DNA from: an uncultured Eubacteriales bacterium
Lineage (GTDB): Bacteria > Bacillota > Clostridia > Peptostreptococcales > Anaerovoracaceae
Length of the DNA stretch: 57,917 nucleotides
Assembly: GCA_902801255.1 (NCBI GenBank)
Contig: CADCHO010000013.1
Location: 1 to 57,917 of the forward strand
Reading direction: 5' to 3'
The notes beneath the pieces are model-generated. The model had not been told where the DNA came from, searched no databases, and saw only the letters and a list, made by a program, of their open reading frames with translations. Position 1 is the first letter of the stretch, and each line of letters opens with the position of its first letter. Positions 1 through 57,917 of this stretch are shown here, in pieces. The translations under genes were made by a program, and so were the position numbers.

Positions 1-3000
1 TTAGTGTGTGCATTACCGTCATATGTCCATTCGCCATCAAGCGACTCGACCTTGAGTTCCTTTGTGCTCTTCTTGACTTCAAGTTCACCGATGGTCTCAG
101 CAAGTGTGTAGTCGCTCTCGACTGCTGTGCCATCCCATGTCAGAGTATATGTGTTGTTGCTCTTGCCGACTTCGGTCTGTGATCCTGTTACCTCGAATGT
201 AGCAGTCTCCTGCTCTCCTCCGGTAGGTGTCACGAAACCATTGATGCTTCCGTTTGCCGTCAAAGGCTGGCCATCGTACTCCTTCTCTGCGCTCTGTGTT
301 GCGATCGTCAGAGTTGCAGGTTTGATAGTAAGCTTACCCTCCTCTTTATCCTGTTTTGAGTACTGCTCACTATGACTTACAGTGTAGCTGAATGCATTGG
401 TTACATCACTTTCTTCAACATGTGTGATCGTTGCAGTTTCTGCAGGTGTGACTGTTACTTTATCACCAGTTGACAGGGTGAACACACGACCGCTTTCATC
501 GGCTACTGCTGTTTCTTCTCCATATTTAACAGTATACTCATGTTTTGTATGAGCATTGCCGTCATATGTCCATTCGCCATCAGCAGAAATAACCTTAAGC
601 TCCTTTGTGCTAGTTGTTACTTTCAGCTTACCAATTGTTTTATTGAGTGTGTAGTCACTCTCGACTGCAGTGCCATCCCATGTTAGGGTGTACGTGTTGT
701 CACTTTCACCAGCCGTTGTCTGTGAACCTATTACCTTGAATGTAGCAGTTTCTTCTTCTCCACCGGTCGGTGTAACGAAGCCGCTGATGCTTCCATCTGC
801 CGTCAAAGGCTGGCCATCGTACTCCTTCTCTGCGCTCTGTGTTACGATCGTCAGAGTCGCAGGCTTGACTGTCAGCTTGCCGACTGTGTCTGCTCCCTTG
901 GTGTAGAAGCTTTCGTGTTCTACTGTCCAGCTGAATGCGTTGTCGACATCGCTCTCTGCGACATGGGTGATCTTTGCTGCACCCGCAGGTGTGACTGTTA
1001 CCTTGTCACCTGTTGACAGAGTAAACTCTGTCTGACCTTCTGTTCCATTGATAGTATCGGTTCCATATGTCACTTTGTACTGCACCTTAGTATGTGCATT
1101 ACCGTCATATGTCCATTCGCCATCAAGTGATTCAACCTTGAGTTCCTTGGTGCTCTTCGTGACTTCAAGTTCACCGATGGTCTCAGCTAGTTTGTAGTCA
1201 TCCTTGTCTGCTGTGCCATCCCATGTAAGAGTGTATGTGTTGTTGCTCTTGCCGACTTCGGTCTGTGATCCTGTTACCTCGAAGGTTGCAGTCTCGCCGT
1301 TCACGAAGCCGCTGATGCTTCCATCTGCAGTAAGAGGTTCACCATCATACTCCTTATTTGCACTCTGTGTTACGATTGTCAGAGTCGCAGGTGTGACACT
1401 CAGCTTACCGACTATGTCTGTTCCCTTGGTGTAGTAGCTTTCGTTTGCTACTGTCCATGTGAATGCATTGTCGACATCGCTCTTTGCTACATGTGTGATC
1501 GTGGCAGTTTCTGCAGGTGTAATCGTTACTATATCGCCTGTCGAAAGCTTGTAACTGTACGTTCCATCATCATTGAATGTAGCTCTACCGCTTTCTTCAC
1601 CGAAGGAGACCGTATAATCGCGCATTACATGAGCAAGGCCGTTATACGTCCATTCGTTGCTCGCAGACTCGACCTTGAGTTCCTTGGTGCTCTTCGTGAC
1701 TTCAAGTTCACCGATATCCTCATCGAGTATGTAGTCGCTCTTACGCGCTGTAGAATCCCATAAAAGAGTATATGTGTTGTTACTCTTGCCAACTTCTGTC
1801 TGTGATCCTGAAGCAGTGAAAGTTGCCGTCTCGTCGTTCACGAAGCCGTCGATGCTTCCAGGTGCCGTCAAAGGCTGGCCGTCGTACTCCTTCTCTGCGC
1901 TCTGTGTTACGATTGTCAGAGTCGCAGGCTTGACTGTCAATTTTCCAACTGTGTCTGTACCCTTCGTGTAGTAGCTTTCGTTTGCTACTGTCCAGGTGAA
2001 CGCATTGTTGACTGTCGTCTCTGCAACATGTTTGATCTTAGCTGTAGCCGCAGGTGTGACTGTTACCTTGTCACCTGTTGACAGGGTGAACTCTGTCTGA
2101 CCTTCTGTTCCTTCGATGACCTCTGTTCCATATTTGACTTTGTACTGCACCTTAGTGTGTGCATTACCGTCATATGTCCATTCGCCATCAAGCGACTCGA
2201 CCTTGAGTTCCTTGGTGCTCTTAGTAACTTCAATGTATGTGTTGTTGCTCTTGCCGACTTCGGTCTGTGATCCTGTTACCTTGAATGTAGCAGTCTCCTG
2301 CGCTCCTCCGGTCGGTGTCACAAAGCCGCTGATGCTTCCAGGGGCCGTCAAAGGCTGGCCGTCGTACTCCTTCTCTGCGCTCTGTGTTACGATCGTCAGA
2401 GTCGCAGGTGTGACGCTCAGCTTGCCGACTATATCTTCACCCTTGGTATAGAATGCGTCGTTCTCAACAGTCCACGTGAATGCGTTATCGACATTGCTTT
2501 CTGCTACATGTGTGATCTTAGCTGTAGCCGCAGGTGTGATCGTTACCTTGTCACCTGAATTAAGTATGACTTCTCCTGTCGATGCGCCTTCTTCTATTGC
2601 TACGTTATGGCTTTCATTACCAAACGTCACGATATACTCATACTTGGTATGAACATCACCATTATAAGGCCATGTACCCTCATATGACTGTACAATCAGT
2701 TTTGTGGTGCTCTTAGTTACAGTAAGCGTACCAATAGTTTCGCTAAGAGTATAGTCACTTGCCGTTGCCGTGCCATCCCATGTCAGAGTATAAGTATTAT
2801 CGCTCTTGCCGACTTCTGTCTGTGACCCTGTAACTGTGAATGTTGCTGTCTCCTGCTCTCCGCCGGTCGGTGTCACGAAGCCGCTGATACTTCCTGTAGA
2901 TGTAAGCGGCTTGCCGTCGTACCCTTTCTCTGCTGTACCCGTAGTGATGGTCAGCGTCGCAGGAGTAACCGTCAGCTTTCCTTTTTCTGTTGTTATGTTA

Positions 3001-3265
3001 GAGTATTGTGAGTCATTTTCAACCTCATAGGTGAATTCATTTGTGACATCACTTTCAGATACATGTGTAATTGTTGACTCCGAATCAGGGGTTATCGTTA
3101 CTTCATCGCCCGTTGACAGCGTTGCCGTTCCGGTTGTCGCTCCTTCTGCTATTGTTACATCATATCTTTCATCACCATATGTTACAGTGTATTCATGCTT
3201 TGTATGAGCATTGCCGTCATATGTCCAAGAGCCATCTTTAGAAACGATCTTAAGCTCTGTCGTGC
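1..3265 (-). repeat. tandem ~540-bp (180-residue) YDG/MBG-type repeats
   Basis: Within the giant protein, the segment encoding WTYDGNAHTK recurs near 3216, 2664, 2170, 1641, 1103, 561 and 19. That is six full units of about 494-552 bp and the start of a seventh. Each unit holds two beta modules, one beginning STKELKVES and one beginning PATLTIVTQSAEKEYDGQ. Neighbouring units share long near-identical stretches, as expected for repeats that expand and shrink by recombination. The unit spanning about 2170-2664 is shortened (see findings). Confidence 0.9.
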
Positions 3266-6200
3266 TTGCGGTAATCGACAGTTCACCTTCCCTCGTAATA
3301 ATATTGTAATTATCAGGGTTGAAGTTTGCTTCTTCTGTGTAGGTGATTGTATTGGTTTTCGGACTTTCCTCTACCGTTGTTACGCTTCCTGTTGCCTTAA
3401 CGTCACTTACTTCACCAACAACAAAGCCCACATTACCACTCTGCTGCCAGCCTGTTACTACCGGCATGGTCAACGGTGTTCCATCGTATGGCTTGCTGCC
3501 CCCTTCGGACACAAGATTAACTGTCCTCTTTAAAATCTGCAGACGTCCAGGACGTACATACAGACTGACACTGTAATTATATCCACCTGTAGGAAGATCA
3601 GCTGCTATGAGATCAAGGTTATAGGAGTAGTCTCCGGCGTTCTTCTTTGCTTCTACATAGTAGCCAAGACCATCCCCACCTGGCTGCACGTTATCAAGGC
3701 CTTTTATCTGTTCCCAAATAGTGTCCAGATAAGCTTCTTTGTATCCATCATGGCTGATCATGATGTAATCCTCGACGTCCTTGGACCCATTTGTGAAGCC
3801 TGCTTTATATTCTGTTCCGTCGTAAACAATTCCAACCCAGCGGTCAGGCTCAACTCGAACTGTTACGTTAATTTTGTTCACAGTAAGTGAACCGCTAATG
3901 TAACGGAAAGCGTAGTAATTTGCACTGGTGTGATTTCCGTTTGTTACCGCATCCTTTGGAGTCACGGTAGCTTCACCAGCATTGATACGTCCGTCATTAG
4001 TATTGTTATCAGTATTTGCGTATGTAAAGCTTATTCCTGTAAGGGACTCGCCTTCTGGCAGTCCTTCAACTTTAACCTGCCCTCCTATATCTGTTGGAAG
4101 CTTCAGCTCTGTTCCGTCATATTGCTTGCTAAAGCTCTTTGCTGTAATTGTTACTTTCTTCTGATAGAAGAGTGTAAATATCAGTTTGCCGTCTTGAGCA
4201 ACCTCTTCTGTAATCTTATAGTTGCTGCCCGCATTAGTACCATCATAATCCGTTCCTACAACTGCTTTGTTGAGTTCCCATCCAGGAATAGGCGTGCGAC
4301 TCAAAGTAAATGTTTTGCCAACCTTGAGCACCTGATTATCCGGACTTGCTATAGGATTACCATCCATGTCAACAAAGTTAACAGTGACCTTTGCGTTCTT
4401 GTAGCTGGAATAATAGAAAGTGAGAACATTCTGTTCTCCATTAGCTGTAAGAACAAGCGTCTTTTCAACTTCGTCCGGGAAGAACTCTATTCCGTTGAGT
4501 TCCGGCACTGCAGCATAAAGAGCATCGTAATCAACCGATGCTGCCATCTCTATTACAGACGCGGTGTCACCAGGTACATCATTCACAGTCTTTTCTGCCG
4601 CAACTGCTGTTCCTGCACCTGTCTCTCCGTCAGCAATAACATATCGTACGGTATAACTTGTCTTTTCAGCTTTTTTGCTATAGACAAATGTGATTTCATT
4701 GCCTGAACCCGCCAGAGTAATTTTCTTTGAATTTGTATCTGGTCGATATCCCGCAACTGCTAATGCTTGTTCTTCTATCTCCTGTCCAACAACAAAGTTA
4801 GGATTGCTTACAGTCTTGTCTGGTGCTACAGAATTGCCCTGTTCATCTACATAGTGAACAACGTAATCAAGCTTGTCTCTTGTCCAATGAGCATATGCCG
4901 TAGCATCTTCTGTGATCTGCATATTCCAGTCGAACAAATCATTTCCACTCGCTGTTGTATACCAACCGTCAAATGTGTAGCCCTCTTTAGTTGGGTCAGT
5001 GGGTCTCTCAACCTTGCTATACTTCTCTACAGTTTGGCTACCAGCAAGTTCTGTCGTGCCGTCTTCATCTAAAAAATTGACTGTATATTTTGGCGCTATC
5101 CATTTAGCGTAGAGGACCAAATTTGCCGCTGGCATTGTGCTAAATGTATACTTTGAAGTCAAACCCGCATCTTTATACCATCCAGCAAAAGTGTAATCGC
5201 TATCGACTCCACATTGTGCCGCAGTTGGTGTCCAGACGTAAGGTGCCTTGTTGATATTCGCATCAAACTTGATATTTTCAATAGTGTTAAGCTCAGTGCT
5301 TCCATAGTAATAGTCAATTTTGAAGGTATCACGATCATAGTAAAGATTTGATGTGTTGCCACTATCTGTTCTTCTGACATATGTATACCCAGGAATATCT
5401 TTCGGACTAAGACTTGCACCTGAAGAGTAATTATATGTCTGACTATAAGCTTCTGACCGGGTATATTGATCATTATCAGCATTCTGCAGCATATAATTTA
5501 CAGTATATGTAACAGTACTCGACAGCCAGTATCCTTCATATGTAATGGTTGTACCGCTGCTTGGTAGCATATCATCAGCGAGGGTCAAACGTTTTGTTAC
5601 GTACACGGTATCCTCGCCAACTGCAATCCATCCACTGAAACTGACATTACGGTTAGTTCCATTCCTTCTATAGGTACCGTTCCCGGCACTAATCCACATT
5701 GAAGAAATGTCTTGACCTAGTTTCGCTGTAAATGTATATGACCAGTTGTTGTTACCTGTTTTGGACTCTCCATTTAAAGGAGCCGTAACATTATAGGTTG
5801 TGTAGTTGTTGTAGTAATACACACCCGGCCTGAAATGGAATGTATACTCAGTCAGCTTATAGTACACATAAAGGACTGATGATCCATCAGCAGCAATCAC
5901 TACACTAGAAGTTGCGTTCCTATCATTATCCTTTTCCCAGCCTTTTCTTGTGATGGTCGGTGCGCTTGATGCTTGTACCGTAGATCCAACTGTTGCAGAA
6001 CCATCTCTTGAATTATCGTAAACATAAGATGACTGCGTACCTGCATCATTATACTTTTCGAACATGTATACGATGGTATAGTTGACATTAGCCGGATTCC
6101 ACTTCGCATACAGCGTTGTGTTGTTTTCTATAATTATGGACGAATCAGCCTCATCATGAAGTCCTTCATCCAAATACCATCCACCGAAGGAATAACCAGC

Positions 6201-8462
6201 TTTAGTAGGGGGTGTGGATGAAAGTGGCACCTCAGTTCCATAAGCATATGTTCCACCACTTACATAGCTTCCGCCGTTGGTCTCATATGTCAGCTGGAAA
6301 TTTTTCCGATTATAATAAACATTCAGTTCCTGGCCTCTTGCTTGCGTGATGTTAGCACCTTCTGCGCGATCCAGAACAGCATAATCATATGTCTTGACGT
6401 CAGGAGTTACATAGCTACCTAAAACACCAGGAATATCCGACCTTCTCTCTATTTCAGTATATCCTTCTCCCTCAAGATTCTTGAGTAGGTAAACAAAGTC
6501 ATATACTGCAGTATGCTCAACATACTTGAATCTGACTGTTGCTTTGTTATCAGCGTCAAAATCATCAATAGTTATTGTAGCAGTCGGATTTTCTGGATAA
6601 TAAATCGGGCCACCAGAAACCTCCTGCTCTTTAGTCTTTGTACTTGCTGGTGCTGTAATTGTATAAGGAAGTTCATGCGTCTCAACCTGGATAAGGTCTG
6701 TATTGAAGATTACTTCTTGCCCTCTGTCATTCAGATAGTAATACTCTGCTGTAATGTCATATACAGATAAGGTACGGAACTGTGCCACAACTGTCATGTT
6801 ATTTGTAACAACAGTATCTGCATTAACCTCTGTTTCAGTTCCTTGAATGACCCACTTATCAAATACCTTTCCTGCAACGAAAGGATTCTGCGGCATCGTG
6901 CCGATAGCTTCTCCTCCTGCACGGAAATACTGTGAAAGTGTTTCCGAAACAGTACCGTCATCATTTAAAACAACAAAATCAACCTTGAATAAATTTTCAA
7001 ATCCTGCTGTAAGTTCAAGGTCTGAATTGACTGCTTCTCCACCCGTATACTCTGTCTCACCTGCGAACCATCCGTTAAACTGCTTGCCTTCAACTACTGG
7101 CTCAGCAGGAAGTTTAAGTGAATCACCAGCATAGTAAGTGTCTGTCTCATAAGTTTCGCCTTCAACTTTGTATGTTACTGTGAAAACGTTTTTATCGTAT
7201 ACAGCCCATACATCTCTATCAACTTTGTTTGCTACAGAGTTTGTAAAGCCTTTAGTTTGATCACCATCCTGATACACCCACATACCTACTGAACCTTCTA
7301 CAGGTGGTACATCAGGTATATCATTGAGGCAATAGCTGGTATTTGCATCAACTTCTTTAGTGGCAACAACATTGGTCTTAGTGTCGTCACTATAGAAAGT
7401 AACAGTATGTTTAATCAACTCATAGTAAGGAATAATTACAACATCGCCTTCAGGGGTGTAAGTTGAATCGATTACGTCCTCTGCTTCTGCCTTCCATTTT
7501 CCGCTTTGTCCGTCTGGTACATAAGTTCCTACAGCCCACTGTGCTGTATAGTCCTCGCGGGCAAGATCTCCATCCAGCGGAGGAAGTTCTCCTATTGTCT
7601 CTCCCTTGGTGACCTCTCTTGTAGAGACAACAGCCTCACCGTCTCTATTACGGAATTCAACAGTCCAAGTGTCTTCAGTTGCTCCTCTAGTAGGGACATT
7701 TTCTTCAGCGGTTTCAATAACGCCAATAACTGCAAAGACAGAGAAGTCCTTGGTTTCGAATGCTTCATCAAGTTTTCCTACACTCTCGACTGCTCCATCT
7801 CTATAATGAACTATCTTGTATGTCTTTGCCTCATCCAGATTGGTTGCAGACATAGTAATAGAGACTTCCTTCTCAGGAGTGATTTTTTTGCCATCCTTTT
7901 CAAAGGAAATATCGACCGCTTTGATATCTGCGCCTTCATCAAAGAATTGTTTGAGATCGGCATTGGCATCTCTGAGTACCATCTCAGTGCCTTTTGGTAA
8001 GGCGCCTTCAGGTGCTGATGCCTTAACAGTTACTTCGCCAAATGTCTGCTCGTCGAAGGTATGTTTAGGATAAGCCTCATCGCTGTCATTATTGTCAGGA
8101 ACAGCCTCTCCCTCTGCAGGTTGTTCCTGCACGATCGGTGTACCGTCTTCGCTGCTTTGACCTTCGACAGTCTGTGCCTTCGGTTGATCGTCTTCGGATC
8201 CAGTCGCTTTTTCTTGCTTCGGCTCTGCCGTCGCAGGCGCTGGTTCCTCTTGTGGAGTCTCAGCTTTCTTTGACGGTTCCTCGACCTTAGGTTCATTAAC
8301 CACAGGCGTCTCGGCAGCCGGAGCCGGCTCTGTCACCTCCTCGCTTGCCGCAGGAACTTCTCCTTCAGCCAGTGTGTATACCGGCGACGGCATGTATGTG
8401 ATCATCATTGCCGCGCAAAGAAGAAGTGCGAGGAATCTTTTCAGAGAATTGTTGTTCTTCAT
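1..8462 (-). CDS. giant secreted repeat surface protein (3' end beyond window)
   Basis: The frame from the ATG at 8462 stays open to the left edge (2820 codons), so the C-terminus and any LPXTG anchor are not visible. GGAGGG lies 7 nt before the ATG. Order of parts: a signal peptide (MKNNN, basic, then LALLLCAAMM; about residues 1-31); an acidic Pro/Glu/Ala-rich linker to about 115; a beta domain of the kind found at the head of giant adhesins (about 115-250); several Listeria-Bacteroides (InlB B-type) repeats with FDGWYTT/FGGWYLD motifs (about 290-1200); MucBP-like segments starting VHYVDEQG (about 1200-1420); then YDG/MBG-type modules (KQYDGTEL, EKEYDGQPL) from about 1435 to the edge. Such proteins are extracellular or wall-bound; binding or adhesion is an inference. 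Its GC is lower than the housekeeping genes. The plus strand carries only repeat-derived mirror ORFs. The SipW-like peptidase gene lies just upstream in transcription order. Confidence 0.9.
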   Translation of the reverse strand, partial: MKNNNSLKRFLALLLCAAMMITYMPSPVYTLAEGEVPAASEEVTEPAPAAETPVVNEPKVEEPSKKAETPQEEPAPATAEPKQEKATGSEDDQPKAQTVEGQSSEDGTPIVQEQPAEGEAVPDNNDSDEAYPKHTFDEQTFGEVTVKASAPEGALPKGTEMVLRDANADLKQFFDEGADIKAVDISFEKDGKKITPEKEVSITMSATNLDEAKTYKIVHYRDGAVESVGKLDEAFETKDFSVFAVIGVIETAEENVPTRGATEDTWTVEFRNRDGEAVVSTREVTKGETIGELPPLDGDLAREDYTAQWAVGTYVPDGQSGKWKAEAEDVIDSTYTPEGDVVIIPYYELIKHTVTFYSDDTKTNVVATKEVDANTSYCLNDIPDVPPVEGSVGMWVYQDGDQTKGFTNSVANKVDRDVWAVYDKNVFTVTYKVEGETYETDTYYAGDSLKLPAEPVVEGKQFNGWFAGETEYTGGEAVNSDLELTAGFENLFKVDFVVLNDDGTVSETLSQYFRAGGEAIGTMPQNPFVAGKVFDKWVIQGTETEVNADTVVTNNMTVVAQFRTLSVYDITAEYYYLNDRGQEVIFNTDLIQVETHELPYTITAPASTKTKEQEVSGGPIYYPENPTATITIDDFDADNKATVRFKYVEHTAVYDFVYLLKNLEGEGYTEIERRSDIPGVLGSYVTPDVKTYDYAVLDRAEGANITQARGQELNVYYNRKNFQLTYETNGGSYVSGGTYAYGTEVPLSSTPPTKAGYSFGGWYLDEGLHDEADSSIIIENNTTLYAKWNPANVNYTIVYMFEKYNDAGTQSSYVYDNSRDGSATVGSTVQASSAPTITRKGWEKDNDRNATSSVVIAADGSSVLYVYYKLTEYTFHFRPGVYYYNNYTTYNVTAPLNGESKTGNNNWSYTFTAKLGQDISSMWISAGNGTYRRNGTNRNVSFSGWIAVGEDTVYVTKRLTLADDMLPSSGTTITYEGYWLSSTVTYTVNYMLQNADNDQYTRSEAYSQTYNYSSGASLSPKDIPGYTYVRRTDSGNTSNLYYDRDTFKIDYYYGSTELNTIENIKFDANINKAPYVWTPTAAQCGVDSDYTFAGWYKDAGLTSKYTFSTMPAANLVLYAKWIAPKYTVNFLDEDGTTELAGSQTVEKYSKVERPTDPTKEGYTFDGWYTTASGNDLFDWNMQITEDATAYAHWTRDKLDYVVHYVDEQGNSVAPDKTVSNPNFVVGQEIEEQALAVAGYRPDTNSKKITLAGSGNEITFVYSKKAEKTSYTVRYVIADGETGAGTAVAAEKTVNDVPGDTASVIEMAASVDYDALYAAVPELNGIEFFPDEVEKTLVLTANGEQNVLTFYYSSYKNAKVTVNFVDMDGNPIASPDNQVLKVGKTFTLSRTPIPGWELNKAVVGTDYDGTNAGSNYKITEEVAQDGKLIFTLFYQKKVTITAKSFSKQYDGTELKLPTDIGGQVKVEGLPEGESLTGISFTYANTDNNTNDGRINAGEATVTPKDAVTNGNHTSANYYAFRYISGSLTVNKINVTVRVEPDRWVGIVYDGTEYKAGFTNGSKDVEDYIMISHDGYKEAYLDTIWEQIKGLDNVQPGGDGLGYYVEAKKNAGDYSYNLDLIAADLPTGGYNYSVSLYVRPGRLQILKRTVNLVSEGGSKPYDGTPLTMPVVTGWQQSGNVGFVVGEVSDVKATGSVTTVEESPKTNTITYTEEANFNPDNYNIITREGELSITASTTELKIVSKDGSWTYDGNAHTKHEYTVTYGDERYDVTIAEGATTGTATLSTGDEVTITPDSESTITHVSESDVTNEFTYEVENDSQYSNITTEKGKLTVTPATLTITTGTAEKGYDGKPLTSTGSISGFVTPTGGEQETATFTVTGSQTEVGKSDNTYTLTWDGTATASDYTLSETIGTLTVTKSTTKLIVQSYEGTWPYNGDVHTKYEYIVTFGNESHNVAIEEGASTGEVILNSGDKVTITPAATAKITHVAESNVDNAFTWTVENDAFYTKGEDIVGKLSVTPATLTIVTQSAEKEYDGQPLTAPGSISGFVTPTGGAQETATFKVTGSQTEVGKSNNTYIEVTKSTKELKVESLDGEWTYDGNAHTKVQYKVKYGTEVIEGTEGQTEFTLSTGDKVTVTPAATAKIKHVAETTVNNAFTWTVANESYYTKGTDTVGKLTVKPATLTIVTQSAEKEYDGQPLTAPGSIDGFVNDETATFTASGSQTEVGKSNNTYTLLWDSTARKSDYILDEDIGELEVTKSTKELKVESASNEWTYNGLAHVMRDYTVSFGEESGRATFNDDGTYSYKLSTGDIVTITPAETATITHVAKSDVDNAFTWTVANESYYTKGTDIVGKLSVTPATLTIVTQSANKEYDGEPLTADGSISGFVNGETATFEVTGSQTEVGKSNNTYTLTWDGTADKDDYKLAETIGELEVTKSTKELKVESLDGEWTYDGNAHTKVQYKVTYGTDTINGTEGQTEFTLSTGDKVTVTPAGAAKITHVAESDVDNAFSWTVEHESFYTKGADTVGKLTVKPATLTIVTQSAEKEYDGQPLTADGSISGFVTPTGGEEETATFKVIGSQTTAGESDNTYTLTWDGTAVESDYTLNKTIGKLKVTTSTKELKVISADGEWTYDGNAHTKHEYTVKYGEETAVADESGRVFTLSTGDKVTVTPAETATITHVEESDVTNAFSYTVSHSEQYSKQDKEEGKLTIKPATLTIATQSAEKEYDGQPLTANGSINGFVTPTGGEQETATFEVTGSQTEVGKSNNTYTLTWDGTAVESDYTLAETIGELEVKKSTKELKVESLDGEWTYDGNAHT

Positions 8463-8578
8463 TTTGACCCTCCGTTACCAGGATTTGATCGATTATTTCA
8501 AATATTCCCCTATCACTGATATAGTCCCAAAAATCATAAAATGGCATACTATACCATTGTTTATCCATAATCAGTAAA

Positions 8579-8607
8579 ATTATATTTCTTTGCGAAAAAA
8601 AGCGCAA
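8579..8607 (-). promoter_or_regulatory. predicted sigma-A promoter of the giant surface protein
   Basis: On the minus strand TTGCGC (8602-8607) and TATAAT (8579-8584) are separated by 17 nt. This gives a 5' leader of roughly 110 nt before the ATG at 8462. It lies downstream of the terminator behind the signal peptidase gene, so the big gene is probably its own transcription unit. Confidence 0.6.
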
Positions 8608-8652
8608 CTTTAGCACTGGTTTTCCAAGTTTATTAAAGCAGAAGCGGCGTCA

Positions 8653-8692
8653 TAAAAAACGTCATCGCCGAGTTGCGATGACGTTTTTATTA
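8653..8692. terminator. bidirectional-looking intrinsic terminator after the signal peptidase gene
   Basis: A perfect stem (AAAACGTCATCGC at 8656-8668 with its complement at 8675-8687) has a 6-nt loop and T-rich flanks on both strands. On the minus strand it ends the sirtuin-peptidase unit. Confidence 0.8.
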
Positions 8693-8760
8693 TTATTATT
8701 TATTTTGACTTATATATCTAGACGGCAACTAAGTTTTTACCACAATATATTCTGTCCGGG

Positions 8761-9390
8761 TCAGCGCTTTATCCGGTTTCCGGCCTCGGTAAGCAGGAAT
8801 CCTGCGAGTATTACCATCACCATCGCGATCTTTCCCTGAAGCGTTGCGAGCGGTGATGCCAGAAAGCCCAGCTTCGGTATATGTGCAAACACCTTTCCTA
8901 CTATGTTTACATATGCCGCCGGGTACATATCGGCAGCTTCATTGGCATCGCCCTTTGTGATTATCTCGCTGTCCTGAGTGTGATTCTCGACAACTCGGTG
9001 GGTAATCGGGTACGCTGTTCCGTCTGACGATGAAGCCGCATTGGTGCTGTAGAATACGATCACATCGCCGGTCTGGAGCGTTGCCGGCTCAATCGGTTTT
9101 GCATAAACGAGACTGCCTACCGGAATGCTAGGTTCCATACTTCCGGACACTACAACGTATGACTGTATACCGGCAAATCGTGGAGCCGTAAGCGCCAGGC
9201 AAGCCAAGAGTGCCGCAAGCATTATCACCGTCCCCAGAATGTCAAGAAAGCGTCCAAAAGGTGTAAGCCTGCGTTTGTGCTTTTTCCTCTTAGGCTCACC
9301 TCCCCCGGTCACCTCTGCATCTGTTGTTTCCTGTCTGTTATTAGCTGCGATTGCAGCCTCCTCGGCTGCATGCCTCTCTACTCTGCTCAT
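8761..9390 (-). CDS. SipW-type (Ser-His) signal peptidase I
   Basis: A 209-residue membrane endopeptidase that removes signal peptides from exported proteins. Residues 1-43 are cytoplasmic with a very basic KRKKHKRR run; a membrane span follows at about 48-72; VVSGSMEPSIP carries the nucleophile Ser84; GDVIVF follows; ITHRVV carries His131 where classical bacterial SPases have Lys, which marks the ER/SipW class; KGDAN is the conserved box D; a second membrane span is near the C-terminus. SipW-type enzymes are often dedicated to a few local surface substrates, so the giant secreted protein encoded immediately downstream is a natural candidate (inference). The start is 4 nt beyond the sirtuin stop, so the two are co-transcribed. 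Confidence 0.9.
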   Translation of the reverse strand: MSRVERHAAEEAAIAANNRQETTDAEVTGGGEPKRKKHKRRLTPFGRFLDILGTVIMLAALLACLALTAPRFAGIQSYVVVSGSMEPSIPVGSLVYAKPIEPATLQTGDVIVFYSTNAASSSDGTAYPITHRVVENHTQDSEIITKGDANEAADMYPAAYVNIVGKVFAHIPKLGFLASPLATLQGKIAMVMVILAGFLLTEAGNRIKR

Positions 9391-9394
9391 ATTT

Positions 9395-10129
9395 TTACCA
9401 GCCCATCACCTGTGCGAAGACTTCACCGATACGTTCGTGTATGACAAGATCTGCTGAGCTGTCTGCACTTGTTGCGCTCATGTTGATCAGCACCAGCTTC
9501 TTACCATGGAAGTAATGGATCAGTCCTGCTGCCGGGTAAACGATCAGCGTAGTTCCGCCGACTATGAGTGTGTCGGCATTCGATATGGCTCCTACAGCTC
9601 CGTCGATCACGTCGCCGTCGAGTCCCTCTTCATAGAGAACCACATCAGGTTTGATCCTGCCGCCGCACTTGTCGCAATAAGGTACGCCCTTCGACTCCAG
9701 CACCTTCTCTACGCCGTAGAACGCATGGCATCTCTCACAGTAATTGCGCAGCGTCGATCCGTGGAGCTCCCACACCACCTTGCTGCCGGCCTTCTGATGC
9801 AGGCCGTCGATGTTCTGTGTGACTACCGCCTTTACCTTGCCCTGACGCTCGAGCTCTGCCAGCGCTTTATGGCAGTTGTTAGGCTGCGCGTTCTCGTATA
9901 TGAGCTTGTCCTTATAGAACTCGTAAAAGTCCTCTGTATGTCTCATGTAGAAGGAGTGGGATATCATCTCCTCAGGCGAGACTGTTCTGCCGAGGTTCAT
10001 GTTGTAGATGCCGTTGGCGCTCCTGAAGTCAGGGATGCCGCTCTCGGTGGACACGCCCGCGCCGCCGAAGAATACGATGTTGTTGCTCTCGTCGATTATC
10101 TTCTTTAATTCTTTGATCTTATCGTCCAT
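9395..10129 (-). CDS. NAD-dependent protein deacylase, Sir2 family
   Basis: A 244-residue sirtuin (CobB/SrtN-like), a cytosolic enzyme that uses NAD+ to remove acyl groups from protein lysines. Visible motifs: GAGVSTESGIPDFR (24-36 region, NAD binding), TQNIDGLHQKAG (104-115), catalytic His123 in ELHGST, a zinc ribbon with Cys131/Cys134 and Cys152/Cys155, and GGTTL near 190. The length is normal for bacterial class II/U sirtuins. First gene of a two-gene unit with the signal peptidase 4 nt downstream; that pairing is unusual and I infer no functional link. An extended -10 promoter lies upstream. Confidence 0.92.
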   Translation of the reverse strand: MDDKIKELKKIIDESNNIVFFGGAGVSTESGIPDFRSANGIYNMNLGRTVSPEEMISHSFYMRHTEDFYEFYKDKLIYENAQPNNCHKALAELERQGKVKAVVTQNIDGLHQKAGSKVVWELHGSTLRNYCERCHAFYGVEKVLESKGVPYCDKCGGRIKPDVVLYEEGLDGDVIDGAVGAISNADTLIVGGTTLIVYPAAGLIHYFHGKKLVLINMSATSADSSADLVIHERIGEVFAQVMGW

Positions 10130-10185
10130 ATCCGACCGCCTTTCCGTATACCCATTTATGCGCCAATTAGTATTTATACATAGTT

Positions 10186-10194
10186 ATTATACCA
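10186..10194 (-). promoter_or_regulatory. extended -10 promoter upstream of the sirtuin gene
   Basis: On the minus strand the string TGGTATAAT (TGn plus perfect TATAAT) lies about 55 nt before the ATG. No good -35 is present, which fits an extended -10 promoter. Confidence 0.5.
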
Positions 10195-10301
10195 CTGTTG
10201 ACATTATGGTCTTTGCGGTTTTTTGCTATATTTTGAAATTGACGCCCTTTGCCTGATTGATAAAATTGAAGATGTCAGGAAAGCAGTGACTCACGGCAAT
10301 C

Positions 10302-10383
10302 AAAAAAGCCGTCTGCTCGCTTAACTAGACGGCCCCAAAATTATTTTTGGTTGAGTTAGTTGCTGACGAGCAACGCTCTTCCT
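10302..10383 (-). ncRNA. candidate small structured RNA with own promoter and terminator
   Basis: An orphan unit in a 379-nt intergenic gap. A strong promoter (10390-10418) would start RNA near 10383. The roughly 82-nt product has three successive hairpins: GTTGCT/AGCAAC (10359-10374), CCAAAA/TTTTGG (10335-10350), and GCCGTCT/AGACGGC (10308-10333) followed by six U (10302-10307), a standard intrinsic terminator. No ORF with a ribosome site lies inside. The terminator loop contains GCGAGC, complementary to GCTCG of the first hairpin, so alternative pairing is possible. The ABC operon upstream has its own terminator (10433-10468), so this is not simply its 3' end. I do not recognise the family. 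Confidence 0.55.
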
Positions 10384-10389
10384 GACCAA

Positions 10390-10418
10390 ATTATAAGCGG
10401 CATTAGCTGCTATCGCAA
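10390..10418 (-). promoter_or_regulatory. promoter of the candidate small RNA
   Basis: TTGCGA (10413-10418) and a perfect TATAAT (10390-10395) on the minus strand are separated by 17 nt. No start codon with a ribosome site follows; the next feature is a hairpin series ending in a terminator. Confidence 0.6.
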
Positions 10419-10432
10419 GTGCATTTTATAGC

Positions 10433-10468
10433 CAAAACAAAAGGTGCCATCGTTGCCAATGACACCTT
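10433..10468 (-). terminator. terminator of the GntR/ABC operon
   Basis: Minus strand: AAGGTGTCATTG pairs with CGATGGCACCTT around a GCAA loop (two G-U pairs), followed by TTGTTTT. It lies 40 nt after the permease stop. Confidence 0.8.
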
Positions 10469-10508
10469 CGCGCGTACTGTTTATCGTGTCGTTAATCCCT
10501 ATTGACAC

Positions 10509-11285
10509 TTACGCCAGATTAAGTCTCTTTTCCATAAGGTACTTGCAGATGAAGAAGTAGATCACCGAGAAGATCACCGCCATAATGAAGCCCGGTATGA
10601 ACACTCTGTTGAAGTTCACGAATCCGTCTGCGCTGTACTCCAGATTGATGAACAGCGGGAGCATTATTCTTCCGACTGATGATTCGAAGATCATGATCAG
10701 TATGTATGCTCCAATCGATGCGAGTGTCGTGCGGTTCGGCACCTGATGTCCGATCGTAATCGCTGCGTAGATCTGCATGATGGTCTTTACAATGCCTGTG
10801 ATCCCCAGGAGCAACACTTCGATTACATACAGGCCGAAGTGCTTCGGCAGGTCGATCTCGTAGAATCCCCGGATCAGTTCCCTGAGGCTTATGAATTCTC
10901 CCGAAACGATGAGAGCTCCGATTCCGATCAGAATTCCCGTGAGCATCGCGACCAGTATAGTCACGAAGATCCACAGTGTTGCGGAGATCGCTTTGTTGCC
11001 GATGTGTTCTGCAACGCTCACAGGCAGCACGTGGTTGAAGTATGCCTCGTCACCCAGCAGGCTGTTGCTGAATCTCTGGACTATCAGGATTATGGTCATC
11101 ACCAGGATGGTCGTCGCTATTGCCGTGTAGAGCAGCGCGGATATCACTACCATGAATTCGTTTTTCGAATCTGCGGACTGTGTCGTCAGTCCCAGCAGCA
11201 ATGCCGTTGCAGCCCAGGCTGCGTAAAGCGGCAGCAGCTTGCGTCCCATTGCCGGGATCTCGTATTTAAGAAGTTTACCTAACAT
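10509..11285 (-). CDS. ABC transporter membrane subunit (YtrC/D-like)
   Basis: A 258-residue integral membrane protein with about six hydrophobic segments (roughly residues 15-33, 45-68, 95-125, 150-185, 188-215 and 228-250) and short loops. It is the membrane partner of the ATPase encoded just upstream; its ATG at 11285 overlaps the ATPase stop (11279), implying translational coupling. The GntR-ATPase-permease arrangement matches YtrA-type operons, which respond to wall-active antibiotics or envelope stress in Bacillus relatives. The substrate cannot be read from the sequence. Confidence 0.85.
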   Translation of the reverse strand: MLGKLLKYEIPAMGRKLLPLYAAWAATALLLGLTTQSADSKNEFMVVISALLYTAIATTILVMTIILIVQRFSNSLLGDEAYFNHVLPVSVAEHIGNKAISATLWIFVTILVAMLTGILIGIGALIVSGEFISLRELIRGFYEIDLPKHFGLYVIEVLLLGITGIVKTIMQIYAAITIGHQVPNRTTLASIGAYILIMIFESSVGRIMLPLFINLEYSADGFVNFNRVFIPGFIMAVIFSVIYFFICKYLMEKRLNLA

Positions 11286-11974
11286 TTGAACACCTCCCTG
11301 AAGAGCTTGTCTACGCTTTCGCCCTTCTCTTCGCGGATCTCGTCCGCCGCCTTGTGCAGGACCACTCTGCCTTCCTTGATGAAGACTACGTCATCGAGCA
11401 CTGACTCAACATCTGCGATCAGGTGCGTCGAGATAAGCACGACCGCGTTCTCGTTGTAATTCGAGATGATAGTGCGGAGAATGTAGTCTCTCGTTGCCGG
11501 GTCGACTCCGCCGATAGGCTCATCGAGAAGATAGACCTCGGCCTGTCTTGCCATTACCAGGCAGAGCTGCAGTTTCTCTTTTGTGCCCTTCGACATCTTC
11601 TTCATGGTCTGCTTGCGGTTGATGCCGAGGTCGTCCACCATGGCTTCCGCTTTCATGCGGTCGAAGTCTTCGAAGAAGTCTTCGTAGATGTCCATGAGCT
11701 GCGATGCTGTCATGTAGTCAGGCAGCGCGTTTCTGTCAGGCAGGTACGCCACCACTTTCTTTGTTTCGACGCCCGGCGCGCTGCCGTTTATTGTCACGCT
11801 GCCCGATGTCGGCTGAAGCAGTCCGTTGAGTATTTTTATAAGCGTCGTCTTACCGCTTCCGTTCGGTCCGAGCAGTCCCACGATCTGTCCCTGCTCCAGC
11901 GAGACAGTGACATCGTCAAGAGCCGTAAGATCGCCGAAGGTCTTTGTAAGATTGTTGATCTCTATTCTTGCCAT
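11279..11974 (-). CDS. ABC transporter ATP-binding protein (YtrB-like)
   Basis: A 231-residue cytoplasmic nucleotide-binding subunit. Walker A GPNGSGKTT is at about 35-43, the signature region is degenerate (MSKGTKEKLQLCLVMA in place of LSGGQ), Walker B with switch is VYLLDEPIGGVDP, and the H-loop His is in ISTH. SKGT/SKGM signatures are typical of the YtrB/CcmA-type exporters. It sits between the GntR regulator (16 nt gap) and the permease (7 nt overlap), forming one operon. Confidence 0.92.
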   Translation of the reverse strand: MARIEINNLTKTFGDLTALDDVTVSLEQGQIVGLLGPNGSGKTTLIKILNGLLQPTSGSVTINGSAPGVETKKVVAYLPDRNALPDYMTASQLMDIYEDFFEDFDRMKAEAMVDDLGINRKQTMKKMSKGTKEKLQLCLVMARQAEVYLLDEPIGGVDPATRDYILRTIISNYNENAVVLISTHLIADVESVLDDVVFIKEGRVVLHKAADEIREEKGESVDKLFREVFKC

Positions 11975-11989
11975 CTCTCTGCCTCCTTT

Positions 11990-12358
11990 CTACTTTATGC
12001 CTTCCATCCATTTGTTTACAGATGCCTTGATTGCCTTGTCGTCCATTCCTATCTTGCGAAGCTTCTCTGTGAGTTCTTCGAAGTATTTCTTCGCAAGTTC
12101 CTCGTGCAGATCTTTAAGCACAGCCTCCTCCTTTGTAACAAATCTCCCGCTTGTACGCTCTGAATAGACAAGTCCCCTGCGTTCCAGCTCGGCAAGAGCT
12201 CTCTGCATGGTGTTCGGATTGACTCCGGCATCCAGCGCCAGATCTCTCACCGACGGCAATTTGTCGCCGGGTGCATACGCGCTGCTGGCGATACGCATGG
12301 TCATCTCATCTATTATCTGAGTGTAGATAGGGATTCCATCTTTAAAATTCCATTCCAT
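11990..12358 (-). CDS. GntR-family regulator, YtrA subfamily
   Basis: A 122-residue short GntR protein. The N-terminal winged helix (residues 5-75) shows the typical IPIYTQI, PGDKLPSVRDLA, NPNTMQRALAELE and GLVYSE blocks. The C-terminal part is only a short helical tail (about 80-120), as in the YtrA subfamily, which has no large effector domain. It is first in the operon and probably represses it by binding the 38-bp palindrome at 12498-12535 in its own leader or promoter. Confidence 0.92.
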   Translation of the reverse strand: MEWNFKDGIPIYTQIIDEMTMRIASSAYAPGDKLPSVRDLALDAGVNPNTMQRALAELERRGLVYSERTSGRFVTKEEAVLKDLHEELAKKYFEELTEKLRKIGMDDKAIKASVNKWMEGIK

Positions 12359-12497
12359 TGTTTCGTCCCTTTTCTTTCTGCCCGGATCGCTTTCGATATT
12401 CCGAGTGCTCCGGGCCTTCTCCAGCTTCAGCGCAACGGCCGATCGCGCTGACTTTATGAAAAACGATATCGATTTATATGCTGATTCGATGTCTATT

Positions 12498-12535
12498 TTG
12501 TATTACTGTATTAACTACTTAGTACAATAATACAA
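12498..12535. promoter_or_regulatory. 38-bp palindromic operator of the GntR/ABC operon
   Basis: TTGTATTA (12498-12505) and TAATACAA (12528-12535) flank a second inverted pair, TGTATTAA...TTAGTACA, around a CTAC centre. The site lies about 140 nt upstream of the GntR start and overlaps weak minus-strand promoter hexamers. Double-arm palindromes containing TGTA/TACA are typical of YtrA-type regulators. Confidence 0.65.
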
Positions 12536-12540
12536 GACGC

Positions 12541-13080
12541 GTTCCCTGTCAACACCTTTTTGAAAATTAACAGCCTGTAAGATGAACTCTCTTTCTTATT
12601 AATAAACATAGTCACAAGTTCCCGGGCCGATCCAAATATTTAACCTACCTATTCCTCACCCATAATAGTCTGCCTTTGGTATGAACAGGATTTGTATAGT
12701 ATTCATTCATACGATTGGTCTCATCTTTGCAGCAAACAACAGGGAATGCCCAAGAATATGGTGCTTAATATTTATTTTCAGTTTCGCAATAACCACACTT
12801 GTTCGCTTCAAGACTCCTGGTTGCATGGGATCTAACTGAATCAGAGCTTTAACAGCAACATCTCCTGCGATTTCCATAAGAGATTACTCATAAGAATGAA
12901 TAACCTTGCAAAATCACCTTCTTTCGACTGCTTTGCAAGAACGGGTACAAAAGATACTTGGTACTCATAAACGTTAAAATAATAGTTGATAACCATTTTT
13001 CTGGTCTTTCCTCTGCTATATTGGAAAGGAACTACCAATGACATTTAGCTAATTCTGTTTGAAAGAGTGTCACACAGGCA
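12541..13080. other. gene-poor AT-rich stretch with a likely decayed coding remnant (minus strand)
   Basis: I find no intact gene here. On the minus strand, 12833-12645 reads SLEANKCGYCETENKY, then a stop codon (12765-12767), then in the same frame APYSWAFPVVCCKDE, NRMNEYYTNPVHTKGRLLW and a final stop at 12645. The Cys pairs and composition look protein-like. A 67-codon ORF (13044-12841) precedes it in another frame without a ribosome site. This may be a dead, frameshifted gene; the family is not recognised. Confidence 0.35.
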
Positions 13081-13106
13081 GCATCAGATTATGCGGCCAT
13101 CAAACA

Positions 13107-13257
13107 GACTGTTGAGTTATGGATAACCGGCATGGCGCCATGCATAAGTATGTGGACAGCATATTGACAAGCATGTTGCCAACATTCTGCCCACACACTT
13201 ACGCACAGCACCATTTCACACAACTCTTATGTCCGGTTATCCACAGCCTCAACAGTC
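13107..13257. repeat. 151-bp imperfect palindrome (long hairpin), possible MITE or structured RNA
   Basis: Outer arms at 13107-13130 and 13233-13257 both give GACTGTTGAG and TGGATAACCGG. Inner arms at 13141-13159 and 13187-13205 give TGCrTAAGTrTGTGGrCAG (r = a or g), and 13161-13170 pairs with 13176-13185 around a 5-nt loop GCATG. The outer arms contain TTATCCACA (13237-13245, a DnaA-box match) and a one-mismatch copy on the other strand (13118-13126). Most arm differences are A/G changes that become G-U pairs in a minus-strand RNA. No clear target-site duplication is seen. Confidence 0.7.
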
Positions 13258-13368
13258 CCTACTGCTACTAGCCAGCCTATTCGATCCAATTCTTTAGGTG
13301 TGGTAACATAAAAAAATGCTATCGCCGGAAAATAGTGATTCTATTGTATGAATACGGCCGTTTTTCGT

Positions 13369-13397
13369 TTGCTGATTTGTTTTGTTGCTTGTAAAAT
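13369..13397 (+). promoter_or_regulatory. predicted promoter of the PD-(D/E)XK-like gene
   Basis: TTGCTG (13369-13374) and TAAAAT (13392-13397) lie 17 nt apart, about 36 nt before the ATG at 13433. Confidence 0.5.
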
Positions 13398-13432
13398 CAA
13401 GTACCTTGATAAAACAGGCAGGAGACAAGTAT

Positions 13433-14278
13433 ATGAACGCAGAACTAAAACACAGGCTCAATAACGAAATACTTGTTCTTGAGAATGTCAGGAAAGAGTA
13501 TGCATCACGTCTGGAGCATCTTGAAGATTGTAAGGGAGCTTTTCTTCTCCGTAAGAATCATGGGCATGGTAGATACTATTTTTTTATTAAGCGTCGTGGT
13601 TCAAAAGCATATAAGTATATAGGGAATTCTGATAAGCGTGAGGTTAAGATGGTTCGTGAAGCACGATTTCTTGAAGAGGCTATCAGGCGTATCGACCGGG
13701 ACCTCGGATTTATGAAAGCTCTAGCAGATGGTTTTCTTCCTTTTGATCCGAGTCATGTCAGCGAGAGTTTGCCGGAAACATATCGATGCGAAGTGCCGCC
13801 TGTGTCAGAGCTTTATCAGCGCGAGGGGATAAAATGGAAATCTGCTCAGCTGGAGTATCAGAAAAGATTTCCGGAGAATTATCCGGAGCGAAAAACGCAA
13901 AGGACATCTGATGGGGTGATGGTAAAATCAATCAGCGAGGTAGTTTTATACGAAATGTTCAAGTCAGCTGGATTGGTTCAGGTATATGAGCTGCCATTTC
14001 CTCCGAAGGATTATGGACCAACGATTTATCCGGATTTTACCATCTTGTCACCTATTGACATGAAGACAAATATCATAGTCGAATATGTGGGCCGTATGGA
14101 TCTGACGGATTATGGCGAGAAGTTTGCTAAACGAGTAAAACGGTACATGGACAGCGGGTATCAGCCAGGCGTCAACTTGTTCTTCATATTTGGTGATAAG
14201 AAAGGTAATATTGATTCCACACAGGTCACTAAGGTGATTGCGGATATTTGGGGGCTTCGGAATGTGGAAACAGCGTAA
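13433..14278 (+). CDS. PD-(D/E)XK nuclease-like protein of unknown role
   Basis: The ATG at 13433 has GGAG 9 nt upstream; an upstream in-frame TTG at 13382 has no ribosome site and was rejected. The protein has 281 residues. The N-terminal half is charged and helical. The C-terminal half has the order of a PD-(D/E)XK fold: a helix with KSISEVVLYEMFK, then TIYPDFTIL (Asp), then a strand with NIIVEYVGRMD (Glu) and a helix FAKRVKRYMDSGY. The family usually has the motif EHFG-x-MDD at this place; here it is EYVGRMD, so activity is plausible but not certain. It stands alone beside the long hairpin and a decayed region, flanked by genes on the other strand, which suggests an accessory or defence-type gene. 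Role unknown. Confidence 0.7.
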   Translation: MNAELKHRLNNEILVLENVRKEYASRLEHLEDCKGAFLLRKNHGHGRYYFFIKRRGSKAYKYIGNSDKREVKMVREARFLEEAIRRIDRDLGFMKALADGFLPFDPSHVSESLPETYRCEVPPVSELYQREGIKWKSAQLEYQKRFPENYPERKTQRTSDGVMVKSISEVVLYEMFKSAGLVQVYELPFPPKDYGPTIYPDFTILSPIDMKTNIIVEYVGRMDLTDYGEKFAKRVKRYMDSGYQPGVNLFFIFGDKKGNIDSTQVTKVIADIWGLRNVETA

Positions 14279-14284
14279 TTCGAA

Positions 14285-14311
14285 AAAGGACAGCCATGAT
14301 GGCTGTCCTTT
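14285..14311. terminator. bidirectional terminator between convergent units
   Basis: AAAGGACAGCCAT (14285-14297) and ATGGCTGTCCTTT (14299-14311) form a perfect stem, followed by TCTCTATCTTT on the plus strand and by a T-run on the minus strand. It serves the nuclease-like gene (+) and the adh unit (-). Confidence 0.85.
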
Positions 14312-14386
14312 CTCTATCTTTCGTAATTCCGGTGGGAACGTTGTTTCAGATGTGACTCTTTAAGGATGGCGCTTGTGGCTCCGGTC

Positions 14387-14548
14387 TCAGAGTTCATCGT
14401 CCTTTCTGACCAGACAATAAATTCCTATCATAAGCCAGCATACCGCTGCAACCAGATATCCCCAACTGTGTCTTCCGAGGAATACCAGGAAGCATACTAT
14501 AAATGCTATGAAGTAAAATGCCGCCAATGTTTTATTGCTTTGAAACAT
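14387..14548 (-). CDS. small single-pass membrane protein (53 aa)
   Basis: The ATG at 14548 is preceded by a perfect AGGAGG with 8 nt spacing, and the frame ends in TGA at 14387. The product starts MFQSNKTLAAFYFIAF and is hydrophobic over most of its length (about residues 8-24 and 28-45, possibly two spans), ending in a charged RKDDEL tail. It lies 36 nt after the alcohol dehydrogenase stop and before a terminator, so it is the last gene of that unit. Small hydrophobic proteins of this kind are common and mostly uncharacterised. The ribosome site is the strongest evidence that it is real. Confidence 0.75.
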   Translation of the reverse strand: MFQSNKTLAAFYFIAFIVCFLVFLGRHSWGYLVAAVCWLMIGIYCLVRKDDEL

Positions 14549-14584
14549 GTATCATACCTCCTGCATGAGTTTATGCCCGGGCAT

Positions 14585-15760
14585 CTACTTCAGCCCTGAT
14601 GCCATCATGTAGATGTTGAAGATGTCTTCGGTGTCGAGAACTTTGAAGTTGCCGATCTTGCGGGCGTTCTGGAATGTGACTCCCAGTGCTGCTGTGCGGC
14701 ATGCCGCTTCGTCGAAGTTGAGGCCAAGACCTTTGATGTCTATCGGCATGTCGATTGAGCGGAAGAACTCTTCAAATTTTTCGATCGTCCTGACCGGATC
14801 GCTCTCGCCGAATACTCCCTCACCGAGCTTGACGAATCTGGAAGGATCGACCTCGAGCACGTATCTTGCCCATGATCCCCAAATAGCCGCGAGGCCTGCG
14901 CCGTGCGCTACGTCGTATTCTGCGGAGAGCTCGTGTTCTATCTGGTGGCATGCCCAATCGCCCTTGTTAGAGTTGCCTGCTGCCATGAGTCCATTGTGCG
15001 AGAGTGAGCCGCACCACATCAGATTTGCTCTTGCGTCATAATCTTCAGGATTCTCCAGCGCGACCGGAGCCCACTTCATTACTTCCTTGAGGAGCGTGAA
15101 CGAGAGCTGGTCTGTGAAATCGAGGGCGTATCCCTGATGGAAGTATCTCTCAAGCGTGTGCATCATGATGTCTGTAGCGCCGCATGATGTCTGGTATTTC
15201 GATACCGTCGCGGTCAGCATCGGATCGAGCATCGCAAACTTTACTCTTCCGAAGTCAGTGTTGACGCCTCTCTTGTATGTAGGCTCGGTCTCATCGTTGG
15301 TGATGACTGACGAATCGCTCATCTCAGAGCCGGTTGCCGAAAGTGTCAGCACGCAGCCGACCGGTGCAGTGCCTTCCACTTTGCGCTTGCCGCAGTAGAA
15401 GTCCCAGACATCTCCGCCGCCGTAAACTCCGTAGCCGATTGCCTTGGCGCTGTCGAGAACAGATCCGCCGCCGACTGCCAGTATGAAATCGCAGCCTTCG
15501 CTCTCATAGAGTTTGATGCCCTTGCGTACCAGCGAGACTCTCGGATTCGGAACGACTCCGCCGAGTTCAACATATTCAATGCCTGCATCTTTGAGTTTTT
15601 CCTCAACATCATCCAGCAGGCCGGTTCTTCTGACCGAACCGCTTCCGAAGTGCACGAGCACCTTGATCGCTCCGTAACTTTTCAGAACTTCGCCGACCTG
15701 GTCCTCGGCGCCAACACCGAAATACACATGAGTCGGTGTGAAGTATTCCATAATAGCCAT
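14585..15760 (-). CDS. iron-containing alcohol dehydrogenase (butanol dehydrogenase type)
   Basis: I start it at the ATG at 15760 (MAIMEYFTP), which has AAGGAG upstream; the 11 extra in-frame codons have no support. The 391-residue cytosolic enzyme interconverts aldehydes and alcohols with NAD(P)H. Visible: GGGSVLDSAKA nucleotide-binding region, TLSATGSEMSDSSVI, Asp/His metal ligands in the CGATDIMMHTLE region, HQIEHELSAEYDVAHGAGL. This matches the BdhA/YqhD-like branch of the family. In fermenters it disposes of reducing equivalents. It lies 13 nt after the GH13 gene and 36 nt before a tiny membrane ORF, so likely one operon. Confidence 0.93.
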   Translation of the reverse strand: MAIMEYFTPTHVYFGVGAEDQVGEVLKSYGAIKVLVHFGSGSVRRTGLLDDVEEKLKDAGIEYVELGGVVPNPRVSLVRKGIKLYESEGCDFILAVGGGSVLDSAKAIGYGVYGGGDVWDFYCGKRKVEGTAPVGCVLTLSATGSEMSDSSVITNDETEPTYKRGVNTDFGRVKFAMLDPMLTATVSKYQTSCGATDIMMHTLERYFHQGYALDFTDQLSFTLLKEVMKWAPVALENPEDYDARANLMWCGSLSHNGLMAAGNSNKGDWACHQIEHELSAEYDVAHGAGLAAIWGSWARYVLEVDPSRFVKLGEGVFGESDPVRTIEKFEEFFRSIDMPIDIKGLGLNFDEAACRTAALGVTFQNARKIGNFKVLDTEDIFNIYMMASGLK

Positions 15761-15773
15761 AATGAATCTCCTT

Positions 15774-17525
15774 TTATTTCTTATTTTCCTCAAACAGGAT
15801 AGCCTCGTAAGGCTTCATGTGCATTATCTCCTCGACCTCGGCGTCCGTGCGGTCGCGATTGGTCAGGCGGATCGTGAGTTCGTCGAGCTCAAAGTCGCCC
15901 GGCATTATGAAGTCTGCGCGCACACCCGAGAAGTTGCCGACGATGAGGAAACGCTTGCCCTCATAGCACCGGCTGTACGAAATGATCTGCCTGTCATCAG
16001 GATAGTACTCGATCGTGCTTCCGTAGATCAGCGTCTTCTCGGACTTTCTGAGCGCGAGCAGCTTCTGGTAGAAGCGGTAGATGGATTTGCCCGGATCGAA
16101 TGCCGGGTTTGCCGGGTTCGTCACTGCAGTGCTGCTCGCGGCAAGGTCAGTCTCCACATTTATCTTCTTGTATTCAGGGTTCATGCACTGCCATGGTTTT
16201 GCGCCTGCGTTGAATCCCGCGTTGTATGAGGAGTCCCATTGCATCGGAGTCCTGGCATTGTCTCTGGCAGCACCCCTCATCATTCTGAACGCCAGGCGGT
16301 CCGGTATATGCAGATCCTCCGCCATTTCGAAAATGAAGTGCGTCACCGGATCCATCATCTGCTCGGCTTTCCTGAACTTTGTGTTGGTCATGCCGATCTC
16401 TTCACCCTGATAGATGAACGGTGTGCCCCATCCCAGGAATGTGATCATCGCAAGGAACGTGGCTGCCTCGTATCTGTACCTCTTTGTGTTGATGCCGAAT
16501 CTGCTGACGCTCCTCGCCTGGTCGTGATTCTCAAGAACGAGGGTGTTCCAGCCGCTCCCGTAATTTCTCAGCTGCGGATCTATCAGGCCGCGCTTGAACT
16601 GTCTGAGGTTGAACGGCTTCGGTATCATCTTGAGGCCGAACGCGTTGTCTGATGTGAGATGCTCGAAATCGAAAATGGTGTCGAGCTCGCCGTTTTCTTC
16701 GTTTATGTACCTGAGCGCGTGCTCTTCATCAGGCACGTAGGACTCGCCGACTGTGAATGTGTCATAAAGCGAGAGTGCCTTGTCGTTCAGCTCCTTCAGG
16801 AATTCATGCATGCGCGGTCCGTCAACATAATACTGAACGCCCTTCTGGAAGTGCAGCCGGTTCTTGTCGTCCTGGAACGGATACACTTTCGAGATCATGT
16901 TGAACACATCGAACCTGAAGCCGTCGACTCCCTTTTCGAGCCAGAACCGCAGCACACTTGCCATCTCCTCCCTGACCTTAGGATTCTCCCAGTTGAGATC
17001 CGGCTGCTCAGGAGCAAACAGGTGCAGGTAGTATTCGTTGGTGCCAAGTATCGGCTCCCAGGCCGGACCGGTGAACGAGGATGTCCAGTTGGTCGGCGGA
17101 ATGAGCTCGCCGTCTTTATCCTTCCTGCCCTCGCGGATTATATAGTAGTCACGGTACGGCGAGTTCTTGTCGGCCAGCGCGGCCTTGAACCACGCGTGCT
17201 GATTGCTCGTATGATTGAACACCGCATCCATTATCACCCTGAGGCCGCGCCTGTGGCATTCCGCCACGAGCCTTTCGAAGTCCTCCATGGTGCCGAATGC
17301 AGGGTGGATCGACTTGTAGTCGGCGATATCGTAGCCGTAATCCTTCCACGGTGAATCGTAGAGCGGCGAGAACCAGATGGCAGTTGCGCCAAGGTCCTTT
17401 ATGTAGTCCAGCTTCGAGATGATGCCGGGTATGTCGCCTATACCATCATTGTTCGAATCCATGAAGCTTAGCGGATAGATCTGGTAAACTACAGCTTCTT
17501 TATACCAATGGGTTTTTTCCGCCAT
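15774..17525 (-). CDS. alpha-glucosidase, GH13 (oligo-1,6-glucosidase type)
   Basis: A 583-residue cytosolic enzyme (no signal peptide) that hydrolyses alpha-glucosides such as isomaltose or short malto-oligosaccharides. GH13 regions are intact: DAVFNHTS (100-107), GFRFDVFN with nucleophile Asp206, VGES with acid/base Glu261, and ENHDQAR with Asp335. The (beta/alpha)8 barrel spans about 1-480 and a beta-sandwich domain follows. Trehalose-6-phosphate hydrolase is a close relative and cannot be excluded; no PTS gene is nearby to favour it. Transcribed with the alcohol dehydrogenase gene 13 nt downstream. Confidence 0.92.
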   Translation of the reverse strand: MAEKTHWYKEAVVYQIYPLSFMDSNNDGIGDIPGIISKLDYIKDLGATAIWFSPLYDSPWKDYGYDIADYKSIHPAFGTMEDFERLVAECHRRGLRVIMDAVFNHTSNQHAWFKAALADKNSPYRDYYIIREGRKDKDGELIPPTNWTSSFTGPAWEPILGTNEYYLHLFAPEQPDLNWENPKVREEMASVLRFWLEKGVDGFRFDVFNMISKVYPFQDDKNRLHFQKGVQYYVDGPRMHEFLKELNDKALSLYDTFTVGESYVPDEEHALRYINEENGELDTIFDFEHLTSDNAFGLKMIPKPFNLRQFKRGLIDPQLRNYGSGWNTLVLENHDQARSVSRFGINTKRYRYEAATFLAMITFLGWGTPFIYQGEEIGMTNTKFRKAEQMMDPVTHFIFEMAEDLHIPDRLAFRMMRGAARDNARTPMQWDSSYNAGFNAGAKPWQCMNPEYKKINVETDLAASSTAVTNPANPAFDPGKSIYRFYQKLLALRKSEKTLIYGSTIEYYPDDRQIISYSRCYEGKRFLIVGNFSGVRADFIMPGDFELDELTIRLTNRDRTDAEVEEIMHMKPYEAILFEENKK

Positions 17526-17552
17526 CTGTAATTCCTTTCTTTAAAATATACA

Positions 17553-17570
17553 ATAGCGTCGCGCGACGCC
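17553..17570 (-). terminator. weak terminator-like palindrome after the pyrophosphatase gene
   Basis: GCGTCGCGCGACGC (17556-17569) can fold with a short loop and is followed on the minus strand by the T-rich stretch TATTGTATATTTT, 8 nt after the stop of the upstream gene. Confidence 0.45.
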
Positions 17571-17577
17571 TTTAGTT

Positions 17578-19194
17578 TTAGGCAGAAGTCACTGACAGAA
17601 GCGTCGGAAGCAGCTGCTTTTTGCGGCTCATGACTCCCGGCATGTCAAAGATCTGGTCCTCGACCTTTGCGTAAGGCAGATCTTTGTTCGCCTTGTTATT
17701 AGACGCCAGCAGCACGCTGTTCTCTCTCAGCACATCCGTGACCATGAGCAGGGTCCAGTCGAGCCCCTGTCCGTCCGCTATCTTCTGCAGCGCGTCGATG
17801 TATGTCTGCGCATACTCGCCGACATCCGACAGTGTAGTGACTTCGCACTGGCCGATGCCCATCTTTGTGCCGTTGTTCTCGTACTTCTTGAAGTCGGACA
17901 GTATCATCTCATCAGGATCCTGAGTTGCCAGGTTGTCGGAGATACTGAACAGCTTCTCGCCGAATTCCTGTACGCTCGGCACTTTGGCGATCCTTGCGAG
18001 CATCTCCACCGCCTGCATATCCTGCATGGTCGTAGTCGGACTGCGGAGGATCAGCGTGTCAGCGATGATACCTGTGAGCATCGTTCTGGCAGCGTACTGA
18101 TCCGGCATGATGCCGTGCCTGATATACTGCTGATAGATTATCGTATTGACGCTGCCGAGCGGCTCGGCGGCGATGAATATAGGCATGGTTGTTGAAAGCG
18201 AGTCGAGTCTGTGGTGGTCGATGATCTCCACGACGTCTGCAGTCTCGATGCCCTCGATGCTCTGCGCCGGCTCATTGTGGTCCACCATTATAACTTTGTT
18301 GACCGGTCTTTCGAGGAAGCAGCGCCTTGTGACGAAGCCCCTGAACTCACCATTCTCCATAACAGCGAGACCTCTGATATGTGAGTTCATGAATATCTTT
18401 CTGCCCTCAACGAACAGGTCGTCTATGTCAATGGTCTCGGTCGCGATCTGCATCATCGATTCGATTGACTCCGCAAGCCTTATCCTTCTGAGAGTCTCAG
18501 CGGTGCCGAGATCCGTCAGGAATACCGACCCTTCATATCCGCTGAAGTCCACATCCGGCGCTTCGTCTGTCGCAGCAATAATTATGGCAGGAACCTGCCT
18601 TTTGATCGCATATTCGATGTGTCTCTTACGCGATCCGAGCACCACTATACAGTTTCCGATCTCTTTGAGCATCTCACTGAATGCCTCATATGTGCCGGCG
18701 CCTATCAGCAGGGATCCTTCGATCTCATCGTTCTTTCCCCTGTGGAGCAGCTTACCCGGGATGACACGCAGCACGTTGTCTACCGTGAACCTGTAGGTAG
18801 GTATCTCCTCCTTGTTGTCAGACAGGAACCAGCTCGTGATGTCATCTACACTAAGAAGGCCCTTGAATTCAGTGCCGTCATATATAGGAACGACTGATGG
18901 GTTCTCTGCATTGTATGCGTTCACAAGTGCAAAGATCGGTGCACCGGCCTGTATGTGACCCTGCGGCTTGAGCATCACATCCCTGACCTTCGGGAACACG
19001 TCCTTTTTATACGGCGGGACTTCGATCCCCATCACTTCCATCTGCTCTCTTACCTGATCGGATACAGGGCTGCAGTGGATGGCGATATACTCGTTTTCGC
19101 TGTCCGTGAGATTCTTGAGATTTGCGTACGCGGATGCCGCGCAGAGGCTGTCGATATCCGGATTCCTGTGTCCTGTGATGTATACTTTTCCCAT
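17578..19194 (-). CDS. ppaC: manganese-dependent inorganic pyrophosphatase with CBS-DRTGG regulatory domains
   Basis: A 538-residue family II PPase of the DHH/DHHA2 superfamily, hydrolysing cytosolic PPi to phosphate. The catalytic DHH half is split: GHRNPDIDS (8-16, metal ligands His9, Asp13, Asp15), then an inserted CBS-DRTGG-CBS regulatory block (about 65-300), then VDHNEPAQS, EIIDHHRLDS and SVNTIIY; the DHHA2 C-terminal domain follows (about 420-538). The insertion makes these enzymes sensitive to adenine nucleotides, including diadenosine polyphosphates where DRTGG is present. The length is normal for the long form. It precedes the GH13 gene and follows a thioesterase gene by 12 nt. Confidence 0.93.
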   Translation of the reverse strand: MGKVYITGHRNPDIDSLCAASAYANLKNLTDSENEYIAIHCSPVSDQVREQMEVMGIEVPPYKKDVFPKVRDVMLKPQGHIQAGAPIFALVNAYNAENPSVVPIYDGTEFKGLLSVDDITSWFLSDNKEEIPTYRFTVDNVLRVIPGKLLHRGKNDEIEGSLLIGAGTYEAFSEMLKEIGNCIVVLGSRKRHIEYAIKRQVPAIIIAATDEAPDVDFSGYEGSVFLTDLGTAETLRRIRLAESIESMMQIATETIDIDDLFVEGRKIFMNSHIRGLAVMENGEFRGFVTRRCFLERPVNKVIMVDHNEPAQSIEGIETADVVEIIDHHRLDSLSTTMPIFIAAEPLGSVNTIIYQQYIRHGIMPDQYAARTMLTGIIADTLILRSPTTTMQDMQAVEMLARIAKVPSVQEFGEKLFSISDNLATQDPDEMILSDFKKYENNGTKMGIGQCEVTTLSDVGEYAQTYIDALQKIADGQGLDWTLLMVTDVLRENSVLLASNNKANKDLPYAKVEDQIFDMPGVMSRKKQLLPTLLSVTSA

Positions 19195-19206
19195 ACTGAT
19201 CTCCTT

Positions 19207-19596
19207 TTATTTCAGTTTAGCCTCTGTGCGGGCCATAAATTTTTCTGTGTTTATGATGAAGCGCTCGTGCATTCCCTCTCCTATCAGGCCGGCGTCGTCA
19301 CTTGCGCTCACCTTGAAGACGAGCCTGCGCCCGTCTACTTCGACGAGCTCGCTCTCACAAGTGATGCGGGCTCCAACCGGGCTGGCTGACATATGCGATA
19401 CGTCAAGTTTTGTGCCGACTGTGCTCCTCCCCTCTTCCATGCAGGGCTCAACGCTCGCCCATGCTGTGTTTTCCATCAGAGCTATCATCGCAGGAGTTGC
19501 GTAAACCTCCAGACCTCCGCTTCCCCACGCATTTGCGCACAGCTCTTTTGTAACAATCATTTCATTACTTTTTTTGATTCCCGGTTTCAGTTCCAT
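19207..19596 (-). CDS. hotdog-fold thioesterase (fluoroacetyl-CoA thioesterase-like)
   Basis: A 129-residue protein with one hotdog domain. Motifs resemble the FlK family: VYATPAMIALMENTA on the central helix (Glu catalytic region), GRSTVGTKLDVSH (Thr nucleophile region), and GEGMHERFII near the end (His). Relatives hydrolyse short acyl-CoA thioesters in the cytosol; true fluoroacetyl-CoA specificity is not implied. AAAGGG lies 7 nt before the ATG, and a TATAAT occurs about 20 nt upstream between the LtrA stop and this start, so it may have its own promoter. The pyrophosphatase gene follows by 12 nt. Confidence 0.85.
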   Translation of the reverse strand: MELKPGIKKSNEMIVTKELCANAWGSGGLEVYATPAMIALMENTAWASVEPCMEEGRSTVGTKLDVSHMSASPVGARITCESELVEVDGRRLVFKVSASDDAGLIGEGMHERFIINTEKFMARTEAKLK

Positions 19597-19674
19597 TGCT
19601 AAAGCCCTTTTCTAATTATATTTTTCGCCTATTTTGGAATTATCGTATTAGTCGCTCCGTCTCAGCATACGTCG

Positions 19675-20832
19675 CTAAGAAGCGCACTCCGCCGCTTCTT
19701 CGGCGGCAACTCTCTTCCCGACTCTGTAGAATACCGCGAACACGCTCCACACATATATGACCGTGATCAGGATATGCGCGCGCGGCACGTTCATGAACAC
19801 CATCATCAGCATCACGAAGCACAGGGTCAGGATCCACAGTTTCTGCATGAAGGCTCCGTTGATGTGGCATCTTACTTTTGCGTATCTGCCCAGAGCGAAC
19901 AGGAACGCGAAGTATCCCACCATCGAAACAACGAGGAACAGCATCTTCGGTCTGACCGCCACCTCCTCTTCGCGCATGAACTCGAGCGATGCAGTGATGT
20001 TGTTGAGCCCGAATATGATGAAAATATGGATCATCATATATAGAAGACCGTTGTCCTCCTTGTCCCTGTCGAGCAGTTTGTCATAGATGACCTCGTAAGA
20101 CAGGAAGAGTCCGACGACGATGAGGAAGGCCATCAGCGAAAAATATATGACGTTCCAGCTGAAGCTTCCGCCTCCCACAAAATACGATGATATGACAACT
20201 ATCATCTCGCCGAATGTGAACACCACATAGAGCATGGCACGTTCAGTCAGGTGGCTGAAGTCGATCATGCCGCTAACACCGACCCTCTTGCCCAGGAATG
20301 TCATCACGATACCGAGGATCACCGCAGTGAATGCGAGTGGAGGAGCAAGCGCCGGCTTCACAAACGAAGCGGCAAGCACGATAGCTGCTTCAACAAATAA
20401 AGTCATAGCCATCCGCTTTATGACTGTGCGGTTCCACACATCCATCTTATGGTTGCGGAGCTCTATTGCGTACTGCATCCCGATGTTGATCAGTATGAGG
20501 CCCCACGCGATGTGGTACTGCGCCTGATACGCGTGCCAGCTGCTTCGCGTGCTCTCGCCCATGAAATACATCAGGTACATGGTGATCAGCAGAAATACGT
20601 GATCACGCACTCCGTTGCGGCCGAACATGTTGATGTAGAACGTGGTGAAGTTCCAGATCTGGATGATCGCCAGCGTGCAGAGTATATACGCCAGGAATGA
20701 GTCAAGCGAAACGAAGCCTCCCTCGATATGACCGAGGAGCGCATTGTTGCGGCCTGCCATGTATACGAATACCAGGTCGTATATGAGTTCGAGATATTCT
20801 ACTTTCTTCTCTTCGTTTTTCAGTGGAAGCAT
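19675..20832 (-). CDS. ltrA: low temperature requirement protein A (LtrA) family membrane protein
   Basis: A 385-residue polytopic membrane protein with about ten hydrophobic segments. The N-terminal signature VEYLELIYDLVFVY (11-24) and the later HLTERAMLYVVFTFGEM segment are hallmarks of the LtrA family. The name comes from a Listeria cold-growth mutant; the molecular function is unknown. It follows the flavodoxin gene by 36 nt. There is no strong ribosome site at the chosen ATG, but the conserved family start fits. Confidence 0.88.
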   Translation of the reverse strand: MLPLKNEEKKVEYLELIYDLVFVYMAGRNNALLGHIEGGFVSLDSFLAYILCTLAIIQIWNFTTFYINMFGRNGVRDHVFLLITMYLMYFMGESTRSSWHAYQAQYHIAWGLILINIGMQYAIELRNHKMDVWNRTVIKRMAMTLFVEAAIVLAASFVKPALAPPLAFTAVILGIVMTFLGKRVGVSGMIDFSHLTERAMLYVVFTFGEMIVVISSYFVGGGSFSWNVIYFSLMAFLIVVGLFLSYEVIYDKLLDRDKEDNGLLYMMIHIFIIFGLNNITASLEFMREEEVAVRPKMLFLVVSMVGYFAFLFALGRYAKVRCHINGAFMQKLWILTLCFVMLMMVFMNVPRAHILITVIYVWSVFAVFYRVGKRVAAEEAAECAS

Positions 20833-20868
20833 TAAACCGGTCCGGATCTTTCTGCCAAAGCGCCTGTC

Positions 20869-21390
20869 TTATTTATCAAGATGCTTCTTCGCCCAGGCAG
20901 CTACTTTTTCTTCGGAGCGCGGAACATCTGATCCTTGTATGGAGAATGCCTTCTCGACCTTGGCGTGTGTGCAGAACTTTTTAAGATCTCTCCTGCTGTT
21001 CGCTTCACCGCTGCCCTCGTGCGTCATTACCGGGAACACGTGCTTGCCCCTGAAGTGCAGCTTCTCAAGCTGGCCGAATACAGCACAAGGATATGTACCC
21101 CACCAGCATGGTCCCGCGATCACGATGTTGTCGTACTCGCTTATGTCACGCAGGTATTCCTTTAGCTTAGGGCGGGCATTGTCTCTCTGCTCCTGCTTCG
21201 CCACTTCGGTGCACTCAATGTAGTCGACGGGATATTCTTTGATCGTTTCGATCTCGAAAAGATCTGCTCCTACCGCATCGCGGATATATTCAGCTACGAG
21301 CTCGGTGTTTCCCTTCTCGAGCTCGACTATATCTCCATTTACATAATTCTGTCCCTTGCGGGAAAAATAGATTACAAGGTTTTTAGACAT
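20869..21390 (-). CDS. flavodoxin
   Basis: A 173-residue flavodoxin-like protein; start at the ATG at 21390, with GGAG 6 nt upstream (a TTG 12 nt earlier falls inside that site and was rejected). It opens with NLVIYFSRKGQNYV (phosphate loop for FMN), then IAGPCWWGTYPCAV, typical of the flavodoxin_4 group that includes putative NAD(P)H-quinone or nitro-reducing flavodoxins. Cytosolic electron carrier. It is divergent from the flavodiiron gene with a 246-nt shared upstream region holding a perfect palindrome, suggesting linked redox control (inference). Confidence 0.9.
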   Translation of the reverse strand: MSKNLVIYFSRKGQNYVNGDIVELEKGNTELVAEYIRDAVGADLFEIETIKEYPVDYIECTEVAKQEQRDNARPKLKEYLRDISEYDNIVIAGPCWWGTYPCAVFGQLEKLHFRGKHVFPVMTHEGSGEANSRRDLKKFCTHAKVEKAFSIQGSDVPRSEEKVAAWAKKHLDK

Positions 21391-21509
21391 TATTTTCTCC
21401 AATATATTGCTTCATATTACTTCCATATTGCCGGCCGCAACTATAGCGGTCCATTCTTTTCCATATTAATAATAGCACAGAACTTGTCTGATTAGGTTTG
21501 TATTGTTTT

Positions 21510-21524
21510 TGTACATGATGTACA
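21510..21524. promoter_or_regulatory. perfect 7-1-7 palindrome in the flavodoxin/flavodiiron divergent region
   Basis: TGTACAT-G-ATGTACA lies midway between the two divergent starts. The spacing and symmetry fit a dimeric regulator site controlling one or both genes. No regulator gene lies next to it. Confidence 0.5.
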
Positions 21525-21636
21525 CACTTTTTTTCTCGTGTTCATCACGCTGTTAATGTACTATCTGGGTATATAAATAACCTGCCTCCGGCGCGCCGCT
21601 AAGGACATGCGCCATTGCTTAAGAAAGGAGACATTT

Positions 21637-24201
21637 ATGAGTTCATTAAAGCTCACGGATACGCTGTGGTGGAACGGCGCGCTCGATCCGGATACACACA
21701 TTTCGGACGTAATCGTGCAGATGGAGTTCGGCACCACATATAACTCATACACTCTTAAGGGCAGCGAGAAGACCGCTCTTATAGAGACGTCTAAGTACAA
21801 ATTCTGGGAGGCCTTCAAGGGAGAACTCGATGACGCGGTCGACATCACCAAGGTCGACTACATCATCATGGATCACACCGAGCCTGATCACTCGGGAACG
21901 CTTGAGAAGCTTCTCGCGATCAATCCTAAGATCACGGTGGTCTGCACAGGTACAGCTGCGAGCTTCCTGAAAGAGATCATGAACACAGACTTCCGCGTCA
22001 TGACAGTAAAGGAAGGCGACACACTCTCGCTCGGCGACAAGACCCTGCACTTTATGCCTGTTCCTAACCTGCACTGGCCTGACACCATGTTCACCTACTG
22101 CGAGGAGGACAAGACGCTCTATACCTGCGACGTGTTCGGCGCGCACTACTGCCCTCCGTCGGGCGATGTAAGGCGCAGCAAGCTGACCGGTCAGGACGAA
22201 GCCAACTACATGCGCACGATGCAGGATTACTTCAATATCATCATCGGGCCGTATAAGAACCCGTTCATGAACATGGCGCTCGAGCGGATCAAGGATCTCG
22301 ACATTCAGATGATCTGCCCAGGCCACGGTCCTGTGCTGGATGCAGGCATTGACTGGGTCATGGAGAAATATCATGAATGGTGCAAGAGACCTGAGCCGAA
22401 AGACACCAAGCTGGTAGTCATTCCTTACGTAAGCGCTTATGGATATACAGGTCTCCTCGCCGACAAGATCGAAGAAGGCCTCAAGGCAAGCGGTCCTATC
22501 GAAGTGCATAAATACGACATGGTATTCGAAGAGAACGTCGCCGGAGTCATTGCTGATCTCAACGCGGCTGATGGAATCCTCTTCGGAACACCTACCATCG
22601 TTGCAGACGCTCTTAAGCCGATCTGGGATCTCACAACGAGCATCTTCCCTCCTCTCATGAAGGGCAAGCTCGCCAGTGCGTTCGGCTGCTACGGCTGGAG
22701 CGGTGAAGGAGTCCCTAACATAATCGAAAGACTAAAACAGCTCAAGATGAAGGTGCTCGACGGCTATCGCATCAGATTCAAGCCAAGCGAGACTGAGCAG
22801 CTCGACGCTTTCGACTTCGGATACAACTTCGGCTGCGTACTGCAGAACAAGGAAGTCAAGAAATCCAGCACGCCTGCAGGAGCCAAGAAGATGGTGAAGT
22901 GCGTGGTATGCGGAGCTGAGTTTGAGGAAGGCACGGATACATGTCCTGTCTGCGGAGTCGGCAGCGACAAGTTCGTACCGGTAGAATCCAAGGCGACCAG
23001 CTTCAGGAAAGATACAGACGAGAGATTCGTCATTCTGGGCGGCGGCCCGGCAGCGAAGAGCGCAGCCGAGGCGATCAGAGACCGTAACAAAACTGCGGTC
23101 ATAACGATCGTGACCCAGGAGTCAGAACTGCCTTACAACAGGCCGATGCTCACCAAGGCTCTCCTCTCCGATTTCTCGGAAAACCAGGCTGCGATCGAAG
23201 GACCTGACTGGTACCATGAAAGAAATATCTTCTTCATGCCTGACACGACTGTCACGAAGATCGATACTGCCGGCAAGAGTGTTGAGCTCACACTCCCTGA
23301 CGGCAGCAGCGGAGCTCTTATCTACGACAAGCTGATCTACACGCTTGGCGCGTTCTGCTTCGTGCCTCCTATCAAGGGCGCTGATCTCGGACATGTTGCG
23401 ACAGTCAGAAACATTTCGGATACCGTCCGCATCAAGAAGGTTCTCGAGGAGCGTGAGGCTAAAGAGGTCGTCTGCATAGGCGGCGGCGTAATGGGGCTTG
23501 AAGGAGCCTGGGAGCTCAAGCTCGGCGGCTACGATGTGACCGTTCTTGAGACCGCACCCGGACTGCTTCCTCGCCAGCTTGACGACCCTGCTTCAGCAAT
23601 GCTTGAGAAGATCTGCAACGCCGCCGGTGTCAAGATCGTTACCGGAGCGAAGATCGTAGAGATCACCGAAGATGCGGTAGTACTCGATGACGGAACGGCA
23701 TTCCCGGCTCAGCTCGTCATAATGTCGACAGGCATGAGACCTTACACAAAGGTCGCTGAAGACAGCGGTATCGAAGTCGACAAGTGGGTCAAGGCCAACG
23801 ACCGCATGGAGACGAATGCTAAGGATGTATATGCTGCCGGAGACTGCTGCGTTATCAACGGACAGCCTCAGGCATTCTGGGCACAGGCTATCGAAACAGG
23901 CCGCATCGCCGGAGCCAATGCTGCAGGTGAAGCACTTGAGTACAAAGCGCTCGGCAGCTCACTTGTCATCAACGCGATGAACACGAGCATCTTCGCACTC
24001 GGCACCAACGGCAAGGATCCTGACAAAAAGTTCCGTACGGTAGAGTTCAGAGATGACCAGAGAGGCAATTACGAGAAGTACTACTTCCACAACAACCGTC
24101 TTGAGGGCGTCATCCTTATCGGCGACACCGACCGCATGATAGAGCTCAGCGAGAAAGTCGACAAGCACGCTACATATAAGGAAATGTTCGGCCGCAAATA
24201 G
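21637..24201 (+). CDS. flavodiiron protein fused to rubredoxin and NADH:rubredoxin oxidoreductase
   Basis: An 854-residue cytosolic enzyme that reduces O2 (or NO) to water (or N2O) with NAD(P)H, a self-contained oxygen-scavenging chain. Order: metallo-beta-lactamase diiron domain (1-250; His80, Glu82, Asp84, His85 in MDHTEPDHSG; also HWPD, GAHYC, CPGHGPVLD), flavodoxin domain (about 255-405), short rubredoxin (about 418-448; CVVCG and CPVCG), and a FAD/NAD-binding reductase (about 460-854; ILGGGPAAKSAAE, VCIGGGVMGLE, AAGDCC). The ATG at 21637 has AAGGAG upstream. All metal-ligand motifs are present. Monocistronic, ending at a strong terminator. Fusions of this layout are known in Clostridia. 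Confidence 0.93.
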   Translation: MSSLKLTDTLWWNGALDPDTHISDVIVQMEFGTTYNSYTLKGSEKTALIETSKYKFWEAFKGELDDAVDITKVDYIIMDHTEPDHSGTLEKLLAINPKITVVCTGTAASFLKEIMNTDFRVMTVKEGDTLSLGDKTLHFMPVPNLHWPDTMFTYCEEDKTLYTCDVFGAHYCPPSGDVRRSKLTGQDEANYMRTMQDYFNIIIGPYKNPFMNMALERIKDLDIQMICPGHGPVLDAGIDWVMEKYHEWCKRPEPKDTKLVVIPYVSAYGYTGLLADKIEEGLKASGPIEVHKYDMVFEENVAGVIADLNAADGILFGTPTIVADALKPIWDLTTSIFPPLMKGKLASAFGCYGWSGEGVPNIIERLKQLKMKVLDGYRIRFKPSETEQLDAFDFGYNFGCVLQNKEVKKSSTPAGAKKMVKCVVCGAEFEEGTDTCPVCGVGSDKFVPVESKATSFRKDTDERFVILGGGPAAKSAAEAIRDRNKTAVITIVTQESELPYNRPMLTKALLSDFSENQAAIEGPDWYHERNIFFMPDTTVTKIDTAGKSVELTLPDGSSGALIYDKLIYTLGAFCFVPPIKGADLGHVATVRNISDTVRIKKVLEEREAKEVVCIGGGVMGLEGAWELKLGGYDVTVLETAPGLLPRQLDDPASAMLEKICNAAGVKIVTGAKIVEITEDAVVLDDGTAFPAQLVIMSTGMRPYTKVAEDSGIEVDKWVKANDRMETNAKDVYAAGDCCVINGQPQAFWAQAIETGRIAGANAAGEALEYKALGSSLVINAMNTSIFALGTNGKDPDKKFRTVEFRDDQRGNYEKYYFHNNRLEGVILIGDTDRMIELSEKVDKHATYKEMFGRK

Positions 24202-24301
24202 CGCACAAATAGTTAGTTGTCTGTTTCGAGATTTCGGGTGTTAGCAGCACATTGCACCTTAACCGTGATATTGTGGCCACAACTCAATCTGTAAAAATGT
24301 A

Positions 24302-24346
24302 AAACCCCGCCTCCAAAAGCTGTATTTGGGGGCGGGGTTGAATTTT
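24302..24346. terminator. strong terminator after the flavodiiron gene
   Basis: A 15-nt stem (24302-24316 with 24324-24338, containing CCCCGCC/GGCGGGG, one mismatch) has a 7-nt loop and is followed by GAATTTTT. T-rich sequence also follows on the minus strand. Confidence 0.88.
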
Positions 24347-24363
24347 TGATGCTATTTCGAAAA

Positions 24364-24581
24364 GTTTTCAAGATATGCTGACTTCCAGCCCGGTTTGGGG
24401 CTGCTTTTTTCAGACAGTCTTGAAAATGTTTCATTAAAGCTTATGCTTTTCAAGACAAATCTGAAAAAATCTTGAAAACTTGCTATTAACATGGCTGTAT
24501 GTGCAAGATTTTAGGCTAAAATCGATTTTGCGGAATTCAAATCTTGAAAAAAACACAAAGATGCTGTATGTGTTCAAGATT
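24364..24581. repeat. cluster of seven TCTTGAAAA-type motifs in alternating orientation
   Basis: TTTTCAAGA or TCTTGAAAA, or close variants, occur at 24364, 24418, 24447, 24470, 24504, 24542 and 24573. Consecutive copies are inverted, so neighbours can pair into successive hairpins. Two copies share a longer block GCTGTATGTG(tt)CAAGATTT (24494-24510, 24563-24581). The 463-nt spacer lies between two gene ends (convergent genes) and holds no ORF with a ribosome site. Confidence 0.6.
24385..24410 (+). terminator. second terminator in the 24.3-kb spacer
   Basis: CAGCCC, loop GGTTT, GGGGCTG, then CTTTTTT on the plus strand, nested inside the first inverted pair of the TCTTGAAAA cluster. Either a backup for the flavodiiron unit or the end of a short transcript. 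Confidence 0.6.
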
Positions 24582-24664
24582 TGCAAGGCAGCCAGGAATC
24601 ATTCGCCTGTCAGAATTTAGTTAAATCTAGTTATTTGATAATCACTGTATTAGTTATGTGATAA

Positions 24665-25378
24665 TTACTGCATTCCGAGTGGGAGCTCCATGCGGTTTGC
24701 CTCGAGCAGTTCCTTGTTGCTCAGGATCTCCTTTGCCGGGCCGTCTGCTGCGATGCGTCCGCCCGAGATGAGTATGACCCTGTCACAGGTATCGAGTATC
24801 ATGTCGAGGTCGTGGGACGCGATGAGCTTGGTCTGATCCAGCTCGCGTATAGTGTTGATGACGATACGGCGGTTGTACGGATCGAGCGCTGAAGTAGGCT
24901 CGTCCATTAGGATAGCCGCCGGCTCCATTGCGAGAATCGTGGCAATGGCTGCCATGCGCTTTTCGCCGCCGGAGATCTTATGATTATAACGGTGCTTGAG
25001 ATATTCGAGATTCAGTCTGGCAAGCACTTCGTCAACGCGCTTGTCGACTTCATCGCGCGGAAGGCCGTAATTGAGCGGACCGAAGATCATATCCTCGTAA
25101 ACGGTCGGCATGAACATCTGGTTGTCGGAATTCTGCAGCACAAAACCAAGCTTGGCGCGAATCTCGCCGAGCGTCTCCTTTTTGACCTCGATGCCGTCTA
25201 TCAGCACCTTGCCCTCGCCATACAGAAGGCCCAGAAGGAGCTTCATTATTGTGGACTTGCCGGCTCCGTTGGCGCCGATCAGCCCGACCGATTCTCCTCT
25301 TTCGATCCTGAACGACATATCGTGCAGGACTTCGTTGCCCTTTTCATATGCGAAACTTACATTCTGGAATTCAATCAT
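24665..25378 (-). CDS. cbiO: energy-coupling factor ATPase CbiO (cobalt transport)
   Basis: A 237-residue ABC ATPase. The ATG at 25378 (MIEFQNVSFAY) has GAGGTGAT 8 nt upstream; a GTG at 25387 overlapping the cbiQ stop is the alternative. Motifs: Walker A GANGAGKST, Q-loop FVLQNSDNQMF typical of ECF ATPases, signature ISGGEKR, Walker [14 protein letters not shown], and H-loop in ASHD. It powers the CbiMQO uptake complex at the membrane. Third gene of the operon cbiM-cbiQ-cbiO. Confidence 0.92.
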   Translation of the reverse strand: MIEFQNVSFAYEKGNEVLHDMSFRIERGESVGLIGANGAGKSTIMKLLLGLLYGEGKVLIDGIEVKKETLGEIRAKLGFVLQNSDNQMFMPTVYEDMIFGPLNYGLPRDEVDKRVDEVLARLNLEYLKHRYNHKISGGEKRMAAIATILAMEPAAILMDEPTSALDPYNRRIVINTIRELDQTKLIASHDLDMILDTCDRVILISGGRIAADGPAKEILSNKELLEANRMELPLGMQ

Positions 25379-25383
25379 CTTTA

Positions 25384-26187
25384 TCACCTCACGACCAGTC
25401 CGCCGACGAGCTGGGCAATATTTCCGTACCTAAGCATGAAGAAGAACAATATGCAGACTGCCATAAACAGTGCGTCGCGCGCCTTGAAGCGGTCAATGTC
25501 AGCGTAGTGGAAATGCTCATGGTAGCCGCGGAGCATCATGCTGGAGAACAGCTCCTGCGCGCGGTCCATGCTTCGCAGAAGCAGCTGTCCCAGGAACGAT
25601 CCCCAAGCTGATATATGGATGCCTTTTTGCCCGGGCGCGCGCAGATGGTACGCGTCTGTCATAACTGCAAGTTCCTCTGTCATGACCCCCACATAGCGGT
25701 AGGTCAGCTGCAGGAGCGACACGAGCATTGCCGGCACATGCAGATTGCGCAGAGCGGCGCATAAACTGTCGATCTTTGTGGTTGCCATAAGAAGAAATGA
25801 TGCCATCAGACAGAACACACCTTTCAGCATCAGAGTTATCATGGAGATCACGCCGCCGGACACTCCGATGCTGCCGATGTATACCATTATCTCCTTATCG
25901 AAGAACGGATTGAAAAGCCCCACCGCCATCACCAGCGGCAGCACTATGCGCAGCTTATAGAAGCAGGTACGCACGTTGACGCCGCTGATCGTAAACATCA
26001 AAACAGGCCACAGCACCATCGGAACGATACCGCTGAGGTCGTACTTGTCGAAGGACAGTGTGACAAGGATGTATACGATTGTAGTGAGCAGCTTTGCAGC
26101 CGGATGCAGAGCATGGACAGGTGATTGACGCGCAGCCAGTTCGTCCATCTCCGAAAGCTCGGCCAAAGCTTTCTGCATTTTGTTCAT
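25384..26187 (-). CDS. cbiQ: energy-coupling factor transmembrane protein CbiQ
   Basis: A 267-residue membrane subunit (T component). HPAAKLLTTIVYILVTLSF at about 28-46 begins the first span, and about five hydrophobic segments follow. The coupling region with the Ala-Arg-Gly-type motif is seen as LRAPGQ near 190 and MLRGYH near 230. The ribosome site is weak (AGAAG). It lies 139 nt after cbiM with a hairpin between them and overlaps or abuts cbiO, so it couples the ATPase to CbiM. Confidence 0.9.
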   Translation of the reverse strand: MNKMQKALAELSEMDELAARQSPVHALHPAAKLLTTIVYILVTLSFDKYDLSGIVPMVLWPVLMFTISGVNVRTCFYKLRIVLPLVMAVGLFNPFFDKEIMVYIGSIGVSGGVISMITLMLKGVFCLMASFLLMATTKIDSLCAALRNLHVPAMLVSLLQLTYRYVGVMTEELAVMTDAYHLRAPGQKGIHISAWGSFLGQLLLRSMDRAQELFSSMMLRGYHEHFHYADIDRFKARDALFMAVCILFFFMLRYGNIAQLVGGLVVR

Positions 26188-26257
26188 TTCTTCTAAAAGG
26201 GGACCACCCCGTCACTCTTACCTTACGGGACTGTTCCTGTAGTTGATAATCATTAAT

Positions 26258-26281
26258 AAGGGGCATCATGCGATGCCCCTT
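26258..26281 (-). terminator. hairpin between cbiM and cbiQ (attenuator-like)
   Basis: AAGGGGCATC and GATGCCCCTT form a perfect 10-bp stem with loop ATGC. The following minus-strand sequence (ATTAATG) is only partly T-rich, so it may reduce rather than stop read-through, or protect the cbiM mRNA end. Confidence 0.4.
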
Positions 26282-26326
26282 AAAATATACCATATCTTTA
26301 AGAGAGAGAGGGATAAAGAGTATGGT

Positions 26327-27382
26327 TTATTCTGTTCTGACTTTCCTTTTGCGGAAGAACCCACCGATCACACAGATCAGGATCGCCACTCCCGCGACTA
26401 TTGCAGATCCGACTATGCCGGATACTGTTGTTCCGGCGGCCGACTCGCTGCCGGGGAATGCGTAATCAGGTAAGAACGAAGTTTTCTCTTGTATGGAACC
26501 CGCTTTTTCGGCCGCCGAACTCTCGACGCCGAAGTTCTCCTCATCCAGTCCCATGTTTGTGGAGTATCCACCATCTGCATTACCGAAGAGTGCCCACTCC
26601 AGACCATCCGGGTTGGAGCTTGCCAGGAGGCTCAGTCCGCCGCCCACTACGAGCGCGACTATTGCCAGGATAGCGACGACCGACTTGAGTGAACGCTTGG
26701 CGCTTTCGCCTTCGCTGAGCTCGACTCCCGAAAGAAGTTCCGGACGCGAATCATGCACGAATACGAGCACAGCTGCTGTGATGAGTCCTTCTACGAGGCC
26801 GATAGCCAGATGGATAGGCTGCATCAGAGCGCAGAATGCGCCGAACGGCAGCTCAGTTATTCCGGATAGGCTGGTCTCAAGCACCACGGAGAACGCACCC
26901 AATTGCAAGGTAACTATACACCCTATTATCGAAGCCGCGATGATACGGGCACGCTCAGCGCTCTTGCCCTCACCGAACCATTTGCCGTTCATTATAGGAC
27001 GCCAGATCAGGAAGTAGCCGACGAAGCACCCGTAGAAGGCCATGTTCCAGCAATTGGCCCCAAGGGCCATTAGCCCCCCGTCGGCGAAGAACAAGCATTG
27101 GATCGCCAGTATCACTATCATTGACAGGAAACCGGCATACGGCCCAAGCAAAGCCGAAAGCATCATTCCTCCGCACATATGGCCCGAAGATCCGGTGCCC
27201 GGGATCGTGTAGTTTATCATCTGTCCCGCAAATACCAGTGCGGACGTTACCGCCATGACCGGAAGCTTCTGCGGTTCATCATCTTTTTTGAGTTTGTGGA
27301 TCGAAACGCCGGCAGCAGTTGCGGATGCTGCGTACATTGTCGCGGCTACCGCAGGAGCCAGCAGAGCATCTGCCATATGCAT
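26327..27382 (-). CDS. cbiM: cobalt transport protein CbiM with fused PDGLE (CbiN-like) domain
   Basis: A 351-residue substrate-binding membrane component. It begins MHMADALLAPAVAA: the N-terminal Met-His-Met/Ala is the metal-binding start typical of CbiM/NikM. HMCGGMMLSALLGPYAGF is another family hallmark. After the CbiM core (to about 225) comes a membrane span and the NPDGLEWAL motif of the PDGLE domain, then a final span with a basic tail (KRKK). The fusion replaces a separate CbiN. GGGAGG lies 8 nt upstream. No cobalamin riboswitch is recognised upstream; a good promoter is. Ni2+ transport (NikMQO) is an alternative. Confidence 0.92.
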   Translation of the reverse strand: MHMADALLAPAVAATMYAASATAAGVSIHKLKKDDEPQKLPVMAVTSALVFAGQMINYTIPGTGSSGHMCGGMMLSALLGPYAGFLSMIVILAIQCLFFADGGLMALGANCWNMAFYGCFVGYFLIWRPIMNGKWFGEGKSAERARIIAASIIGCIVTLQLGAFSVVLETSLSGITELPFGAFCALMQPIHLAIGLVEGLITAAVLVFVHDSRPELLSGVELSEGESAKRSLKSVVAILAIVALVVGGGLSLLASSNPDGLEWALFGNADGGYSTNMGLDEENFGVESSAAEKAGSIQEKTSFLPDYAFPGSESAAGTTVSGIVGSAIVAGVAILICVIGGFFRKRKVRTE

Positions 27383-27414
27383 AAAAAGTACCTCCCTGTC
27401 TCTTGTACACTCAA

Positions 27415-27443
27415 ATTATATGGGCAGTTTCCGGCCCTCACAA
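27415..27443 (-). promoter_or_regulatory. promoter of the cbiMQO operon
   Basis: On the minus strand TTGTGA (27438-27443) and TATAAT (27415-27420) are separated by 17 nt. The leader is only about 25 nt, too short for a riboswitch. The spacer carries a small GGGC/GCCC inverted pair that could bind a metal-responsive repressor. Confidence 0.65.
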
Positions 27444-27492
27444 GCCCCCGCAGGGGATGCAATTTGCAGTTTTTTTATATTTTTTGCACATG

Positions 27493-27516
27493 AAAACTCC
27501 GGAGAATCCCGGAGTT
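27493..27516 (-). terminator. terminator of the lipid-enzyme gene
   Basis: AACTCCGG and CCGGAGTT pair around a 6-nt loop and are followed by TTC on the minus strand, 56 nt after the stop of the upstream gene. Confidence 0.65.
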
Positions 27517-27571
27517 ATAGTCTGGCTCGCACGATCAGTTGATAGCTGATCGCGCCTTAATTGTTCGCTTA

Positions 27572-29428
27572 TTATTCCATAGTATCCTCTTCATCGTACT
27601 TATCTGCCAGAAGCTTGATCACCACCATCGATGCCACTGACAGACCTACATAGGCGATAGCGGCTGCGGCAGTCCTGCTTATGTTGAGATCTCCGAGACC
27701 CCGCCCTATCATCGCGTAGAGGATGATGTCGGGCATGATTCCGAGAAGGCTGCCTGCAACATACTGCGGCAGCTTCACCCTTGCCGCACCGAGGTACATG
27801 CTTGCTATATCGTAATTCATCATCTTGAGGAGCCTGAGCAGCAGCACAAAAATGAACGGTCTCTCGTTCTTCAGTCTGACCAGCCCGCGGAGTTTCGAAT
27901 ACTTCCCTTCCATGTCCTGCAGCTGCTCACCAGCCAGCTTGTTGCCGATGAAATAGCCCTCGAATATCATGACTAGGGCGCCGGCAATATTCATCGCAAT
28001 TGCTGCCGGGAGACTGAAAAGTGTTCCGTTTGCCAGGAACAGCAACCCCGAATAGAAGAATACCGAGAGCGTCTTCAGACCAAACATCAGCAGCATCACT
28101 ATTGCAGCCAGATACGGCTCCGACGGAGTATACGACAGTATGGCGCTCAGGGATATCCTGTCATGAAGGCAGAGCGCCACTATCATTACCATCACCCAAA
28201 GTGAGATGATAAGTGATCTTGAGACTGCGGAAACATTGGCCGGGTAATCATCGCCCCAGACGACCTGCAGGTACATGCGCGTGTACATCAGCAGAGCGAG
28301 CAGCACTGTGACGGAACACGCAATTATCATCATGTTAGCCAGCGGCCGCGGAACGTTCTGCCATAGAATCAGCACTGCGGAGACTGCCGTCATCGACGCC
28401 TTGCATATCTTTCCGAACCACTTCGAGCTGTACACCCTGCCATATCTCGAAAACAGGATGTAACCGTATATTATCTGGCACAGCTCTCTGAACATCATTA
28501 CCATCAGAAGGAGCCACATCCACCTGTACTTTGGCACCAGGCAAATGATAAGCACTGCGATCAGCACCTTGCTTACCGCCGAGTCGAAGAACTTTCCGAA
28601 GTCCGTAACGCAGCCGGTCTTTCTTGCGACCGCGCCGTCGATCATGTCGCATATCACTGCTGCAGCGACCACCGCAAAGCTGCCGGCGTACATTTCTCCG
28701 AGATAAAGGCGGACTATCACCGGTAACAGAAGCAGCCTGAACAGGGTTATCGCATTAGGAAGATTGACGATGTTCTTTCTGCTCATCACCTCTCTGAGTT
28801 TGTCTCCGACCTCAGGGCTTGCCTCATTGAAGGACAGTCCCCATGCGGCGAAGCTGACCGGAAGCGCGACCACCGCGTCCACTATGGAATGCTGCTTCAC
28901 GAACAGAGTGGATACGCAAATGAAAAACACTGTCACTGCCATTGCCGTTTTTACACCGATCGACATCCGCTCGTTGGCGTACATTGCCGCAAACATCAAG
29001 CCCATTGAACCGATAACATGCATGGATGGGCAAACGTTAGCAGGCGTGTCAACGAGGTAGATCATAGATACTATCCAGGTGAAGATATTGTTGTGCTCAA
29101 AGCCGTCCGGTCTCAGTGAGTGACAGCTAGGATATATGAGAAATGCAGCGAACGACAGAATCGCTCCGACGATGAAGAACTGCATCATCTTCCTGAAAAC
29201 AGGCCTGTCGTTTCTGAAAAGATAGACGATCATGATCAGCGAGATCACATGCCATGAAAGATACGGAATAATAAAAATTTCGCTGAAAGGGATCAGATCG
29301 TCCATGAACATATGGATGGTATGATATTCAGCGCCTATGTTGACCCTCTCGACGATCAGAAATGCGAGGAGGTACAGCGGAAGAAACAAAAAATATTGAT
29401 AGTCATTGTCTTTTTTGCCGCCATTCAT
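27572..29428 (-). CDS. triple-domain membrane lipid enzyme: PAP2/Aur1-like + CDP-alcohol phosphatidyltransferase + DedA/TVP38
   Basis: 618 residues from the ATG at 29428; an upstream GTG (29470) would add 14 codons but lies in a hairpin/promoter. Domain 1 (about 1-205): PAP2_3-type phosphatase/phosphotransferase with CPSMH (His137) and STLFVKQHSIVD (His180, Asp184). Domain 2 (about 215-400): CDP-alcohol phosphatidyltransferase with D261MIDGAVAR269, then G278KFFD282; the fourth motif Asp is replaced by Ser286 (PgsA-type proteins have D there), so catalysis is doubtful. Domain 3 (about 430-610): DedA/TVP38-VTT type with LRLLKMMNYD and SLLGIMPD. These activities make, dephosphorylate and flip phospholipids, so a joined lipid pathway is a reasonable inference. 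I know of no characterised protein with this exact order. Confidence 0.85.
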   Translation of the reverse strand: MNGGKKDNDYQYFLFLPLYLLAFLIVERVNIGAEYHTIHMFMDDLIPFSEIFIIPYLSWHVISLIMIVYLFRNDRPVFRKMMQFFIVGAILSFAAFLIYPSCHSLRPDGFEHNNIFTWIVSMIYLVDTPANVCPSMHVIGSMGLMFAAMYANERMSIGVKTAMAVTVFFICVSTLFVKQHSIVDAVVALPVSFAAWGLSFNEASPEVGDKLREVMSRKNIVNLPNAITLFRLLLLPVIVRLYLGEMYAGSFAVVAAAVICDMIDGAVARKTGCVTDFGKFFDSAVSKVLIAVLIICLVPKYRWMWLLLMVMMFRELCQIIYGYILFSRYGRVYSSKWFGKICKASMTAVSAVLILWQNVPRPLANMMIIACSVTVLLALLMYTRMYLQVVWGDDYPANVSAVSRSLIISLWVMVMIVALCLHDRISLSAILSYTPSEPYLAAIVMLLMFGLKTLSVFFYSGLLFLANGTLFSLPAAIAMNIAGALVMIFEGYFIGNKLAGEQLQDMEGKYSKLRGLVRLKNERPFIFVLLLRLLKMMNYDIASMYLGAARVKLPQYVAGSLLGIMPDIILYAMIGRGLGDLNISRTAAAAIAYVGLSVASMVVIKLLADKYDEEDTME

Positions 29429-29435
29429 AACGAGC

Positions 29436-29464
29436 ATTATACCACAAAGGGCATGGTTTGTTAC
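29436..29464 (-). promoter_or_regulatory. promoter placing the transcription start at the ATG (leaderless)
   Basis: GTAACA (29459-29464), 17-nt spacer, perfect TATAAT (29436-29441); exactly 7 nt separate the -10 from the ATG at 29428, where transcription would normally begin. No ribosome site precedes that ATG. Confidence 0.5.
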
Positions 29465-29485
29465 TGACACAAACCATACCCTTTG
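29445..29485 (-). terminator. 16-bp hairpin after the pip-like gene, overlapping the next promoter
   Basis: 29445-29460 pairs with 29470-29485 (CAAAGGG.ATGGTTTG arms); the single difference is a G-U pair in minus-strand RNA. It lies 36 nt after the upstream stop, but no U-tract follows, because the downstream promoter occupies that place. It may be a terminator, a processing barrier or an operator. Confidence 0.5.
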
Positions 29486-29521
29486 CGCATTTATCAGCTT
29501 TTCACTTTTGCTCTTGCGGTG

Positions 29522-30421
29522 TTACCCGTCATGCTCGTTCATCCATCGGATGAGCTCGGTGCAATAATCATCATGCCGGTCGACATAGCAGGTATGCCTT
29601 GCTCTCTCCCAAAGGATCCACTCTGAACCTTTTATTCCATCGTGCATCGTCTTCGCGATGAGCGGTGAACACAGATCCGAGATCCCGCTCATGATTAGCG
29701 AGGGCACCTGTATCTCTCCAAGCCTGTCGATATATTCGAAGTCCCTGAGCGAGCCTGTCGGTGAGAATTCGTTCGGGCCCCATCCTTCCACATATGCCTC
29801 ATCGCCTCTCTTCTTTGGTCTCTTGCAGCATTCAGAGACATCCTCACCCAGCCAGAAATCGCAGTATCTCGCCATGTACTCATCAACCGCCCTGTCATAG
29901 GCCTCGCCGCTGAAGTTTCCTGTATCTAGTGCAGTGTTTATGGCGTCCTGCATATCCTGAGGCATCATTCTGATCCTGCGAAGACCTTCTCTCTCCCACA
30001 TGCTGCTCGAAGGATGCCCGCTTGAGATTATAAAGCTCTTCACACCTTTAGTCTGATCCTTGTAGTCTATTCCATAGCAGACTATCATCATGCCGCCCCA
30101 GGATTGTCCGATTATATGACACTCGTCCAGTCCGAGGTGCTCTCTGAGCGCAAAGAGTTCGCTCATCCATGTCTCCTTTGTCCACAGCTCAGGATGCCCG
30201 TCAAGATATGAGTTGCCGCATCCGATCTGGTCATACATGACAATCATTCTCTGATCATCGTCAGCTACGTTGTCCAGCACCTCGAAGTAATTGTGTGTGG
30301 ATCCCGGACCGCCGTGCAGACAAAGAAGCGGCGCCTTGCCGTTGCCCCTTCGCTCACCGACTATCCTGTAATATGTTTCATGTCCCATGAAAGGCATATA
30401 GCCTTCTGTTATTTTAGCCAT
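29522..30421 (-). CDS. pip: proline iminopeptidase-like alpha/beta hydrolase
   Basis: A 299-residue cytosolic hydrolase of peptidase family S33, removing N-terminal proline or similar residues from small peptides. HGGPGST (oxyanion hole, about 36-42), GQSWGG (nucleophile Ser), SDLCSP (Asp) and ARHTCYVD (His) form the catalytic set. The cap between about 140 and 230 is rich in Arg/Glu as in the tricorn-interacting F1/Pip type. It follows the DUF5131 gene by 21 nt at the end of the serine-dehydratase unit, in keeping with peptide and amino-acid catabolism. Confidence 0.88.
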   Translation of the reverse strand: MAKITEGYMPFMGHETYYRIVGERRGNGKAPLLCLHGGPGSTHNYFEVLDNVADDDQRMIVMYDQIGCGNSYLDGHPELWTKETWMSELFALREHLGLDECHIIGQSWGGMMIVCYGIDYKDQTKGVKSFIISSGHPSSSMWEREGLRRIRMMPQDMQDAINTALDTGNFSGEAYDRAVDEYMARYCDFWLGEDVSECCKRPKKRGDEAYVEGWGPNEFSPTGSLRDFEYIDRLGEIQVPSLIMSGISDLCSPLIAKTMHDGIKGSEWILWERARHTCYVDRHDDYCTELIRWMNEHDG

Positions 30422-30442
30422 TCACTTCACCATCCCGGCATC

Positions 30443-31318
30443 TTATTTCTCTCTGCACTTGCCGCAGTCGCTGCAGCCGTTGCAGATCAGTTTCATCGCG
30501 CATTCGCGGCAGTTATCGCAATAATGCTTCACGTACAGTCTGTCATCCGGTATCGGCAGCCCCCATGTATCGACAAGGTCGAATTGCATTGGCTTACCCT
30601 GATAATTCATGCCGGATTTAAGAGCCTGACTTGTCTGGAGGCGCTTCCCTTTGAGCGTGTATTGCTTTCCGTCCTTGATGAACGTCGTACCTGTCTCCAT
30701 GAAGCAGAACGTGATGTCTCTGGGCTCGCATTCCTCTCTGAGGGACTTCACCCAGTCAAAGTTGCATGGCCGCTTTCCGCCATAGTTTTCTCCCCCGCAC
30801 ACGACCTGTTCGATCTGGCCGCTGTCCAGATATCTGCCGAGCTTTACCGGTCCGAGTATCGGCGCTACGTAGATGCCCTTATGTTTGAACGGCAGCTCAA
30901 GCAATACCGGCAGCCGCTCGTCGGCTCTCTTCTGGTTTTCAGTCGTCACATTCAGAAAGATGTTGTCCCATCCGTCTCCCCAGTCGGCAGGAAGGCATTC
31001 AGCTATCCGCTGAGGTCTTTTGGTCACCAGAATGAAGATCACATCGCTTCTCATGCGCATGATGTTCCATGCTTCACCGCGCCACTGATCTGCTTCCTTG
31101 AGGAAGAAATCGGATGTCATACAGACGCTGATCTTTTCACCACTCTGTATCTTATAGCTCCCGTTTCTGTTTTTGGACAGGGGGTATCTGACATTGGAGG
31201 TAAGGTAAATCTCAGAACCTGCCTTATCTCTCATGTCGTCAAGATAGTACATATAGCAGTTTTCGCAGCCTTCACTGCATTTGACACATCCGTGCCACGG
31301 GTTCCAGATATCGTGCAT
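30443..31318 (-). CDS. DUF5131 (phage Gp37/Gp68-like) protein with Cys-rich tail
   Basis: A 291-residue protein. The start IWNPWHGCVKCSEGCENCY carries the Cys cluster of the DUF5131 family, which resembles a radical-SAM-like barrel; ILVTKRPQRI, CGGENYGG and FCFMETGT are further family blocks. The biochemical function is unknown. Unusual here is a tail from about 262 onwards with eight Cys in CDNCRECAMKLICNGC and SDCGKC, probably a metal or Fe-S site. The ATG at 31318 lies one base beyond the sdaAA stop, so it is translationally linked to serine dehydratase. A ribosome site is hard to see. Confidence 0.85.
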   Translation of the reverse strand: MHDIWNPWHGCVKCSEGCENCYMYYLDDMRDKAGSEIYLTSNVRYPLSKNRNGSYKIQSGEKISVCMTSDFFLKEADQWRGEAWNIMRMRSDVIFILVTKRPQRIAECLPADWGDGWDNIFLNVTTENQKRADERLPVLLELPFKHKGIYVAPILGPVKLGRYLDSGQIEQVVCGGENYGGKRPCNFDWVKSLREECEPRDITFCFMETGTTFIKDGKQYTLKGKRLQTSQALKSGMNYQGKPMQFDLVDTWGLPIPDDRLYVKHYCDNCRECAMKLICNGCSDCGKCREK

Positions 31319-31319
31319 G

Positions 31320-32219
31320 TTACATCAGTGCTCGTGCTTTCTGCCATGCTGCTTCTTTACTGCATTCTGCGCATAGCGAAGGAGCAACTGCGCATCCGCC
31401 TTTTGCTGTTTCGCGCAGGCTCTCAGGGAGCGACCTTCCTACGTCATATGTTATCTGTATCATTTCATCAAGCGGTATCTTTGGTCCGGCACCTGCCAGA
31501 GCCAGCTCAGCAGCAGTATATGCTCCCACAGCTCCTATAGCGTTCCTGGTCTGGCACGGCACCTCAACGAGTCCGCGTACAGGGTCGCACGCGAGACCGA
31601 GCAGATTGGACAGGGCGATGCTGGCTGCATGACAGCACTGCTCCGGTGAGCCTCCGAGCATCTCCACAAGTGCGCTGGCAGCCATTGCCGATGCGGATCC
31701 TACCTCAGCCTGACATCCTGCTTCCGCTCCCGCTACAGAACCGTTTCTGGTGATGATGTAGCCTATCGCGCTGGCATTTATCAGTCCGCATCTCATGGCA
31801 TCGATGCTTACATCATAGGTCTCATACATTGACATCAGCACTGCAGGCAAGACTCCCGCCGAACCGGCTGTCGGAGCCGCGACTATGACGCCCATGCTCG
31901 CGTTTGTTTCGGCGACCGCAAGCGCATTGACTATAGCCCTGTGGATGGCAGGTCCGCATATTGCTTTTGACTCATCCAGATTACTGAGTTTAGCTGCTTC
32001 TCCTCCGAGCAGGCCGCCCATCGATTTTGACGGTTCGGATATCGGGCGGTCAACCGCAGTATTCATCACGCGGAGATTCTCATCTATGCGATCCATTATC
32101 GCATTTCTTCTTGTTTCACCCAGCTGAATCTCGCGCCTGATCATGACCTCGGATATAGGCATGTCTTTCTTATGGCACAGTTTGAGAAGCTCTTCTGCGT
32201 TTTTGAAATCCCAGTTCAT
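31320..32219 (-). CDS. sdaAA: L-serine dehydratase, iron-sulfur-dependent, alpha subunit
   Basis: A 299-residue catalytic subunit that deaminates L-serine to pyruvate and ammonia in the cytosol. The 4Fe-4S cluster Cys are visible in the EQCCHAAS, LACDPVRG and EVPCQTRNAIG region, and GSVAGAEAGCQAEVGSA is a conserved block. The length is usual for the two-subunit clostridial type. It follows sdaAB by 11 nt. Such enzymes are oxygen-labile and feed serine into fermentation. Confidence 0.95.
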   Translation of the reverse strand: MNWDFKNAEELLKLCHKKDMPISEVMIRREIQLGETRRNAIMDRIDENLRVMNTAVDRPISEPSKSMGGLLGGEAAKLSNLDESKAICGPAIHRAIVNALAVAETNASMGVIVAAPTAGSAGVLPAVLMSMYETYDVSIDAMRCGLINASAIGYIITRNGSVAGAEAGCQAEVGSASAMAASALVEMLGGSPEQCCHAASIALSNLLGLACDPVRGLVEVPCQTRNAIGAVGAYTAAELALAGAGPKIPLDEMIQITYDVGRSLPESLRETAKGGCAVAPSLCAECSKEAAWQKARALM

Positions 32220-32230
32220 GACATACCTCC

Positions 32231-32905
32231 TTATATTTCAATCAGATCAACGCTGGTGACGGTCTCGTAGCGGAGGATCTTTTCTTTCAGTTCCTCCGGA
32301 ATAGAGCTGTCTGTCTCCACCACAGTGACGGCCTTCTTGCCCTTTTCTTCCCTGAACAGCTTGAGCGTTGCAACATTTACATTCTCCTCTGCAAGGCATT
32401 TGGTAATGTAAGCGACCGTGCCGGTCACATCCTGATGGCCAATGATCATTGTGCTGTACTCACCGTTGAAGTCTACTTCTATATCGTTGATCCGCCTTAT
32501 ACGCACCCGGCCTCCTCCTATGGATTCGCCTCTTATCAGGAGCGTATGACCGTCATCTCCCGTGATCAGGATATCGACTGTATTCGGATGGCTCACAGAC
32601 GTCTCCTTATCGGCAACGAAATCTACCTTTAGCCAGCTTTTTCTCGCATACATATATGCATTTCTGATACGAACGTCATTGGACTTGTAGCCAAGCATGC
32701 CTCCTATCAGAGCTCTGTCCGTACCATGGCCTTTGTAAGTCTCTGCAAACGAACCGTATAGTGTAAACTCGGCCTTTACAGGCGTGCCGGTAAAAATCTG
32801 CCTTGCCATCCAGGCAATCGTAGCTGCGCCCGAAGTATGTGAGCTCGATGGTCCCACCATCACCGGCCCTATCACGTCGAAAAGCCCTATGTAATTATTT
32901 GCCAT
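32231..32905 (-). CDS. sdaAB: L-serine dehydratase, iron-sulfur-dependent, beta subunit
   Basis: A 224-residue partner of SdaAA. It begins with the beta-domain GLFDVIGPVMVGPSSSHT; this block contacts serine in the two-subunit enzymes. A C-terminal ACT-like domain (about 150-224, GTVAYITKCLAEENVNVATL) may sense serine. AAGGAGG precedes the ATG. First gene of the sdaAB-sdaAA-DUF5131-pip unit. Confidence 0.95.
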   Translation of the reverse strand: MANNYIGLFDVIGPVMVGPSSSHTSGAATIAWMARQIFTGTPVKAEFTLYGSFAETYKGHGTDRALIGGMLGYKSNDVRIRNAYMYARKSWLKVDFVADKETSVSHPNTVDILITGDDGHTLLIRGESIGGGRVRIRRINDIEVDFNGEYSTMIIGHQDVTGTVAYITKCLAEENVNVATLKLFREEKGKKAVTVVETDSSIPEELKEKILRYETVTSVDLIEI

Positions 32906-32981
32906 GCTTCCTCCTTTTTTACTCCAGCAGAAACCGTCCTGTTTTCATTGTCTCTTAGCTTCTTCCATCATTCCATTTTTG

Positions 32982-32987
32982 ATTATA
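32982..32987 (-). promoter_or_regulatory. -10 element upstream of sdaAB
   Basis: A perfect TATAAT on the minus strand lies 76 nt before the sdaAB start in the 282-nt divergent spacer. A matching -35 is not obvious. I could not settle on a promoter for the plus-strand ATP-grasp gene in the same spacer. Confidence 0.4.
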
Positions 32988-33187
32988 CTATATATTCCTG
33001 CCAATCTATGATGCGAGATCGATTCGCCGGATCCGAAAGTGTATGTCCGGGCATAGGATAATGTCCCGCCCGGATTCATTATGTTAAAAAATACAATTTT
33101 CAAAACATATTTTGTGGCTTTTCACAATATTTTATTGTATTATCAAAATCGACGTTATTTAGGGTATAGAGACGAAAGAGATTATTT

Positions 33188-34408
33188 ATGAACTTAATAT
33201 TTATTGCGCCGAATTTTCCGGAAAATTACCGGCACTTCTGTGACAGGCTGCACCGTAACGGTGTGACCGTTCTTGGCATTGGCGACGCTCCTTATGACTC
33301 GCTCAGTGAAACTGTTAAAAATGCTCTGACCGAATACTACAAAGTTGACTCCCTCGAAGACTACGGACAGGTCTACCGCGCTGTTGCGTTTCTGGCTTTC
33401 AGGTACGGGCGTATCGACTGGATCGAATCCAACAATGAGTACTGGCTCAATCTTGACGCAAAACTGCGGCAGGACTTCAACGTCACCACGGGCGTCATGC
33501 CTCATGAACTTGCTCTGTGGAGGAGCAAGGCTGCTATGAAGCCGGTATACAAGTCAGCCGGAATTCCTTCCGCGCGCCAGCATCATGTATCAACTATCGA
33601 AGCTGCCCGCGCCTTTCTTGATGAGATCGGCGGATATCCTGTTTTCGCAAAGCCTAACGTCGGAGTCGGAGCTGACTCCACCTTCAAGATCGAGAACGAT
33701 GCCGACCTTGAGGCATTCTTTAAAGAGACATCCGGCTTTGATTACGTCATGGAGGAGTTTGTCACAGGAGACATCTATTCTTATGATGCAGTCTGTGATG
33801 AAAACGGGGACCCTCTCTTCGAGTCATCGTTCATGTGCATCAATGTTGCCGAAGCAGTAAACAACGGAACGGAAACCGTTTATTACGTGCTGCCTGAAGT
33901 CCCGGAACAGCTCAAAGGATACGGCCGCAAGGCACTGAAGGCGTTCAAGGTGGGGAGCAGATTCATACATTTTGAATTCTTCAGACTCACCGAAGCGAAA
34001 AAAGGCCTTGGCGATGTAGGAGACTTTGTAGGACTGGAAGTAAACATGAGGCCTGCCGGAGGCTTCACCCCGGATATGATCAATTTCTCGCATTCAACGG
34101 ATGCATATCAGATTTGGGCGGACATGATCAGCACCGGTACAAGCTCGGGCAGAAAGAACGGACCTGACCGCTGGTGCGTCTTTGCCAGCCGCAAGGACAA
34201 GTTCACGCACGTGCACACTCATGACGAGATACTGTCACGCTATGACGGAAAGATAGTGATGTGTCAGAGGATGCCGGATATATTCTCTGAAGCCATGGGC
34301 AATCAGATGTATATAGCCTTGTTAGATACGGAAGACGAGGTCCGCGATTACGTACAGTTCATACTCGACGAGCAGGCAAAGATAGTCATTCCGAGTCTTT
34401 ATAAATAA
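33188..34408 (+). CDS. ATP-grasp ligase of unknown substrate
   Basis: A 406-residue cytosolic protein. The Rossmann-like N-terminus (MNLIFIAPNFPENYRHFCD) is followed by an ATP-grasp fold: YPVFAKPNVGVGAD (nucleotide lysine and flexible loop, about 150-165), YVMEEFVTGDIYSYDAV (about 182-200), and GLEVNMRPAGGFTPDMINFS (metal-binding Glu/Asn, about 280-300). These resemble the carbamoyl-phosphate synthase large-chain/biotin carboxylase-like group. ATP-grasp enzymes join a carboxylate to an amine or thiol; nothing here identifies the partners. It is a lone plus-strand gene ended by a terminator. Confidence 0.85.
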   Translation: MNLIFIAPNFPENYRHFCDRLHRNGVTVLGIGDAPYDSLSETVKNALTEYYKVDSLEDYGQVYRAVAFLAFRYGRIDWIESNNEYWLNLDAKLRQDFNVTTGVMPHELALWRSKAAMKPVYKSAGIPSARQHHVSTIEAARAFLDEIGGYPVFAKPNVGVGADSTFKIENDADLEAFFKETSGFDYVMEEFVTGDIYSYDAVCDENGDPLFESSFMCINVAEAVNNGTETVYYVLPEVPEQLKGYGRKALKAFKVGSRFIHFEFFRLTEAKKGLGDVGDFVGLEVNMRPAGGFTPDMINFSHSTDAYQIWADMISTGTSSGRKNGPDRWCVFASRKDKFTHVHTHDEILSRYDGKIVMCQRMPDIFSEAMGNQMYIALLDTEDEVRDYVQFILDEQAKIVIPSLYK

Positions 34409-34414
34409 AAAAGC

Positions 34415-34452
34415 CGCGGCTTACAGTTATCTGTAAACCGCGTCTTTTTTTA
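34415..34452. terminator. terminator between convergent ATP-grasp and lysS genes
   Basis: CGCGGCTTACAG (34415-34426) pairs with CTGTAAACCGCG (34431-34442) around TTAT, followed by TCTTTTTTT. A-rich sequence on the other side allows action on the minus strand too. Confidence 0.88.
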
Positions 34453-34484
34453 TCTCATTATTAGTCCTGATATATCCCTGTTTT

Positions 34485-36434
34485 TTAGTACAGTTTAGCT
34501 CCTGCAGGGATCCTGTCGTCCACGAGCAGGAGGTTGAGCATTTCCTCTCCATCGTACTCGTTGACTGCGCTGATAAGCATTCCGTTGCTGTACTCGCCCA
34601 TCATCTTTCTCGGCGGAAGGTTAACTATAGCGATTGCTGTCTTTCCAACGAGTTCAGACGGATCGTAGTACTTCTTGATGCCGCTGAGGATAACTCTGTC
34701 CTCGCCGGATCCGTCATTCAGGACGAACTTCAGCAGCTTGTCAGACTTCTTCACTTCTTCGCAGCTCTTGATCTTCACTGCTCTGAAATCGCTCTTGCTG
34801 AATGTGTCGAAGTCCACTGCCTCTTCGAAGAGCGGCTCTACCTTCACCTTGCTGAAATCAATCTCAACGCGCTCCTTCTTGGCTCCGCCCTTGCCTTCCG
34901 GCTTCATTGTCGGGAAGAGCTGGACGTCTCTGATAGTTGCGCTGTCGGTGAGCAGCATCACGAGTCTGTCGACTCCGATGCCGATTCCGCCTGTCGGCGG
35001 CATTCCGACTTCCAGAGCATTGACGAAGTCAGTATCCATCGGATGAGCCTCGTCGTCGATTCCCAGATCAAGCTGTCTCTGCTGCTCTGCGAATCTCTCG
35101 TACTGGTCAATCGGGTCGTTCAGCTCGCTGAATGCGTTAGACATCTCCCAGCCATTGATGTACGATTCGAATCTTCTTGTGATGCGAGGGTCCTTAGGAT
35201 CCTTCTTTGCCAGCGGCGAAACTTCGAGCGGATGTCCGCAGACGAAGCACGGCCCGTCCAGGAATCCCGGGATATCTTCGCAGTAGTCTTCGAACATCTC
35301 AGCGATGATCTTTCCTCTCGACCACTCCGACTCGTCCTCAAACACCATGCCGTATTTCTTTGCAGCCTCAATAGCCTCTTCATCGCTGTCGATCTTGTCG
35401 AACGGGATGCCTGTCGTCTTGATTACGGCCTCAGTCATGTCGATCTTTCTCCATGGAGGAGTCACGTCGAATTCCTTGTCGCCGTACTTGATGATAGGCG
35501 TGCCATTGACGGCCATAGCACACTTATATGTTACCTGCTCCATGAGATCCATCATGGTCTCGAGGTTTACATATGCCTTGTATGCCTCCATCGAGGTAAA
35601 CTCAGGGCTGTGGTTCTTGTCCATTCCCTCGTTTCTGAACACCTTGCCGATCTCATAGACTCCGTCGAGTCCGCCGACGATGAGTCTCTTGAGGTGAAGC
35701 TCGAGTGAGATACGCAGTGTCATGTCGATGTCGAGTGTGTTGTGGTGTGTCAGGAATGGCCTTGCAGCAGCACCGCCTGCGATATTGCCGAGTACAGGAG
35801 TCTCGACCTCGATGAGATCATAGTCCTCTTCGAGAACCTTACGCATGGTGCTGATGATCTTTGCCCTCTTCATGAATGTTTCTCTTACGTCCTCGTTCAT
35901 GATGAGGTCTACATATCTCTGGCGGTATCTGAGGTCTGTGTCCTTGAGGCCATGCCACTTGTTAGGGAGCACCTGCAGCGACTTGCACAGCAGCGTTACT
36001 TCCTTGGCTCTTATACTGACCTCGCCGGTCTTTGTCTTGAAGACTTCGCCCTTGATGCCGAGGATATCACCCGTATCATATGTCTTGAAGATGTTGTATT
36101 CGTCCTGACCGATGTTGTCTCTTGCAACGAAGATCTGGATGCGGCCCTGTTTGTCCTGCATATCGACAAATGCGACCTTGCCCATGCGGCGGAATGCCAT
36201 GATACGGCCTGCCACTCTGACTTCCTGATCTTCCATGGCCTCGAAGTTGTCTTTGATGTCCTTCGACCATGCGGTCACATCGAAAGTCTCCTCGCGGTAA
36301 GGGTCTCTGCCCATGGCGCGGAGCTCTTCGAGTTTCTTTCTCTTGATCTGCCTCTGTTCGCCGATCTCCTTTTCGGTAAGCTCCTGCTCTACGGCTTCAA
36401 CAGCTGCCTTGATTTCATTTTTAATGTCAGCCAT
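34485..36434 (-). CDS. lysS: lysyl-tRNA synthetase (class II) with C-terminal tRNA-binding domain
   Basis: 649 residues, about 150 longer than usual LysRS. The core (1-500) has an OB-fold anticodon domain and class II motifs: FRNEGMDKNHSPEFT (motif 2) and GIGIGVDRLVMLL (motif 3). A CFVCGHPLEVSPL stretch replaces the more usual TFV-type segment before motif 3. After a Lys/Gly linker (about 505-520) comes an EMAP/Trbp-like OB domain (about 535-649; DFRAVKIKSCEEVKKSDKLL, PPRKMMGEYSNGMLI), like the C-terminus of MetRS, which helps hold tRNA. The start overlaps the greA stop by one base (TAATG). Confidence 0.94.
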   Translation of the reverse strand: MADIKNEIKAAVEAVEQELTEKEIGEQRQIKRKKLEELRAMGRDPYREETFDVTAWSKDIKDNFEAMEDQEVRVAGRIMAFRRMGKVAFVDMQDKQGRIQIFVARDNIGQDEYNIFKTYDTGDILGIKGEVFKTKTGEVSIRAKEVTLLCKSLQVLPNKWHGLKDTDLRYRQRYVDLIMNEDVRETFMKRAKIISTMRKVLEEDYDLIEVETPVLGNIAGGAAARPFLTHHNTLDIDMTLRISLELHLKRLIVGGLDGVYEIGKVFRNEGMDKNHSPEFTSMEAYKAYVNLETMMDLMEQVTYKCAMAVNGTPIIKYGDKEFDVTPPWRKIDMTEAVIKTTGIPFDKIDSDEEAIEAAKKYGMVFEDESEWSRGKIIAEMFEDYCEDIPGFLDGPCFVCGHPLEVSPLAKKDPKDPRITRRFESYINGWEMSNAFSELNDPIDQYERFAEQQRQLDLGIDDEAHPMDTDFVNALEVGMPPTGGIGIGVDRLVMLLTDSATIRDVQLFPTMKPEGKGGAKKERVEIDFSKVKVEPLFEEAVDFDTFSKSDFRAVKIKSCEEVKKSDKLLKFVLNDGSGEDRVILSGIKKYYDPSELVGKTAIAIVNLPPRKMMGEYSNGMLISAVNEYDGEEMLNLLLVDDRIPAGAKLY

Positions 36435-36913
36435 TACCTCTTGACCTCCACGACTCTGTATTTTGCTACACCGTCCGGTACCAGGAACTCTACCTTGTCG
36501 CCTGCCTTCAGTCCCAGAAGGTGCTGGCCTACCAGAGATACGTTCGAGAGCTTTCCGTTCAGCGGATCAGCCTCAGTGGTACCTACAATCTTATATGTGC
36601 TCAGCTCATTTGTAGCGAGATCTTCGATCGTGACTGTACGGCCTGTCTGTACCGAGTCGTCGCTCTCATCTGTCTCCTCTACGATGACGGCTGTACGGAG
36701 GATCTCTTCGATGTTGCTGATTCTTTCTTCAGTCTCAGCCTGCGCATCCTTCGCAGCATCGTACTCAGCGTTCTCACTGATATCTCCGAGGGAGATGGCT
36801 TCCTTGAGCCTTTCAGCGTTCTCTTTACGGACTACGGTAATAAGATGTTCCAGCTCCGCATTAAGGCTTTCATAACCCTCTCTGGTCATTTCATTTGACT
36901 TTAAAGCTGCCAT
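36434..36913 (-). CDS. greA: transcription elongation factor GreA
   Basis: A 159-residue factor that rescues backtracked RNA polymerase by stimulating transcript cleavage. N-terminal coiled coil (about 5-78) with the acidic tip ISLGDISENAEYDAAKD, then an FKBP-like C-terminal domain ending in VEFLVPDGVAKYRVV. Length is standard. It sits between the racemase and lysS genes; greA-lysS pairing is common in Firmicutes. Confidence 0.95.
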   Translation of the reverse strand: MAALKSNEMTREGYESLNAELEHLITVVRKENAERLKEAISLGDISENAEYDAAKDAQAETEERISNIEEILRTAVIVEETDESDDSVQTGRTVTIEDLATNELSTYKIVGTTEADPLNGKLSNVSLVGQHLLGLKAGDKVEFLVPDGVAKYRVVEVKR

Positions 36914-36948
36914 TTTGTCTTCCTTCCCTTTCTTTATATTCCCAGACC

Positions 36949-38052
36949 CTACTGTCTGTTGATCTCTTCAATAGTTACATTTTCGCTTGTCGTGAGTCTC
37001 ATCAGAGCGGAATACTTCATCTTGAATCTCACGATGTCTCCGACACGGATCTGCTCTTTGCAGTCTTCGATGTCGAGTATGGTGTGGTCACCGGATGCCA
37101 TGGATACTTCTGCTCCCTCAAGCATCGGTACTATGTCATCTATGTCGCCGTAATCCTGTCTGCCTATCGCCAGGATAGCGCGTCTGCGGCGGCCTCTGTC
37201 GACGTATGTGCCGACTTTGCCGGAGGCGTCTACACCGAGCTCGCCTATCGGGTGAGTAGGCTTGGTGTTGGTCTCGATGACCTCAGTCTCGAGTATGAAG
37301 CACTCATCGCTCAGCACTTCCGCCTCTTTCCTGCCGTAGCATGTGCGGATATCCTCGAGCGGTCCGATGAATGTGACTGCGCCTATCCTGAGCATATTGA
37401 CCTTAGGATTCATCACTCCGTCGAACAGCGGCATCAGGCTCGATGTTGCTCCGCCCGATACTATCTCGAGCGGTCTGCCGATCGCCTCTTCGACAGCTTC
37501 TGCCCAGTCGGCCAGCATATCCATCTTCTCTTTGGTCGGCTTTACGGAGCCTACACAGCCGAGGTTTGTGCCGATACCTGCGAGATGGATGCAGTCCAGC
37601 TCGTTCTCAACGTATTTTGCTATATCGACCATCTCCTCTTTCTCGAAGAAACCCTCTCTGAGGTCTCCGAGATCCGCCATCAGAATGACATTATGCACCT
37701 TGCCGTTATTGGCGGCTGCCTCCTGGAGAGCCTTTAATGTAGCAAGGCTGCTCTGAAGGCTGTAATCGCAGATCTTCACCATCTCGTCGAGCTCTGACAG
37801 CATCGGGATCCTTATCATGAGGAGCGGGAGCTTAACTCCTGCCGCCTTTGCCCTTGCCAGCTGCTCGAGCCTTGACGAAGCGATCCACTTTGCGCCGCAG
37901 CTCTCGTAGTCGAGTGCTGCAGAAGCCAGGCCTGTAGTCACCTTGATGACACCCGCAACGTCTATGTCCGCTTCGCGGCACCAGCCGATCACAGTATTCA
38001 TATTGTGCCTGAGATTCTTGTGATCAACTATAAGCGTTGGTCTCTTTTTCAT
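36949..38052 (-). CDS. PLP-dependent amino-acid racemase, ornithine racemase (Orr) family
   Basis: A 367-residue enzyme of the alanine-racemase-fold type III superfamily. VAGVIKVTTG near 33-42 carries the PLP lysine; MADLGDLREGFF, GIGTNLGCVGSVKPT and IVSGGATSSLMP are blocks typical of the Orr/YhfX-like family. Ornithine racemase makes D-ornithine for oxidative ornithine fermentation in Clostridia; a different amino acid is possible. It lies 11 nt after the acyl-CoA ligase and 35 nt before greA. No other ornithine-pathway genes are in view. Confidence 0.82.
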   Translation of the reverse strand: MKKRPTLIVDHKNLRHNMNTVIGWCREADIDVAGVIKVTTGLASAALDYESCGAKWIASSRLEQLARAKAAGVKLPLLMIRIPMLSELDEMVKICDYSLQSSLATLKALQEAAANNGKVHNVILMADLGDLREGFFEKEEMVDIAKYVENELDCIHLAGIGTNLGCVGSVKPTKEKMDMLADWAEAVEEAIGRPLEIVSGGATSSLMPLFDGVMNPKVNMLRIGAVTFIGPLEDIRTCYGRKEAEVLSDECFILETEVIETNTKPTHPIGELGVDASGKVGTYVDRGRRRRAILAIGRQDYGDIDDIVPMLEGAEVSMASGDHTILDIEDCKEQIRVGDIVRFKMKYSALMRLTTSENVTIEEINRQ

Positions 38053-38063
38053 GTCGTTTCCTC

Positions 38064-39977
38064 TTAGTCGGCGAGCTTGTTCTCTTCGACGAACCTTCTG
38101 ATCTTCATTCCGGTCGTTTTATTGAACTCACCCTTCTTTATGATGATGTGCTTGACTCTCTTCCAGTCAGGCCAGTTTGCGTTGAGCCTGTCGATCTCGC
38201 TACTTACGAGCGACATAACTGCGCCTTCGTCTCCTGCCCTGTCTCCAAGCGCTTCCTTGACATTCTCTCTGTCAGGACGCAGGGTCACATAGATTCCCCT
38301 CTTCATCCTGTCTTCGTTATCTTCGTCTGCCCAGACCATGCACTCCTCGATGTAAGGACTGCGCGCGATGAGCTCCTCGAGCTCCTCAGGGAAGACGTTC
38401 TTGCCGTTAGCGGCAATTATGACATTCTTTTTACGGCCTGTGATGTATACATAGTTGTTCGCATCGAGGTGACCGATATCGCCGGTATGGAACCAGCCGT
38501 TCTCCATGCTTGCTTCCGTTGCTTCAGGGTTCTTGTAGTAGCCCATCATCACCATAGGTCCGCGGAAGCAGATCTCGCCGTTGCCGTCCTCATCCTTGTC
38601 GATGATCTTACACTCTGTGAACTGGAACAGCTTGCCGGCAGAATCGTTTCTCATGTATTTCCACTGGTCAGGGTTGAGCGCCACCATCGGCGATGTCTCT
38701 GTGAGGCCGTAACCCTGGAGGCACGGAATGCCCATGCTGCGGAAGAACGCGAGCACCTTAGGGTCTACTCTCGCGCCGCCTGCGATGAACATATCGATGT
38801 TGCCGCCGAACTGAGCCATGATCTTGTTTGCGATCGGCTTCGCGATGTTGAGGCCGAACTTGCTCGTGATGTTATTAGCGGCAAACAGCGTATTGACCAG
38901 CTTGTCCTGACCCTGCTTCTTAAGGGTCTTCTGGATCGTGTTGTAGAACTTCTCGTAGATGAGAGGCACTGCGAGCAGGAATGTCGGGTGCACCATCTGC
39001 ATGTCTTTTGTTATGTATTTGAGGCCTCTGCAGAACGCCATCGAAGCTCCCATGAAGAGACCTTCGATCATGGTGCAGGTGCACTCGTATGTATGATGGA
39101 TAGGAAGTACGCTGAAGAAGATGTCGCTCGGACAGACTTCAAGGTATGTCTGCGCGATCAGTACGTCCGTGCAGAGGTTTCTGTGCGAGAGCATTACACC
39201 CTTGCTTACTCCTGTGGTGCCGGATGTGAAGATGATCGACACGAGGTCTGATGCTCTTACTCTGGCGTCGAGGTAGCTCCTGTCGCCGGCTGCGACTTTG
39301 GCCTTGCCCTCTTCTCTCAGGATGTTCCACGAATAGAGTCCGTCCGCAGGATCTTCGTGAGCTTCCCTGTTGACACCGATAACCATCTTAAGGCCTGTCT
39401 TACCTTCAGCCTTGATTTCCTTGAAAAGATTATAGAACTTATCCTGGCAGCAGATGACGGCATCGATCTCGCCCATGCCGCAGAGCGTGGTAAGTTCTTC
39501 TTTCGAAAGCTCCTTGTCGAGCGGAACGACTACGCCGACTCCGCCTGTAATTGCAAAGTACGACTCAGCCCACTCGTAGCAGTTAGCGCCGATGACGCCG
39601 ATGTGTGAACCCTTGAGTCCAAGTCCGAGGAGTGCTGTACCGAGCCCTCTGACGTCATCTCTTACTCCGCCGTAAGTGAATTCCGTGAAGTGGTCATCGC
39701 CGGGCATTATCTGGTGATAGAGCACCTTGTCGCCGAAAGCTTCGACACCCGATTCCATCATCATCTTAAGATCAGTTATTGGTCTGCCGATGCGGTACAT
39801 CACTTCAGGCACCTTGCTCGTGGTAATACCGTCAACGTAGTATTGCATGTCGGCCATTTCGGCTGCTTTTAACTCTCTGTATTCCCCCTCAATCAGGCTG
39901 TCTAGATCGACATCCCTGTACTTAGCAATTATCTCCTTGTAATTATCCAATTTTGTGCTTTCCTCTCCTTTATCCAC
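38064..39977 (-). CDS. long-chain fatty acid:CoA ligase (AMP-binding)
   Basis: A 637-residue adenylate-forming enzyme that activates fatty acids to acyl-CoA. Motifs: IIFTSGTTGVSKGVMLSHRN (P-loop, about 245-264), GYGLTETSP, and WFHTGDIGHLDANNYVYITGR (hinge region), with catalytic Lys in NGKNVFPEELE. A long N-terminal segment of about 60 residues precedes the usual start, as in FadD/ACSL-type proteins. Membrane-associated or cytosolic. First gene of the unit with the racemase, greA and lysS. Confidence 0.92.
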   Translation of the reverse strand: MDKGEESTKLDNYKEIIAKYRDVDLDSLIEGEYRELKAAEMADMQYYVDGITTSKVPEVMYRIGRPITDLKMMMESGVEAFGDKVLYHQIMPGDDHFTEFTYGGVRDDVRGLGTALLGLGLKGSHIGVIGANCYEWAESYFAITGGVGVVVPLDKELSKEELTTLCGMGEIDAVICCQDKFYNLFKEIKAEGKTGLKMVIGVNREAHEDPADGLYSWNILREEGKAKVAAGDRSYLDARVRASDLVSIIFTSGTTGVSKGVMLSHRNLCTDVLIAQTYLEVCPSDIFFSVLPIHHTYECTCTMIEGLFMGASMAFCRGLKYITKDMQMVHPTFLLAVPLIYEKFYNTIQKTLKKQGQDKLVNTLFAANNITSKFGLNIAKPIANKIMAQFGGNIDMFIAGGARVDPKVLAFFRSMGIPCLQGYGLTETSPMVALNPDQWKYMRNDSAGKLFQFTECKIIDKDEDGNGEICFRGPMVMMGYYKNPEATEASMENGWFHTGDIGHLDANNYVYITGRKKNVIIAANGKNVFPEELEELIARSPYIEECMVWADEDNEDRMKRGIYVTLRPDRENVKEALGDRAGDEGAVMSLVSSEIDRLNANWPDWKRVKHIIIKKGEFNKTTGMKIRRFVEENKLAD

Positions 39978-40012
39978 GGTCGTATGCCGCGAAATGCTTT
40001 TCTGTTTTGTGT

Positions 40013-40073
40013 ATAAAAAAAATGGTAAAAGCCACCAGTCAAACCTCGGTGGCCGCCGTAAATTTTACCATTT
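40013..40073 (-). terminator. large terminator hairpin in the 40-kb spacer
   Basis: Outer stem TGGTAAAA/TTTTACCA and inner stem GCCACC/GGTGGC, with eight T following on the minus strand. It ends transcripts coming from the racemase/ABC operon. The remaining spacer 40077-40282 (about 200 nt) holds no gene that I can support. Confidence 0.8.
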
Positions 40074-40282
40074 TACAGTCTCATATGTCAATGAATGCAA
40101 GGGGTCGCATTGCTTTGTTGCAGCCGCATCTTTCCGGAGATTTCCCTCGCGGAATTGGCAGCGAGTGTTTCGCGTAATTCTGGAAAGCACAGGGCTGATA
40201 CGTAATGGCAGTTGAAGTGTATTGGCAATTTGATGCATCGCTGCTCCGCTCCGGGACAATCTCCGGGTGCGGCTGCCTTAAA

Positions 40283-41164
40283 TCACCTGCGTGCTATTAC
40301 TGAGCCCAGAAGTGTAAGTGAACCATGCAGGACTGTACGGCCTGCTGCCGGATCGCTCTCCACTCTCAGTCTTCCGGCAGGCTCATCAAATGTTACATCA
40401 ACCGGCGATCCGGACTTTTCGGCGAGATACATTCCTGCTGCCGCGCTCCCGCTTGCACAGGAATTTTCCCAGAACATCGTGTCGGCTCCCGGTACATATA
40501 CGAGCGGTGTCAAAGGGCGGAGCGCGGTGCCCTCACCCAGGAACATCATGCCCAGGCAGTCCGCGCCGAGTACGCCGCACCACTGCCTCAGCAGGGCTTC
40601 GGCTAGCTCAGGGTCTTCCTTTATTCCGAGGAAGCCTGAATCAGGCTCAATTATTATATGGCTTATGCCTTCCATTTCCACTATAGGAAGAGACAGCATA
40701 GCATTGATCTTCTCTGCCCCTGAATCTTCGATGGCTCCGTCAGCGCCGGCCATACCCGAAGGCTGCAGGTTTACCATGCCGATCCTGACGGCCGGCGGCA
40801 TAATGACGGCCGCGCTGTAGCTGAAAGGGGCCTGCTGTTCGAGGCTTACTGTAAATGGCGCGGATGCTCCGGATACTTTTACAGGCACCGTGCCGCTCTG
40901 CAGGCCTCTGTGCATGGCACAGAGCGCGGCTGCGCACATTGTGGCATTTCCGCAGAATTCTCCTCCTGCCATACGAAGGCTTATCGGCACGCTTCCGTCC
41001 GCGTTACCGCGCTCATAGGTAATAAAGCCGACCTGTTCGACATCAGGCTCCATCCCCATTATCCATGAAGCAACCGCCGGCTGATCTGCAATATCCACCG
41101 CAGTCTCAACCAGCGCCGTTATATTACCTGTCGGATCAAATTTGCAATACTGAATCCTGTCCAT
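40283..41164 (-). CDS. CntK-like, cofactor-independent amino-acid racemase (DapF fold, histidine racemase type)
   Basis: A 293-residue two-Cys racemase. Catalytic Cys lie in GGEFCGNATM (Cys71) and WENSCASGS (Cys236), the two halves of the DapF fold. Sequence blocks KFDPTGNITALV, EQVGFIT, GNADGS, KVSGAS, LGMMF and LVYVPG agree, as I recall them, better with staphylococcal CntK (histidine racemase of staphylopine synthesis) than with diaminopimelate epimerase, whose MCGNGxRC and ACGTGA motifs are changed here. Substrate therefore probably histidine or another polar amino acid (inference). Its ATG overlaps the stop of the ABC ATPase (TAATG), so it belongs to the amino-acid transporter operon. 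No opine synthase genes (cntL/M) are nearby. Confidence 0.78.
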   Translation of the reverse strand: MDRIQYCKFDPTGNITALVETAVDIADQPAVASWIMGMEPDVEQVGFITYERGNADGSVPISLRMAGGEFCGNATMCAAALCAMHRGLQSGTVPVKVSGASAPFTVSLEQQAPFSYSAAVIMPPAVRIGMVNLQPSGMAGADGAIEDSGAEKINAMLSLPIVEMEGISHIIIEPDSGFLGIKEDPELAEALLRQWCGVLGADCLGMMFLGEGTALRPLTPLVYVPGADTMFWENSCASGSAAAGMYLAEKSGSPVDVTFDEPAGRLRVESDPAAGRTVLHGSLTLLGSVIARR

Positions 41165-41922
41165 TATCTCTCAAACACACGAAGGAACTGCTTTGTTCTG
41201 TCCTCCTGCGGATTATCAAACACGTCGCGCGGATCGCCCTGCTCTACAATGACGCCTCCGTCCATAAAAATGACACGGTTGCTGACCGCCTTGGCGAAAG
41301 GCATCTCGTGCGTTACAACCACCATCGTCATTTTCTCTTCTGCGAGCTGGCGGATTACCTTCAGAACTTCGCCGGTAAGCTCCGGATCGAGCGCCGATGT
41401 AGGCTCGTCAAAGAAGAGGATCTCAGGCTTCATTGCCATCGCTCTGGCGATCGCGACTCTCTGCTGCTGACCTCCCGAAAGCTGATACGGATAGGCATTT
41501 GCCTTATCTTCAATGCCCATCTTTTTAAGAAGAGCCATCGCATTCTCTTCGGCTTCGGCCCTGCTTACACCCTGCACGTGGATCGGGGCATCTGTTATAT
41601 TCCTAAGTATACTGTAATGCGGAAAAAGATTGAACTGCTGGAACACGAGGCCGCAGTATTTGCGGAACTTCTTCATATCATGAGGACTTGCGTATACCGC
41701 ATTGCCGCTTCCATCAGTATGAGCAGCCTTTTCTCCCATGTATATGATCTCGCCGCCGTCGATCGTCTCAAGGAAAGTAGCGCATCTGAGCAGCGTCGAC
41801 TTACCGGAGCCCGATGGTCCGATTATGCTCACCACCTCGCCGTGGTCGACACCAAAACTGATGTCCTTGAGCACCTCAAGTCCGTCGAATCTCTTTTCGA
41901 TGTTTTTCATTTCGAGTATCAT
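41164..41922 (-). CDS. polar amino-acid ABC transporter ATPase (GlnQ-like)
   Basis: 252 residues. Walker [10 protein letters not shown] (about 36-44), Q-loop [11 protein letters not shown], signature [17 protein letters not shown], Walker [17 protein letters not shown]-loop VVTHEM: the full set typical of the GlnQ/ArtP group (PAAT family). It follows the permease by 12 nt. Energises import of a polar amino acid, perhaps histidine given the racemase encoded downstream (inference). Confidence 0.95.
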
Positions 41923-41934
41923 TACGCTGCCCTC

Positions 41935-42582
41935 CTACTTGTAGTAATCCATCGATTTCTCGATGCGTGTCATCACGAATTCCACAACATAATTGGCCAC
42001 GAAGTAGAAGACACCCGCTATCAGGAACGGCATGAATGATGACTGTGATGCGGCTATCTGCTTGGCAAGCGAGAAGACCTCAGCATATGCAAGCGTAAAC
42101 GCGAGAGACGTATCCTTTACCAGCGTTATGACTTCGTTCGTCACAGAAGGCAGGATGATCTTCACCACCTGCGGCAGGATGATCTTCATGAAGGTCTGTG
42201 TCTTTGTGTAACCGAGCACCTCAGCAGCCTCATATTGACCGACCGGGATCGATTCGATTCCGCCGCGGTATATCTCTGCGAAGTAAGCTGCGTAGTTCAG
42301 CACAAAGCCGACGATGATCGCCGGGAATCTCCAGTTGCCGATATTCCAGCCGAACAGATAGAACGGTCCGAAATACCAGACAAGAAGCTGCAGCATCAGA
42401 GGGGTGCCGCGCATGATCGATATATATCCTTTAATAAATCCCCGCATAGGCGCAAACTTTGAATTGCGCAGAAGTGCGACTATCATTCCCAAAGGGAGTG
42501 AGCCGATGAGCGTCAGAGCAAAAATCAGGAATGTCTTCCACATGCCCGAGGCCATCGTCGAAAGCATTGTTGAAAAGGTCAT
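41935..42582 (-). CDS. polar amino-acid ABC transporter permease
   Basis: A 215-residue membrane protein of the HisM/GlnP family with about five spans. FIKGYISIMRGTPLMLQLLV near 48-67 is the family start of the core, and EAAEVLGYTKTQTFMKIILPQ (about 130-150) is the EAA loop that contacts the ATPase. The single permease suggests a homodimer. It follows the binding-protein gene by 123 nt that contain a hairpin. Confidence 0.94.
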   Translation of the reverse strand: MTFSTMLSTMASGMWKTFLIFALTLIGSLPLGMIVALLRNSKFAPMRGFIKGYISIMRGTPLMLQLLVWYFGPFYLFGWNIGNWRFPAIIVGFVLNYAAYFAEIYRGGIESIPVGQYEAAEVLGYTKTQTFMKIILPQVVKIILPSVTNEVITLVKDTSLAFTLAYAEVFSLAKQIAASQSSFMPFLIAGVFYFVANYVVEFVMTRIEKSMDYYK

Positions 42583-42619
42583 CTATTCTCCTTGGTTTCA
42601 GTTTAAAGTAACAAACACA

Positions 42620-42645
42620 GTGCTGCAGGAAAAATCCCGCAGCAC
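42620..42645 (-). terminator. attenuator hairpin between binding protein and permease genes
   Basis: GTGCTGC and GCAGCAC form a stem with extra GG/CC pairs, followed by TGTGTTTGTT on the minus strand. A leaky terminator here would let the binding protein be made in excess over the membrane parts, as is usual. Confidence 0.6.
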
Positions 42646-42705
42646 CGGCTGTCTATTGTTCATTATATGCAGCTTGGTCAAATAACCTTATGCTTCCTGT
42701 CGGCA

Positions 42706-43536
42706 TTAGTTATTGATCATCGACAGGTTGTCATAGATCTCAGGATACTTCTTGCCTATCTCATCCATCTTGCCGTTCTCTGCAAGAGTCTTGAGTGCAG
42801 CATTTACCTGATCACGAAGCTCGGTATCATCTGTTCTGAATCCGATAGCATATACTTCCTGGCAAACATCCTCATCCAGATATGCAAGGCCTTCTACCTT
42901 TGTCATCTGATAGTCACCTGTCGTAACGTCGATAGCGATAGCATCGATAGCTCCTGCCTTGAGGTCGTTTACAGCAACAGTGTAAGTATCATACTTTTCG
43001 AAGGATGCGAATGTGTTCATCAGATCCTCAGCGCCGCCTTCAGCGTTCGGAGTCTCGAGCATCTCCTGAGCGGAAGTGCTTCCCTGAACTCCTACCTTCT
43101 TTCCTGCAAGATCAGCTGTCGACTTGATGTCAGAATCCTCCAGAACCATCATCTTAATGGTATTGACTGAGTAAGGATCGCTCCATGCAAACTTAGGCTC
43201 TCTGTCAGGGCTCTTTGTGAATCCCGACCATATGCAGTCGATACTTCCGGACTCGAGCTCTGCATCCTTTGCATCCCAGTTGATGGCAACGCCTTCATAG
43301 TTCCAGCCATTCAGTTCGCATACAGCCTGAGCCAGCTCTACGTCGAAGCCTGTGGTCTCGCCATCATCGCCGATATATGAATATGGAGGGAAGTCCTTAT
43401 CATAACCGTGCTTGAATGTGAATGTCTCTTCTGCTCCGCCTTCATCACTGCTTCCGCCACCGCCGCATGCTGTCAATGCTGCCATCGTGAAGATCATCGC
43501 AAATGCAAGCACAAGTACTGTTAATCTCTTTTTCAT
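42706..43536 (-). CDS. amino-acid ABC transporter substrate-binding lipoprotein
   Basis: A 276-residue lipoprotein: signal peptide with lipobox LTAC (Cys24), then a glycine/serine/glutamate linker and a type II periplasmic-binding fold (about 40-270). FPPYSYIGDDGETTGFDVELA, DCIWSGFTKSPDRE and VGVQGSTSAQEM are typical of the family-3 (HisJ/GlnH) polar amino-acid binders. It captures substrate at the cell surface and hands it to the permease. First gene of the operon; promoter and palindrome lie upstream. Confidence 0.94.
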   Translation of the reverse strand: MKKRLTVLVLAFAMIFTMAALTACGGGGSSDEGGAEETFTFKHGYDKDFPPYSYIGDDGETTGFDVELAQAVCELNGWNYEGVAINWDAKDAELESGSIDCIWSGFTKSPDREPKFAWSDPYSVNTIKMMVLEDSDIKSTADLAGKKVGVQGSTSAQEMLETPNAEGGAEDLMNTFASFEKYDTYTVAVNDLKAGAIDAIAIDVTTGDYQMTKVEGLAYLDEDVCQEVYAIGFRTDDTELRDQVNAALKTLAENGKMDEIGKKYPEIYDNLSMINN

Positions 43537-43603
43537 AATCTTTAGTCCTTTCCGATTGATATGATTTACTTTTTTCTTTAATTGTTTTCTTACACTTTGT
43601 CCG

Positions 43604-43619
43604 CTTTAGTATGCTAAAG
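43604..43619. promoter_or_regulatory. palindrome CTTTAG-tatg-CTAAAG in the amino-acid transporter leader
   Basis: A perfect 6-4-6 inverted repeat about 70-85 nt upstream of the binding-protein ATG and just downstream of the predicted transcription start, where a repressor would block the polymerase. Confidence 0.5.
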
Positions 43620-43637
43620 TGCTAAATTGACAAAGCA

Positions 43638-43666
43638 ATCATAGCATTCACACACCCTACGGTCAA
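43638..43666 (-). promoter_or_regulatory. promoter of the amino-acid transporter operon
   Basis: TTGACC (43661-43666) and TATGAT (43638-43643) on the minus strand, 17-nt spacing, each five of six to consensus. The leader is about 95 nt. Confidence 0.7.
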
Positions 43667-43751
43667 GCATTATTGCTGTTTTCTTACAAATACATTGCCT
43701 GCTGCCAGATTTTCCATAAATGATACATACCTCTTTTTCAATAGAATAATT

Positions 43752-43797
43752 AAAAAACTGCATTTCCGGAGAATCATCCCCGTTGATGCAGTTTTTT
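43752..43797. terminator. bidirectional terminator after the ybaK-like gene
   Basis: AAAAAACTGCAT (43752-43763) and ATGCAGTTTTTT (43786-43797) are perfectly complementary around a 22-nt loop. On the minus strand it ends the dnaX-recR-brnQ-ybaK unit. Confidence 0.88.
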
Positions 43798-43830
43798 CAG
43801 TTCATTTATAACTACTCTTTAATCAGCTGA

Positions 43831-44310
43831 TTATGCCTCTGGCAGTTTGCATACATCGATCCAGGCGAGTGAGCGGGACACGTCGAACAGCTCGTCCGGC
43901 GTGAATTCTGCCGCGGAATTTGAGGAACCGCAAGCCGGGAATACTGTTTCGAATCTCTTCATCGACTCGTCGCAATATATTCTGACGTCGTCGCGTGTGA
44001 CTCCGAAAGCGCACACTCCGCCGATCTCGTGGTTCGTATATTCAGGGACCTCTTCCGGTGAGAGCATCCTTGCCTTTTCACCGAAGTAGTTCTTGTATTT
44101 CTTGTTGTCGACTCTGGCATCGCCGGCTGCCTGCACGAGTATGCCTGTGCCGTCTTTGAGCTTGAAGCTCAGTGTTTTGCAGATGCGGGCAGGCTCGACG
44201 CCGACCGCCTTAGCAGCCAACTCGACCGTTGCACTTGAGACATCAAATTCTCTGATGCGGTCGGCCATTCCAACCGAGTCCAGATATGCGCGTGCGATTT
44301 CTATTGACAT
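43831..44310 (-). CDS. YbaK/aminoacyl-tRNA deacylase family protein
   Basis: 159 residues, one YbaK/ProX domain. The conserved KTLSFKLKDGTGILVQAAGDARVD carries the Lys needed for deacylation, and IGGVCAFGV is the G-x-x-x-P/A-like loop of the family. Such trans-editing enzymes clear mischarged tRNAs (often Ala-tRNAPro or Cys-tRNAPro) in the cytosol. Last gene of its unit, 18 nt after the BrnQ transporter stop. Confidence 0.88.
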   Translation of the reverse strand: MSIEIARAYLDSVGMADRIREFDVSSATVELAAKAVGVEPARICKTLSFKLKDGTGILVQAAGDARVDNKKYKNYFGEKARMLSPEEVPEYTNHEIGGVCAFGVTRDDVRIYCDESMKRFETVFPACGSSNSAAEFTPDELFDVSRSLAWIDVCKLPEA

Positions 44311-44328
44311 AACTAGTCCCCCTTTTAT

Positions 44329-45690
44329 TTACGCAGCGGCTTTACCCTTGCCGCGCATTGCGAACGTCAGCACGAGGCCGATCACCAGACCGATCAGTGC
44401 AGGTACCACCCAGCCAAGACCGAGGTCGAAGAATGGGAATACTCTGCGTCCGAGCTCTGTAAGTGCCTGGATGTGCAGTGCGTTCTGGAGACCCTCAGGC
44501 AGGGTCTTGCAGAAGTCAAATACTGCAGGGATGAACGCTCCGAGAGTCACCCATCCGTAAACGTATTTGCTCTTGCCGAATGCCTTCTCGCAGAGCGCCA
44601 TGATGATAAGTACCGTCACGAGCGGATAGAGAAGCATAAGCACAGGAACCGCGTAATTGATGATCGCTGTAAGTCCTACGTTCGATACGATGAACGAGAA
44701 CAGAGTGAAGAACATCGCCCATCCTCTGTAGTTGAGCTTGCCCGGTACGAGCTTTACGAACATCTCGCCGCAGCTTGTGACGAGTCCGATCGCTGTCTTG
44801 AGGCAGGCAAACGTGATGGTCAGCGCGAGCACGAGACTTCCGATACTGCCGAGATAATGGCCCGAAATCTGTGTGAGCGCAATACCGCCGTTGTCGGAAA
44901 CATCGAAGAGGCCTCTTGACTGCGCGCCCATAATGATAGTGAGCATGTAAATAATAAACATCAGTATGCCTGCAAACACGCCCGCCTTAAGTGTCTCTCT
45001 TGCAACATCGTTGTCCTTATCGACTCCGAGATCTCTTATTACATTGATGATGACGATGCCGAATGCGAGTCCCGCGATGGCATCCATCGTTCCATATCCT
45101 TCGATAAGTCCGTTGAAAAGTGCTCCGTCCTTGTAAGCATCTACCGGTGTCACCTCAGACATCGGTGCTCCCGGATGGATGAGCGCCACGAATATCAGAA
45201 TGCCAAGGAACACCAGGAAGAGCGGATTGATGACGCGTCCGATCCATGTGGTGATCTTGCCCGGTCTGAGCGAGAAGTACATTACGAACGCGAAGAATAT
45301 GAATGTGAACACAAGCTGCCAGAGCCTGAAGTGCGACTCGCCCACTATAGGCGCAAGGCCTGTGGTGAACGATACAGACGCGCATCTAGGGATGGCGAAA
45401 AACGGTCCTATGGTGAGGTAAAGCACTGCTGTAAACAGTCTGCCATACCAGCCGGACACCTTATTCGAAAGCTCCATCAGGTTGTCGCTGTGTGTGTTTC
45501 CGATAGCCGCCACTGCGAGGATCGGGACTGTAACTGCAGTTATACAGAATCCGATTATCGCCGGCCATGCATTGCTGCCCGCCATCTGTCCGAGATGTAC
45601 CGGGAAAATCAGGTTGCCGGCACCGAAGAACATTCCGAACAGCGTACTTGCGACGACGATGGTCTCTTTCATCGTCAGTTTTCTTTTCAT
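44329..45690 (-). CDS. brnQ: branched-chain amino-acid transporter, LIVCS (BrnQ) family
   Basis: A 453-residue membrane protein with about twelve spans. [20 protein letters not shown] near 18-37 is the family hallmark; the Gly-rich spans and short loops are typical. A Na+- or H+-coupled importer of Leu, Ile and Val. Its ATG overlaps the recR stop (ATGA), so it is translationally coupled to recR, an unusual neighbour that may simply be a chance operon. A GGGAGAAGAG ribosome region precedes it. Confidence 0.93.
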
Positions 45691-46289
45691 AATTCTCTTC
45701 TCCCTTCAACAGCTTTGAGAAGCGTTACTTCATCGGCATACTCCAGGTCTCCCCCTACCGGTATGCCATGTGCGATCCTCGTCACCTTTATGCCGGCCGG
45801 TTTCAGAAGCCTGGCAATATACATTGCCGTGGCCTCTCCCTCTATGTTGGGATTGGTGGCTATGATGACTTCTTCCACATCGTTGTCCTTCTGCAGCCTT
45901 TCGATAAGGCTTTTCAGATTGATGTCGGCCGGGCCTATGCCCTCTGCCGGAGAGATTGCTCCGTGGAGCACGTGGTAGGTGCCTTTATATTCGCGTATGC
46001 GTTCCATCGCCATCACGTCCTGAGGCGTCTCAACGACGCAGATGACGCTTTTGTCTCTTGAACCGTCTGAGCAGATGCCGCATACATCCTTATCGGTCAG
46101 ATTGCCGCAGACACTGCAGTAGTGCAGCGACCTCTTGGCCTCTACGATCGACTCTGCCAGCGCCTCCGCCTCGCGGTCAGTCAGACTGAGCACATGAAAA
46201 GCGAGCCTCTGAGCGGTCTTTCCGCCAATGCCCGGAAGCTTTCCCAGCTCATTTATCAGTTTGTTCAGCGAGCGCGGATACTGCTTCAT
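45687..46289 (-). CDS. recR: recombination mediator protein RecR
   Basis: 200 residues. A helix-hairpin-helix (about 10-32, [15 protein letters not shown]), a zinc finger [16 protein letters not shown] (about 57-72), and a Toprim domain ([17 protein letters not shown]) make the standard RecR layout. Works with RecO/RecF to load RecA on gaps. Overlaps ybaB by one base (TGATG). Confidence 0.96.
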
Positions 46290-46672
46290 CAGAAGCCGAA
46301 GCCTCCAAGTCCGCCGCCCATTCCTCCGAAGCCGCCCGTGATGCTGTTCATCTCGGACTCCTCGAGCTCTTCGATCTGTCTGATTGCCTCATTTACAGCA
46401 GCCATGACGAGGTCCTGAAGCATTTCCACATCATCAGGATCAACAACATCCTTGTCGATGTTCAGCGCAGTGATCTGCTTTTTGCCGTTCATTGTTACCT
46501 CAACTGCACCGCCGCCTGCTGTAGTTGTGAGTTCCTTCTTCTCAAGCTCAGCCTGCTTCTGTTCCATCTCGGCCTGCATAGCCTGGAGCTGCTTCAGCTG
46601 CTTCTGCATATCCTTTGCACCGCCGCCGTTTCTGACTTTAGGCTTCTTTCCGGCCTTCATTCCTTTACCCAT
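46289..46672 (-). CDS. YbaB/EbfC family nucleoid-associated protein
   Basis: 127 residues. Coiled-coil helices (about 15-55, [20 protein letters not shown]) around the family strand block [20 protein letters not shown]. The Gly-rich tail ([12 protein letters not shown]) is common in this family. Forms DNA-binding dimers. Lies between dnaX (18 nt) and recR, the classical dnaX-ybaB-recR order. Confidence 0.94.
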
Positions 46673-46690
46673 TTTATCCTCCTGTATATA

Positions 46691-48334
46691 TCAGTCTTCT
46701 ATGACCGGCTCAATACCGAAAAGATCCAGTATGTCTCCGATCACTTCGTTCTTATTGATATCTTCGTTGATTATCCTCGCCGTCTCCTCTTCAGAGATGC
46801 CCGCGCTGTCTTCTGATGCGCCGGACTTGGAGATTACTCCGGCCTTCATCGACACATAGACATCGCTGCCGTAAATGCTCTTCGCCGCCTGAGTTATATC
46901 TCCTGATTTGTCTTCTGCGAGTCTCAGCTTTCCCGGACTCACAATTACAGACAGCCTGCCCGCATCATATTCCACACCTGCGGAATAGCGTCCTACCAGA
47001 CTCATGAATGTCCTGTCATGAGCCGATACGGCTCTGACTATCCTGTCCCACATTTCTGCAGGACTTCCCGGTTCCTCTCTCTGAACAGAAGCGATCATGC
47101 CTGCAAGAGTTTCTGCTGCGGACTCCTCTTCTGCCGGAGCTGCCGCTTGTACAGCTGTCTCTGCAGTCCTTGTCTGCGCTGCCTCTCTCTTAGGAGCAGG
47201 TCTCAGCGGTCTTCTTGCCGCAGGTTCTGCAGTATCATCCTGAGATGCCAGTCTCACAGCCGCTGTCTCGAGAAGAATGCGCGGTCTTTCAGAATATCTG
47301 CCGAGATTGATATACTCGGAAATAAGGCGGATCGCCTTTTCTATGAATACCGCGTCTGTCAGATCGGCCTGAGCCCTGAGCCTGGAGATGTTTTCACCCG
47401 ATGAGCCTACGATGCGCTCGGCCTTACCTACGTACTTGACTATCATGAGGTCACGCATGTGCTTGAGCCAGTCCTTCATGATCTGTCTCGGGTCTTTGCC
47501 GCGCCTGATTATCTCATCTATATAAACGAGTGCCTTGCCTGCGTCACCTGCGATCACGGCGCCTGTCAGCGCGAGGAAGAAGTCCGGACCCGCAGCTCCT
47601 GTATATTCGAGTACTGCCGCTCTGTTCAGCTCTTTATCGCCCGCCGCCGTGCATTGCTCCAGTATGCTTAAGGCGTCTCTGACCGAACCATCGGCTCTCG
47701 AAGCTATGGTCGAAAGCGCGTCGTCTGTCGCACGGATGCCTCTTCTGGAGCATATCCTCTTCATGCCCTCGATGAGTTCTTCTTCGGTAACACGCCTGAA
47801 GTTGAGCTGCATGCAACGCGATCTTATTGTGGATCTCACCTTCTGAGGATCGGTCGTTGCGAGAATGAATATAGCGTGCTCAGGCGGTTCCTCAAGAGTC
47901 TTGAGGAAGGCATTCTCAGCAGCGGTGCTGAGCATGTGGACCTCGTCGATTATGTATACCTTATATCTTCCGACTGCCGGAGGATACTTTACCATCTCTA
48001 TGATAGCCCTGAGATCGTCCACGCCATTGTTGGAAGCTGCATCCAGTTCTATTACATCTACGAACCTGCCTTCGCGTATCGCTTCGCAGTTCTCGCACTT
48101 TCCGCACGGGAGATTCACTCCGGGGTCTCCGGGTTCGCCCTCCATGCAGTTGACTGCCTTCGCGAGTATACGAGCAGTGCTTGTCTTGCCTGTTCCGTGA
48201 GTTCCGGCAAATAAATAAGCCTGGCTCACCGTGCCTGTCCTGATCTGATTCTGCAGGATGCGGACGATGTGCTTCTGGCCTATTACTTCTTCGAAAATTT
48301 CAGGCCTCTCGGCTCTGTATAGTGCGGGCTGCAT
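46691..48334 (-). CDS. dnaX: DNA polymerase III subunit gamma/tau
   Basis: The ATG at 48334 (MQPALYRAERPEIFEEVIGQ) has AGAGG upstream; 32 extra in-frame codons run back into a terminator and were rejected. 547 residues. AAA+ clamp-loader motor: Walker A GTHGTGKTS, zinc site starting CGKCENC, DEVHML (Walker B), TTDPQKV and SRC arginine finger. The region after about 360 is Ala/Glu/Pro-rich and holds the tau-like C-terminal part. Directly downstream of the SRP RNA, as in Bacillus. Confidence 0.95.
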   Translation of the reverse strand: MQPALYRAERPEIFEEVIGQKHIVRILQNQIRTGTVSQAYLFAGTHGTGKTSTARILAKAVNCMEGEPGDPGVNLPCGKCENCEAIREGRFVDVIELDAASNNGVDDLRAIIEMVKYPPAVGRYKVYIIDEVHMLSTAAENAFLKTLEEPPEHAIFILATTDPQKVRSTIRSRCMQLNFRRVTEEELIEGMKRICSRRGIRATDDALSTIASRADGSVRDALSILEQCTAAGDKELNRAAVLEYTGAAGPDFFLALTGAVIAGDAGKALVYIDEIIRRGKDPRQIMKDWLKHMRDLMIVKYVGKAERIVGSSGENISRLRAQADLTDAVFIEKAIRLISEYINLGRYSERPRILLETAAVRLASQDDTAEPAARRPLRPAPKREAAQTRTAETAVQAAAPAEEESAAETLAGMIASVQREEPGSPAEMWDRIVRAVSAHDRTFMSLVGRYSAGVEYDAGRLSVIVSPGKLRLAEDKSGDITQAAKSIYGSDVYVSMKAGVISKSGASEDSAGISEEETARIINEDINKNEVIGDILDLFGIEPVIED

Positions 48335-48353
48335 AGCGACCTCTTCTACAAAC

Positions 48354-48369
48354 GGTGCCCGGCGGCACC
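48354..48369 (-). terminator. terminator-like hairpin between SRP RNA and dnaX
   Basis: GGTGCC and GGCACC pair around a short loop, followed by GTTTGT on the minus strand, 20 nt before the dnaX ATG. It probably ends most SRP RNA transcripts while allowing some read-through into dnaX. Confidence 0.55.
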
Positions 48370-48389
48370 CTTTAGTTCTAATAAAATAA

Positions 48390-48484
48390 GCGGGCGGTCT
48401 GCAGTACGCAGAGGCTGATCTGCGGCACACAGGACAGATCGCTTAATGCTGCTACCTCTCGGTCCTGACATGGTTGCCCGAATA
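48390..48484 (-). ncRNA. ffs: signal recognition particle RNA (small, 4.5S-like)
   Basis: On the minus strand the Ffh-binding domain reads GTCAGGACC-GAGA-GGTAGCAGC (48448-48469 region), the highly conserved SRP asymmetric and symmetric loops with a GNRA cap (GGAA in E. coli, GAGA here). GTGTGCCG and the CGGGCA strand close the helix. The gap before the upstream gene (48561) is too short for the large Bacillus-type RNA with an Alu domain, so the small form is favoured. The position just upstream of dnaX supports the call. End points are approximate. Confidence 0.8.
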
Positions 48485-48523
48485 CAAAAGACAGTGAATG
48501 CCTTCTTTGTCATCCACTGTCTT
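48484..48523 (-). terminator. hairpin after the second YhgE/Pip gene
   Basis: AAGACAGTG (48515-48523 complement) pairs with CACTGTCTT and is followed by TTTTGT on the minus strand, 38 nt after the YhgE stop. It fits a terminator for that operon; part of it might instead belong to the SRP RNA 5' strand. Confidence 0.55.
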
Positions 48524-48560
48524 ATACGCTGGATATTGTACGTTGGATATTGGCAGGCCA

Positions 48561-50705
48561 CTACAGCATTATTTCTGATTTTGCTTTGCTCGCTGCTATC
48601 GTTTCATTCAGCTTTTTAGCCGGTCTGTAAAGAGCCATGCCGAACGCCACTGAAGCAAGTGCAAACAGCAGCAGTATTCCTATGCATACCCAATAGGTGT
48701 TGCCGTACATACCGCCTATGCACTCACGCATCGCATCCATTGCATATCGGAACGGCATGAACGGAAAGAGCGTTCTGAAAATGCCCGGAAGCACTTCCAC
48801 CGGATATGTTCCCCCGGAACCTGCAACCTGAAGAACCAGGATGATCACGCCCGCACCGAGTCCGATGTTGTCCAGGGCAAATACCAAAGCGTAGTTTATC
48901 ATCATGAAGACTATGCTGTTGATGCATGCCAGCAGCACGAATCTGAGCGGTGCAACACACTGTATGCGCACATACAGAAGATCTCCCGCGGAAACCACAA
49001 GCGCCTGCGCGATTCCCATCAGCAGGTAGAGCCCGAGTCTTCCGAAATACCATTCATGTAATCTGAGGTCTGCGAGATCGTCTCTCTTCTTTACTCTTAC
49101 CTTTATGAGTACAGCCGTCAGCAGGGCTCCGACCCACTGGGCGAGTACTGTGTAGAACGGCGCCATTGCCGAGCCGTAGTTCTCTATAGGCCAGAAGACT
49201 TCACTTTCCATTTTGACCGGATTAGCCAGATATTCTGCTACCGCCGCTTCGTCGTTTGCCATCAGATTGCTCAGTTCCTGAAGCAGGTCATTTCCCGAAG
49301 CGTTCATGAGGACATCGCTCAGTGAACCGGCTCCGTCCTGAAGTGACTTCAGATTTGAAGATGTCTCATTGATACTTGACTTGAGCTTCGAAAGCGAATT
49401 ACCGTATGATCCGAGTTTATTACCGAGAGACGAAAGACCCTTGTCGGCACCTGACATTATCTTGCGGAAGTCCGACAGCGACGTTCTCGCGTTTGTAAGT
49501 GCATTCTCGAGGTTACCGTCTATGTCGGTCCTGATCTGCTCAAGTATTTCATCAGTCAGCTTTATTGCCTTATTATTATCTTCAGAAATCTTCTTTATAA
49601 TAGGCTCGCGCTCGGTATAAGTCATGCTCTTATCCAGCTGCCCGAGTCCGGATATTATATCGCCGAGTGTTCCCGATAACTCTTCGAACTTTTCACTTAC
49701 GGCGGTGAATCCTTCCTCTTTCATGAATTTTGCCTGCTCATCAGCGCGGGTCTTCATGGTACCGAACCGGTTTACCCAGTCGTCCCTGTTGAGGTCCAGG
49801 AACGTATTATATGCTATATCGCTCGCACTGAGGAGCTCGACCGCCACTGTATCGAAGGTCTTGAGCGAAGCAGCGGTATCTTCTATTTTTTTAGTCGCAT
49901 CATCAAGTTTTGACGTATCAGCCTTCTTAACTTTCGCGAGCTCCTCCTGGGCTTCTGCCAGGATCCTGTCATTGGCCTTGAACACATCGTGGGTGCTTCC
50001 TATGAATTCGTCCGATACGTCAAGAAGATTTCCTGCTGCGTCTGTGAGGCCTCCTGCTGAACTCGCCAGGGCTATGCAGCTGTCCAGATCACCGCTCAGG
50101 TCATCTATCCTTTTTGCCAGGTCTGCAAGCATCTGCTGCGGATCCAGTCCACTCGCCTCTGCCACGGATGCCGCATCAGAAACGTATCCTGCGAGAGTCT
50201 CAACGAATGCCGCGTCCACTTCCTCCTGCACGGCAGTTTTTGCCTTGCCTGTTATTTTAGGTGCAACAGCGTTCTTCTTTTCATTTTCATAGTATTTCAG
50301 CTTAGGATTTGTAAGGTCACCGCTCAGAAAGCTGAGCACACCGGCACTGAAGTCTTCAGGCACTACGAGTGCGGCATAATAATCACCCGCGTAAACACCG
50401 TTTATGGCCTCTTCATCGTTCTCCACGAAGACCCAGCCGATATCATCGTTTGCGCCAAGTGCTTCAACGATTTTATCGCCCACATTGACAGTGATTCCGG
50501 CCGCCGTCTCGCCTTTATCCATGTTTGCGACTGCAACAGAGATGCGGCCCGTTGCATCGGATTCGTAAGGTGCCCAGTTGGAAAGTATGTTGAACCATGC
50601 GTAGCAGCAAGGCACAAGGCAAAGCCCCATCATAGTAATGATGGCCACAACACTGCCAGTTATTTTTTTGAGATCGTGTCTGATTATATTGAGGATGTTC
50701 TTCAT
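48561..50705 (-). CDS. YhgE/Pip family membrane protein (second copy)
   Basis: 714 residues. One N-terminal span (VVAIITMMGLCLVPCCYAWF, about 18-37), a large extracellular part to about 510 with predicted coiled coils (ALTNARTSLSDFRKIM, LGNKLGSYGNSLSKLKSSI), then six or so C-terminal spans (about 515-700) of the ABC-2 permease type. Family includes the phage-infection protein Pip and relatives of the T7SS component EsaA/YueB. Exact role unknown. The ATG overlaps the preceding small gene (ATGA at 50702-50705), so the three genes are coupled. Confidence 0.9.
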   Translation of the reverse strand: MKNILNIIRHDLKKITGSVVAIITMMGLCLVPCCYAWFNILSNWAPYESDATGRISVAVANMDKGETAAGITVNVGDKIVEALGANDDIGWVFVENDEEAINGVYAGDYYAALVVPEDFSAGVLSFLSGDLTNPKLKYYENEKKNAVAPKITGKAKTAVQEEVDAAFVETLAGYVSDAASVAEASGLDPQQMLADLAKRIDDLSGDLDSCIALASSAGGLTDAAGNLLDVSDEFIGSTHDVFKANDRILAEAQEELAKVKKADTSKLDDATKKIEDTAASLKTFDTVAVELLSASDIAYNTFLDLNRDDWVNRFGTMKTRADEQAKFMKEEGFTAVSEKFEELSGTLGDIISGLGQLDKSMTYTEREPIIKKISEDNNKAIKLTDEILEQIRTDIDGNLENALTNARTSLSDFRKIMSGADKGLSSLGNKLGSYGNSLSKLKSSINETSSNLKSLQDGAGSLSDVLMNASGNDLLQELSNLMANDEAAVAEYLANPVKMESEVFWPIENYGSAMAPFYTVLAQWVGALLTAVLIKVRVKKRDDLADLRLHEWYFGRLGLYLLMGIAQALVVSAGDLLYVRIQCVAPLRFVLLACINSIVFMMINYALVFALDNIGLGAGVIILVLQVAGSGGTYPVEVLPGIFRTLFPFMPFRYAMDAMRECIGGMYGNTYWVCIGILLLFALASVAFGMALYRPAKKLNETIAASKAKSEIML

Positions 50706-51136
50706 TGCTCATCCTCGCTTTCCGGAGCGTTCCCGCGCCTGTGCTCCAAGTAATGGGCATGTATCTCCTCATGCCTCTCCTGTATGCGGGTCTGCACCAT
50801 TTCGCGCACCTGCTCTGTATCAGGCAGTAGTACTCCGAAGTCTGCCTCCCTGTCGCTTACTTCCTCGAGAGTCTTGCGAATGGAGTCGTCGATGTATTCC
50901 ACGCTTATAAGGTAGATCGATATGGCAAACATACCGACCACCCACAGGATCATGAACACGACCCTGTCGCTGTCTGTCATAAGGCGTACGAGTATCATGA
51001 GGACAGTGAAAACGGCCAGGGATACAAGGCCTGCCCTTATCCTCTTCTTATTGTTTTCATGCAGAGCCATTCCGCGGTCGAGCAGCCTGTTATAGAGTTC
51101 CTCATAACGGACGTCCTGTCTGTTTCTTTCCATCAC
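50702..51136 (-). CDS. small two-span membrane protein between two YhgE genes
   Basis: 144 residues, not recognised. A basic/polar N-terminus (MMERNRQDVRYEELYNRLLD) is followed by two hydrophobic spans (about 35-55 and 61-79), then a long charged tail predicted helical with many Glu/Arg (EQVREMVQTRIQERHEEIHA). Both ends overlap the YhgE neighbours by four bases (ATGA), a strong sign that it works in the same complex or pathway. No secretion-system gene lies beside it. Confidence 0.8.
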   Translation of the reverse strand: MMERNRQDVRYEELYNRLLDRGMALHENNKKRIRAGLVSLAVFTVLMILVRLMTDSDRVVFMILWVVGMFAISIYLISVEYIDDSIRKTLEEVSDREADFGVLLPDTEQVREMVQTRIQERHEEIHAHYLEHRRGNAPESEDEQ

Positions 51137-53205
51137 AGCACCTCCGTTTCTTCTATCTTCTCAGATACGAAGCGGTTCATGCCCAGGAACGGCTTTCTTA
51201 TGAGCAGTCCAATGGCAAGCCCCACTACAGCAAAGATGAGCAGATATGCAAGATAGCGCGCGAAGTCATGCCTGTATGTACCGCAGAGAGCTTCTCTCAT
51301 AGCATTTATGGCATGCGGGAACGGGAAGAACTTGTAGATCTTGCCGAATACCGGCGGAAGGATCTCTATAGGATACGAACCGCTTGATCCTGCAATCTGG
51401 AGCACCATGACCACGACTACTATCGCCTTGCCCACGTCTCCGAATGAAATAGTGAGCGCATAAATGAGCAGCATGAACACGAAACTGGTGACCGCTGCCG
51501 AGAACCACATCAGCCACGGATGTACCGGCTGGCAGTCAAGCAGGAAGATATCGCCTGCCACTATTACCGCTGCCTGCATCTGTCCGATGAGGAAGAACAG
51601 CAGGAAGCGTCCGAAAAACGCCTGAGCCTCCGTAGCTCCCGGGAATTTCTTTCTGTCAATATGAGTCTTAAGAATAGATACGAGGATAACTCCCCCTACC
51701 CAGATCGCGAGCACTGAATAGAAAGGAGCCATTGCAGCGCCGTATGAGGCTACCGAATAGACCTCCTCGACTTCTACGTCAACAAGTGATGAGAAGAATT
51801 TCGCATATGCTTCAGGATCTCCGCCGAGTAAGTCGATCAGAAGTTCAAGTCTGTCTCCCTCAGCGACTTCCTCTACTCTATCGATAATGTCATCTATCTT
51901 ATCCGCTGCTCCGCGGAATACCGTCTGCATCTGAAGCAGTGAACTGTCAAGTTCACTCACGGTCTCATCCGCACTGTCGAGTACAGGCGACATGCCGCTC
52001 AGCATTGATGACATGCTCTTCATCAGAGGCTCCATAAGATCGAGCGTCCTGTCGATGGTGCTTATGAGCGAATCCACTGCGTCACTGAGTGAAGTCTGGC
52101 TCAGCTTCTTCAGCTCTTCCGATATGGCCGGAATAGCCGTCGGATTCGAGAAGGCATTCGTCAGTGTATCTACGTCGCTTATCATGGCGCTCAGTACTGC
52201 CCTTAAAGCCATTATCGAAGCTGAATCCGGGGATTCAGGGAACATCGCAAGCAACCCTTCAAGGTCCGATTTGAGCTTGTTTGCCAGCTCCGCAGCTTCC
52301 TCATTGAGAGCAGCTTTTTCTTCTTCAGACAGTCCTCCGGCGGTGATCTTGTTTGTGATCTCCTCGAGTGCGGCTCTTTCCTTTTCTATGCGGTTTTCCC
52401 TGTTGACAAGGATTTTCTTTAAGACATCAAGGGTATTCCTTGCTTTCACAAGGTCCTTTTCGGCATCAGAAGCCGACTTCCCTGCTGTCTTGCCTGCCTT
52501 TGACAGCTTATTCTTTGCATCTTTTATTCCGGAATGAATTCCGGCGCTCTTGCCCGTAAACTCGTTTATGGCGGAGTCGTACGCTCTCAAGGTATCCCTG
52601 AGATCCTTGAGCCTTGCGATCACATCGTCAGCTGTTTCACCCTCTGAAAGATCATCTGCGATCTCATTGGTCTCATCAAATATAAAACCAAATACCGTCT
52701 CCAGATACGTTGTCTTTATGGACTGCTGGAGCGTTGCAGCCGCAGTTTCGGTTATCTTTGGCGCAATCGCATTCCTCTTCTGATTCTCATAATATGTGAG
52801 CGGTGCCTTCTTATCCAGAAGCGCCTGCTCAAAGTGATACATGTTATATGTAAAGTTGTCCTCGAAAATGACCGCGGCGTAATATTTGCCCGACTTCACT
52901 CCCTCTATGGCCTCATCAGCTGTATCCGGGAACTGCCAGCCGATTTTGTCGCTGGTTTTCAGGTCTTCGGACACTTCCTCAGACATGTTGATATGTGTCC
53001 CATCCTCGAGATCAAGACCCGGGTCAAGTGAAGCAACAGCGATCTGTATTTCTCCGGTATTTGCGTAAGGATTGCCGTTGGCATAGATATTGACCCACGC
53101 GTAAAGAGCCGGCAGCACAGAAATCGCCACTATAATAGCCAGCGCAAAAAAGCGCCGGCTTAAAGAACCGATGTCACTTCTGAAAATGGACAGTATCGTC
53201 CTCAA
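51133..53205 (-). CDS. YhgE/Pip family membrane protein (first copy)
   Basis: I place the start at TTG 53205, which has GGAGAGG about 8 nt upstream and gives the family-like start of the RTILSIFRSDIGSL type; the longer GTG start at 53247 lies before that ribosome site. 690 residues. N-terminal span (about 17-37, ALAIIVAISVLPALYAWV), a long coiled-coil-rich ectodomain to about 500, and about six C-terminal spans. Same fold as the second copy but clearly diverged, so a heteromer is possible. It follows the ATP synthase epsilon gene by 107 nt including a hairpin. Confidence 0.87.
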   Translation of the reverse strand: MRTILSIFRSDIGSLSRRFFALAIIVAISVLPALYAWVNIYANGNPYANTGEIQIAVASLDPGLDLEDGTHINMSEEVSEDLKTSDKIGWQFPDTADEAIEGVKSGKYYAAVIFEDNFTYNMYHFEQALLDKKAPLTYYENQKRNAIAPKITETAAATLQQSIKTTYLETVFGFIFDETNEIADDLSEGETADDVIARLKDLRDTLRAYDSAINEFTGKSAGIHSGIKDAKNKLSKAGKTAGKSASDAEKDLVKARNTLDVLKKILVNRENRIEKERAALEEITNKITAGGLSEEEKAALNEEAAELANKLKSDLEGLLAMFPESPDSASIMALRAVLSAMISDVDTLTNAFSNPTAIPAISEELKKLSQTSLSDAVDSLISTIDRTLDLMEPLMKSMSSMLSGMSPVLDSADETVSELDSSLLQMQTVFRGAADKIDDIIDRVEEVAEGDRLELLIDLLGGDPEAYAKFFSSLVDVEVEEVYSVASYGAAMAPFYSVLAIWVGGVILVSILKTHIDRKKFPGATEAQAFFGRFLLFFLIGQMQAAVIVAGDIFLLDCQPVHPWLMWFSAAVTSFVFMLLIYALTISFGDVGKAIVVVVMVLQIAGSSGSYPIEILPPVFGKIYKFFPFPHAINAMREALCGTYRHDFARYLAYLLIFAVVGLAIGLLIRKPFLGMNRFVSEKIEETEVL

Positions 53206-53278
53206 TTGTATTTTTCCTCTCCAAAAAATATTCTGAAGCGGCACCACACAGCACCGCGTTCATTTATATACATATTTA

Positions 53279-53302
53279 TGACAGTGGATGCATCCCCTGT
53301 CA
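53279..53302 (-). terminator. hairpin after atpC (weak terminator)
   Basis: TGACAG and CTGTCA arms extend into GGATGCATCC, giving an almost complete palindrome 10 nt after the atpC stop. The following minus-strand sequence ATAAATATGTATATAAAT is AT-rich but lacks a U-tract; it also resembles a -10 region. Confidence 0.5.
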
Positions 53303-53312
53303 CTCTCAGTGT

Positions 53313-53750
53313 TTACAGATGATGTTTATGTTTCGAAGCCTTGATACGGCTCAGCGCCCTTGAAAGCTCTGCAGTAGCAAGAGACACGTCTCTGTTTGAG
53401 TTGGCTCTCTTGAGATCCTCCCTGGCCTTCTCCTCCGCGCGCCTTGCTCTGGCTTCGTCTATTTCTTCCGGACTTTCAGCTGTATCGACAAGCAGCATTA
53501 CCTCGTTGTTCTCCACCTTCAGCAGTCCGTCCGAAACTACCGTGACCTGCTTGCCTGACATTCCGGCTTCTCTTGCTGCCTCGCCGACCGGTACATATTC
53601 AACTATGCCCGGCACGACAGCCATGATAAGGTTTGAATGGTACGCCAAAATACCGATGCTGCCTTCCGTAGTCATAAGTGACAGGGATTCGGCATCGCCA
53701 TCATAAACCATATGTTCGCTTGCCATAAAGCGCAATTTGAACGTCGCCAT
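53313..53750 (-). CDS. atpC: F1 ATP synthase subunit epsilon
   Basis: 145 residues. N-terminal beta sandwich (about 1-87, GDAESLSLMTTEGSIGILAYH) followed by the two C-terminal helices (about 92-140, EIDEARARRAEEKAREDL). Part of the rotor stalk; the helices can inhibit ATP hydrolysis. Last gene of the atp operon, 36 nt after atpD. Confidence 0.95.
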   Translation of the reverse strand: MATFKLRFMASEHMVYDGDAESLSLMTTEGSIGILAYHSNLIMAVVPGIVEYVPVGEAAREAGMSGKQVTVVSDGLLKVENNEVMLLVDTAESPEEIDEARARRAEEKAREDLKRANSNRDVSLATAELSRALSRIKASKHKHHL

Positions 53751-53786
53751 TTCAAATCCTCTTTTATTATCTTTAAAGTATATTTA

Positions 53787-55184
<1,398 letters not shown>

Positions 55185-55199
55185 TTAAGTTCATATGAT

Positions 55200-55336
55200 G
55201 GGCTTTAATAATACTCACCGGGCACGCTCTCGCTGACATTCGGACGCAGCGGTACTAAACTCTGTCTTCGCCTTTGGCTTGCCAGTCGTTAAGTGCCGGC
55301 GTCCTCGAGTCACCCGTCGGAGTATTATTAAATCCC
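55200..55336 (-). ncRNA. 137-nt structured element between atpG and atpD
   Basis: The ends are GGGc/a-TTTAATAATACTC and its complement (55200-55216, 55320-55336; 16 pairs, one mismatch). Inside, on the minus strand, CGGG/CCCG (55313-55316 with 55219-55222), then an arm TGAC/GTCA, a symmetric 4x4 loop containing G/A bases, GGACGC/GCGTCC (55299-55304 with 55242-55247), CGG/CCG and ACTtAAC/GTTtAGT, capped by a small GCC-AAA-GGC hairpin; a second arm is GC-GAGA-GC with a GNRA loop. Together they make a three-way junction. It begins 4 nt after the atpG stop and ends 27 nt before atpD. A MITE or an mRNA-processing/translation element are the main options. Class not recognised. Pairs are Watson-Crick, so the strand is inferred from the operon. 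Confidence 0.6.
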
Positions 55337-55339
55337 ACA

Positions 55340-56239
55340 TTACTGATTTTTACTTCTTAAACTTCGCGCTCCGGATGAGATCTCTGTGATCTCCTGTGTA
55401 ATCGCGTTCTGTCTAAGGTGGTTAAATTCAAGTGTCAGTTGGTCAAGCAGCTCGCTCGCATTGTCGTTTGCTGAGTCCATAGCCATCATTCTTGCGCTCT
55501 GCTCAGATGAATAGCTGTTGACCAGCGCCGAATATACATATCCTACAAGATACGACTGCATTATCCTCTCGAGCACGGTCTTCACGTCAGGCTCGTACTC
55601 AAATACGGTCGAAGCGTTAACGTCTGTCTCAGCACCCTCCGGCACAAAGTCGTCTCTGTCGAAAGGTATGAGTCTGTCGTGCATCGCTGTACCCGGGCTC
55701 ATTCCGCCAGAGAACTCCGTGTAGCACACATAGAGCCTGTCGAACAGTCCGGCGTCAAAGTCATCGAGGAGCTCACGGGTTATGTCTCTGGCCATCGCCA
55801 ATGACGGCTGGTTCATGGAATGCGTGAAGTCTTCGCAGATCTGCGTTCCATGAGTCCTGAAAAACCTCCACCCGAAGTCTCCAACGATGTAGAGTCTGTA
55901 CTCATCGCTTCTGTCCATCAGCGCAAGCGCTTCCTTTATCACGTTCTGGTTGTATGCGCCTGCAAGTCCCTTGTCTCCGGTAATGACCAGGATGCCGTTG
56001 CGGCCTCCCGTGACATTCTCGTCTACTTCGGCGTCATAGTACCTGCTGCTGATGTCGCCTTCGATGGCGAACATCCTGCGGATCTCCTTTCTCAGAAGGT
56101 CGAAGTACGGCTTTGTCTCCTCAGCTTCCTTGCGGGCGCGCCGCATCTTGGTTGAAGAGATCAGGTACATTGCGTTCGTGATCTTCTGAGTATCGCTGAC
56201 GCTCTTTATTCGGTTTTTTATCTCCTTGGTTGATGGCAT
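55340..56239 (-). CDS. atpG: F1 ATP synthase subunit gamma
   Basis: 299 residues, the central rotor shaft. N-terminal helix MPSTKEIKNRIKSVSDTQKI and C-terminal helix LDQLTLEFNHLRQNAITQEI form the long coiled coil; TGDKGLAGAYNQNV is the conserved middle block. Starts 3 nt after atpA. The C-terminus is a little longer than usual (SSGARSLRSKNQ). Confidence 0.95.
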   Translation of the reverse strand: MPSTKEIKNRIKSVSDTQKITNAMYLISSTKMRRARKEAEETKPYFDLLRKEIRRMFAIEGDISSRYYDAEVDENVTGGRNGILVITGDKGLAGAYNQNVIKEALALMDRSDEYRLYIVGDFGWRFFRTHGTQICEDFTHSMNQPSLAMARDITRELLDDFDAGLFDRLYVCYTEFSGGMSPGTAMHDRLIPFDRDDFVPEGAETDVNASTVFEYEPDVKTVLERIMQSYLVGYVYSALVNSYSSEQSARMMAMDSANDNASELLDQLTLEFNHLRQNAITQEITEISSGARSLRSKNQ

Positions 56240-56242
56240 TTT

Positions 56243-57917
56243 TTACGCCGCTTTATACTTCTCTTTAAACTTTACGGAGATATCTATGATCTCCTTCTTA
56301 AGGTCGTCATCAAGTTTGCCTGTCTGGTCTATGCGGTCGCAGATATCTCTGTGATCTGACTCAAACATTTCAATCAGACTTTCAATAAACTTTGGCACTT
56401 CAGGTGCAGGGATACCCTGCATCGTGTGGGCCAGAGCCATAACAAGTGTTATGACCTGCTCGTGCTGTGACTTCGGCTTGTACTGCTTTTGTCTGAGCAT
56501 GCGCATGAGTCCCTGGCCGTACTCGAGCTGCGATCTCGTCTGATCATCGAGGTCTGATGCGAACTGTGTGAACACTTCCATCTCCCGGTACTGCGCCAGG
56601 TCGATCCTGAGCGTACCAGCTGCCTTCTTCATGGCCTTGGTCTGAGCATCTCCTCCTACACGGGATACGGAAAGACCGACGTTTACGGCAGGTCTCTGAC
56701 CCGAGAAGAAGAGGTCGGACTCAAGGAATATCTGACCGTCTGTGATCGAGATAATGTTTGTAGGGATGTATGCAGATACATCGCCCGCCTGAGTCTCAAC
56801 TATAGGCAGAGCGGTTATAGAGCCTCCGCCGATCTCGTCTGAAAGCCTTGCAGCTCTCTCGAGAAGTCTTGAATGCAGGTAGAATACGTCACCAGGATAT
56901 GCTTCACGGCCCGGCGACCTGTCGAGCAGCAGTGAAAGTGCACGGTATGCTACAGCGTGCTTCGAGAGATCATCGTAAACGATGAGTACATCCTTGCCCT
57001 GATGCATGAAGTACTCGCCCATGGCGCATCCTGCGTACGGAGCGATGTACTGCAGCGGTGCAGGGTCGCTCGCCGAAGCAGTTACTATGATTGAGTAGTC
57101 CAGCGCACCATGCTTCTTCAGAGTCTGCTGTATCTGTACTACCGAAGAAGTCTTCTGTCCGATGGCTACGTAAATACAAATGCAGTCCTTGCCCTTCTGG
57201 TTGATAATGGCATCTACTGCGATGGCGGTTTTACCCGTCTGTCTGTCGCCTATGATAAGCTCTCTCTGACCTCTGCCGATAGGGAACATCGAGTCGATTG
57301 AGAAGATTCCGGTCTCAAGCGGAGTGTCTACAGGCTGCCTGTCAATGATAGGCGGAGCCTGAGCTTCTACAGGCATGTATCCGGATGCCGAGATATCTCC
57401 AAGTCCGTCAACAGGTGAACCCAGCGAATCGACTACTCTGCCGAGGAAGCCCTCGCCTACAGGTGTTCCTGCTGTCTTTCCGGTCCTCTTAACCGAGGAT
57501 CCCTGAGTAACGCTCTCGTCGCTGCTGAAAAGTACGCAGCCGATCGTGTCCCTGCGGATATCCTGTACCATGCCCCTGACTCCGTCAGCAAACAGAAGGA
57601 TCTCTCCGAATGTCGCGTGCGGAAGACCGGCAACTGTAGCAATGCCGTCTCCGACCGTAATGACCTCTCCGACCTGCTCGGCCATGGCCTCCGGCGTCCA
57701 TGTCTCGATGCTCTCCTTGAGCAGCGGGATGATATTGCCGTTGTTTGTAGGAACCTTCACGAGGGTATCTCTCAGCTGGCGGAACCTTCCGCCGACTGAC
57801 CAGTCATATATGTCAGAACCGACCTCAAGTCTGAAGCCTCCCGGGAACGCGTCGGATTTCTCCCATTTGAGAGGAATATCTGCGTTATATTTTTTCTTTA
57901 GGAATTGTCCGAACCTC
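56243..57917 (-). CDS. atpA: F1 ATP synthase subunit alpha, read in frame with the end of subunit delta (5' partial)
   Basis: The alpha part (56243-57760, 505 residues if started at the GTG) has Walker [16 protein letters not shown], the alpha-type N-terminal [12 protein letters not shown] and [11 protein letters not shown]. The frame, however, stays open upstream to the window edge: from 57917 it reads [18 protein letters not shown], then [20 protein letters not shown] and [10 protein letters not shown], matching the C-terminal domain of subunit delta, with no stop before [10 protein letters not shown] of alpha. Either delta and alpha are one polypeptide or the delta stop is lost. Internal initiation at GTG 57760 (weak GAGAG upstream) is possible. 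Delta anchors F1 to the stator, alpha is part of the hexamer; the join would tie them covalently. I find no sign of a frameshift within this stretch. Confidence 0.88.

Follow-up and report, generated by a model that had tools for sequence, protein, structure and literature searches.

A PAP2, CDP-alcohol transferase and DedA fusion protein of Mogibacterium-like gut bacteria in which the fourth aspartate of the transferase motif is replaced

Introduction

PgsA and the other CDP-alcohol phosphotransferases (PF01066; solved structures 7drj/7drk and 7b1k) carry a signature of the form D-x2-D-G-x2-A-R-x8-G-x3-D-x3-D, whose fourth Asp is termed the presumed catalytic base in work on PgsA1 of M. tuberculosis (PMC6506517). 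The locus described here raises the question of what such a domain does once this residue has been exchanged and the domain has become part of a larger membrane protein. The gene lies in a stretch of 57,917 nucleotides from an uncultured Eubacteriales bacterium (contig CADCHO010000013.1; hereafter the window), and its product shares with the PgsA family the first two Asp, the Gly, Ala, Arg and Gly, and the third Asp of the motif. It differs from that family in that the fourth Asp is a Ser (a His in one relative, G313) and in that the transferase domain is lodged between PAP2 and DedA domains in one chain. Within a family of lipid-synthesis enzymes that is very widespread, the protein would represent a pseudoenzyme or a re-tooled member; it would also be a single chain in which a lipid phosphatase is paired with a DedA domain of the scramblase class. 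Among the matches listed in literature searches, there was no description of a PAP2/CDP-alcohol transferase/DedA architecture or of a CDP-alcohol transferase pseudoenzyme.

The gene, its distribution and its domain order

The gene occupies positions 27572..29428 of the minus strand and forms a single open reading frame of 618 amino acids, with an ATG start at 29428 and the stop codon included in the span; an alternative GTG at 29470 would give a longer protein, while the plus strand of the same interval holds many stops. Of 47 genomes that represent the genus, 12, with that of the window among them, contain a full-length copy at 85-95% identity, and the frames of these 12 orthologues extend over 614-626 amino acids up to the first stop. 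The one stop flagged within the match in both G012 and G038 reflects a match that continues beyond the gene's own stop, and not an internal break. Across the family (349 genomes, those of the genus among them), a single further triple fusion (G313, 52% identical) brings the count to 13, and a sample of 393 genomes at the level of the order, which overlaps the family set, yielded no additional full-length match. A genome collection also supplied one fragment and nine named loci that carry the gene, under the titles Mogibacterium sp. or uncultured Clostridiales, six of the titles giving goat or sheep gut as the source; by identity, these nine records look identical with nine of the 12 genomes, and are thus not independent of them.

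The genome from which the window derives is fragmented (81 contigs, 78.54% complete), a circumstance that would agree with an artefact, be it mis-assembly or a local mutation. The same frame and the same Ser nevertheless recur in 12 genomes of the genus, and the nine named records, though not independent of these, agree. This explanation is rejected, its probability being negligible.

Three domains follow one another from the N- to the C-terminus in Pfam comparisons: PAP2, CDP-alcohol transferase (CDP-AT) and DedA/VTT. The matches to CDP-OH_P_transf (PF01066; residues 222-373, E 2.3e-27, 96.7 bits against a cut-off of 22) and to VTT (residues 462-576, E 5.9e-13, 49.8 bits against 33.9) are above their cut-offs, while that to PAP2_3 (PF14378; residues 41-197, E 6.4e-5) is below it with 23.3 bits against 27, a cut-off that is exceeded in two relatives, G313 (42.6 bits) and G040 (34.3 bits). 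The original prediction of three lipid-membrane domains on one polypeptide is borne out, with PAP2 recognized by its motif residues as well as by the scores of these relatives.

The PAP2 module

The PAP2 domain spans residues 9-205 (28814..29404, minus strand). PAP2 motifs are known as R-P, P-S-x-H and K-Q-H-x3-D, and the window protein has all three in common with the PAP2_3 family and in the expected order: motif 1 is R106-P107 (29108..29113), motif 2 is P134-S135-M136-H137 (29018..29029) and motif 3 is S173...K178-Q-H180-S-I-V-D184 (28877..28912), all on the minus strand. R106, P107, P134, S135, H137, K178, H180 and D184 are identical in 36 of 36 PAP2 rows, an alignment made without the short row L051 and without seven orthologue loci that are near-identical; S173 is present in 34 of the 36, and M136 was left uncounted. 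The textbook form of motif 3 has an Arg, whereas here Thr, Val or Ile stands in its place. As read from the sequence, the catalytic motifs of the domain are intact. A search of solved structures by sequence returned no relative of the PAP2 part at E up to 1.

Stand-alone PAP2 genes from genus g100, the closest of their kind, adjoin an acyl-CoA-ligase-like gene in all four loci inspected of the seven fetched, and the three of these ligase-like neighbours that were scanned are all AMP-binding. In addition, the G040 gene is preceded, on its own strand, by that of an acyl-ACP thioesterase. The neighbours of PAP2 genes thus hint at acyl-lipid metabolism, and point to no particular substrate.

The DedA module

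The DedA/VTT domain (residues 406-607; 27608..28213, minus strand) was compared with four E. coli proteins by means of a profile that was built from 13 of a set of 17 DedA domains, giving E-values, for this four-sequence set, of 2.7e-13 for YdjX, 4e-8 for YdjZ, 0.12 for YqjA and 0.28 for YqaA. With YdjX and YdjZ assigned to COG0398, the domain is YdjX/YdjZ-like, and nearer to COG0398 than to members of COG0586 or COG1238. Against solved structures it gave four matches to repeat proteins, of 20-24 residues and with E-values from 0.006 to 0.21, which were taken as chance. In the available portion of a DedA survey, COG0398 proteins are considered unlikely to be undecaprenyl-phosphate flippases and to be possible phospholipid scramblases (PMC10127716); this account, together with the likeness to YdjX and YdjZ, points to a DedA part of a phospholipid-scramblase-like subfamily. 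The same portion of the survey describes oxidoreductase fusions as the most common in COG0398 and names PAP2 fusions for COG0586, and it mentions no CDP-AT fusion, unlike the window protein, which has one (PMC10127716). A reading of the domain as an undecaprenyl-phosphate flippase was also considered and is unsupported, as the domain resembles YdjX/YdjZ and not YqjA/YqaA.

The fourth aspartate of the CDP-AT motif

The CDP-AT domain, delimited by Pfam and by alignment with solved structures, covers residues 219-396 (28241..28774, minus strand). Its motif, DMIDGAVARKTGCVTDFGKFFDSAVS (D261..D264-G..A-R..G278..D282..S286; 28571..28648, minus strand), has Asp at positions 261, 264 and 282 and Ser at 286, encoded by an AGC codon at 28571..28573, so that the family signature is incomplete in its last Asp while the other seven residues are present. 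Among solved structures, phmmer identified 7drj, PgsA of S. aureus (E 2.2e-11), and the PS synthase 7b1k (E 2.5e-4), presumably the Methanocaldococcus enzyme MjPSS, and Ser286 is found opposite the last motif Asp in both. The predicted replacement of that Asp is hence confirmed by the codon and by the two alignments and, based on the alignment to 7b1k, Ser286 would be the equivalent of Asp66 of MjPSS.

The window protein reaches 61.9 bits with the PgsA model TIGR00560, below the cut-off of 109.1, whereas a separate PgsA of its own genome scores 156 bits, above it. Structure prediction gave a pLDDT of 34 for the whole protein and of 57.8 for the CDP-AT domain (12 rows), where six long helices were formed; both models are of a confidence too low for side-chain arguments, such as the choice of a substitute base. 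With this weak CDP-AT model, Foldseek produced no match at E 0.001, and its best four matches were PgsA chains (E 2.4e-3 to 1.6e-2, TM 0.38-0.40). One PHROGs family of unknown function covers the CDP-AT part. A viral origin of the gene was considered and is unsupported, a scan of viral contigs with the orthologue alignment having found no relative.

A predominance of Asp at position 286 among homologues would have marked the exchange as a local mutation, as the original prediction noted; instead, Ser is present in 12 of 12 full-length orthologues of the genus, in 11 as AGC and in one as AGT. All seven other signature residues are likewise invariant in the 12, as are R314-E315 and G339-K340, and the codons of D261, D264 and D282 each show synonymous changes. 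Beyond this clade the picture varies. G313, whose CDP-AT domain is identical to that of the window protein at 83 of 178 positions, has a His at the fourth position and keeps the other seven motif residues. G040, a PAP2–CDP-AT fusion from the window's own genus with a longest frame of 433 amino acids and no DedA domain, has retained the fourth Asp but carries Tyr, Glu and Ala at the first three, in a CDP-AT-like part that matches PF01066 with 26.4 bits. The replacement by Ser thus holds for one clade and has to be refined for the others, with His in G313 and the loss of Asp 1-3 instead in G040. The alignment of 26 CDP-AT rows comprises 24 of 30 loci (six near-identical orthologue loci being omitted) and two loci of the window's genome, one of them partial (C57), and leaves 19 weaker matches outside. 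Within it, the fourth Asp is present in 18 of 18 rows that lack a PAP2 fusion, while the eight PAP2-fused rows include six with Ser, one with His and one in which the fourth Asp is kept but Asp 1-3 are lost.

Published mutants bear on what this exchange may entail. In MjPSS, replacement of each motif Asp by Ser or Asn strongly reduced or abolished activity every time and the D66S variant lost activity, which Mg2+ restored negligibly or not at all, according to PMC8633023; a complete loss of activity for D93 mutants is cited in PMC9385802. The earlier view of the protein as one that also synthesizes a phospholipid is therefore doubtful, since the equivalent Asp-to-Ser mutant of MjPSS lost activity. 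A transferase could still operate if another base took over, such as a water held by Asp 1-3 or the His of G313, or if the acceptor required none, in which case a phospholipid would be made, dephosphorylated and flipped by one chain. The invariance of the first three Asp, of the motif Gly, Ala and Arg, of R314-E315 and of G339-K340 is consistent with such activity, and so is the location of the longest invariant stretch of the protein, which coincides with the active-site run. Moreover, PMC8633023 argues that the true proton acceptor may be a water close to Asp66, and a His has been proposed as the base of human CEPT1 in PMC10156783, so that the His of G313 could act as one. Weighed against the loss of activity in the D66S and D93 mutants and the loss of Asp 1-3 in the G040 relative, a retained transferase activity seems rather unlikely.

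Timing of the change

In a tree of 22 rows (the 26 minus the partial C57 and three near-identical fusion rows), the PAP2-fused CDP-AT domains, namely those of the fusions, G313 and G040, form one clade (99/97), and the enzymes nearest to it stand alone and bear the Asp (95/90). In the first tree, of 26 rows, the partial, Asp-bearing C57 row from the window's genome was placed among the fused rows, with a branch as long as 5.26 changes per column; the placement of G040 is unsure, its branch measuring 2.53 in the 22-row tree. The fourth Asp was most likely present in the ancestor and, since the PAP2-fused domains are nested among Asp-bearing enzymes, the site was most likely altered after the domain joined PAP2, in at least two ways (Ser and His), or three if G040 belongs in the clade. 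The Ser clade is one evolutionary event, and the whole is one evolutionary setting and not many independent tests. A presumed base that was replaced after fusion to PAP2, differently by lineage and with the rest of the site mostly kept, would constitute a natural experiment on the role of this Asp.

The nearest Asp-bearing relatives, in G152, G272, G203 and G375 (L074, L087, L090 and L091), match the cardiolipin synthase ClsA model slightly better than that of pgsA, with every score under its cut-off; no such preference is seen in the window protein.

Decay or new use of the CDP-AT domain

Mean pairwise dN/dS values, obtained by a counting method over 66 pairs of the 12 orthologues, are 0.041 for PAP2, 0.078 for CDP-AT and 0.061 for DedA; with dS near 1, and three saturated pairs omitted from the mean dS of CDP-AT, these figures are rough. 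Taken as estimates, they place the CDP-AT domain under purifying selection that is strong yet the weakest of the three domains. The longest invariant run within the first 614 residues is a stretch of 17, residues 271-287 (TGCVTDFGKFFDSAVSK; 28568..28618, minus strand), which corresponds to the active-site loop and includes both Asp 282 and Ser286; the next three longest contain the PAP2 motifs. When the invariant flags were shuffled within the CDP-AT domain, a run of 17 or longer appeared in 1000 of 100000 trials.

These observations bear on the suggestion that the CDP-AT part is a decaying structural spacer, kept as a mere membrane bundle between PAP2 and DedA. Its dN/dS, the highest of the three domains, would agree with this, as would G040, which retains a CDP-AT-like bundle in the face of a lost Asp 1-3 and without DedA, and the existence of a PAP2–DedA fusion (G011) that dispenses with CDP-AT altogether. 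The seven motif residues other than Asp 4 are, on the other hand, invariant in the 12 orthologues and kept in G313 at the domain identity given above, and the longest invariant run lies at the old active site. The conserved run around Ser286 speaks against simple decay, with a power limited by the closeness of the orthologues (85-95%), on account of which invariance is weak evidence; a spacer is considered unlikely, and an enzyme that once built lipids has probably been turned to another use.

Changing module combinations

Other fusions occur in the family. G152 (CDP-AT–DedA) and G011 have two of the three modules in common with the window protein, at 34-42% identity, but differ from it in that G152 has kept the fourth Asp and G011 is without CDP-AT; an acyltransferase–PAP2 fusion (G030) and a HAD-hydrolase–PAP2 fusion (G139) are also present, as are stand-alone PAP2, CDP-AT or DedA genes. 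The G139 fusion (L095, 3976-5526) unites a HAD-type hydrolase and a PAP2 domain in a single protein, while in L096 (4821-6284), L097 (2395-3843) and L104 (4516-5970) the PAP2 domain follows some 280 N-terminal residues that have no Pfam match at 0.001. Neighbouring VTT matches are paired in G012:C16, G015:C44, G029:C12 and G026:C47, one of each pair lying in a frame of 429-440 amino acids in three of the four, which suggests another DedA fusion or tandem in the genus.

Topology and proposed role

Hydropathy analysis yields 18 candidate membrane segments and positive loops at residues 201-225, 269-279 and 326-337. These loops suggest that the CDP-AT site faces inward. The PAP2 motifs would lie on the outer side provided that a helix begins at motif 2; a plain count of segments, by itself, would place motif 2 inside. 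If the two sites are so arranged, the channelling of the original prediction would require a substrate to cross the bilayer, and sites on opposite faces together with a scramblase-like domain in one chain would make a coherent picture.

Considering the above, about half of our confidence goes to an accessory phosphatase–scramblase, whose CDP-AT domain would hold a metal and a CDP-lipid without carrying out standard phospholipid synthesis. The sequence itself shows the three domains, the intact PAP2 motifs, the conserved replacement of the fourth Asp and the nested origin of the CDP-AT domain; the facing of the sites, binding without transfer, the cooperation of the domains and the substrates are all inferred. 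The protein would thus be a membrane protein that processes phospholipids and is specific to this lineage of Mogibacterium-like gut bacteria. Its PAP2 domain may serve as an outward lipid phosphatase (or phosphotransferase) that acts on a phospholipid or a related lipid phosphate, and its scramblase-like DedA domain may equilibrate the lipid between leaflets. The CDP-AT domain, presumably descended from a working transferase, would have lost the standard reaction. The domain, in which the first three Asp are kept and the fourth has given way to Ser, most likely serves to hold metal along with either a CDP-lipid or a lipid head group at the inner face, and could play the role of a docking, sensing or substrate-feeding module.

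A far bolder suggestion is that Ser286 is itself a new catalytic group, held at the beta-phosphate of a CDP-lipid by the kept metal site, where it would either support hydrolysis of the CDP-lipid or form a phosphatidyl-serine enzyme intermediate, the resulting phosphatidic acid passing through DedA to the outward PAP2 site. Such a reaction, which would be new chemistry for the CDP-alcohol phosphotransferase fold, is very improbable.

Paralogues and gene neighbours

As the window's own genome has, in addition to its separate PgsA, two matches each to VTT and to PAP2 outside the fusion gene, the three-domain protein is probably accessory, and not a housekeeping route. Paralogues were sought in 17 genomes, nine of the 12 with the fusion and eight others. 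A VTT match outside the fusion gene was present in all 17, and PAP2 matches in 15, with at least one outside the fusion in each of the nine fusion genomes; G020 and G043 had no PAP2 match at E 0.001. The notion that the gene is its genome's sole PAP2 or DedA gene is rejected, other matches of both kinds being present. DUF368 was found in none of the 17, in a search whose control was positive in just 3 of 14 genomes.

When the nine named orthologue loci were searched for 13 other genes of the window, five shared between 3 and 10 of them, and four (L002, L008 and the short L003 and L006) shared none. Judged by reading, the genes in common resemble an iminopeptidase, CbiM/EcfT/EcfA and a serine dehydratase, and gene neighbours at the nine loci named no lipid pathway. 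In the closest relative (L001, 10006-14971), about 5 kb separate the fusion gene from the CbiM-like gene, which is adjacent to it in the window; the insert reads like an Old-Yellow-Enzyme-like reductase and a TIR/leucine-rich-repeat-like protein. By its translation, a window gene at a distance of about 4 kb from the fusion (33188-34408, plus strand) is ATP-grasp-like, and its counterpart (L050, 1548-2807) lies two genes before the acyltransferase–PAP2 fusion of G030. Also in the window, a frame of 864 amino acids (21607-24201, plus strand) reads like a flavodiiron protein joined to a rubredoxin and an FAD-dependent oxidoreductase.
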